From: an uncultured bacterium
GTDB taxonomy: Bacteria; Zixibacteria; MSB-5A5; CAIYYT01
Reading direction: 5' to 3'
DNA length: 32,397 nt
NCBI GenBank assembly: GCA_903930455.1
Contig: CAIYYT010000233.1
Location: forward strand, 1-32,397
Shown: positions 1 to 32,397 of the stretch, in pieces
How the letters are laid out: every line of letters begins with the position of its first letter
Position numbering within the stretch: the first letter of the stretch is position 1
Translations under genes and position numbers: made by a program
Notes under the pieces: model-generated
Database searches by the model: none
What the model saw: only the letters and a program-made list of their open reading frames with translations
What the model was told of the DNA's origin: nothing

Positions 1-2
1 GT

Positions 3-734
3 TATGAAGACGTGGTCATAGACTCTTTTCGGAACAAGGTGGAGTTTCCGCTAGGATCGAATACCTTTCACGCCACCTGGCAGTACAATGTCGTCGCCAC
101 TTTGAAGGGTAGAACCAAACCTGACAGCACTTACGTCCTTGGCGCCCACTACGATTGTGTTGCCGTGGACACTAATGTGAATCCATTCATCAATGCCCCC
201 GGCGCAGACAACAACGCCTCAGGTATGGCCGCTTGCCTCGAAGTCGCCCGCGTGTTGAAGAAAAGGGGCTTTCGACCCAGACAGACGATTCAGTTCGTGG
301 CATTTGGCTCTGAAGAATTTATGACGATGTTTGCAGACGGGAAAAGCGGCAGTGAGCATTATGTGAGCAAGATTTTCGAATCAGAGCAGAAGGTAGCCGT
401 CATGATTGACAACAATCAAATTGGCTACAGCCCGGGCTCCGATGCCTGGAAGGTCGATTTTCAGAACTACCCGGGGTCGGCATGGCTAACAAAACTGGCG
501 CGTTTTTTATGCGCCAAGTTTACCAGGATCACCCCGGTCGACGCCGAAGATCACATCAACTACACGGATGCCCATTACTTTGCGAAGGCGGGATACTCGA
601 CGATCTTCTTCGAGGAATTTCAATTCTGCCCATTCACTCTCACGGCAGAGGACACTCCGGACAAATGCAATGCGGCCTACTGCACCGAAGTCTCGAGAAT
701 CTCGTGTGCCATTTTGATTTACTGCAATAGGTGA
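3..734 (+). CDS. M28 family zinc metallopeptidase, C-terminal part (cut by window edge)
   Basis: The reading frame is open to the left edge, so the N-terminus is missing. The visible ~243 residues are the catalytic domain of an M28 (aminopeptidase-type, di-zinc) peptidase. Seen in order: GAHYD (first zinc His), PGADNNASG (bridging Asp), GSEEF (catalytic Glu plus ligand Glu) and MIDNNQIGY (ligand Asp), then the C-terminal TAEDTPDK segment. In typical M28 enzymes a zinc-binding His sits four residues before the Asp of this last segment (H-x-x-x-D). Here that position reads Leu (codon CTC, one base from CAC). The enzyme may therefore be impaired or use another ligand. Such enzymes are usually exported; the signal peptide would lie outside the window. 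A GC hairpin with a T-run follows about 25 bases after the stop. The family call is firm; activity is uncertain. Confidence 0.88.
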   Translation, partial: YEDVVIDSFRNKVEFPLGSNTFHATWQYNVVATLKGRTKPDSTYVLGAHYDCVAVDTNVNPFINAPGADNNASGMAACLEVARVLKKRGFRPRQTIQFVAFGSEEFMTMFADGKSGSEHYVSKIFESEQKVAVMIDNNQIGYSPGSDAWKVDFQNYPGSAWLTKLARFLCAKFTRITPVDAEDHINYTDAHYFAKAGYSTIFFEEFQFCPFTLTAEDTPDKCNAAYCTEVSRISCAILIYCNR

Positions 735-757
735 GAAGCCGCTCGTGTGAACTTGTA

Positions 758-791
758 CCCCACCCAGAGCCTTGCGTCGGGTGGGTTTTTC
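758..791 (+). repeat. REP-like palindrome copy 1, also a terminator for the M28 gene
   Basis: Seven-base arms CCCACCC (759-765) and GGGTGGG (779-785) enclose a 13-base loop, and TTTTT follows directly. The layout is that of a Rho-independent terminator for the peptidase gene upstream. The same palindrome occurs three more times downstream of the transposase, in the opposite orientation. GTAC lies directly before the stem (755-758), resembling the tetranucleotide that RAYT enzymes read next to REP hairpins. Confidence 0.85.
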
Positions 792-830
792 TTTGCTGGC
801 TACAGACTGTGTCCTTAGATTGGCATTGAG

Positions 831-1364
831 ATGAAGCTGAAGCATTACGATCATGATGGGCGGGCACGATTCGTCACATTCTGCACGCATCGCAAACTAC
901 CGATTTTAGGCAACCATCTATATCGAGACAAAGTTGTAAGCAGACTTTATGAGACCTGCAAAGACCACCGCCTCAAACTCCTCGGCTATGTAGTGATGCC
1001 GGATCATGTCCACTTGGTCCTAGTCCCACCGGAAGAGGTAGAGCTTGGACCCATTGTTGGCGAGTTGAAGCGCATCATGGCCAGAGACATTCACAAACTT
1101 CTAAAGGGCTCGCAATCTGATCTAGGCGGAGAACTCCTTGTAAGACGCGATGGCAAGGAGAAGATGGCTGTGTGGCAGCGTCGCTGTTTCGATCACAACT
1201 GTCGGACAGAGGAGTCAGTCTGGGAGAAGGTCAACTATTGCCACAACAACCCAGTCAGGAGGGGACTTGTGCGGCAGGCGGCGGATTGGCGATGGTCGAG
1301 CTACGGATACTATGCAGCCTCTGCCAACGTACTGCTCGAAATTGACGTTGCCGCCACTGACTAA
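831..1364 (+). CDS. REP-associated tyrosine transposase (RAYT, IS200/Y1-like)
   Basis: The 177-residue protein belongs to the Y1/HUH single-strand DNA transposase family. The HUH metal motif is seen in MPDHVHLVL (H59, H61), the likely nucleophile Tyr136 is in YCHNNPVRRGLV, and the DWRWSSY signature typical of RAYTs is near residues 152-158. RAYTs nick and join single-stranded REP hairpins and are mostly domesticated single-copy genes rather than free insertion sequences. The gene is bracketed by inverted copies of one palindrome (759-785 and 1369-1395), 45 bases before the start and 4 bases after the stop. This matches a REPtron arrangement. No strong ribosome binding site is visible at the ATG. 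No missing key residue was noticed, so it may be active. Confidence 0.93.
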   Translation: MKLKHYDHDGRARFVTFCTHRKLPILGNHLYRDKVVSRLYETCKDHRLKLLGYVVMPDHVHLVLVPPEEVELGPIVGELKRIMARDIHKLLKGSQSDLGGELLVRRDGKEKMAVWQRRCFDHNCRTEESVWEKVNYCHNNPVRRGLVRQAADWRWSSYGYYAASANVLLEIDVAATD

Positions 1365-1404
1365 AAAACCCACCCGACGCAAGGCTCTGGGTGGGGTACA
1401 AAGT
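1363..1404 (+). repeat. REP-like palindrome copy 2 (inverted relative to copy 1)
   Basis: Arms CCCACCC (1369-1375) and GGGTGGG (1389-1395) have the same 13-base loop as copy 1 read from the other strand, preceded by an A-run and followed by GTACAAAGT. It begins within the stop codon of the transposase gene. Read on the minus strand it has the same hairpin plus T-run, so it could stop transcription in that direction. Confidence 0.88.
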
Positions 1405-1513
1405 CAGAAGGGGACTGGTGCGGCAGGCAGCGGATTGGAGATGGTCGAGCTACGGATACTATGCGACCTCTGACAACGTGCTGCTCGAAATCGACGTTAC
1501 AGCCACAGAATGA
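1403..1513 (+). pseudogene. RAYT C-terminal fragment (36 codons), duplicated tail
   Basis: Bases 1403-1553 align to 1254-1404 with a constant offset of 149 and no gaps, covering the last 36 codons of the transposase, its stop and the palindrome. The fragment keeps the frame and reads VRRGLVRQAADWRWSSYGYY and then a slightly altered end, closing with TGA in place of TAA. Several differences are synonymous or conservative, so the donor seems to have been a diverged but coding RAYT copy rather than a recent copy of the neighbour. It lacks a start and all catalytic motifs. Confidence 0.8.
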
Positions 1514-1553
1514 AAAACCCACCCGACGCAAGGCTTTGGGTGGGGTACAAAGT
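1512..1553 (+). repeat. REP-like palindrome copy 3
   Basis: Same palindrome and orientation as copy 2, with arms CCCACCC (1518-1524) and GGGTGGG (1538-1544) and the GTACAAAGT flank. One loop base differs (GGCTTT in place of GGCTCT). It is joined to the 36-codon transposase tail fragment. Confidence 0.88.
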
Positions 1554-1581
1554 GCAGAACCGATGCGGATGGAAAGTGATT

Positions 1582-1634
1582 GGTCCGCTGAGTTCCGCCT
1601 GCGGCGGAATGTCAGGAGCGCAGGGCGACGGACC
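1582..1634. repeat. Nested inverted repeat of another type
   Basis: An outer pair GGTCCG (1582-1587) / CGGACC (1629-1634) encloses a perfect hairpin TTCCGCC (1593-1599) / GGCGGAA (1603-1609) with a 3-base loop. The sequence is unrelated to the CCCACCC palindrome. It has the look of a dispersed intergenic repeat, but only one copy was noticed in this window. Confidence 0.45.
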
Positions 1635-1710
1635 TATCTGACTTAACCCGCAAGATGAGATACGGTATCGCTGTCAAAAAACAGGAACAAAATTATGCGG
1701 AGGTTTAATC

Positions 1711-2139
1711 ATGTTTCGCTGGTTAATGATCGGAGTTGCTGTTCTGGCGGTAATGGTGGCCCAGCACAGCGCTACGGGAACGGAGCCCGACAACTCACCA
1801 ATCGTCGGCAACTGGAACTGGATTCGTTCGTGCAGCGACATTCCCGTTGACTGCGAATATCCTGACTCCAGCCACCCGTACCAGACACTGTGGTTTCATG
1901 GGGATTCCAGTTACGCGTGGTACGTCGGCGACGAGCAACACGCCAGAGGACGATACCATCTCGAGGTTCGAGAGGTAGCGCCCGACTCCACGGCGGAGGT
2001 TGTCGTTTTTGATGGCGGTTCGCCCAGTGTTTTTGGGTATTGCATCATCGATTTTGTCAACGGCAATACACTAATCCTCAGAGATCCCTGTTGGTACGGC
2101 TTCATATACGTCTACCATCGAATCTTGTGGATATTCTAA
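1711..2139 (+). CDS. Small secreted protein, possible lipocalin-like fold
   Basis: 142 residues with a hydrophobic signal peptide (about residues 1-23, possible cleavage after HSATG). The start is set by GCGGAGGT about 7 bases before the ATG. The mature part starts with IVGNWNWIRSCSD, a pattern reminiscent of short lipocalin-like or copper-resistance-like beta-barrel domains that begin with 'xxGxWxW'. It holds four cysteines (in RSCSD, DCEYP, GYCII and DPCWY), which could form two disulfides after export. No family can be named with confidence. It stands alone, with palindromes on both sides and no operon partner. Confidence 0.7.
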   Translation: MFRWLMIGVAVLAVMVAQHSATGTEPDNSPIVGNWNWIRSCSDIPVDCEYPDSSHPYQTLWFHGDSSYAWYVGDEQHARGRYHLEVREVAPDSTAEVVVFDGGSPSVFGYCIIDFVNGNTLILRDPCWYGFIYVYHRILWIF

Positions 2140-2193
2140 GTAGGGGTTTGACGCAACACAGGAGTCCTGAGCGTAACTCCCTGACTTACGAAA

Positions 2194-2228
2194 CTGCTAC
2201 TCGAAATTGACGTTGCAGCCACTGACTG
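2194..2228 (+). pseudogene. RAYT tail fragment (11 codons)
   Basis: This stretch repeats the last codons of the transposase in frame (LLLEIDVAATD then TGA) and runs straight into palindrome copy 4. It is the third instance of a transposase end plus the palindrome, with a shorter tail than the 36-codon fragment. Confidence 0.7.
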
Positions 2229-2270
2229 AAAAACCCACCCGACGCAAGGCTCTGGGTGGGGGACAAATTT
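2229..2270 (+). repeat. REP-like palindrome copy 4
   Basis: Arms CCCACCC (2234-2240) and GGGTGGG (2254-2260), with the same loop as copy 2. The 3' flank is GGACAAATT instead of GTACAAAGT, so the GTAC tetranucleotide next to the stem is lost in this copy. Confidence 0.85.
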
Positions 2271-2312
2271 TGCGGCAAGTGGGCTACGCGGCTTACGCGG
2301 CTGCAGAAGAGA

Positions 2313-2338
2313 CGCGGCGCACCGGAACATGCGCCGCG
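2313..2338. terminator. GC-rich hairpin without T-run
   Basis: Perfect 9-base arms (2313-2321 and 2330-2338, core GCGGCGCA/TGCGCCGC) with an 8-base loop. It lies about 60 bases past the 3' end of the minus-strand small gene at 2400-2606, so it may end that transcript. Neither strand has a T-run, so the terminator call is weak. Confidence 0.4.
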
Positions 2339-2399
2339 CATTAATCAAAACCGATCGTTGAAACCGTTGTGGTTCTGATTTACAGAGTCTGCGAATTGC

Positions 2400-2606
2400 C
2401 TATCTCTTCAGTGCTGTCGGGAAGATCTTAATTGTCTCCGGCATAGAATCGTTGACAATCTTATTGAATGCAACTCTGTCTAAGAAGGTGTGCCCTGGTC
2501 TAACGACCTGCGGGGCATCCACTCTATTTATGGTATGAAAAGCATTCTCGAAGCTCATACCGGTCACTTCCGACAACAGACGTGCTGCGTCTGATCTATC
2601 TGGCAT
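2400..2606 (-). CDS. Small protein of unknown function (68 aa)
   Basis: Not recognised. The start is well supported: AAGGAGAT lies 4 bases before the ATG on the minus strand. The protein is soluble-looking with no signal peptide or membrane segment. It begins MPDRSDAARLLSEVTGMSF, likely helical, and ends with a basic tail (PTALKR). A second small minus-strand ORF with a good ribosome binding site (2727-2837) lies 120 bases upstream, so the two may share a transcript. No functional claim is possible. Confidence 0.6.
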   Translation of the reverse strand: MPDRSDAARLLSEVTGMSFENAFHTINRVDAPQVVRPGHTFLDRVAFNKIVNDSMPETIKIFPTALKR

Positions 2607-2726
2607 ATTATCTCCTTAAGTTTATGCATAGTCACTCGCTTGTAGTGTGTTGACTTGTTGGCTACACAACAGGCGAACTGGATCACTTCTTTACTCGGAA
2701 CAGACTGTCATCCCGGTCATTTCGAG

Positions 2727-2837
2727 TTAGTCGCCCAACCCTTTCTTTGCCACAATCTTGAGCAATTCGAATGGAGCCTTTGCGAGAGACTTTCCCACCT
2801 CCGCAAGAGCCGTCAGTGCTTCATCAACATCTGCCAT
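2727..2837 (-). CDS. Candidate very small protein (36 aa), amphipathic
   Basis: A minus-strand ORF begins ATG GCA GAT at 2837 and ends with TAA at 2727-2729. GAGGAG precedes the ATG with about 9 bases of spacing, a strong ribosome binding site. The peptide starts MADVDEALTALAEVGKSL and continues with AKAPFELLKIVAKKG before a short GLGD end. The hydrophobic residues are spaced as in one or two amphipathic helices. It lies upstream of and codirectional with the 68-residue gene at 2400-2606. A plus-strand 58-codon frame overlaps it but lacks a ribosome binding site. Function unknown; could be a small regulatory, toxin-like or structural peptide. Confidence 0.45.
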   Translation of the reverse strand: MADVDEALTALAEVGKSLAKAPFELLKIVAKKGLGD

Positions 2838-3397
2838 ATGATCTCACTCCTCAAATTGTTGGCGCAGTCGAGGCTGCTACCAAAGATCTGAATCCCGGAC
2901 CCTCGATACCGTTTGCGGGCTCAGAATTCCCGCCACTTATTGACTAGCAATACACAAAACAACTGCCCGCGATCAAATCAGTCATCCGATTGAGAGTCTA
3001 TATTGCTCGGTTGAAGAATCCTTGCGCTGTCTGTTCGCCCAGTATAGTCTATAGCAAACCACCTGCCAACATCAGTGCCAAAGAGCGGCTGAGTAGGAGA
3101 ACAGGATCGACATATCAATTATTCGTAATGATCGTTCATGAATGCATGGGATTGTATGGAGTTAGTCGTTCTGACTTAGAGTAACGATTCAATGCCAAAC
3201 ATAGACTTGCAATTCTCAGTTCCTATCTGGAGAAATCCCGAAATTGGCGGAACCGACGAGTACAGTGCAAACGCCTGCGCAGGAACTCCGGCCACCAGTG
3301 CAAGTTGGTGCATACAAGCCGTAGTTGAGCAAGTCGAGTTTGCAGCGAAGCGCCAAACCCGACAATTTGGGGAGAGAGCAATGTCAAGTTCCGCATT
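2838..3397. other. Gene-poor stretch with one hairpin
   Basis: No convincing gene was found on either strand. The open frames lack ribosome binding sites and recognisable protein sequence. A hairpin at 3333-3363 has 10-base arms (GTCGAGTTTG / CAAACCCGAC, one mismatch) and an 11-base loop. It lies 35 bases beyond the stop of the minus-strand gene that ends at 3398, so it may close that transcript, although no T-run follows. Confidence 0.4.
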
Positions 3398-4354
3398 TCA
3401 CTGGGAATCCGACCTGCGGGACTGCTCCGGCTTGTAGTTGTCGCCGGCCCATACAGTAGCCAAGATACGTACCTTGAGCTTCTGCGCCAAGTCCTCCGGA
3501 GATTCATAAAGGACAAAATTCCGGTGATTTATATCAAAGTGGATCTCTGTCTTATCCTCCTCGCGGCAGCACATTATCACGGTCTTCCCCATTCCGTGAG
3601 CGAAGCCAGCCTCGTAGTAGACTCCGTTTCGATGATTTGTATAGTCAGCAACGACGAATCTGCACTCTCTTAGCCCGGCGACAATCCGATCGTCAATCAA
3701 GTCGTTGTGCTCAATTTGATCGATTCTCATAGCCTCATAGCCAGCCGCTTCGATTCCTGCCTTCAGTCCTCGCTCATATGTGTGTTGCATGCTTCCATCA
3801 AACCACATGGCTACAAATGCCCGATTGGACTCCCATCCGCGCGTCTCGCGAAGTTTTTGCACCCTGTCCAAGCCTCTAACAGAAACCGAGACCATGGTTG
3901 GGTCCGCGCCCGTTCTATGCTCCCGGTTCAAATAGCCGAGGTCAATCAGATTATTGATCTGCGACTCAAACTCATAGATGTTTATTGTGTAGCCAAGACC
4001 TCTTTCCGCGGGGGCTAGCGGCAACGGTTGGCCTAGCCGCTCCGTGAGTTTGGCCAGACTGACCAGAAGCCTGTCGAGTTTTTGCAGCATGTCAGAAGGC
4101 CCACCGCTAATAATCGACTCTATGTGCGTCTTACGCAGTTCCACGACCAGCCCCCTATCATGGCTCCCACGCACAAATCCACATATTAGTCCTTTTTCAT
4201 GTTCCGTGCAGGGGGAAATCCCTGAAATTGCATCCGTCGTGATCCTGAAAGCTCTGCAAACCGGGCATTCAATATGGTAGATTTGATTGAGCGGACCAAT
4301 TCCGGTCCCCTTACAGTCTGTGCTACATATTGGGCACTTGTCGAATATTGACAT
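3398..4354 (-). CDS. Zinc ribbon - winged helix - NDT/TIR-like protein
   Basis: The start at 4354 (MSIFDKCPIC) is chosen because GAGGAA lies about 7 bases upstream; an earlier in-frame ATG (4417) overlaps the groEL terminator hairpin. The product is 318 residues. Residues 7-33 hold CPIC and CPVC, a zinc ribbon. Residues about 120-165 look like a winged helix (an EFESQINNLIDLGYL segment followed by a hydrophobic wing). Residues about 178-300 resemble the nucleoside 2-deoxyribosyltransferase / TIR-like fold: AFVAMWFD, then RFVVADYTNHRNGVYYEAGFA. Glu248 in VYYEAGF corresponds to the catalytic Glu region of that family. Related domains act in nucleotide or NAD breakdown and occur in stress and phage-defence proteins. 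It lies 75 bases after groEL, past a hairpin, so it is probably a separate or read-through unit. The substrate is unknown. Confidence 0.72.
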   Translation of the reverse strand: MSIFDKCPICSTDCKGTGIGPLNQIYHIECPVCRAFRITTDAISGISPCTEHEKGLICGFVRGSHDRGLVVELRKTHIESIISGGPSDMLQKLDRLLVSLAKLTERLGQPLPLAPAERGLGYTINIYEFESQINNLIDLGYLNREHRTGADPTMVSVSVRGLDRVQKLRETRGWESNRAFVAMWFDGSMQHTYERGLKAGIEAAGYEAMRIDQIEHNDLIDDRIVAGLRECRFVVADYTNHRNGVYYEAGFAHGMGKTVIMCCREEDKTEIHFDINHRNFVLYESPEDLAQKLKVRILATVWAGDNYKPEQSRRSDSQ

Positions 4355-4379
4355 TGTTGATTCCTCATCGTCTGACGAG

Positions 4380-4409
4380 CAAACGGCGGGCCTTGCGACC
4401 CGCCGTTTG
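4380..4409 (-). terminator. Hairpin after groEL
   Basis: Perfect 11-base arms (4380-4390 and 4399-4409, containing AAACGGCGGG/CCCGCCGTTT) with an 8-base loop, 20 bases past the groEL stop. On the minus strand the stem ends with TTTGC and no long T-run, so termination may be partial and allow some read-through into the next gene. Confidence 0.65.
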
Positions 4410-4428
4410 ATTGTCAAACCAATTTGGT

Positions 4429-6072
<1,644 letters not shown>

Positions 6073-6363
6073 TTATTTCTTGAGAACCGCGAGAATATCG
6101 GACTCGCGCATAAACAGGTACTCGATTCCGTCCACCGTAACTTCGGTGCCGGAGTATTTGCCATAGAGAATTTTGTCGCCGACTTTAACGTTGACGGGAA
6201 TCAGCTTGCCGTCATCCGATATGCGACCCGGACCGATGGCGATGACTTCGGCTTCCTGCGGTTTTTCCTTGGCGGTATCGGGAATGATGATTCCGCCTTT
6301 CTTCATCTCGCCTGTGTCCAGCGTCTTGACCAGAACCCGGTCTTGTAACGGTTGGATGTTCAT
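6073..6363 (-). CDS. groES: Co-chaperonin GroES (Hsp10)
   Basis: The 96-residue lid of the GroEL chamber. Seen: PLQDRVLVK at the N-terminus, the mobile loop with [16 protein letters not shown] (the IIIP-type GroEL-binding motif), and [17 protein letters not shown] near the C-terminal half. AAGGAGC lies just before the ATG. It is the first gene of the groES-groEL operon, and a perfect CIRCE operator starts 69 bases upstream. Expected regulation is repression by HrcA and release on heat or misfolding stress. Confidence 0.98.
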
Positions 6364-6431
6364 TAAGAAAGCTCCTTGCTTAATTGGTTACTGTTAAACG
6401 TTGAATTGCTTTGCTGCCTTTTTCAACCCTA

Positions 6432-6458
6432 TTAGCACTCACCAGTGACGAGTGCTAA
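6432..6458 (-). promoter_or_regulatory. CIRCE operator (HrcA site) for groES-groEL
   Basis: TTAGCACTC (6432-6440), nine bases, then GAGTGCTAA (6450-6458): a perfect match to the CIRCE consensus. The right arm, read on the minus strand, overlaps a weak promoter (TTGTTA ... TGCTAA), so bound HrcA would block transcription start. hrcA itself is not in the window. Confidence 0.97.
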
Positions 6459-6601
6459 CAATTGTACGCAAAGATATGGATGCGGTTGCAGCGGTCAAGT
6501 GGAATTTTTTCGAGCAGCCGAAAGATTTCGAGCAGGCGCTCTATCAGCCTATCTGGTTGTCATTCCGCGCGTTAGGGAACTGGCGTCACTTGATTGGCTG
6601 G

Positions 6602-8251
6602 TTACGGACAGGCGAAGCAGGGCTTATGACCACCTGAGAAGATGTAGGTGATCAGATAGACCATATCGGAGATATCCACAACAGCATCACAACTGGCATC
6701 GCCTGCCAGCATTGGATTTGGAGCAGGACCGCCGGAGAAAATGTAAGCGATGATGTATACGACATCTGCTATGTCGACTGCATTATCTCTGTCGGCGTCC
6801 CCGCAGATGTATGACGGAGCGGGCGGGTCCGTGATAGTCATCGAAATGTGGATTGTGTCAGTGCGGGCGGGAATATCATTGTCCGCGACGACCAGAGTGA
6901 GATAGAAAGTTGCCTTGTAGCTGGGAGTGCCGCTGAGGGCGCCAACAGTGTCTCCTGCGAAGCTTAGACCGTACGGCAGATCGCCGCTGAAGTGGGTCCA
7001 ATGACGGGGGGATGAACCTCCGGCGGCATGGAACGAGTAAGTATAGGGCACCTGGAGATAGGCGGCTGGCATGTCCTCAGTGTGAATGTGTATTTGGCCG
7101 TCGCACCAATCACCAATGCCATCGGCATTCTCATCCCATTGATCGTTATTGGCGATGTACGGACAGTTGTCGCAGGCATCACCCAGGCTGTCTGAGTCGC
7201 TGTTTTGCTGAGAGGCGTTTTTTTTCATGGGGCAATTGTCGGCGGCGTTGAGGAGACCGTCACCGTCGATATCAGGATCGCAAATATCCCCCAAGCCATC
7301 GCCGTCAACATCATGCTGATTCGGGTTGTATGCATATGGGCAGTTGTCGACCGGGCAGGTATTCTCAGGATGCCCGGGATCGCCAAACCGGTCGCCATCG
7401 GAATCAGTGCAGACAACCGGGAGCGAACAGAGTGTTACTCCATAGATGCCAAAGGCTGCTCCTGATGCCATGGGCCGCCATAAATACCAGTGTACGGCTG
7501 AATCCCAAGTATTGTATGCCGCATATTCCTTGGTAGCATCATCGTAACCAATACCGGTTATGAAGTGATCGGTATTACCGTCAGCATCGCTGTCCACGAG
7601 CAAGACGATCGGTCTCCGATTGTCGATCTCGGTTTCGAATTCCTGCCAGGAAAAGTCTGCGAACGACTGGCTGCTGGAACTCGGGCCAGCCCCAGGCATG
7701 GCGTACGTGACGTAGCCGCGAAAGGCGCTCTCAACATCATTAAACCAGCTCCAACCGTAGTAGTTGCCATAGCTACTGCGTGAGGTCATCATGAAGTCGG
7801 CGACGCAGTTGTCGGCGTGTGCTCCGCCGGTTTGTGAACGGTCGGTCATCAGCGGCCCCGGTGCGTTGTCGATCGGGCAGGCGTAATCTCGAAAGTGATT
7901 GAATTGCGCTGAACTGCAGTTGGGATTGCCCTGATCATCGGCGATCATCGTATTGACTGCCGCCGTCTGTGTGGCAGCGTTGCCTGGTACCAAATCAGCA
8001 AACCCATTGGCGTCCCAGAACCCGATCACCATTCCCAAGGCCGTAGGACCACAACCATGGCGCCACAGGTAGGGAGGAACGCCCTGGATGATATGTTGTG
8101 ACCTTGAAGGAGGTCGCAGACCGAGATCCATGTCGGCGGGTGGAATCGGCCCGGATGTACTTTGCTGTGCAAGAACTGTTGCAAAGGGTAATGCCAGACT
8201 AAGAGCTACGACGAGCCCCAACACGAAAGCCCATTCCAGACGCTTCGACAT
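6602..8251 (-). CDS. Secreted C39-like peptidase with TSP3, Ig-like and dockerin repeats
   Basis: 549 residues from the ATG at 8251, chosen because it begins a clean signal peptide (MSKRLEWAFVLGLVVALSLA, likely cut after VLAQQ). The catalytic region (about 60-265) resembles peptidase C39-like cysteine proteases: Cys67 in HGCGPTALGM, His229 in TDHFITGIGYDD and Asn247/Asp250 in YNTWD. Residues about 282-390 are thrombospondin type 3 repeats (DSDGDRFGD, DVDGDGLGDICD, DNCPY), expected to bind calcium. Next is a putative Ig (He_PIG-like) domain with LPYGLSFAGD and ALSGTPSY. The last ~60 residues hold two dockerin-type repeats (GDADRDNAVDIADVVYIIAY, then DISDMVYLITYIFSGG), which would dock onto a cohesin or bind calcium at the surface. 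A second C39-like/dockerin protein is encoded at 15269-17875. The substrate is unknown. Confidence 0.85.
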   Translation of the reverse strand: MSKRLEWAFVLGLVVALSLALPFATVLAQQSTSGPIPPADMDLGLRPPSRSQHIIQGVPPYLWRHGCGPTALGMVIGFWDANGFADLVPGNAATQTAAVNTMIADDQGNPNCSSAQFNHFRDYACPIDNAPGPLMTDRSQTGGAHADNCVADFMMTSRSSYGNYYGWSWFNDVESAFRGYVTYAMPGAGPSSSSQSFADFSWQEFETEIDNRRPIVLLVDSDADGNTDHFITGIGYDDATKEYAAYNTWDSAVHWYLWRPMASGAAFGIYGVTLCSLPVVCTDSDGDRFGDPGHPENTCPVDNCPYAYNPNQHDVDGDGLGDICDPDIDGDGLLNAADNCPMKKNASQQNSDSDSLGDACDNCPYIANNDQWDENADGIGDWCDGQIHIHTEDMPAAYLQVPYTYSFHAAGGSSPRHWTHFSGDLPYGLSFAGDTVGALSGTPSYKATFYLTLVVADNDIPARTDTIHISMTITDPPAPSYICGDADRDNAVDIADVVYIIAYIFSGGPAPNPMLAGDASCDAVVDISDMVYLITYIFSGGHKPCFACP

Positions 8252-8271
8252 GTTGTATGCTACCTTTCCCA

Positions 8272-8286
8272 ATTATGTAACATAAT
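8272..8286. promoter_or_regulatory. Palindromic operator candidate over the promoter
   Basis: ATTATGT-A-ACATAAT is a perfect 15-base palindrome that overlaps the -10 box and likely start site of the promoter for the C39/dockerin gene. The position suits a repressor site. No regulator in the window is known to bind it. Confidence 0.5.
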
Positions 8287-8312
8287 GTATCATGGACAAT
8301 CCTGTTTGTCAA
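8284..8312 (-). promoter_or_regulatory. Sigma-70-type promoter of the C39/dockerin gene
   Basis: On the minus strand TTGACA (8307-8312), 17 bases, then TACATT (8284-8289). The -35 box is perfect and the -10 matches at 4 of 6 positions. It lies about 30 bases upstream of the gene start at 8251. Confidence 0.7.
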
Positions 8313-8834
8313 GTACTTTTCGCATCGGCTGGCAGCGCCCCCGGTGTTCCTGTCAGTTTGCGACAAGCACAGTGTTTAATTTTCACACTTCTTTCGCGTC
8401 TCTGAATTTTTCCTTGACAAAGTCTCAGAAAAGTCCCTCCATAGTATTACCTAGAGCAACATAGGTCAGCATCGGTAACGAAGACTATAGGAAATGCCAT
8501 GTTCGGTTCTCGACATCGGTCGACAATCTTTGTTCGCTGCTATTATATATCGACCTTTCGATCTGAGAAAGGTCCCAGGAGCCTAATCTATAATTCAAAG
8601 GGGGTGATGAGGGAGAGGTAGTTGGTTCTGGACACGCACCCCGAATGACTTCGGAGCCGCGATACCAATCAGAGGATACATACAGTAATCCTAGGAGGGA
8701 TTAGTGACAGGAATTGTCACATGGGCTAAACCCTAAACTTGGAAGAGGAGAATCGCAGTATTGATGGCTAGTGATTAGCACGTATTATCTGTTCTTTTGT
8801 CAAGAAACCTCACAAATGAAGGAAGAGAAGTACA
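8313..8834 (+). other. Long intergenic leader with a run of stem-loops, upstream of the subtilase
   Basis: No protein gene is visible. Four small perfect stem-loops occur within 170 bases: GACCTTTC/GAAAGGTC (8552-8559/8567-8574), CCGAA/TTCGG with a TGAC loop (8641-8654), TAATCC/GGATTA (8686-8691/8698-8703) and directly next to it GTGACA/TGTCAC (8704-8709/8715-8720). A TATAAT box sits at 8589-8594 but has no clear -35. A TTGACA at 8414-8419 has no -10 at normal spacing. The stretch may be a structured 5' leader of the subtilase gene. It matches no riboswitch I recognise. A short GAGGAG (8744-8749) precedes only a four-codon ORF. Confidence 0.4.
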
Positions 8835-10124
8835 ATGAGAGTAACTGTTACATTAGTTCTGCTTCTTGCGTTATTCAGTCTCGCTCCTGCCGCCGAGGAC
8901 TTTCACATTGGAAAGCTCTGCGTCAGTTCCAGCACAGACACTTACGCGCCGGGCGAAGTCATTGTGAAGTTCAAAGATGGCGTGAGCAAACAGCAAGCTA
9001 GTACTGCTCTGGCCGATCTCGGCACGTCAGTGATTTCGACTAATGCTCAAATCGGAATCCAGGTGCTCAATATCCCGGCTGGCAAGACGGTCGAGGAAAT
9101 GGTCGCTACCTTCAGCGCCCGGGCCGACGTGGAATACGCCGAGCCGAACTATATCGCTCATGAGTTTATGACTCCGAACGATCCATACTATGTTTATCAG
9201 TGGCACCTGCCCCTCATTAACATGCCGGCTGCCTGGGATCAATCGACCGGCATACCCGGTGTGGTCGTGGCGGTCATCGACTGCGGTGTGGCCTATGAAA
9301 CTTACGGAGCCTTCACGCAGGCGCCGGATCTGGCAGGCACCCATTTTGTCGCCGGATATGACTATGTCAACAACGACAGCCATCCGGACGATGACTGCGC
9401 CCACGGTACGCACGTAACCGGCACCATCGCGCAGACCACTAATAACAGCCTCGGCGTGGCGGGCGTTGCCTTTAACTGCAGCATCATGCCGATAAAGGTT
9501 CTTGATGCCTCCGGAAACGGCACCTATGCCAATATTGTTAGCGGTATCACTTTCGCAGCCGATAACGGCGCCAAGGTAATTAACATGAGTTTTGGCGGCG
9601 CTTCGGGCTCAACGGCGCTGCAAAACGCCGTAATATATGCTTACAATAAGGGTGTCACGATCGTTTGCGCCGCGGGTAACGCAGGCACCTCCGCCGCACA
9701 GTATCCGGCAGCCTATACGCAGTGTATTTCCGTGTCGGCTGTCCGTTACGACAAGACCTATACGGATTACACTAGCTACGGTTCGACCATCGACATCTGT
9801 GCTCCCGGTGGAGATGTGAATGTCGATCAGAATGGTGACGGATATGTCGACGGCGTGCTGCAGCAGACGCACGACGGAACCAACTACGGGACATTCGGCT
9901 ATTACTTCTACTCAGGCACGTCGATGGCCTGTCCGCACGTGGCCGGCGTGGCCGCCCTGCTGATTTCCAAAAACGGTGGCACCATGACCCCCGCAGCAGT
10001 GCGGGCAGCTCTGCAAAACACCGCGACGGATCTTGGCGCGACGGGTTGGGATCAGTACTATGGCTACGGTCTGGTTAACGCGAGTGCCCGTTGGCATCGA
10101 TTTCCACCACCAATCCGCCAGTAG
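8835..10124 (+). CDS. Secreted subtilisin-like serine protease, catalytic part (frame broken at 3' end)
   Basis: A signal peptide covers about residues 1-20 (MRVTVTLVLLLALFSLAPAA). It is followed by an inhibitor/propeptide-like region with GEVIVKFKDG and VEYAEPNYIAH (to about 110), then a peptidase S8 catalytic domain. The triad is Asp149 (VVAVIDCGV, with Cys where Thr/Ser is usual), His190 (HGTHVTG) and Ser363 (GTSMACPHVAG); Asn282 is the oxyanion residue. GGAAGAG lies about 9 bases before the ATG. After YGYGLVNASA, the normal end of the catalytic domain, the frame runs into unrelated residues and stops at 10124. The true continuation (two PKD domains and a sorting domain) lies in the next frame from about 10088. 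The protease domain is intact. Most likely one gene split by a one-base deletion or sequencing error. Confidence 0.93.
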   Translation: MRVTVTLVLLLALFSLAPAAEDFHIGKLCVSSSTDTYAPGEVIVKFKDGVSKQQASTALADLGTSVISTNAQIGIQVLNIPAGKTVEEMVATFSARADVEYAEPNYIAHEFMTPNDPYYVYQWHLPLINMPAAWDQSTGIPGVVVAVIDCGVAYETYGAFTQAPDLAGTHFVAGYDYVNNDSHPDDDCAHGTHVTGTIAQTTNNSLGVAGVAFNCSIMPIKVLDASGNGTYANIVSGITFAADNGAKVINMSFGGASGSTALQNAVIYAYNKGVTIVCAAGNAGTSAAQYPAAYTQCISVSAVRYDKTYTDYTSYGSTIDICAPGGDVNVDQNGDGYVDGVLQQTHDGTNYGTFGYYFYSGTSMACPHVAGVAALLISKNGGTMTPAAVRAALQNTATDLGATGWDQYYGYGLVNASARWHRFPPPIRQ

Positions 10125-11470
10125 CCGCGTTCTCCGGGACGCCGACTTCGGGCACTTATCCTCTGACGGTTACCTTCACTGACGCGTCAACCTACACTCC
10201 AACCAGCTGGGCTTGGACGTTCGGTGACGGCGGTACTTCGACCGTGCAGAATCCGTCGCATATCTACACGGCGGCGGGCACCTACACGGTAGCGCTGACG
10301 GCGACCAACGCCTACGGTTCAAATACGCTGACTAAGACCGGTTACATTACAGTCACGGCTCCGAACACCAATCCGCCGGTAGCCGCGTTCTCAGGTACAC
10401 CGACTTCGGGTACGATTCCGTTGACGGTTGTTTTCACCGACGCGTCGACCAACACTCCGACTAGTTGGGCCTGGACGTTTGGCGACGGCGGCACTTCGAC
10501 CGTGAAGAATCCGTCGCATATCTACACGACAGCGGGCACCTACACGGTTGCGCTGACGGCCACCAACGCGTATGGTTCAAACACATTGACCAAGACCAGC
10601 TATATCACGGCATCGGCTGTGACTCAGAGTTGTGACGATTTTGCTGATGGCAGTATCACCGACTGGCTTAACAAGAGTGGCACCTGGACGGCGACCGGCG
10701 GTTACATGAAGGGCAATTCGACCACAACCAACGCCAGGACGACTTCGCCGTTCGGTTCATATTCGACGGCCACAATCAACTGCAGCGTGCGGATGAACAC
10801 GGGACGTTCAACAAGAAACGCTCGTATCATCTTTGGCTACACCAATACCACCAACTACCGTTATATTCAGGGTGACGACGTTGGCAACACTTGGAAGATT
10901 TACGAAATGACTAGTGGAAGCTCCAGTCAGAAGGCTTCCTGGTCAAGCACGATCAGCACTGCTACGTGGTATGCAGTCACGGTGAAAGTCTTCTCCACTG
11001 GTGTCGTGTCGGTTGCGGTCGGCGGCACAACGCTCGGATCGTATACCTTCTCGTCGGTCAAGACCGGACCGGTCGGCGTGGGTTACAACAATTCCAATTC
11101 CGACTTCGACAATTTCTGTGTCTCCTCGGCTGTGGCTTCCTCGGACGATTGGGTAGAGATGGGCGAAGGTCAGACTGAAGCGAGCCTTCCGACAACATTC
11201 ACTCTGAATCAGAACCATCCGAACCCGTTCAATCCGAGCACGGTCATCTCTTACTCTCTGACGACGTCAGCCGACGTTGAGTTGGTTGTGATCAACGTGT
11301 TGGGTCAGCAGATTCGGACTTTGGTCAACCAATACCAATCAGCCGGTGATCACAGTGTGGTCTGGGATGGAAGGGACCAGGGCGGCAATCAGGTTGCTTC
11401 CGGTATCTACTTCTATCGCATGACATCGGCCGGCAGTGTTGATACTAAGAAGATGCTTTTGATGAAGTAG
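10088..11470 (+). CDS. Subtilase continuation: two PKD domains, LamG-like domain, sorting domain
   Basis: This is the -1 frame continuation of the preceding subtilase. Its first codons read PLASISTTNPP without a proper start (a TTG at 10091, no ribosome binding site), so it is not expected to be translated alone. Two PKD domains (about 86 residues each, with FTDASTYTPTSWAWTFGDGG and NPSHIYTAAGTYTVALTATN) are followed by about 150 residues of a concanavalin/LamG-like beta-sandwich (CDDFADGSITDWLNKSGTW onward). The last ~85 residues are a FlgD-like/T9SS type A sorting domain: FTLNQNHPNPFNPSTVISY, VVINVLGQQIRTLV, GIYFYRMTSAG and KKMLLMK. PKD domains are typical substrate- or surface-binding parts of secreted proteases. 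If the frame break is real, the released protease would lack its sorting signal. Confidence 0.88.
   Translation, partial: PLASISTTNPPVAAFSGTPTSGTYPLTVTFTDASTYTPTSWAWTFGDGGTSTVQNPSHIYTAAGTYTVALTATNAYGSNTLTKTGYITVTAPNTNPPVAAFSGTPTSGTIPLTVVFTDASTNTPTSWAWTFGDGGTSTVKNPSHIYTTAGTYTVALTATNAYGSNTLTKTSYITASAVTQSCDDFADGSITDWLNKSGTWTATGGYMKGNSTTTNARTTSPFGSYSTATINCSVRMNTGRSTRNARIIFGYTNTTNYRYIQGDDVGNTWKIYEMTSGSSSQKASWSSTISTATWYAVTVKVFSTGVVSVAVGGTTLGSYTFSSVKTGPVGVGYNNSNSDFDNFCVSSAVASSDDWVEMGEGQTEASLPTTFTLNQNHPNPFNPSTVISYSLTTSADVELVVINVLGQQIRTLVNQYQSAGDHSVVWDGRDQGGNQVASGIYFYRMTSAGSVDTKKMLLMK
10111..10626 (+). repeat. Direct repeat of 258 bases encoding the two PKD domains
   Basis: CAATCCGCC plus GTAGCCGCGTTCTC begins at 10111 and again at 10369, an offset of 258 bases (86 codons). 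Similarity stays high over the whole unit, with many differences at third codon positions. It is an in-frame internal duplication and a likely hot spot for recombination or assembly collapse. Confidence 0.85.
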
Positions 11471-11519
11471 TTCACTGCTTCTACCATAAACTGCATCAGG
11501 CAGGAAGCGTTTCGCAACT

Positions 11520-11551
11520 AAGAAGCCCCGTCTACCAAGGCGGGGCTTCTG
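11520..11551 (+). terminator. Terminator hairpin after the subtilase gene
   Basis: Perfect 10-base arms AGAAGCCCCG (11521-11530) and CGGGGCTTCT (11541-11550) with a 10-base loop, 50 bases after the stop. There is no strong T-run, so efficiency is uncertain. The adjacent stretch 11552-11742 shows nothing convincing beyond a small GCGG/CCGC hairpin. Confidence 0.65.
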
Positions 11552-11742
11552 CTATCAATGGCATAGAAGAGACTAGCAGGCCCTCAATAGGTGTAGTGGT
11601 AGCAGATCACAGCGGGTGAACCGCCCACGAAGAAGAGAGCTTACAAGCAGCTTGGATTACTGGCTACGTCAGGTTTTAGCGGATGGGAAGCTGTGCTGTG
11701 GGAGCGTGACCTGACAACGTGGTCGATTGGAGGAGCATTGCG

Positions 11743-11880
11743 TCACGTCACACGCCGCGAATAAACGCGAGAGCAAATGCCGGACGGAATGGCGCGGCGC
11801 AAGACGTGACGGAACGGGAAACGTTGTGACGCCATCAGAAGCGACGACGTCAGTAGAATCAATAGCATGATGCTTTTCAT
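11743..11880 (-). CDS. Tiny ORF with signal-peptide-like start, coupled to the lipoprotein gene
   Basis: 45 codons, starting MKSIMLLILLTSSLLMASQ and then a very basic stretch (RFPFRHVLRRAIPSG). The ribosome binding site TAGGAG overlaps the stop codon of the upstream lipoprotein gene (11890), 9 bases before this ATG, so translation is probably coupled. The start looks like a genuine signal peptide but the rest has no mature domain. It may be a small exported basic peptide or the remnant of a longer secreted protein. Not assignable to a family. Confidence 0.45.
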   Translation of the reverse strand: MKSIMLLILLTSSLLMASQRFPFRHVLRRAIPSGICSRVYSRRVT

Positions 11881-11889
11881 GACATTCTC

Positions 11890-12963
11890 CTAATGGTAGA
11901 AGGGCTTTGGGTTGATTTTGGCTACTCGAGGGTATTCCCCCCGGCGAGCAGTGAACAGAGAGATGGCTTTGGTTGCGAGATCGATTCTGAAGATCTCGCA
12001 GCACATAAAAGTCTCGTAAACGATACCTATTAACTCCTTGCCGTCCGGCGTAAACCGGCCAAACACCGGCCTAAAGGGACGAGATAATCCTGGGACGGTC
12101 GTGTGATCGATATAGTTGGTCAGGGTTTGGTTCGAGAAATCAAAGATGTCCAGACCCCCGATGTTGGGATTGTCCCAGGGATCATAGTAGGACAGGAAAG
12201 CGCGTTTACCGTCAGGATGCACTGTAAAATCTGTGTAATTGGCGTCTGCAAAGTGGAGGGATTTCATGACTTTTCTCACTTTGAGGCTATCCGTATCAAC
12301 CAGAAAGAGCCCGTTGTAGTAAATCATCAGCATCCATTTACCGTCGCCGCTGAGTTCCATCGGTCCCGCAGGAATATGCCCTCCCAAGCTATCGGACAAC
12401 GCAACTGAGCTTTCAACCGGAGGTGTCGCGCTTAGATCAAGTACATATAGTAGCGTGTCGATGCCGTAGCCAGGGATGCCGTAGTTGATGTAAAGGAGTT
12501 GCTTGGTCGGATGGAATCTCCCCCAGAAGTAGGTAATCGCCTTGTGATAAACAACCGAAAGCGAGGGGACTCGAAGAACCCAAATTTCCTGCGAAGCCTT
12601 TACCACCAGATACTGCTCGTCGGGCGACAATACCACCTCATAGCCTCTATGCTCCCAGTCAGATGCGACTGTATCGCCGGTCGACTCCCTAATTATGCGG
12701 GTCATACGACCGGTCGCGTAAGTGTACTCACCGTCGTGCGAAAAGGCCAGATCTCGGTAAGGCTCGCCGGGATACCAGACAGAATCGAGTATCTCCCCGG
12801 TGCGGGTGTTGAAGGTCAATACAGAGACCGGTGGTTGGACATAGCTGTAGAGTAACTTGTAATACGGTTCCGGTTTGTTGTCAGGACCGCTGGACTTGTC
12901 CGAACAGCCGAAACCTGCCGCCAAAAGCAGCAGAAAGAACAAGAAGAAAAGCCGATTTTTCAC
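11890..12963 (-). CDS. Beta-propeller-like lipoprotein of unknown function
   Basis: The start is taken as GTG at 12963 (VKNRLFFLFFLLLLAAGFGC), with GGGAGGG about 8 bases upstream; an earlier in-frame start has no such site. The 357-residue product has a lipoprotein signal, and Cys20 in GFGCSDKSSGPD is the probable lipidated residue, though the lipobox is not classical (Gly/Phe before Gly-Cys). The rest shows repeated beta-strand blocks such as DLAFSHDGEYTYATGR, EVVLSPDEQYLVVK, MELSGDGKWMLMIYYN, FTVHPDGKRAFLSYYD and GRFTPDGKELIGIVYE, spaced like blades of a YncE/WD40-like propeller (SPDG-type turns). Likely anchored in a membrane and facing the periplasm or surface. A tiny coupled ORF follows. 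Confidence 0.78.
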   Translation of the reverse strand: MKNRLFFLFFLLLLAAGFGCSDKSSGPDNKPEPYYKLLYSYVQPPVSVLTFNTRTGEILDSVWYPGEPYRDLAFSHDGEYTYATGRMTRIIRESTGDTVASDWEHRGYEVVLSPDEQYLVVKASQEIWVLRVPSLSVVYHKAITYFWGRFHPTKQLLYINYGIPGYGIDTLLYVLDLSATPPVESSVALSDSLGGHIPAGPMELSGDGKWMLMIYYNGLFLVDTDSLKVRKVMKSLHFADANYTDFTVHPDGKRAFLSYYDPWDNPNIGGLDIFDFSNQTLTNYIDHTTVPGLSRPFRPVFGRFTPDGKELIGIVYETFMCCEIFRIDLATKAISLFTARRGEYPRVAKINPKPFYH

Positions 12964-13002
12964 ATAGATACCCTCCCATGGGTGGTTGATACATATCATC
13001 CG

Positions 13003-13024
13003 CGACCGGATCGTATACCGGTCG
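13003..13024. promoter_or_regulatory. Inverted repeat in the lipoprotein gene leader
   Basis: CGACCGG (13003-13009) and CCGGTCG (13018-13024) are perfect 7-base arms with 8 bases between, 40 bases upstream of the lipoprotein start. A perfect TTGACA on the minus strand (13100-13105) is the only -35 candidate upstream. An 11-base palindrome CATCT-A-AGATG (13071-13081) overlaps its expected -10 region. The repeat could be an operator or an mRNA hairpin. Confidence 0.4.
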
Positions 13025-13190
13025 TCGCCATTTCAATGCTGAGAACAAACTCCGGTGTCTGGCGAGGTTACATCTAAGATGACGTGGGAAGCGTTAATTT
13101 GTCAAGTCGATAATAGAAGTTTTCGTGATTATTGAGCCGATAATCGGGATAGAATCCTGACGGACACCGACGCGATTTTGGTCTTAGCAC

Positions 13191-13231
13191 AAAAAAACCG
13201 TGTCAAAGCTCCCCAACTAGCTCTGACACGG
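13191..13231 (-). terminator. Strong Rho-independent terminator
   Basis: On the minus strand the arms CCGTGTCA and TGACACGG (13224-13231 and 13198-13205) carry a second internal AGCT/AGCT pairing and are followed by seven T (13197-13191). It is the best intrinsic terminator in the window. It ends the predicted small RNA and also lies 218 bases downstream of cysK. Confidence 0.9.
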
Positions 13232-13303
13232 ACGGACTGTAAATCCCCGCTTTTAGCCCCGAAATCTCTTGCCCGTTTTGTCGCCACCCCTTTGGATTCT
13301 TGC
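13191..13303 (-). ncRNA. Candidate sigma-54-driven small RNA (~113 nt)
   Basis: A near-consensus sigma-54 promoter on the minus strand (13314-13330) points into a stretch with no plausible gene, which ends in a strong intrinsic terminator (13191-13231). The predicted start is near 13303, 12 bases past the -12 element, giving an RNA of about 113 nt. It starts GGGCAAGAATCC and repeats GGGCAAGA 31 bases later. It has four GGGG runs (after AAA, TTC, AGC and TT) and a possible long-range pairing GAAUCC with GGAUUU. It matches no RNA family I recognise. The codirectional cysK gene ends 145 bases upstream, so the RNA is probably a separate unit rather than its 3' UTR. The promoter and terminator are seen; the RNA itself is inferred. 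Confidence 0.55.
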
Positions 13304-13313
13304 CCATTGTTTA

Positions 13314-13330
13314 TGCAATGCTCGTGCCAA
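13314..13330 (-). promoter_or_regulatory. Sigma-54 (RpoN) promoter
   Basis: Minus strand TTGGCACGAGCATTGCA. It has GG at -25/-24, exactly ten bases, then GC at -13/-12, and agrees with TGGCAC-N5-TTGCA at nearly every position. An inverted repeat GCCAAAC/GTTTGGC (13326-13332 and 13356-13362) overlaps and lies just upstream of the -24 element. No activator (bEBP) gene is in the window. Confidence 0.75.
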
Positions 13331-13448
13331 ACTCTGTGGGAATTTGTAACCGTTTGTTTGGCAATGAGAACGAACATAAATCAAGCGCGAGAGCGGACGC
13401 GGTTTTCTGGACTAATACCTGAGCGGAACAAACTTTGAAACAATCGTT

Positions 13449-14384
13449 TCAGTCTGATGACAGTTCGGTGTAGGTGGGAGTAGAGAGATAGCGCTCACCG
13501 GTATCGCAAACAAAGGTGACGATCAGCTTGCCCTTGCTTTCAGGTCGTGAAGCAATTCTGATTGCCACGGCAACATTGGCGCCAGCCGAAATGCCCATCA
13601 GGATGCCTTCCTGACGGACGACTTTGCGAGTGATTTCAATGGCTTCGTCGTTTTCCACGGTCAAGATTTCGTCAGCAAGTTCCTGCTCGAAAATTCCCGG
13701 TTTGAAGCCGGCGCCGATTCCCTGAATGGGGTGCGGCCCTCGGATGCCTTTGGTCAGAAAGGGGGACGCTGCCGGTTCAACAGCGATCATCTGCAGACCC
13801 GGTTTGCGGTTTTTTAAAACTCTGGCGCAACCGGTGAACGTGCCACCGGTGCCGATTCCCGATACGACAACGTCAACTTTGCCGTCGGTGTCATTCCAGA
13901 TTTCTTCGGCGGTAGTTTTGGCATGAATCTCCGGATTGGCCGGGTTGTTGAACTGCTGCGGCATGTAATACTTTGCGTCACCCGCAGCCAACTCTTCGGC
14001 GCGTTTGACGGCTCCGGGCATTCCTTCCGGGCCAGGTGTCAGAACCAATTCGGCGCCAAACGCCTTGAGCAGATTGCGTCTTTCAACCGACATGGTCTCA
14101 GGCATAAAGAGCAATAAACGATAGCCCTTGATCGCACAGACAAATGCCAGCGCAATACCGGTGTTGCCGGAGGTTGGTTCGACAATGATCGTATCCTTTC
14201 TGATCTTGCCCTGTCGTTCGGCGGCTTCAATCATTGCTAAGCCGATACGGTCCTTCACCGAAGAGCAGGGATTAAACGATTCCATCTTGCCGACGACACG
14301 ACCGGGCAGGCCACCTGCCACACGGTCAAAGAAAACCATGGGCGTGTTTCCGATCAAATCGGTAATGCAATGTGCGATCTTCAT
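13449..14384 (-). CDS. cysK: Cysteine synthase (O-acetylserine sulfhydrylase)
   Basis: A PLP enzyme that makes cysteine from O-acetylserine and sulfide in the cytoplasm. 311 residues, the usual length. Seen: [11 protein letters not shown] at the N-terminus, SSVKDRIG with the PLP-binding Lys at about residue 44, [11 protein letters not shown] (substrate loop), [10 protein letters not shown] (phosphate cup) and [11 protein letters not shown] near the C-terminus. AGGAGAG lies 5-6 bases before the ATG. It follows an Rrf2-type regulator gene by 19 bases, so the two are cotranscribed. Cystathionine beta-synthase-like enzymes share the fold, but length and motifs fit CysK/CysM better. Confidence 0.95.
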
Positions 14385-14403
14385 AACTCTCCTTTGGGCA
14401 GTC

Positions 14404-14838
14404 TCAAATAAAGTACATCTCTGATGACAGACCGGCTGACTGGATAATGTCGGCCAAGGTTATCGATCGGAGATTAATCTGCAGTTGCTCTAACTGGCTG
14501 TCTAAAACCTTGATAAGCGTCTGGCCAACAGGGTCTCCGTTGTTCATTCGCTCCGACAGTGAGGCTGGCACGGCAAATTCGGACGCTCCTTCGCAGGCGA
14601 AAATCACGTCCGCCAAGGTGATTTGATCGGGCGAACGAGCCAGATAATAGCCTCCGCCTGCGCCTCGGACTGACGTGACAATCTCGGAGGCCTTCAGGCG
14701 CGAAAAGATCAATTCCAGAAACCGCAAAGGAATATTCTGGCCGGTAGCGATGTCTTTGACACCCACATGGCCGCCGCGAGCATTGATCGCCAGATGGACC
14801 AAAGCGCGTATTCCGTAAAAAGACTTGTTCGAAATCAT
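14404..14838 (-). CDS. Rrf2 family transcriptional regulator (CymR-like)
   Basis: 144 residues with an N-terminal winged helix: [13 protein letters not shown], then [26 protein letters not shown] (recognition region) and [23 protein letters not shown], the Rrf2 hallmark. The three closely spaced cysteines that hold the Fe-S cluster in IscR/NsrR are absent; only Cys in FACEGASEF is seen. It therefore looks like the cluster-free CymR/cysteine-metabolism branch. CAGGAGAAT precedes the ATG. Cotranscription with cysK fits the established CymR-CysK partnership of Firmicutes, where CysK binds the regulator and reports cysteine status; a parallel role here is inference. A 10-base palindrome AGTCCGGACT (14864-14873) just upstream could be its own operator. 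Confidence 0.88.
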
Positions 14839-15268
14839 ATTCTCCTGATTGCAATACGACGCTAGTCCGGACTTGGTGAGAGAAATTCCCTAATCCCATC
14901 GGAAAAAGTGCAGTTAGGCGCTGCCAATAACTCTGGCTGGGCGTATGCGAGGATCGGCCATTCGGACCCGCGACGACTTCGGCCGGCTGAGTCCCGCTCT
15001 GACTTGTGTTGGGCTGACAGGCATGATCTGTGTTGGAGGTTGATGCGGACTCAGATCACCGGAGTCTCAGTCCGGGCATTGTAAACTAGTCCCGCAGGTG
15101 CACTTTTTCACTTGACAAAGCAGACTGGATTTGCGACATTAAGAATGCGATCAGGGTGGGGACCGTGACAGATCTATTTTTTGGACAGAAAACATAGATA
15201 AGCTACCAGCGAGTTTGTTCTCGCCGGCCTTGATTTTCATAACGATTTGTCTGCAAGGAGGTAGGCGT
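14839..15268. other. Intergenic region between the Rrf2 gene and the double-C39 gene
   Basis: Divergent promoters are expected here. On the Rrf2 side, AGTCCGGACT (14864-14873) is a perfect palindrome. In the middle, CCGGA/TCCGG (15059-15075) and GACTC/GAGTC pairings make a small structured stretch. On the other side lie the promoter at 15112-15140 and, in the leader, a GCGAG/CTCGC hairpin (15209-15224). No gene or known RNA was recognised. Confidence 0.4.
15112..15140 (+). promoter_or_regulatory. Sigma-70-type promoter of the double-C39 gene
   Basis: TTGACA (15112-15117), 17 bases, then GACATT (15135-15140). The perfect -35 with a weak xACATT -10 closely matches the promoter of the other C39/dockerin gene (TTGACA-17-TACATT), suggesting common use of the same promoter class. 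The leader to the ATG is about 120 bases. Confidence 0.6.
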
Positions 15269-17875
15269 ATGCGGGCAAAAATGATACTGCTTGTCGGTGC
15301 GTTGATCGCCATGGCTTTGGACATGGCGTTTACGTTGGCAGCCGACACGAGTCAAAATACTGCGAACGTTTCCAGCTCTCCCCAGGACTGGTATTACAAG
15401 TCGGGGTCTGTTGACTACTGCCCCAACGGCATGCCGGATCTTGATCAGAAGCAGGACTTCACCTGGCCCCCGGATGGCGTGGTGGACCCGGGCTACTGCG
15501 GTCCGGTTGCAGTAGCCAACTGTTTCTGGTGGTTTGACTCCAAATTCGAGCCCAACCCTATTGCTCCTCCAATTTACAATGACGGCTATCCGCTCGTCCA
15601 GACCTATGCGACTATGCCGCCGATCTGGGATGATCACGATTCTCAGAACGCCGTTCCCTTCATCCGGGCTCTGGGTGTTTCCTTCAACACAAATATGGCC
15701 GGACCGGGAACAGGAACTAACATCAATGACATGCATGCGGGCATCCAGGCATGGTTGCACTCGAGGCTACTCGACAATGACTACACAGTGAATCTCTACG
15801 ATTGCCAGGCCCTCAATTGGAATTTTCTGGCGCACGAAGTGCATCGTAGCCAAGATGTGATCTTGCTGATCGGTTTCTATGTCTCCGCCAATGGTAACCC
15901 GTTAGAGTGCTGTCGCATTGGTGGGCACTATGTTACAGTGGCCGGCGTTGACTCGGCCAATAACAGAATAGCCCTCTCCGATCCGGATCTAGACCTCACT
16001 CCTTTGGGGGGATCTCATAATGACGCGGCCAACGTCTCACACGACATCTATGATATGGCAACGATGGGGCCGATGATGTGTGAGCCGCACGCCGGCTGTC
16101 TGTTTATGCCGGGATATCCGGTTGCACAGATCGCCTATGATTTCTATGGTCAGAACGGTGGTACGACTTGTCAGGGGACAGTGCCGGGGCCAATGTGGGC
16201 GATTGTCGAGTACGCAGAGATTATCTGTCCGACACATGAACCCATTAAAACCTGTGAATACTACAAACCGGGTTATCCCGACTACGCACCAAACGGTATG
16301 CCCGACTTCGACCAGAAGCAAGACGGTTGGGTCGGTTGGAACGGCGGTTGGAGCTTCTGTGGGCCGGTAGCTGCACTAAACTGCCTCTGGTGGTTCGATT
16401 CCAAATTCGAGACTAACACCACACCGCCGCCAGCAAATATCGACAACTATCCGTTGCTGCAGAACCCGTCGCTTACTATGGATGACCATGATGCTTCCAC
16501 TGTCATCAACTACATCAACACGCTGGCGCCAATGATGGGTTGTTTGCCGGGACCGGCAGGTTTCGGTACAAATATCAACCAGATGGTCACTGGTTTGCAG
16601 CAGTGGATCGACAATGCCGGACTGCACAAGAACTATGCCATTTCCATGTTCCCTGCGCCGACTTTCCCGCTGATCCGCGACAGTATCCTGCACAGTCAGG
16701 ACGTGATCCTGCTCTTGGGCTTCTGGCAGGAGGACCCCACCGGCCTACCACCATACTGCACCCGCATAGGTGGTCACTGGGTTACGGCGGCTGGTGTCTG
16801 CACAACGTCGACGAGAATCTGCATCTCTGATCCCTATTTCAACCACAACGAAGGTGAGCCACCTTTGGGCTTGCATGGTTCAGCAGTACACAACGATGCA
16901 CAACTTGTCTCAGGGCCTCATGGGACGATTAACCATGATGGCTATACGCTGGGCCCGCATCAATTTCTGTGTCCGCAGTTGCCAGTGCCACTTGGTTTGG
17001 AAGTGCTCGATTATCCCGACAGTTTGCCTTACGTCCTGCAGTTCGAGCGGATGAATCAGCCGGTCGACCCGCCGTTGGTCGGGGTTCCAAACCCGGCATT
17101 ACCAGTCTACACTATGATCGAGTGGGCAGTCGTTGTCTGTCCGAAGAAGCCATGTCCGGCAGGACCGGCATACGGCGACAGCACGAAAACGGACCCATGT
17201 TTGACAATCTGTCCAAAGTCGGACGCTGTGTTTAGAGTCACTGAGAAAGACAGTTGCGGCAACCTGATTTGCGATCTGAACGGCACCTGGCTTGACTTCA
17301 GTCAGTGTCCCGCTGTGCCTTGCCCCACGGAAGAACCGGCGTGGCCGAGGGTATTTCCCGACTCTTGTCGTGATGGTGTGCATTACTTCAACGTAGATGC
17401 CAGCTTGTTGGGGTGCGTCAACTGCCAGGCGGGACTGATCATCAACGGTCAGTTCTGGCGGGCAATTCCGGCGTACTTCTTCGATGTCAATGGAGATCTC
17501 TGCGTCACTCCAAACGACTTCGTCGCGGGCGTCTGCAACGACTATGACTGCAACGGCATTGTCGACAACACCGATCTGGCGATCTTCGCTCAGCATCTTG
17601 GGCATTGCTGTCCGACCTGCAACTGCAAGCCGGGCAATGCCAATGGTGATGCCATGACTGACATTTCTGATGTTGTGTACCTGATCGCTTACATCTTCAG
17701 TGGCGGTCTGGCCCCGACACCGTACCCGATCTGTTCCGGCGACGCCAACTGCGATTGTGCGGTGGACATCTCAGATGTAGTTTACCTGATCGCATACATC
17801 TTTAGTGGTGGCAATGCCCCATGCACGTGTGACGAGTGGATATCCACTACCAAATGCGGTCTGCCTTTGAGGTAG
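15269..17875 (+). CDS. Secreted protein with two C39-like domains and dockerin repeats
   Basis: Start at 15269 (MRAKMILLVGALIAM) because AAGGAGGT precedes it; an in-frame start 54 bases earlier lacks a ribosome binding site. 868 residues with a signal peptide (about 1-25). Two homologous halves each keep a Cys-His-Asp set. Domain 1 has Cys77 (GYCGPVAVANCFWWFDSKFE), His220 (RIGGHYVTVAGV) and Asp238 (LSDPD). Domain 2 has Cys364 (SFCGPVAALNCLWWFDSKFE), His503 (RIGGHWVTAAGV) and Asp521 (ISDPY). The pattern fits papain-like, C39-type cysteine peptidases. A cysteine-rich stretch follows, then EF-hand/dockerin-like repeats (FDVNGDLCVTPNDFV; twice DISDVVYLIAYIFSGG). Likely exported and surface- or complex-bound through the dockerins. 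No experimental relative is known to me; the peptidase activity is inferred. Confidence 0.82.
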   Translation: MRAKMILLVGALIAMALDMAFTLAADTSQNTANVSSSPQDWYYKSGSVDYCPNGMPDLDQKQDFTWPPDGVVDPGYCGPVAVANCFWWFDSKFEPNPIAPPIYNDGYPLVQTYATMPPIWDDHDSQNAVPFIRALGVSFNTNMAGPGTGTNINDMHAGIQAWLHSRLLDNDYTVNLYDCQALNWNFLAHEVHRSQDVILLIGFYVSANGNPLECCRIGGHYVTVAGVDSANNRIALSDPDLDLTPLGGSHNDAANVSHDIYDMATMGPMMCEPHAGCLFMPGYPVAQIAYDFYGQNGGTTCQGTVPGPMWAIVEYAEIICPTHEPIKTCEYYKPGYPDYAPNGMPDFDQKQDGWVGWNGGWSFCGPVAALNCLWWFDSKFETNTTPPPANIDNYPLLQNPSLTMDDHDASTVINYINTLAPMMGCLPGPAGFGTNINQMVTGLQQWIDNAGLHKNYAISMFPAPTFPLIRDSILHSQDVILLLGFWQEDPTGLPPYCTRIGGHWVTAAGVCTTSTRICISDPYFNHNEGEPPLGLHGSAVHNDAQLVSGPHGTINHDGYTLGPHQFLCPQLPVPLGLEVLDYPDSLPYVLQFERMNQPVDPPLVGVPNPALPVYTMIEWAVVVCPKKPCPAGPAYGDSTKTDPCLTICPKSDAVFRVTEKDSCGNLICDLNGTWLDFSQCPAVPCPTEEPAWPRVFPDSCRDGVHYFNVDASLLGCVNCQAGLIINGQFWRAIPAYFFDVNGDLCVTPNDFVAGVCNDYDCNGIVDNTDLAIFAQHLGHCCPTCNCKPGNANGDAMTDISDVVYLIAYIFSGGLAPTPYPICSGDANCDCAVDISDVVYLIAYIFSGGNAPCTCDEWISTTKCGLPLR

Positions 17876-17894
17876 GCGATCGATAATCCTGTTC

Positions 17895-17924
17895 AAAGCC
17901 GCTCCCTTGGGGCGGCTTTTTTTG
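17895..17924 (+). terminator. Rho-independent terminator
   Basis: AAAGCCGC (17895-17902) pairs with GCGGCTTT (17912-17919), with an inner CCC/GGG pairing, and seven T follow (17917-17923). It lies 20 bases after the stop of the double-C39 gene. Confidence 0.92.
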
Positions 17925-17927
17925 TGT

Positions 17928-17957
17928 TTGTCACACTGTGGGATCAGTGTGTATCTT
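17928..17957 (+). promoter_or_regulatory. Promoter with an operator-like repeat in the spacer (thiamine pyrophosphokinase gene)
   Basis: TTGTCA (17928-17933) and TATCTT (17952-17957) are 18 bases apart. The spacer is filled by a perfect inverted repeat CACACTG/CAGTGTG (17932-17938 and 17945-17951). A protein bound there would block RNA polymerase. No TPP riboswitch signature (such as CTGAGA) is seen in the leader. Confidence 0.5.
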
Positions 17958-18018
17958 GTTGTGGGGAGGAACACAGCGCGGCAAACCGATTCCCAATTGT
18001 GAATTGGAGAAGATGACA

Positions 18019-18696
18019 ATGAGACAGGCGGCAATCTTTTTGAATGGCGCCTACCCGGCGGCGCATCTCGATTATTATGGCGTCGCGATTGACGTAGCCA
18101 AGGGTCGTGGAATGGTAATTGCCGTCGATGGTGCGTTGCATTTGTTTCATGATCTCGGGAAAACGCCTGATCTCGTTCTCGGTGACTTTGATTCGGTCGA
18201 AACAACGATTCTGCAGAAGTACGCAGGCGTGCAACAGGTCAATTATCCCGTCGACAAGGACGCCACTGACGGCGAACTGGCGATCAAGTATGCTCTGGAT
18301 CAGGGCTGCGATCAGCTCGAAATTTTTGGCGCCTTTGATACGACATTCGAGAGTGACCAGATGTTAGCAAACGTTTTTTTGCTGGCTCTGGTCAGTGATC
18401 GGCAGCGTGCGACCGGACAAACACTCAACGCGCGACTCGTGGATCACCGGCAGGAGATCTATTTTCTCGATGATAGCGATCTTCAATTGGCGGGTACGCC
18501 GGGTGACATGCTGTCGGTTATTCCGATCGGCCGAAGTGTCAGAGTCACTCTGCGCGGCACCAAGTGGGAGCTAACCGATCAGTTGACGCGCTTGGGTTCA
18601 AGCTTGACGCTGCGCAATTTCTTTGCACACGAGACAGTGACGGTTGCCATTGGCGGTAGTGCGGTGATCGTGCATCGACGCACCGGCGATAGGTAA
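18019..18696 (+). CDS. Thiamine pyrophosphokinase-like protein
   Basis: 226 residues from the ATG at 18019 (MRQAAIFLNG), chosen for its spacing from TGGAGA; an ATG two codons earlier is too close to it. The family makes thiamine diphosphate from thiamine and ATP (EC 2.7.6.2). Seen: ADG-like AVDGALHLFHDLGKTPDLVLGDFDSV (Asp37, Asp56, Asp58), VDKDATDGELAIKYAL (Asp79/Asp81/Asp84) and the GAFDTTFESDQMLAN block. In characterised enzymes that last block reads GxxGGRxDHxLAN; here the GGR and the His are replaced (FES, DQ). The C-terminal half is a beta-rich TPK-type domain. Substrate or activity may therefore differ from classical TPK. It stands alone with its own promoter. Confidence 0.8.
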   Translation: MRQAAIFLNGAYPAAHLDYYGVAIDVAKGRGMVIAVDGALHLFHDLGKTPDLVLGDFDSVETTILQKYAGVQQVNYPVDKDATDGELAIKYALDQGCDQLEIFGAFDTTFESDQMLANVFLLALVSDRQRATGQTLNARLVDHRQEIYFLDDSDLQLAGTPGDMLSVIPIGRSVRVTLRGTKWELTDQLTRLGSSLTLRNFFAHETVTVAIGGSAVIVHRRTGDR

Positions 18697-18740
18697 ACGC
18701 TGAGACTTCTCGCCACGGCGCCGAGCTCCAAGCTCTCGGA

Positions 18741-19412
18741 TTACTTATAAAACTCGATCTCGTCCACCTGCAGCAGGAACTTCTCAATTGGACCGCCGAC
18801 AGTGAAAAACTGTACGCCCTGAATGTCGGTCCCCGTCCACTGCACTTTCTTGCCGAACGGCATCTGCTTGAAACCGTTAAATGGGATCTTGTATTCCTTC
18901 CATTCACCGGTCGGAGGCGTGAAAGAGAACGAGTGGAACATGAAATCGGTCACAGCCGCGGCAGGCAGGTCGATACGGTAAGTGTTGCCATCACCCTTGG
19001 CCCAGAATTTGATGCCTGTGTATGACGTAACATCGTAGATGGTCTTGCCGCCATTGAACCGTGAGCCGGCGCCCGCGAACATAACATAAGGATTGCTTCC
19101 GAGAATAACACTGCCGACAATCTTGAGCGATTGTTTGGTTCCCGCAGCTCCATCTGGCGCAATGCTAATCGTAGCTTTGGACTTGCCTTGCATGATCGAA
19201 TCAGTAACGGCAATCCACGATAGCTGTCCCAATGTGGCCTTGCCTTCGAAATCAACGATTTTGACTTTGGGAACCATGGCTTTTACCGCTGCTGCTGTTG
19301 CAGGCGCAGTCTTGGTTGTTGTCGAATCGCCCTGAACGACCGAAAAGACAACCAGCAGCATAAGCGCCACAATTGCGACGCACGAGATCAATTTGTTGAT
19401 TGAGCGGAACAT
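18741..19412 (-). CDS. Secreted protein with CIA30/carbohydrate-binding-like domain
   Basis: 223 residues. The signal peptide spans about 1-27 (INKLISCVAIVALMLLVVFS). AGAGGAG precedes the ATG. The body is a single beta-sandwich similar to the CIA30 (complex I intermediate-associated protein 30) / CBM11-like fold: VDFEGKATLGQLSW at the start, YTGIKFWAKGDGNTYRIDL in the middle, WKEYKIPFNGFKQM and FLLQVDEIEFYK at the end. In bacteria such secreted domains are thought to bind sugars or small ligands; the true ligand is unknown. It is the second gene after a VWA lipoprotein with a 34-base gap, so the two are probably cotranscribed and may act together outside the inner membrane. Confidence 0.75.
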   Translation of the reverse strand: MFRSINKLISCVAIVALMLLVVFSVVQGDSTTTKTAPATAAAVKAMVPKVKIVDFEGKATLGQLSWIAVTDSIMQGKSKATISIAPDGAAGTKQSLKIVGSVILGSNPYVMFAGAGSRFNGGKTIYDVTSYTGIKFWAKGDGNTYRIDLPAAAVTDFMFHSFSFTPPTGEWKEYKIPFNGFKQMPFGKKVQWTGTDIQGVQFFTVGGPIEKFLLQVDEIEFYK

Positions 19413-19446
19413 ACAACTCCTCTTCCACAGATATTACCGATAGCCG

Positions 19447-20832
19447 TCAGTCGGCGGCAGTGTAGTTGATACTTCCCGGATAGGTGAAGGTCTTACCTTC
19501 GGAATAGATCGTCGTGTCCAATTCGAATGGTATCGAGAGCCTTGCCTCAGTCACGGGTGAGATGTCGATATTGAACAGCGGGCCAAAATCACCGAACTCC
19601 AGAGGAGTCGCTGAGGCAAGCTCGAAGTATCCAAGCGAATCGGGGCCGCTGATACTCCATCCGTCGCAGAGTCCGCCATCATCGGCGGCGATTAGCGACA
19701 CATTGCAGGTTTTCGGCGTGTCGAGTTTGAAACGGAAGCGGTCGATGTTGCGCGGGATATGCTGCGCTCGGACGATCATTCGCAGGTGACCGGCTGTCAC
19801 GGTCGGCGAATCGAAAGTGATCACGCCGACCCGATCATCGCCATATATGCTGCCGAGGTCAAGGGAGGTGTCGAACTGACCGGTTAATCCCTCATATGCG
19901 AATTGTACTCGAACATCATGAGTGCCGACGCGCTTCAGAGTGGTATAGCTAAGCTTGTACTGCCCGCCAAGATCGCGCGTGATCTGCTGCAGTCTTTGCC
20001 GGAACGAGTCGATGCTGCCGGCGGGGTAATACTCGCCGCCAGTCTGGTCGGAAATCTCCGTGAGCGCAGTTTCATTGTTGACACTTCCGGTGCCGATTAT
20101 GAAAATGCTGGCCTGCCACTGTTTGGCGTAGGCTATTACATCGGAAGGTGATTTGTCCGAGGACGTCTCTCGACCGTCGGTGATGAAAAAGATCGTGCGC
20201 TCTTTGGTGGCGCTGACGCCACCGTCAAAGATGTCAACCGCCGAGTAGAGCGCATCCCAGACGCGAGACGAGCCGTGGTCGAGCGGCTGGGCAACAAAAG
20301 CATCGAGCGCCGCCGTGAGCGCCGCTTTGTCGGCGGTAAATGGCGCGATAATACCGGCATCGACGTTGCGGTCGTGGTACTCCATGATTGCCATTCGGTG
20401 TGTCGACGCCAATTGATCGATCAATTCGCGCGCCCAGTCGACTTCAAGGTCGATACCCGATTTATCCCCTTCCTTCCAGGTAGCCATACTGTTGGTGAAA
20501 TCGAGTAGCACGACCATGTCAAGCTCAAGGCTGGCTGCCGGATGGACGAAATACGAGGTCTCGCTGTAGTCGATTTCAGCGCCATCCTCGTAAATACGGA
20601 ACGGCGCCGTGAGTGTTCCCGAATCGATGACAACGGCATGGCTGCGGCTATCACTTATGCGAAACGTAAATTGTACCTGCGATGGTATCTGCAGGAAGGT
20701 CTGAACATCCTTAAACTTCACCGTCGAACTGACCGGTGGTTCAGTCACTGTACCGCTATCCTCAGTGCAACCGACGAAAATGCCGAGAAGTGCAGAAATC
20801 AGCGCCAGAGACATAATTAGCTTGAGTTTCAT
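19447..20832 (-). CDS. VWA-domain lipoprotein
   Basis: Start at 20832 (MKLKLIMSLALISALLGI), with TAGGAGTG upstream; an open frame extends 57 codons further but has no site. The 461-residue product is a probable lipoprotein, with Cys22 in IFVGCTEDSG. Residues about 104-300 form a von Willebrand factor A domain: MVVLLDFTNSM (MIDAS; Asp111, with Thr in the place of the usual first Ser), then FITDGRETSSDKS and ASIFIIGTGSVN. The N-terminal (about 35-100) and C-terminal (from about 330) parts are beta-rich. VWA domains bind metal and mediate protein contacts. It probably faces the periplasm or surface and forms an operon with the CIA30-like protein. Confidence 0.83.
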   Translation of the reverse strand: MKLKLIMSLALISALLGIFVGCTEDSGTVTEPPVSSTVKFKDVQTFLQIPSQVQFTFRISDSRSHAVVIDSGTLTAPFRIYEDGAEIDYSETSYFVHPAASLELDMVVLLDFTNSMATWKEGDKSGIDLEVDWARELIDQLASTHRMAIMEYHDRNVDAGIIAPFTADKAALTAALDAFVAQPLDHGSSRVWDALYSAVDIFDGGVSATKERTIFFITDGRETSSDKSPSDVIAYAKQWQASIFIIGTGSVNNETALTEISDQTGGEYYPAGSIDSFRQRLQQITRDLGGQYKLSYTTLKRVGTHDVRVQFAYEGLTGQFDTSLDLGSIYGDDRVGVITFDSPTVTAGHLRMIVRAQHIPRNIDRFRFKLDTPKTCNVSLIAADDGGLCDGWSISGPDSLGYFELASATPLEFGDFGPLFNIDISPVTEARLSIPFELDTTIYSEGKTFTYPGSINYTAAD

Positions 20833-21205
20833 GATTATCACTCCTATAACGACGTAATTGTATAGTGATAGTTTGATAAAATCAACAAGAGTCAATTGAG
20901 CATGCGCTTTGACTGGTTGTGCACCAGCGCTGAGTTCGCTAAAATTGTTTACGGTTGGACCAAGCCAGGACCGACATCTATGCCTGTCGTGATTCCGAAT
21001 CAATTGTGGAACCTATGCAAGCTACAGTTGTTTTACTGGGAAAACAATTGTTGAACTCTTGCCGTAGGCGTTGTATAATGATCAAGCTTGGAAAAAGACA
21101 AGGGTGCGGTTAAACAGTACCTCCTGCAGGAAAATCAAAAACCACCAGATCGCAGGCATCCGCGTCTTCGCAAAAAGAGGCATTGAGAAACGAAAAGGAT
21201 AAGCA
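20833..21205. other. Divergent intergenic region with endonuclease V leader
   Basis: No gene seen. Minus-strand side: a possible weak promoter for the VWA gene (TTGATT then TATACA at short spacing). Plus-strand side: the strong promoter at 21051-21079 followed by a leader of about 120 bases, which holds the palindrome TCCTGCAGGA. No known riboswitch was recognised. Confidence 0.4.
21051..21079 (+). promoter_or_regulatory. Sigma-70 promoter of the endonuclease V gene
   Basis: TTGAAC (21051-21056), 17 bases, then a perfect TATAAT (21074-21079). Best sigma-70 match on the plus strand of this window. Expected start about 120 bases before the ATG. Confidence 0.8.
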
Positions 21206-21919
21206 ATGAAATTCTCTCGTCCGCATATCTGGACTGATGATGTCCGTGAGGCAGAAAGGATTCAAGATAAATATCGCAGTGAGGTCATCACGAAACCCGA
21301 GAAGACCAGCTTCCGACTCGTTGGTGGCGTTGATGTTGCCTACTCCAAAAGGGACAATTCGGCATTTGCGGTGGTTGTGGTGATGAAGGTTCCGGAAATG
21401 GAGCTTATTGAAAGAGTGCGGAGTCAGGGTGAAGTTACGTTTCCGTTTGTGCCGGGGTTGTTCTTCTTTCGGGAAGGACCGACTATCTTCAAAGCTCTTA
21501 GCCGACTGAAATTCGTACCCGACTGCTTTATTTTCGACGGGCATGGTATTGATCACCCCAAGGGCATCGGTATGGCCTCGCAGATGGGAATCATGCTGGA
21601 GATGCCGACTATCGGTTGCGCCAAAAAGCTGCTTTGTGGTTCAGCCGAACCGGTCGACAGCAGCGTCGGCGACTCGGCGCCAATTTACAATGGCAATGTC
21701 GAGGTCGGACGCGCGATCAGATCACGTGAGGGTGTCAAGCCGCTCTACGTCTCGCCGGGTCATAAGATGGATGTAGAAACGGCGGTTAAGACCGTAATTG
21801 ATCTTTTGCGCGGCTATCGTTTGCCGGAACCGTTGCGGTTGGCGCATATCATGGTCAACAAGTTCCGTCGCAACTATGACGACAACTTCCAGGGGCCGGC
21901 GACGATGAACAACCGGTAG
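21206..21919 (+). CDS. nfi: Endonuclease V (deoxyinosine 3'-endonuclease)
   Basis: Nicks DNA one base 3' of deoxyinosine, starting repair of deaminated adenine (EC 3.1.21.7). 237 residues, a normal length. Seen in order: VGGVDVAYSK (metal-binding Asp), FPFVPGLFFFREGP (substrate-binding motif, typically YVPGxLSFREGP), FIFDGHGIDHPKGIGMAS (catalytic Asp and conserved HPxGIGxAS) and PTIGCAKKLLCG. AAAGGATAAGC precedes the ATG. Its 3' end meets the squalene-synthase-like gene with a 25-base convergent gap and no clear terminator. Confidence 0.95.
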   Translation: MKFSRPHIWTDDVREAERIQDKYRSEVITKPEKTSFRLVGGVDVAYSKRDNSAFAVVVVMKVPEMELIERVRSQGEVTFPFVPGLFFFREGPTIFKALSRLKFVPDCFIFDGHGIDHPKGIGMASQMGIMLEMPTIGCAKKLLCGSAEPVDSSVGDSAPIYNGNVEVGRAIRSREGVKPLYVSPGHKMDVETAVKTVIDLLRGYRLPEPLRLAHIMVNKFRRNYDDNFQGPATMNNR

Positions 21920-21944
21920 ACCGATTGTAGAAACGGCGTTGTTC

Positions 21945-22979
21945 TTACTCGGGAATTTTGTCTCGAAAACGGTGGTAAAGGCGGCGTAACAACGTATTGC
22001 TTGTCACCAGTAATACCGTCTGCGTCAGTGTTTTGTAGACGTCGCAGCGCGAAATTTTGACTTTGACGTCTCGGCTCAGCAAGTCTTTGTTATGCCATGC
22101 CTTACTTAGAGTTTTCACAGCAAAGAAAAGCGACCAAAGATTGAAGAGCCGCATGCGGATTTCGGTGCGAGGCAATAATAGCGTGTAATCCAGTGCGTCG
22201 TTCAGGTGTTTGGCGGTCTTTATCATCAAGTCATCCAACGTCGCCAGTGACTGTTGACGGTGCTGTAGTATGAAGAATTCGGTAATTGGCACCCCGAATT
22301 TGGCGGCGAGATCCGCCGGTATGTAGCACCAGCCGCGGCGATAGTCTTCAGAGCAATCTTTGATGATATTGGTCATTTGCAGACCAAGAGCGAATGACAA
22401 CTGCAGATCAGCCATTTTCTGCGCTGCCGACGGTTCGAGTGACTCGGAGTATGCGGCAAACAGTCTGGTCAGCATAATCCCGACCGTACCGGCGACATAA
22501 TAGCAATACTCCTCCAAGTCGGTCATGGTCTGCAGAGAGTGAAAAGATTTCTGTGGCTGTTGTCGATTGACGGTCTTCTTCATACCCGCGGTCATTTCCA
22601 GGACGCAGTCGGACATGATCGCGCGAGTTGAAGGAGGTAATTCGGAGAAGACTGCAAAAACCGACGGGCAGCCTTGAATCAATCGCTCTTGTGAGTCGGA
22701 CGGATCGAGGTTGCCGAAAAGGTCAATCCATTCGCTCAGGCGTCGGGGGTCAAGAGCCTGCGTCTCAAAAAAAGTCATGTAGTCGTCCAGCAGCCGGTTG
22801 CGCAAGTCAATGGAGATGTCCTCGGCGTCCTCGACAGTGTCAACTATGCGACAAAACAGGTATGCGACCAGTACGGCTCGATAGAGCTCCCCCTTCAGAA
22901 CTCTGATATTGATGGCGAAAGTGCGTGAGACTTGGGGCAGGATCTCCACGCAGAATTTCAGAGCTTGTGTATCAGGCAT
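21945..22979 (-). CDS. Squalene/phytoene synthase family protein, squalene-synthase-like
   Basis: 344 residues, all-helical trans-prenyltransferase that joins two prenyl diphosphates head to head. Two aspartate-rich motifs are seen: CRIVDTVEDAED (first, DxxED) and QMTNIIKDCSEDYRRG (second). SRTFAINIRVL at the N-terminus, YCYYVAGTVGIMLTRLF in the middle and RGWCYIP match squalene synthase more closely than phytoene synthase (which usually has NILRDVGEDA). The likely product is presqualene diphosphate or squalene, which would feed hopanoids or other triterpenoids; no cyclase or other terpenoid gene is in the window. The ribosome binding site is weak. The exact product is uncertain. Confidence 0.85.
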   Translation of the reverse strand: MPDTQALKFCVEILPQVSRTFAINIRVLKGELYRAVLVAYLFCRIVDTVEDAEDISIDLRNRLLDDYMTFFETQALDPRRLSEWIDLFGNLDPSDSQERLIQGCPSVFAVFSELPPSTRAIMSDCVLEMTAGMKKTVNRQQPQKSFHSLQTMTDLEEYCYYVAGTVGIMLTRLFAAYSESLEPSAAQKMADLQLSFALGLQMTNIIKDCSEDYRRGWCYIPADLAAKFGVPITEFFILQHRQQSLATLDDLMIKTAKHLNDALDYTLLLPRTEIRMRLFNLWSLFFAVKTLSKAWHNKDLLSRDVKVKISRCDVYKTLTQTVLLVTSNTLLRRLYHRFRDKIPE

Positions 22980-23366
22980 GCCAATCTAACTTTCAGTTTC
23001 TCGCTTTCTGGCGGAATGGTATGACGAACTCCCGTCCAAAGAAAGAGAAATCCGAGCGTCCGTTTGATGTCGATTCCTCCGAAACAACAGACATTAGGTG
23101 ATCGACCGCTGTCCTTGATCGGAAAGACAAGAGCAAGGTCGGTCTTTTCTACTGTATGTTAGCAACGGTGTGGGTCTTTGTGCGTACAACCTTAACGGGT
23201 CATCCGAGGGCTTCGATATGCTGGTCGCGAATTCAGGTAGGGATGCAAGCTGACACTTGCGATAGAAAATGCGTAAACATAAACCTTGACACCACTTATT
23301 GGTATTCTTAAGTTTATTGGTTAAGCGTATTGAGTTGCTCACAGATATAGAAAACGGTTGAAAACT
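22980..23366. other. Intergenic region before the T6SS cluster
   Basis: No gene seen. A compound hairpin at 23104-23144 pairs GACCG with CGGTC and CCTTG with CAAGG and is followed by TTTTCT on the plus strand. It is terminator-like, but no plus-strand gene precedes it. The T6SS promoter lies at 23285-23313. Confidence 0.4.
23285..23313 (+). promoter_or_regulatory. Probable promoter of the T6SS cluster
   Basis: TTGACA (23285-23290), 17 bases, then TAAGTT (23308-23313). Perfect -35 and poor -10, so activation may be needed. It lies about 55 bases before the first tssH start and is the only strong candidate upstream of this set of genes. Confidence 0.55.
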
Positions 23367-24785
23367 ATGGACTTAGGATCGTTCTCCCCGACCTTGACAA
23401 ATTGCATTCGCCGGGCGCAGGAACTGGCTAAGAGCTATTTCCATGCCGAAATCACGCCCAACCATTTCTTTCTGACGCTGCTGCGCGATGAGTCTGGCGA
23501 ACTGGCAGCGATTTTCAAACAACTGGGCAAGAAACCGGAATACTTCGAAGCGCTGCTGGCTGACGAGCTATCAAGAATGCGAAAGCTGTCAACGGATGAG
23601 GTGAAGCCGGTTGCCGCCCCTGCGCTGCAATCAATGTTGGTAGCAGCAGGTAACAAAGCCGAAAAATACTCAGATTCGGAAGTACGCGCCGAACACGTGT
23701 TGATGGTGTTCGTGTCCAAGGACTCTCCACTTTCGGAGCAAATAACCAGGCGACTTGACTTCGATGAGGGAAAAATCATCGATGCCATGGCCGATATGAA
23801 GGTCGTGCAGTCGATAGCCGGGACTCAGGTGACGACTGAAGATGGTGAGACGACTGCCGGTGCAGAGGGAATCAAGTACTGCATTGACCTAACTGAGAAG
23901 GCCCGCAGCGGCGGGCTGGACAATTTCTTTGGCAGACAGGAAGACATCTACAACATCTCGCGCGTGTTGATCCGTCGGCGCAAGAATAACCCGATTTTGG
24001 TCGGACCTCCGGGAGTAGGCAAGTCGGCGTTAGTCGAAGGTTTGGCGCTGCAGATTGTAAATAAGCAGACAACACCAGAGTTACACGACAACGTGATCCT
24101 GCATCTTGATCTGGGACAATTGGTTGCGGGTGCCAAGTACAAAGGCGAATTCGAAGAGAGATTTAACTCTCTGGTCTCTCGATTGTCCAAGGGGAAAGGC
24201 AACCTCGTGTTGTTCATCGATGAAGTGCATACCCTCGTCGGCGCCGGTAATCCGGCCGGTGGCATGGATGCCGCGAATTTGCTCAAACCGGCGTTGGCGA
24301 GAGGCGCGTTCAAGGTAATCGGCGCAACGACCAACGAGGAATACCGCAAGTATATCGAAAAAGACAAAGCGCTTGATCGTCGTTTCCAAAGAGTGATGGT
24401 AGAGGAACCAAAGTTCAACGAAGCGCGGGAGATTTTGGCGGGCGTGCGCAATGTTTACAGCAAGCATCACAATCTGACTATTCCCGACAGTGTCGTTGAC
24501 GAGTCAATCCGACTGTCACAGCGCTACATCGGCGACAGGTTTCTGCCGGACAAGGCAATCGATCTGTTGGATGAGGCCTGTGCGTCGTTTCGTCTAAACT
24601 GCACGCGCACCAAGAATGGCCTTGAAGGACTCAAGAAGAAAGCAGATGAGCTTAAGTCGCTGCTTGCGGATAAGAACGCTGCTACTAGCGACGACAAGCT
24701 TGATGAAACGACAAGAACGAAGCTGCGGGCTTTTAACGACGAATTTGAAGAATTGCATTCGCTCTGGAAAGAGCGTGTCAAGTAG
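23367..24785 (+). CDS. tssH: TssH/ClpV-like AAA+ ATPase, N-terminal half (Clp N domain and first ATPase)
   Basis: ClpV recycles contracted T6SS sheaths; normally it is one protein of about 850 residues with two ATPase domains. Here the first half is a separate 472-residue protein. Residues about 5-130 are the Clp N (repeat) domain. The first AAA+ domain has Walker A GPPGVGKS (213-220), pore loop AKYKGEFEERF, Walker B VLFIDEVH (281-288) and arginine fingers in ALDRRFQRV (338/339). The end (about 420-472) is a charged coiled-coil stretch like the first part of the ClpB/ClpV M domain, then TAG. TAA and TAG follow in frame before the second half, so it is not one nonsense mutation. Start: ATG at 23367; a TTG three codons earlier is possible, and no strong ribosome binding site is seen. 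Codirectional with tssB/tssC. Confidence 0.87.
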   Translation: MDLGSFSPTLTNCIRRAQELAKSYFHAEITPNHFFLTLLRDESGELAAIFKQLGKKPEYFEALLADELSRMRKLSTDEVKPVAAPALQSMLVAAGNKAEKYSDSEVRAEHVLMVFVSKDSPLSEQITRRLDFDEGKIIDAMADMKVVQSIAGTQVTTEDGETTAGAEGIKYCIDLTEKARSGGLDNFFGRQEDIYNISRVLIRRRKNNPILVGPPGVGKSALVEGLALQIVNKQTTPELHDNVILHLDLGQLVAGAKYKGEFEERFNSLVSRLSKGKGNLVLFIDEVHTLVGAGNPAGGMDAANLLKPALARGAFKVIGATTNEEYRKYIEKDKALDRRFQRVMVEEPKFNEAREILAGVRNVYSKHHNLTIPDSVVDESIRLSQRYIGDRFLPDKAIDLLDEACASFRLNCTRTKNGLEGLKKKADELKSLLADKNAATSDDKLDETTRTKLRAFNDEFEELHSLWKERVK

Positions 24786-24824
24786 TGTCGGCGGCGATAA
24801 TCATAGCGTGGTGGGTCAAAGACA

Positions 24825-25898
24825 ATGGAAAAAGAACAAACTCAGATAAGTAGGTTCCAAGAGAACCTTCAGAAAATGGACCGACTGGAGCAGTTCGTCA
24901 ACCAGGAAGAGTTGGCGCTGTCCCCGGAGGATGTTGCCTTTGTTATCTCGCGCTGGACCAAGATACCGGTCTCCCGGATGCTGGAAGACGAGAAGACCAA
25001 GTTGCTGCACCTCGAGGACCTTCTGGTGAAGCGCGTGGTCGATCAGGATCAGGCGATCGGCACGATTGCCGAGGCGGTAAGACGGTCGCGATCGGGAATC
25101 AAGAGACACAACCGCCCGATTGGCTCTTTCTTGTTCCTTGGACCAACCGGTACCGGCAAGACCGAGCTTGCCAAAACACTGGCGGAGTTCTTGTTTAATG
25201 ACGAATCGAACATCGTTCGATTTGATATGTCAGAGTACATGGAGAAACACTCCGTCGCCAAATTGATCGGCGCGCCGCCCGGGTATGTCGGCTATGATCA
25301 AGGCGGACTGCTGACAGAGAAAGTCAGACGCAATCCGTTTTCCGTCGTCCTCTTTGACGAGGTCGAAAAGGCCGATCCGGATGTGTTCAACATCATGCTG
25401 CAGATCATGGATGACGGCAGACTCACTGACGGACAGGGGAATACGATTGATTTCACCAATACGATCGTCATTCTGACTTCAAATTTCGGCGCGCACTACA
25501 TTCTCGACTGCTATCGCGAAAACAAGCCGGTGGAGCGCGACGAGATGATGAATGTCTTGAAGACGAAATTCCGACCGGAGTTCCTCAATCGTTTGGAGTG
25601 GATTATTTTCCGGCCGTTGACGGAAGTCGGTATCGGCACGATTGTTGATATCCAACTCAAAGTGATCAATGGCATCCTCAAGGATCAGAAGATGACAATC
25701 GTCTGCTCGACGGATGCCAAAAAGGCGCTGGCGGCCCGGGGCTACAATTTTGAGATGGGTGCGCGCCCGCTACAACGCTTGATTGAGAAGGAAATCCTAA
25801 ATCCCCTTTCGATCGGCATTATCGACGGCCGTTTTCCCGAAGGATCGAACGTCGAAGTGCGGATGAACAAAGAAAATTTCGAAATCGTGAAAGTATAG
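24825..25898 (+). CDS. tssH: TssH/ClpV-like AAA+ ATPase, C-terminal half (second ATPase)
   Basis: 357 residues that align to the second half of ClpB/ClpV. It starts with a helical stretch (MEKEQTQISRFQENLQKM, the other side of the M-domain region), then the linker ISRWTKIPVSRM (ClpB VxxWTGIPVSKM). The second AAA+ domain has Walker A GPTGTGKT (106-113), pore loop GYVGYDQGG, Walker B VVLFDEVEKA, arginine finger RPEFLNRL (Arg256) and sensor-2 GARPLQR (Arg314). All motifs are intact, so an active ATPase is expected that assembles with the N-terminal half. The frame is the same as the first half; a 39-base gap holds TAA and TAG and a weak GGTGGG site about 9 bases before the ATG. tssB follows after 16 bases. 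Confidence 0.87.
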   Translation: MEKEQTQISRFQENLQKMDRLEQFVNQEELALSPEDVAFVISRWTKIPVSRMLEDEKTKLLHLEDLLVKRVVDQDQAIGTIAEAVRRSRSGIKRHNRPIGSFLFLGPTGTGKTELAKTLAEFLFNDESNIVRFDMSEYMEKHSVAKLIGAPPGYVGYDQGGLLTEKVRRNPFSVVLFDEVEKADPDVFNIMLQIMDDGRLTDGQGNTIDFTNTIVILTSNFGAHYILDCYRENKPVERDEMMNVLKTKFRPEFLNRLEWIIFRPLTEVGIGTIVDIQLKVINGILKDQKMTIVCSTDAKKALAARGYNFEMGARPLQRLIEKEILNPLSIGIIDGRFPEGSNVEVRMNKENFEIVKV

Positions 25899-25914
25899 AA
25901 TCCAAGGAGGTAAC

Positions 25915-26370
25915 ATGGCAGACGAATTTCGTATTGCTGCTCCCCACATTGGCACTACGGAGTACAAGGAAAAGAGCGATTCGATTCCGGTCGACCTGCT
26001 CCCGTCGAACAAAATGGTTTATCTGACCAAGCTGAATTCGCGCGAGGAGACCGAGCCGGAGATGACGCGATGCAAGAACCTGAAAGAAGTCTTCGCAACG
26101 TTCCGTCCGACGAACGAGGTAACCGTCCAGAAACAGGACGGGTCGGAAGAGTCGGTGGAATTGGAATTCAACGCGATGAAGGATTTTGGTTCGATGGAGA
26201 TCATTCAGAAGAATGAATATCTGCAGTCGAAGTACAACGAAGTGGAAATCCTGCGCAATCTCAAGAACCTTCTGGATAAGCCGAACTCCAAGTTGAAAAA
26301 GGACCTGGCGTCACCGGAGAAGAAGGCTGAGTTCCTGAGAGTTCTCAAATCGTACGTCGATCAACTGTAA
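25915..26370 (+). CDS. tssB: T6SS contractile sheath small subunit
   Basis: 151 residues, VipA/TssB family, Bacteroidetes-like form. With TssC it builds the contractile sheath around the Hcp tube. Seen: the N-terminal EKSDSIPVDLLPSNKMVYLT segment (beta-strands that lock with TssC), SVELEFNAMKDFGSMEIIQK (like the 'F..M.DF.P..v' motif of sheath small subunits) and a C-terminal charged helical tail with LRNLKNLLDKPNSKLKKDL. AAGGAGGTAAC precedes the ATG. Next to tssC with a 17-base gap, as in most T6SS clusters. Together with the split TssH, it may show how the remodelled ATPase contacts the sheath. Confidence 0.9.
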   Translation: MADEFRIAAPHIGTTEYKEKSDSIPVDLLPSNKMVYLTKLNSREETEPEMTRCKNLKEVFATFRPTNEVTVQKQDGSEESVELEFNAMKDFGSMEIIQKNEYLQSKYNEVEILRNLKNLLDKPNSKLKKDLASPEKKAEFLRVLKSYVDQL

Positions 26371-26387
26371 ACCGCTACGAGGAAGTC

Positions 26388-27797
26388 ATGGCTGACGAAG
26401 AAAAAGACATACAAAAGGAATCGGTTCAAGCCGAAGCCAAGGTCAAAGAGAAAGCTGACCTAAAAGACATCCTCGGAGTCGGGTTTGTCGGCTACGAGCT
26501 TGTCAAAGACCACCTGTCTCATTTCAAGAGCCAGGATGGTTTGCACATTGAAGGTGTCAAGTTCCTTGACCCGAAAAACGAGTCATTCAACAAGTTCCTT
26601 ACTTCAGAGGAATTTAAGGATCGGCGCAAGCAGTTGAAGCAACGCTTGCAGATATGGGCGGATTTGCTTGGAGCAAACGAGGCAAACTCGGACGAATTTG
26701 CCGACAAGTTGGAGAACGCGATCAAAGAGGCGGACAAGAACCTGACTGAGAACATGTCCAATATCCACGAGGCGATTCGCCCGCTGGAAACCGCCTACCG
26801 AGGCATCGACCTGTTTTTCCAGAACGCCGCCGCGCGCCCGGACAGCGAAATCTACGCCTATTTCTCCAATGTTGGCATCAGTGATCTCACCGATCCCAAC
26901 GATCGCGAGAAGTTCGAATATCTCAATCGGCAGATACACGACATCTACGGCTTGTATGACATCAAGAACAGCTACTCGCTCTGCTGCATTCCGGGATATC
27001 TCGGGTCCGTGAAAGACATCGACACGGTCGCTCGCGACATGGGAATGCCCAACAAGCTGCATGTGTTGACTGATTTCAAGCATTTCGACACATACGAAGA
27101 CCTGGCGGATGAGTTGGACGATCCGGCTTATGATGATCTGCGTGGCAACGACGAGTATAAGGCGTACATCTCGGTATTCGGCAATTATGTCAAAGCCGAA
27201 AAGCCGGAGAGCCGCTTCGACAAAGAGGCGATGTGGCTGCCGCCGTCACCGATGATGGCTGGATTGATTTACAAAAACGACAACGAGGTCGGTATCCAGG
27301 CGCCATCGGCCGGTAAAGCCAACGGCAAGATGGGTGGCGTATCGCGGACGCGGATCAAATTGTCGGAAGCCAAAAACACCAAGATCAACGAGAAGGGCAT
27401 CAACTGCGTACTGAACTGGCAGGGTGATGTCGGCGATGTCGTGGCTATGGGCGCCGATACGCTGAGCAAGGATCCCAAGTTCCGCAATTACACGATCAAG
27501 CGGACGTATGATTACATCTACAAAACGATGCGCAATTATCTGAACCAGCAGGTCTATAAAGGATTTGATGACAAGTTGAAGAAGTCGATCGACGGTGATC
27601 TGAACAAGTTCCTGAGCCTGCTGCAACGGAACAAGGTCATTAACGGTTTCACTTGCAATGTGATCGCGACCAATGAAATGATTGAGAACCAGCAGATGCT
27701 GCTGGAAGTCGCGCTCAACACCAAGACGCCGATCAAGCAGTATGTTGTCAAGCTCGAAGCGCTGGTCGATGAGTCGGGTCAGGCGGCGGTCAAATAA
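26388..27797 (+). CDS. tssC: T6SS contractile sheath large subunit
   Basis: 469 residues, VipB/TssC family, the main sheath protein. Seen: a charged N-terminal extension; a central DxxxFFQNAAARP region; GNDEYKAYISVFGNYVKAE; WLPPSPMMAGLIYKND (the conserved 'P.sp.vAGiya..d' block); GINCVLNWQGDVGDVVAMGADTL ('iN.i....G..vwG.RTl' type core); and RNYTIKRTYDYIYKTMRNYLNQQVYKG, close to the usual C-terminal core. ACGAGGAAG precedes the ATG. It is the partner of tssB just upstream, and hcp follows after 106 bases. The sheath C-terminus in other systems is where ClpV binds the small subunit's exposed helix; that could not be judged here. Confidence 0.9.
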   Translation: MADEEKDIQKESVQAEAKVKEKADLKDILGVGFVGYELVKDHLSHFKSQDGLHIEGVKFLDPKNESFNKFLTSEEFKDRRKQLKQRLQIWADLLGANEANSDEFADKLENAIKEADKNLTENMSNIHEAIRPLETAYRGIDLFFQNAAARPDSEIYAYFSNVGISDLTDPNDREKFEYLNRQIHDIYGLYDIKNSYSLCCIPGYLGSVKDIDTVARDMGMPNKLHVLTDFKHFDTYEDLADELDDPAYDDLRGNDEYKAYISVFGNYVKAEKPESRFDKEAMWLPPSPMMAGLIYKNDNEVGIQAPSAGKANGKMGGVSRTRIKLSEAKNTKINEKGINCVLNWQGDVGDVVAMGADTLSKDPKFRNYTIKRTYDYIYKTMRNYLNQQVYKGFDDKLKKSIDGDLNKFLSLLQRNKVINGFTCNVIATNEMIENQQMLLEVALNTKTPIKQYVVKLEALVDESGQAAVK

Positions 27798-27903
27798 TTC
27801 TGAACCGCAGTTGAAGTGTCCCGACAGTTGAGGGTGAAGGCGGCAGGAAGCGCCCAGAGACAGAGAACCAAAAACGGTAGACTGATATTAGGAGGAAGCA
27901 ACC

Positions 27904-28317
27904 ATGGCACAAGAAGTAGAACTCAAGATCGACGGCGAGAAGTTCGACAAGGTGCGCGGGGTCAGTTATGAGTTATTCACACCCCATGACACCACCGACG
28001 GCAAGCCAAGTTCGATTCCCTGCGGGCTGAAGATCAAGATCAGCCGGGAGTCGGATGACAACGTTGGCATCGCGAGATGGGCGTTTGACTCGTCGCAGGT
28101 CAACCGCAAAGCGGGCGAAATCACATTCAAGGATCCGAACCTGAAGAAGGAACTGAAGGTTCTCAAGTGGCAGAACGGTTTCGTGACCCATTACGAAGAG
28201 CACGTACCGTCCACTTCGGCGAATCCGAACGAGCAGATGTACGAGTACTTCGAGATTTCCGCCGAGTTGGTGGATATCAACGGTGTCGAGTACAAGAAGG
28301 ACTGGAAGGGCAAGTGA
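27904..28317 (+). CDS. hcp: T6SS tube protein Hcp (TssD)
   Basis: 137 residues, Bacteroidetes-type TssD/Hcp. Hexameric rings stack to form the inner tube that is shot out by the sheath. Seen: MAQEVELKIDGEKFDKVRG, SYELFTPHDTTDGKPSSIPCGLKIKIS, GEITFKDPNLKKELKVLKWQNGFV, and the C-terminal YFEISAELVDINGVEY; the strand pattern is that of the Hcp/phage tail-tube beta-barrel. AGGAGGAAG precedes the ATG, one of the strongest sites in the cluster, fitting high output. A stable hairpin (28342-28372) lies just after the stop. Confidence 0.92.
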   Translation: MAQEVELKIDGEKFDKVRGVSYELFTPHDTTDGKPSSIPCGLKIKISRESDDNVGIARWAFDSSQVNRKAGEITFKDPNLKKELKVLKWQNGFVTHYEEHVPSTSANPNEQMYEYFEISAELVDINGVEYKKDWKGK

Positions 28318-28341
28318 GCCCGGCCGGGAACTGAGATTCTT

Positions 28342-28372
28342 GCGGGAAGGCGAGTAAACGCTCCCTTCCCGC
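28342..28372 (+). terminator. Hairpin between hcp and vgrG (attenuator or mRNA-stability element)
   Basis: Perfect 9-base arms GCGGGAAGG (28342-28350) and CCTTCCCGC (28364-28372) with a 13-base loop. The 3' flank CCTCTTAG lacks a T-run, so it is unlikely to stop all transcription. Placed directly behind hcp, it could make hcp mRNA more stable and more abundant than the rest. Confidence 0.6.
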
Positions 28373-28413
28373 CCTCTTAGCTGCCGACGCACTGAGGAAG
28401 AGATGGCAACCAT

Positions 28414-30285
28414 ATGCCGGTAAGAAGCGGTCAATCATATGACTCCGAGCAGACTCCCGAGTCGAACGGCCAATTGGCCGTACATTCACGCTGCGTAGTG
28501 TCGACGATGGTTCTTATCGCCAACAACGCAGTGAACTGGCCGCTGAAGTCGTTCCGACTTGAACAGAGTACATTCAACCACCACCGCTTGATTCTCAATT
28601 TCTCCCTTGATATCGAATCGATGGCTGCAGGGCAGGAGTTTGTCTCCACTTCGCAGTTCCAGGATACCATCGGCAAGAATGTCAGCCTGAAGATTACACC
28701 CGCCGACGAGTATGTCGATTCCGGTGAAGCGCTGGAGTTCATCGGCCTGATTACCAACATCGGTCTCGCTAACAGCGGCGGCGCAATGAACGTAGTAACG
28801 ATCGAAGCCATGAGCCCGACAATCCTACTGGACCAGGCTAAGGCGTACCGCTTTTACGAGAAGCAGTCCTTCCAGGATGTCGTGCGATCAATTATGGGCG
28901 CGTACAGTGTAGATACCGGCGCTATCACAATAGGCGGGGCGTTTACGAGAGATTTCTGGGCGCAGTGGTCCGAGACCGATTGGGAGTATATCACGACACG
29001 CTGGCGGACTTATCCCGGTTGGGTTTTTTATGATGGTAAGAAGCTGGTCATAGAAGAAAAAAAGAGTCGGAGTACACATAAGCTTAGCTGGCAGAAGCAT
29101 GTCGGAGCGGCCGACGTACACATGAATATGACTGGGTACAAATTCCGTAATCCGAGTTGGGACGAAGCCCAGAAACAGACACTAAACCAAGATGTGTCCG
29201 TGCAAACGCAATTCTCTGGCGTTGCACAGAAAACATACGCGTCGTCCACATCCAAAATGAATCAGACGTCATCAATTGCTATGCCGACGCGAGGTGACAC
29301 CAAACCAAGTGAACTGCAGCAGATCACCGGTGCACTACAGGCCGAGAAGATCGGCACGATGGTGTTGTGCAGGCTGCAAACAAATGTGCCGTCGCTCAAA
29401 GTCGGTGATACTCTGACGCTCGAGAAAATGGGCGATACCTATACCGGCACCTACATTATTACCGCCGTTGAGCACCGGATCGAAAACGGCAGCGACTATC
29501 ACAATTTCGTGACCGCGAGTCCATTGGAGACTGCTTATCCGACCGCCCCCGTAGCGAGAAATGAACGACAATCGGACCCGATGATGGCGATCGTGACCGA
29601 TAACAACGATCCGGACATGCGCGGACGGGTAAAAGTGAAGTTCCCTATGAAGAGCGCGAGCGGTGGTGATCTGGAGAGTCCGTGGTTGCGAACAACGAGC
29701 GGATACGCGGGCAACAATCGTGGCATGTACTTCATGCCCGAGATTAACGACGAGGTGCTAGTCGGATTTGAAATGGGTGATTCAAACATGCCGGTTGTGC
29801 TCGGTTCGCTCTGGAACGGCATCGATAAACCACCCCAATCAGCGATCAATCCGGGTGGCGATGACGGTGAGATGTCGAAGAATGACAACAAGGTGATTTA
29901 CACTCGTGCCGGACACCAGATCATCATGAGCGACAGGGACGGCGCGGGCAAGATCAAGATTGTCGACCGTACCGGCAAGAACACCATGATCATTGATTCC
30001 AAAGAGAACACAATTAGTATTACTGCCGATAAAGACTACAATCTTACCGTCAAGGGTAATATCACTATGAAGGCCGACGGTGATTTCAAGCTTGAGGCTC
30101 AAAACGTGTCGATTGACGCTAAGATGTCATGCAAAATCAAGGCGGGGGGCGGCGGCGCCGAGATAACCAGTAGCGCCATGATGAAATTGGATGCCTCGGC
30201 AAAGATGGATATTGGCGGCGCCATGATCGACATCAACGGGAAAGGACCGGTTAACGTCAAAGGCACGCCGATTTCGCTAAACTAG
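28414..30285 (+). CDS. vgrG: T6SS spike protein VgrG (TssI)
   Basis: 623 residues. A gp27-like base spans about 20-370 (LEFIGLITNIG, FQDVVRSIMGAY and WEYITTRWRTYPGWVFYDG regions, VGDTLTLEKMGDTYTGTYII). The gp5 OB-fold is next (MAIVTDNNDPDMRGRVKVKF, SPWLRTTSGYAGNNRGMYF, PEINDEVLVGFEMGDSNMPV, GSLWNG), then a C-terminal beta-prism spike with repeated strands (ITMKADGDFKLEAQNVSIDA and onwards, to PVNVKGTPISLN). It caps the Hcp tube. No extra effector domain follows, so it is a structural VgrG. The ATG at 28414 has GAGGAA about 14 bases upstream, a long spacing; an ATG at 28507 has no site. tssE follows after 3 bases. Confidence 0.92.
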   Translation: MPVRSGQSYDSEQTPESNGQLAVHSRCVVSTMVLIANNAVNWPLKSFRLEQSTFNHHRLILNFSLDIESMAAGQEFVSTSQFQDTIGKNVSLKITPADEYVDSGEALEFIGLITNIGLANSGGAMNVVTIEAMSPTILLDQAKAYRFYEKQSFQDVVRSIMGAYSVDTGAITIGGAFTRDFWAQWSETDWEYITTRWRTYPGWVFYDGKKLVIEEKKSRSTHKLSWQKHVGAADVHMNMTGYKFRNPSWDEAQKQTLNQDVSVQTQFSGVAQKTYASSTSKMNQTSSIAMPTRGDTKPSELQQITGALQAEKIGTMVLCRLQTNVPSLKVGDTLTLEKMGDTYTGTYIITAVEHRIENGSDYHNFVTASPLETAYPTAPVARNERQSDPMMAIVTDNNDPDMRGRVKVKFPMKSASGGDLESPWLRTTSGYAGNNRGMYFMPEINDEVLVGFEMGDSNMPVVLGSLWNGIDKPPQSAINPGGDDGEMSKNDNKVIYTRAGHQIIMSDRDGAGKIKIVDRTGKNTMIIDSKENTISITADKDYNLTVKGNITMKADGDFKLEAQNVSIDAKMSCKIKAGGGGAEITSSAMMKLDASAKMDIGGAMIDINGKGPVNVKGTPISLN

Positions 30286-30288
30286 ACT

Positions 30289-30636
30289 ATGGCTGACGAA
30301 GCGCTTCGTGTACCTATAGAGATCAAAGACTGCCGTTTCCTTCGCAGCGACAGAGCGGACGAATTTGCCCGATTTCTCGTGGAAACCGAGTTGGGCAGCT
30401 ATCGCCCTGATCCGGAACTGGGCTGCCGTTCGCCGTACTTTACGCCGGAATATTCCAACGACTTAAAGACTGACGTGCGCAACCACGTGTTGGAACAGTT
30501 TCGGCGCTATATGGGCGTCATGGTCAATGTCACGATTTCCGACAAGGTTGAACAAAACATCACCGCGACTTTCACCTGTCGCGTCTATGGAACCGCGCGA
30601 GACGGGCAGCGTTTCGATCTCTCCTGGGAGATATGA
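30289..30636 (+). CDS. tssE: T6SS baseplate wedge protein TssE (gp25-like)
   Basis: 115 residues, gp25/lysozyme-like baseplate family. It nucleates sheath assembly at the wedge. Seen: a central ETELGSYRPDPELGCRSPYF region, NDLKTDVRNHVLEQFRRYMG (compare the E-R-rich helix of gp25) and TFTCRVYGTARDGQRFDLSWEI at the C-terminus. The start is 3 bases after vgrG's stop, with translational coupling likely; tssF begins 3 bases after its own stop. Its small size is normal for TssE. Confidence 0.87.
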   Translation: MADEALRVPIEIKDCRFLRSDRADEFARFLVETELGSYRPDPELGCRSPYFTPEYSNDLKTDVRNHVLEQFRRYMGVMVNVTISDKVEQNITATFTCRVYGTARDGQRFDLSWEI

Positions 30637-30639
30637 TCC

Positions 30640-32394
30640 TTGAACACCAAATGGACTGACCGCGAAGAGCGGGTATACAACGAGTTAGTTGATCGACTTC
30701 GTTTCTGGGGCTATCAAGTGCCGTCGGGCGAGAAGTCGCTTGACCCGGCTCTGCTGTTGATGCTCAAAGCATTTGCCTATCATGCCGTGCAAACCGAGGA
30801 CAAGTTGAAGCAGGCCTCGGAAACAGTGATCGACACGATGATAGCGGATTTCTTTATGACGGGATTGAAGCGACCGATTCCGGCGTTTACGATGTTATCC
30901 TGTCACTGCTCCGACAAAGGGACTGTGGTTGAAACCGATATGGAATTTCTCTGTCGACTCTCCGGGGCCAGAGAGCGAGACTATTCGTTCTTCCCACTCT
31001 ATGATCAGGAAGTGTACGACGTAAATGCCGATGTGGTCTTCTTTGTCTCCGGCGATTATTTCCGGGTGCTGAAGGCACTACCGCCGGAAGCGGACAAGTG
31101 GGAAGAGACATTACAATCACCGCACTATCGCACGATGCAGCGATCAGCGCCGCCGCCGCTGGGGGGCAACCTTTACGTAGGAATTACAGCCGGTCTGCCC
31201 TTTGAGGAAATTGGCGCCCTGCAGTTGTACACCGGCCCGGACGCGCCGACCGGCAAGATGCTCAACTGGGTAGACTGGCAGGTGCTGACGTCCGGAAAAC
31301 GACATCCGACGTTCAAACCAGGCAACTATCATCACAAGCTGGAGATTTTCAAACACCTTGATATCCGCGAACTGGAACTTGACAGTAGTTTTCAAAGCCG
31401 GCTCTACAGTTCCGATTTCCTGACCTCCGGCAAGTTACTCTGGCATTTTAAGCACTACCTGTCCCCTGCCAAAGGGTTCGCTCATATTCCGGCCGAGATG
31501 TATGCCACAGCCGAGAAGTTGGTGTTGCCTCCGCAGATTGAAAGCAAGTTCCCACAAATCGACTTCGGTGGAATCAAGACTCCGCGGCTATGGTTGCGGG
31601 TCGATTTGGCGCGTGATGAACGTGTCGGGGATCTGCGCAATTTCCGTTTCTTTGACACAAATACATTTCCGGTGATTAATCGCCGCAAAAACCATCGTAA
31701 CAAATACACCATGGGTCAACCGGCATTGGAAGTCAGTCTTTTTGAGTATGCTGATGCCGACTCTGCGAATCTGCCCGACAAGCTTTTTTCAATCGATCGT
31801 GTTTGGGACGCCAATGACAATGAGTATTCCAGCCATCTCGATCTGATGGCTTTCGCAAATCCACGCAAATACATGGTCGTTGAGGAAGAGAATGACCTCA
31901 AGATCAAGTTCAATTTTGTGCCGACCGGCAAGGAAGCCCCCGACTTCGTAGTGGTCGAGTACTCTATGACGGAAGGGAGCGACGGCAATGGGATCGGCGC
32001 CGAAGTCGACTTCCAGTTGGTGAAACCCCATCCACAGATCAAGGCTGTTCGCAACCTGATTACATCTTCGGGTGGATCGGACGCTCGATCGCTCCAGGAG
32101 ATCAAACATCTCACGGGATTCTTCCTGCGCAATCATGGCGTGGCGCTTTCGGAAGGGGAGATTGAATATCTGGCGCGCAACTTTGATGGCCGCATCGAGG
32201 AGGCCAAGGCGATACGTGGCGTAAGTCGCAGCGCCGGTGGTCTGGTTCCGTCAGTGCTTGTCGAAGTGCGTCTCAAGTCGGACTTGAAAATCTCGGACGA
32301 GGAACGACAATACCTGTTGCAGCGGCTAAGTGATTATCTCGATAGTTACACGCCGCTTAATCTCCACCTCGAAGCGAGGCTGGCAGGATCATGA
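30640..32394 (+). CDS. tssF: T6SS baseplate protein TssF
   Basis: 584 residues; the TTG start at 30640 is used because GGGAGAT (30625-30631) precedes it at normal spacing and no ATG near by is open. TssF forms the baseplate wedge with TssE, TssG and TssK. It is assigned from position between tssE and the next gene, from length (about 580-620 residues is normal) and from a repeated beta-strand/helix pattern with LQLYTGPDAPTGKMLNWVDW, LLWHFKHYLSPAKGFAHIPA and RLWLRVDLARDERVGDLRNF. The C-terminus (LKISDEERQYLLQRLSDYLD) matches the end of TssF-type baseplate proteins. The stop overlaps the next start (ATGA at 32391), a mark of translational coupling. Confidence lower than for the other T6SS genes. 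Confidence 0.75.
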   Translation: MNTKWTDREERVYNELVDRLRFWGYQVPSGEKSLDPALLLMLKAFAYHAVQTEDKLKQASETVIDTMIADFFMTGLKRPIPAFTMLSCHCSDKGTVVETDMEFLCRLSGARERDYSFFPLYDQEVYDVNADVVFFVSGDYFRVLKALPPEADKWEETLQSPHYRTMQRSAPPPLGGNLYVGITAGLPFEEIGALQLYTGPDAPTGKMLNWVDWQVLTSGKRHPTFKPGNYHHKLEIFKHLDIRELELDSSFQSRLYSSDFLTSGKLLWHFKHYLSPAKGFAHIPAEMYATAEKLVLPPQIESKFPQIDFGGIKTPRLWLRVDLARDERVGDLRNFRFFDTNTFPVINRRKNHRNKYTMGQPALEVSLFEYADADSANLPDKLFSIDRVWDANDNEYSSHLDLMAFANPRKYMVVEEENDLKIKFNFVPTGKEAPDFVVVEYSMTEGSDGNGIGAEVDFQLVKPHPQIKAVRNLITSSGGSDARSLQEIKHLTGFFLRNHGVALSEGEIEYLARNFDGRIEEAKAIRGVSRSAGGLVPSVLVEVRLKSDLKISDEERQYLLQRLSDYLDSYTPLNLHLEARLAGS

Positions 32395-32397
32395 AGA
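32391..32397 (+). CDS. Start of the next T6SS gene (probably tssG), cut by window edge
   Basis: Only ATGAAGA is visible. The ATG overlaps the tssF stop (ATGA). tssG is the usual gene here, but two codons cannot prove it. Confidence 0.35.

Follow-up and report, generated by a model that had tools for sequence, protein, structure and literature searches.

A predicted sigma-54-dependent small RNA gene downstream of cysK in an uncultured Zixibacteria bacterium

The window analyzed in this work is a single stretch of 32,397 nucleotides from an uncultured Zixibacteria bacterium. On its minus strand, a predicted small RNA gene of about 113 nt is located on the 3' side of cysK (13191..13303), its start being placed from the spacing of the sigma-54 promoter and its end from the terminal T run. 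The conserved upstream neighbor, cysK (13449..14384, minus strand), encodes cysteine synthase A; it matches TIGR01139 with 425 bits, above the cut-off, and the Pfam family PALP. The nearest named relative of this CysK belongs to a Candidatus Zixiibacteriota MAG, with 66% CysK identity. Upstream of cysK is a gene for an Rrf2-family regulator (14404..14838, minus strand; TIGR00738 above the cut-off). The IscR and CymR models match this regulator well below their cut-offs, and the protein could therefore be a separate type of cysteine- or iron-sulfur-responsive repressor. The gene on the other side of the small RNA (11890-12999) encodes a short protein that is secreted or lipoprotein-like and matched no Pfam or NCBIfam family. 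Elsewhere in the window, the reading frame at 15215-17875 (plus strand) encodes 886 aa ending in a dockerin domain at the C terminus, and its neighbors include subtilase and PKD/FlgD-Ig secreted proteins (8835-11470).

The promoter of the predicted gene, TTGGCACGAGCATTGCA (13330-13314, minus strand), contains the -24 GG and the -12 GC at a distance of 10 bases and shows no mismatch across the 13 positions of the sigma-54 consensus. The first-pass annotation of this DNA had described a near-perfect sigma-54 promoter here, and the description is borne out. TTGGCACGAGCATTGCA is the only sigma-54 match in the window with fewer than two mismatches. At the level of the 3.77-Mb genome, the pattern TTGGCAYGN4TTGCA has three matches, TTGGCACGAGCATTGCA among them, compared with zero for a reversed control pattern. 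A search for rpoN and its activators, proposed earlier as a check, was positive: rpoN is encoded in the genome (192 bits), and the sigma-54 activator domain has 24 matches, 19 of them strong activator ATPases. The spacing of the sigma-54 promoter places +1 near 13303, and the first copy of the repeat GGGCAAGA would therefore straddle +1. Both copies of this repeat (13305 and 13274) are present as first reported, but they are not kept in relatives and the importance given to them is unsupported. An inverted repeat at the -24 box, TGCCAAAC/GTTTGGCA (13363 and 13332), likewise exists in the window but is not kept in relatives, and a role for it is equally unsupported.

The terminator hairpin, CCGTGTCAGAGCT-AGTTGGGG-AGCTTTGACACGG (13198..13231, minus strand), starts approximately 72 nt past the inferred +1. 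It consists of a 13-bp stem with 7 GC pairs and a GTTGGGG loop, and is followed by a run of 7 T (13191..13197, minus strand). This stem exceeds that of every other terminator-like site in the window; the next longest that has a clean run of T, at 17895 on the plus strand, has 11 bp. The earlier statement that about 113 bases lead to the best intrinsic terminator of the window is upheld. In the four family members that carry the gene, four pairs of the stem have changed on both sides, which are compensating substitutions. In this four-member alignment 94% of the cells of the stem are paired, compared with 88% in shuffles, of which 1 in 500 was as good, and the pairing collapses once the strands are slid against each other. 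The GUUGGGG terminator loop is found in three genomes.

Relatives of the predicted gene were found by reading downstream of orthologous cysK genes. An array of cysK, sigma-54 promoter, G/A-rich RNA of 109-144 nt and terminator was detected in the same place in four relatives, namely G004, G002 and G003 of the same family and G017 of another family in the same class. Conservation in relatives had been suggested as a check on the gene, and both promoter and terminator prove to be kept at the cysK locus in all four. This conservation is read from five sequences, with G017 as the single example beyond the family; the sole congener, G001, was left out, its contig stopping within cysK. Among the carriers, most of the RNA has diverged, as have its flanks, with a mean column identity of 55% across the five-sequence alignment, while the -24/-12 element, the terminator stem and the AAAGGG motifs persist. 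In particular, GGCAC-N5-TTGC is identical in all five genomes having the array, which represent two families. When 50 cysK-downstream regions were scored against the sigma-54 consensus, five reached 11-13 of 13 and the rest stayed at 9 or below. G040, a congener of G017, does not have the small RNA.

Wider searches gave few further matches. In a DNA search of 58 relatives, the terminator part of G004 was the only related match; a 24-base match in G011 was dropped, being on the opposite strand and inside an apparent coding region. A covariance model was built from the four family sequences and applied to 132 genomes. Its best non-training match was G017, at the cysK locus (27.5 bits, E = 0.0012), and the next matches followed at 27.3 bits and below. 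The covariance search envisaged by the first-pass annotation recovered the locus in G017, but its margin over unrelated matches was tiny; the weak matches inspected by eye proved to be chance or promoters of protein genes that resemble sigma-54 promoters. Position, promoter, palindrome (described below) and terminator together make the case for G017, for which the model alone would be insufficient. The same search indicated one copy of the small RNA per genome. A combined promoter and AAAGGG pattern was also searched in the 132 genomes, giving 30 readable non-family loci, and those inspected were promoters or reading frames of protein genes, not kin of the small RNA. As a separate observation, near-perfect sigma-54-like promoters were seen by eye directly before apparent small heat-shock protein genes in G047 and G011 (L194, L196). 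The Rfam covariance models detected no family at the gathering threshold in the whole window, and a permissive Rfam scan of the locus returned only a chance match, SOX2OT_exon3, with 10 bits.

A further element, the palindrome TGAAACGATTGTTTCA (13436..13451, minus strand), overlaps the stop codon of cysK and is a putative binding site (UAS) for a sigma-54 activator. In the general form TGAAAC-N4-GTTTCA, it starts at or just past the cysK stop, about 120-134 bp upstream of the promoter; counted to GGCAC the distance is 123-134 bp across the genomes, and in the window the -24 box is about 120 bp away. It is perfect in the window genome (G000) and G004, and has 1 mismatch in G017 and 2 mismatches in G002; the copy in G003 is imperfect, TGAAAC-N5-GGTTCA, with a 5-base spacer. 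A palindrome with at most two mismatches is present in four of the five sigma-54-positive regions and the regions of the 50 without the sigma-54 element all have at least three mismatches, in a test that was not blind, the palindrome having been spotted in the five array sequences before scoring; the control regions were not selected for it. Approximately 45 other cysK loci lack both the sigma-54 element and the palindrome. The genome has just one further perfect copy, inside a reading frame, and no copies were found near the sigma-54 activator genes of the genome. The position of the palindrome fits that of an activator-binding site of a sigma-54 promoter, and this is probably its function.

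The switch and the stop signal have been kept in four relatives while their surroundings changed; for this reason the product is very probably a real regulatory RNA. As far as sequence comparison can tell, the presence of a genuine sigma-54 small RNA gene at this locus can be proposed with high confidence. Promoter, terminator, their conservation and their co-occurrence are computed, and from these we infer transcription of the small RNA. The RNA would form a new family within a known kind, with a high probability of being a real feature, and includes so far one Zixibacteria family and one outlier.

The best-conserved part of the RNA body is a 5' element consisting of CAAGA and AAAGGGG (13284..13302, minus strand), in which AAAGGG(G) is predicted to be in a loop or single-stranded. 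In single-sequence folds, three of the four family members form a small 5' hairpin that exposes AAAG(G), and GUCCG closes another hairpin; covariation upstream of the terminator gave no support for internal structure. The four GGGG runs first reported for the RNA are all present, at 13290, 13260, 13248 and 13214. AAAGGG occurs 9 times in the five RNAs, compared with 1.4-1.7 in dinucleotide shuffles, and 0 of 1000 shuffles had as many, for a motif that was chosen by eye from the sequences later tested. Four of the nine copies belong to G003, and the other four RNAs contain one or two each.

The over-representation of AAAGGG may also be explained by a protein decoy, in which the repeated AAAGGGG titrates an RNA-binding protein as CrcZ does Hfq, or CsrB and RsmZ do CsrA. 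This is the main rival explanation, and two further facts are in its favor: each of the five family genomes encodes CsrA, and CrcZ itself is switched on by CbrB from a promoter that depends on RpoN (PMC4063720). It is nevertheless unlikely. The CsrA motif ANGGA is not enriched, either in the body (4 vs 4.6 expected) or at full length (6 vs 5.2), and neither is GGA in the RNA body (10 vs 14.6 expected). With neither motif enriched, a CsrA sponge of the CsrB/RsmZ type was rejected by motif, although CsrA is present. Moreover, the csrA of G004 sits in a flagellar cluster, between flgK and flgL (both named by reading the sequence; CsrA was confirmed). Hfq (PF17209) was found in none of the five family genomes by a search that finds it in all five control genomes (E. 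coli, B. subtilis and others). An Hfq decoy of the CrcZ type was rejected on this result and on the motif, which is AAAGGGG, and an Hfq-dependent base-pairing small RNA was rejected on the same search. The low number of AAAGGG copies in four of the five RNAs also argues against a decoy.

The preferred reading is a stand-alone, sigma-54-dependent, Hfq-independent small RNA acting in trans, whose AAAGGGG motifs pair with mRNAs. In its entirety this reading is moderately probable; the odds that the RNA works by pairing with mRNAs are about even. A bacterial enhancer-binding protein would bind the TGAAAC-N4-GTTTCA palindrome about 120-134 bp upstream, and the bound activator would remodel the sigma-54 RNA polymerase at the -24/-12 element. 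The G/A-rich RNA of about 113 nt would then be made and ended at the strong intrinsic terminator, where the rrf2-cysK transcript probably stops as well. Its action would be in trans and without Hfq, and its exposed AAAGGGG motifs, together with the GUUGGGG loop in three genomes, would most likely pair with C/U-rich stretches of mRNA targets. In three of the five genomes, pairing with the cysK start region did not exceed that of shuffled RNA, and in the remaining two it was only somewhat better, the start used for G003 being doubtful. Complementarity of the RNA to the 16S anti-Shine-Dalgarno end amounts to about -11 to -14 kcal/mol, a figure without a control that was not used. Nitrogen or carbon status, the signal suggested at first, found no evidence; the conserved neighbor is a cysteine gene. 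More tentatively, the repeated AAAGGGG might dock an undescribed RNA-binding protein, or the G-rich loops might pair with C-rich mRNA sites, linking a two-component signal to sulfur/cysteine physiology.

Another explanation is that the RNA is mainly the processed 3' end of the rrf2-cysK transcript, a 3'-UTR RNA whose level follows cysteine control and for which the sigma-54 promoter is a second input. From the cysK stop to the promoter, no terminator-like site is present on the minus strand of the window, so that read-through from cysK into the RNA is likely. The small RNA may thus double as the 3' terminus of the transcript from cysK, and in that case would be joined to cysteine control. In addition, cysK is the conserved neighbor in all five genomes, and a 3'-UTR small RNA of a similar sort has been reported for the glutamine synthetase mRNA (PMC9731577). 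This origin is quite unlikely all the same, as the sigma-54 element is conserved far better than the remaining intergenic region. In G004, moreover, a strong inverted repeat, AGCCTGTTGCA...TGCAACAGGCT (L005, ~1345-1372), which is absent from the window, lies between cysK and the sigma-54 promoter.

It is very improbable that the RNA serves the gene downstream as a leader or attenuator, or that it codes for a short protein. The downstream gene is different in each genome examined (no Pfam family in the window, Methyltransf_4 in G004, TGT in G003 and an ACT-like gene below the cut-off in G017) and lies beyond the terminator; because of this difference, the RNA is not considered a leader. Some frames are open through the RNA, such as an ATG frame of the window that starts before +1, but none of the ORFs inside the RNA has a suitably spaced ribosome-binding site, and each one ends early or else continues through the terminator. 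Those starting within the RNA share no frame, and their sequences and lengths differ among the genomes. The absence of a conserved ORF across the five RNAs agrees with the initial view that no protein is plausible here. A KGWR-type protein frame common to G000 and G002 was rejected because its start precedes +1 and the corresponding frame of G003 stops (UGG-UAA). A fortuitous sigma-54 match near an operon terminator is hardly credible: the window contains sigma-54-like sites at 2-3 mismatches about as often as shuffles do, but this element has zero mismatches, is conserved in position in five genomes and co-occurs with the palindrome.

Small RNAs under sigma-54 control are known from several bacteria. 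The Qrr RNAs are sigma-54-dependent and activator-driven, end in an intrinsic terminator and depend on Hfq; NrsZ is also sigma-54-dependent. In Vibrio, Qrr1-4 are under the control of LuxO and are multicopy (PMC7602753). The predicted RNA would resemble them in its activator-driven promoter and intrinsic terminator, but it is present in one copy, Hfq was not found in the family and there is no Rfam match. GlmY of Enterobacteria (GlrR) and NrsZ of P. aeruginosa (NtrC) are controlled by two-component activators that belong to the sigma-54 type (PMC7602753). The predicted RNA is similar in type of control, without a sequence match to either at Rfam thresholds, and may differ from them in neighbor, signal and targets. 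CrcZ of Pseudomonas (CbrB, RpoN) is, like the predicted RNA, a stand-alone small RNA gene with an activator-driven sigma-54 promoter (PMC4063720). However, CrcZ is a 407-nt RNA that titrates Hfq through six A-rich stretches (PMC4063720), whereas the window RNA is about 113 nt and G/A-rich, in a family where Hfq was not found. The sX13 RNA of Xanthomonas is 115 nt in length, independent of Hfq and carries homopolymer motifs in its loops (PMC3771888). The window RNA is similar in length, in its homopolymer motifs and in its probable independence of Hfq. The polarity is reversed, however: the C-rich loops of sX13 pair with mRNA sites rich in G, while the motifs of the window RNA are G-rich. Moreover, sX13 is not defined by a sigma-54 promoter.

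No small RNA from Zixibacteria was found described in the literature searched. If real, the RNA would open a first way into the RNA regulation of a phylum where five genomes show no Hfq. The candidate activator site could lead to the activator among the 19 encoded in the genome, and hence to the signal.

In several Zixibacteria without the small RNA (L185, L015, L016, L042), tRNA-Ser(GCU) is located just downstream of cysK. In G017 (L017), the small RNA and, by position, the ACT-like gene lie between cysK and tRNA-Ser(GCU). A small RNA cassette may have been inserted at this cysK/tRNA-Ser(GCU) site, or lost elsewhere. The cysK 3' regions of G040 and DSEQ01000028.1 (Zixiibacteriota SpSt-1246) are identical across the stretch compared (L185, L042), suggesting that both probably represent one genome or two closely similar ones.

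What the first reader, a model, noticed from the sequence alone, without database searches (positions are those of the whole stretch)
23367..25898. T6SS disaggregase TssH/ClpV encoded as two separate proteins
Seen: the first ORF carries the Clp N domain and first ATPase, the second ORF the second ATPase. Both have all Walker, pore-loop and arginine-finger motifs. They lie in the same frame but are separated by TAG, TAA and TAG and 39 bases, so a single sequencing error cannot explain it. Known: ClpV and ClpB are single proteins in well-studied T6SS. The break falls in the coiled-coil M region, so the two halves could pair by helices. Inference: a two-component, sheath-recycling ATPase, possibly an FCB-group variant.
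Basis: partly seen in the sequence, partly recalled or inferred. Interest (0 to 1): 0.85.

Follow-up and report, generated by a model that had tools for sequence, protein, structure and literature searches.

The report
Sheath-recycling ATPase TssH split in two
In the type VI secretion systems of Zixibacteria, the motor that takes apart the fired sheath is made by two neighbouring genes instead of one, cut at a loop between its two ATPase engines; the two-gene form is widespread and conserved, so it is neither a broken gene nor a sequencing error.

Summary
Window 23367-24785 encodes Clp_N + NBD1 (472 aa) and 24825-25898 encodes NBD2 + D2-small (357 aa), in one frame, separated by three in-frame stops. 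They lie directly upstream of TssB, TssC, Hcp and VgrG. The arrangement is conserved: 59 of 133 Zixibacteria genomes, several of them single-contig, carry this TssH-type NBD1, always in a frame of at most 516 aa. Among 55 non-identical split loci, 48 have ORF2's start overlapping ORF1's stop (ATGA or TAATG); 42 of those 48 have a Shine-Dalgarno core (background 14%) and only 2 a slippery heptamer. The window's own family instead has unconserved 36-75 nt gaps. Both halves keep all catalytic residues and are under strong purifying selection. Intact 840-842 aa homologues with the same gene order occur in Krumholzibacteriota and Latescibacterota, and in them the break position is a loop between two M-domain helices. 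Best explanation: a two-polypeptide TssH whose halves assemble through the M region, as engineered ClpB fragments do when NBD2 keeps the last NBD1 helix. Complex formation is inferred, not shown. The number of fissions or re-fusions is unresolved. I found no description of this in the held papers.

The parts
23367..24785 (+). TssH-N: Clp N domain + first AAA+ ATPase (NBD1) + lid + first two M-region helices, 472 aa
   Evidence: Pfam PF02861, PF00004, PF17871; motifs; fold
24786..24824 (+). 39-nt spacer with in-frame TAA and TAG; not conserved in length or sequence in sister genomes (75, 37 and 36 nt)
24825..25898 (+). TssH-C: last M-region helix (about residues 7-25) + second AAA+ ATPase (NBD2) + D2-small domain, 357 aa
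   Evidence: Pfam PF07724, PF10431; motifs; fold
25915..26370 (+). TssB (VipA), sheath small subunit
   Evidence: PF05591, TIGR03358
26388..27797 (+). TssC (VipB), sheath large subunit
   Evidence: PF17541 E=6e-51
27904..28317 (+). TssD (Hcp), inner tube
   Evidence: PF17642
28414..30285 (+). TssI (VgrG), tip
   Evidence: PF05954, PF04717
30289..30636 (+). probable TssE (gp25-like), by position only
   Evidence: no significant Pfam hit here; the gene in the same position in L068 hits GPW_gp25
30640..32394 (+). probable TssF (baseplate)
   Evidence: TIGR02243 E=3e-6, very weak T6SS_TssF E=0.06; L068 counterpart T6SS_TssF E=5e-7

Best explanation
This is the type VI secretion sheath-disassembly ATPase (TssH/ClpV) of Zixibacteria, encoded as two proteins. 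TssH-N carries the N domain, the first ATPase and the first two helices of the M region. TssH-C carries the last M-region helix, the second ATPase and the D2-small domain. In most of the phylum the two are translated from one message through an ATGA or TAATG overlap with a Shine-Dalgarno site inside the end of the first gene, so they are made together. The halves then most likely assemble non-covalently through the M-region helices into a two-tier hexameric ring (6 + 6) that threads contracted TssB/TssC sheath and recycles it. In the window's own family the two genes are separated by an unconserved spacer of 36-75 nt instead. Shown: two genes, conservation, selection, intact catalytic sites, break at a loop between M helices, T6SS gene context. 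Inferred: translational coupling, complex formation, 6+6 ring, sheath recycling.
For: Split present in 59 of 133 Zixibacteria genomes, including single-contig ones, none intact of this type. Of 55 non-identical split loci, 48 overlap at -4 or -1; Shine-Dalgarno core in 42 of 48 versus 14% background. Gene order TssH-N, TssH-C, TssB, TssC, Hcp, VgrG conserved, followed in relatives by TssE, TssF, TssG, TssK. dN/dS about 0.05-0.07 (ORF1) and 0.03-0.06 (ORF2), as low as TssC. Catalytic residues invariant. The junction aligns with a variable loop in intact homologues; AlphaFold places it between M helices in both the read-through window protein and the intact L109. Non-covalently linked NBD1 and NBD2 of ClpB form a complex when NBD2 is extended N-terminally to include the last NBD1 helix (PMC2689388 citing Beinker 2005); separately expressed NBD1-M is an active ATPase (PMC4239642). 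ORF2 naturally carries such an extension.
Against: The window's own family has no overlap and only a weak ribosome-binding site before ORF2. Both halves score higher against the ClpB model than the ClpV model, so the sheath role rests on gene context.
Confidence: 0.8

Rival explanations
1. A full-length TssH is still made, by programmed frameshifting at the ATGA overlap or by stop-codon readthrough; the two ORFs are an encoding detail.
For: ORF2 lies in the -1 frame in nearly all overlap loci; the window's halves share one frame.
Against: Only 2 of 48 overlap loci have a slippery heptamer in the last 60 nt of ORF1. A conserved Shine-Dalgarno core and start codon sit there instead. The window would need three stops read through, and G004 needs a different frame.
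Confidence: 0.06
2. The two halves act independently, for example as separate single-ring AAA+ machines, only one of which serves the sheath.
For: ClpB NBD1-M expressed alone is an active ATPase (PMC4239642). The window family lacks the overlap, which would relax co-synthesis.
Against: The halves are always adjacent and upstream of TssB/TssC where that can be seen; both keep M-region helices; single-chain homologues exist in the same gene order.
Confidence: 0.1
3. The gene is a decaying pseudogene, or the split is a sequencing or assembly error.
For: The window alone (one frame, stops in a 39-nt interval) would allow it.
Against: Same organisation in many genomes, some single-contig; dN/dS at or below 0.07 in both halves; invariant catalytic residues; conserved start signals.
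Confidence: 0.01
4. The proteins are a split ClpB/ClpC-type chaperone that merely lies next to the T6SS.
For: NCBIfam scores are higher for ClpB than for VI_ClpV1.
Against: The window genome has a separate intact 860-aa ClpB-type gene; the split proteins group with T6SS-linked intact TssH, apart from the phylum's ClpB/ClpC; NBD2 shows no ClpP-binding loop in the alignment (my reading).
Confidence: 0.03

Closest known systems
TssH/ClpV of proteobacterial type VI secretion systems (TIGR03345)
   Same: Clp N domain, two AAA+ domains, located with TssB/TssC, expected sheath disassembly
   Different: Known ClpV is one polypeptide; here it is two genes, and the sequence scores below the TIGR03345 cut-off
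Intact TssH of Krumholzibacteriota and Latescibacterota (L093, L109, L113, L122, L126)
   Same: Close homologues (closest to the main split group), same neighbouring genes in the same order
   Different: Single protein of 840-842 aa, with a loop where the Zixibacteria genes break
Engineered split Thermus ClpB (NBD1-M plus NBD2; Beinker et al. 2005, as cited in PMC2689388 and PMC4239642)
   Same: Break near the end of the M region; NBD2 fragment with an N-terminal helical extension
   Different: Laboratory construct of a chaperone; here the split is natural and T6SS-linked
Bacteroidota T6SS subtype iii
   Same: TssC and Hcp match the PF17541 and PF17642 families
   Different: Relatives carry a DO-GTPase/IcmF-like protein after TssK; subtype iii membrane genes (TssN-R) were not searched for

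Membership tests
TssH/ClpV (T6SS sheath ATPase) | Clp N domain and two AAA+ domains with intact catalytic motifs | tested here: met
   (spread over two proteins)
TssH/ClpV (T6SS sheath ATPase) | Encoded with TssB, TssC, Hcp and VgrG | tested here: met
TssH/ClpV (T6SS sheath ATPase) | Passes the curated TIGR03345 cut-off | tested here: not met
   388 and 328 bits separately versus cut-off 885; each half alone cannot reach a whole-protein cut-off
TssH/ClpV (T6SS sheath ATPase) | Single polypeptide | tested here: not met
TssH/ClpV (T6SS sheath ATPase) | N domain binds TssC and the ring disassembles contracted sheath | not testable with these tools
   needs biochemistry
Type VI secretion system | Sheath, tube, tip and baseplate (TssB, C, D, E, F, G, I, K) | tested here: met
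   window TssB, C, D, I and weak TssF; TssE, F, G, K in L068; TssG, TssK in L044. The window contig ends before TssG
T6SS subtype iii | TssN-TssR membrane complex | not tested
   no dedicated search; genes after TssK hit DO-GTPase2 instead

The most novel reading that the evidence does not exclude
A naturally obligate two-subunit AAA+ unfoldase in which the NBD1 and NBD2 rings are separate proteins that can assemble, exchange or be regulated independently, so that sheath recycling is controlled by joining the two rings; the same seam was cut more than once or was re-sealed in Krumholzibacteriota and Latescibacterota.
Probability: 0.25. Interest if true: 0.75.

Novelty: new variant of a known kind. 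Interest (0 to 1): 0.6.

Why it matters
It gives natural, phylum-wide examples of an Hsp100 motor whose two ATPase tiers are not covalently joined, alongside intact close homologues with the same gene order. That makes long-standing questions about coupling between the two tiers testable with natural proteins. It also means that surveys scoring TssH with whole-protein cut-offs may overlook or misannotate these systems.

Tried and rejected
Sequencing error and pseudogene: rejected. Programmed frameshift: slippery heptamers in 2 of 48. Single origin of all splits as one clade: rejected, AU p=8e-6. Main split group as one clade apart from the Krumholzibacteriota/Latescibacterota intact genes: not rejected (p=0.24; p=0.47; p=0.60 with a higher likelihood for the held tree), so re-fusion versus repeated fission stays open; the tree placement of L063 (G086) is unsure because of its long branch. 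My first motif regexes for NBD2 Walker A and sensor 2 were too narrow and missed most relatives; the alignments show these residues invariant. A TssK search of the window's own genome with the L068 protein found nothing, which is uninformative given divergence. Literature searches found no split ClpV/TssH: Zixibacteria with type VI secretion gave 2 papers, listed but not read; Zixibacteria with contractile injection, none; gene-fission terms, none.

Full report
Observation. The sequence is as described. ORF1 (23367-24785, 472 aa) carries Clp_N, AAA and AAA_lid_9; ORF2 (24825-25898, 357 aa) carries AAA_2 and ClpB_D2-small. They share one frame and are separated by TAG plus 39 nt with a TAA and a further TAG. 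Walker, pore-loop, arginine-finger and sensor motifs are all present. The genes immediately downstream are TssB, TssC, Hcp and VgrG, then a probable TssE (by position) and TssF. The window is a whole contig of its genome, so the cluster is cut at 32397.

Not an artefact. Among 133 Zixibacteria genomes, 59 carry this TssH-type NBD1 (my count of the rows); every one is in an open frame of at most 516 aa (a few cut by contig ends), while the phylum's ClpB/ClpC genes mostly sit in frames of about 800-900 aa. Genomes in one contig (for example G060, G081, G091, G097, G107, G108) show the same. Organism names come from public records of relatives: mostly Candidatus Zixiibacteriota, with Krumholzibacteriota, Latescibacterota and some unnamed or doubtfully named records.

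Junction. In 55 non-identical split loci the ORF2 start overlaps the ORF1 stop by ATGA/GTGA (-4, 37 loci) or TAATG/TGATG (-1, 11 loci). A Shine-Dalgarno core lies upstream in 42 of those 48, against 14% in random ORF1 windows; only 2 of 48 have a slippery heptamer. This points to translational coupling of two proteins, not to frameshifting; coupling itself is inferred. The window's family (window, G002, G003, G004) differs: gaps of 39, 75, 36 and 37 nt, not conserved in length or sequence.

Selection. Nei-Gojobori dN/dS within that family, where dS could be estimated, is 0.045-0.067 for ORF1, 0.03-0.06 for ORF2 and 0.06-0.08 for TssC; synonymous sites are near saturation, so these are rough. 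Catalytic residues of both ATPases are invariant in the aligned split proteins.

Where the break lies. Intact TssH of 840-842 aa with the same gene order is found in Krumholzibacteriota and Latescibacterota. Aligning split and intact proteins puts the break in a variable loop of the M region. AlphaFold models agree. In the read-through window protein, helices 395-434, 447-465 and 468-479 come from ORF1 (the last running into the spacer), residues 479-488 (largely the non-coding spacer) are below pLDDT 50, and helix 493-511 comes from ORF2. In intact L109, helices 402-441, 448-470 and 485-507 are joined by a loop at the same place. pTM is 0.52 for both, so domain placement is uncertain and inter-half contacts were not measured. 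Closest solved folds are ClpC and ClpB.

Mechanism. Non-covalent NBD1/NBD2 complexes of ClpB form when NBD2 is extended N-terminally by 15 residues to include the last NBD1 helix (PMC2689388, citing Beinker et al. 2005), and NBD1-M alone is an active, cooperative ATPase (PMC4239642). ORF2 starts about 26 residues before the start of the Thermus ClpB NBD2 constructs it aligns with, so it carries a natural extension of this kind. The most likely mechanism is therefore a two-protein, two-tier ring that recycles sheath. That the two proteins bind, and that they act on sheath, is inference.

History. Trees of each half and of the combined protein place the Krumholzibacteriota/Latescibacterota intact genes next to or inside the main split group, and the window's family outside both. 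One clade of all splits is rejected (p=8e-6). Whether the intact genes are re-fused or the gene split at least twice is not resolved.

Context. In relatives the cluster continues with TssE, TssF, TssG, TssK, then a protein of about 300 aa and a DO-GTPase2/IcmF-like protein, and in L044 a GAP1-N2 protein. Some Zixibacteria (G020, G033, G043, G048) carry a different T6SS with intact TssH of about 813 aa.

Literature. No paper in the held library was found that describes a two-gene ClpV/TssH; most subscription papers and all preprints are outside it.

Noticed in passing
L044:552-3254 and L068:14553-16877: T6SS clusters of Zixibacteria carry a DO-GTPase2/IcmF-like protein after TssK, and in L044 also a GAP1-N2 protein; these may form or replace the membrane complex.
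   Followed up: partly
L078, L079, L080, L081: A second, distinct T6SS in other Zixibacteria families has an intact TssH of about 813 aa and TssC only about 33% identical to the window's.
   Followed up: partly
window 8835-11470: A subtilase (8835-10124) and a PKD/FlgD_ig protein (10091-11470) overlap in different frames; possibly one secreted protease broken by a frameshift.
   Followed up: no
L152 (G117:C405): One split locus has an ORF1 TAG 43 nt before the ORF2 start; the genome search also reports an in-frame TAG there, so it may be an early stop or a sequencing error.
   Followed up: no
L129: A record titled Ignavibacterium sp. appears to be the same contig as G072, which is held here as the same class as the Zixibacteria window; probably misnamed.
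   Followed up: no
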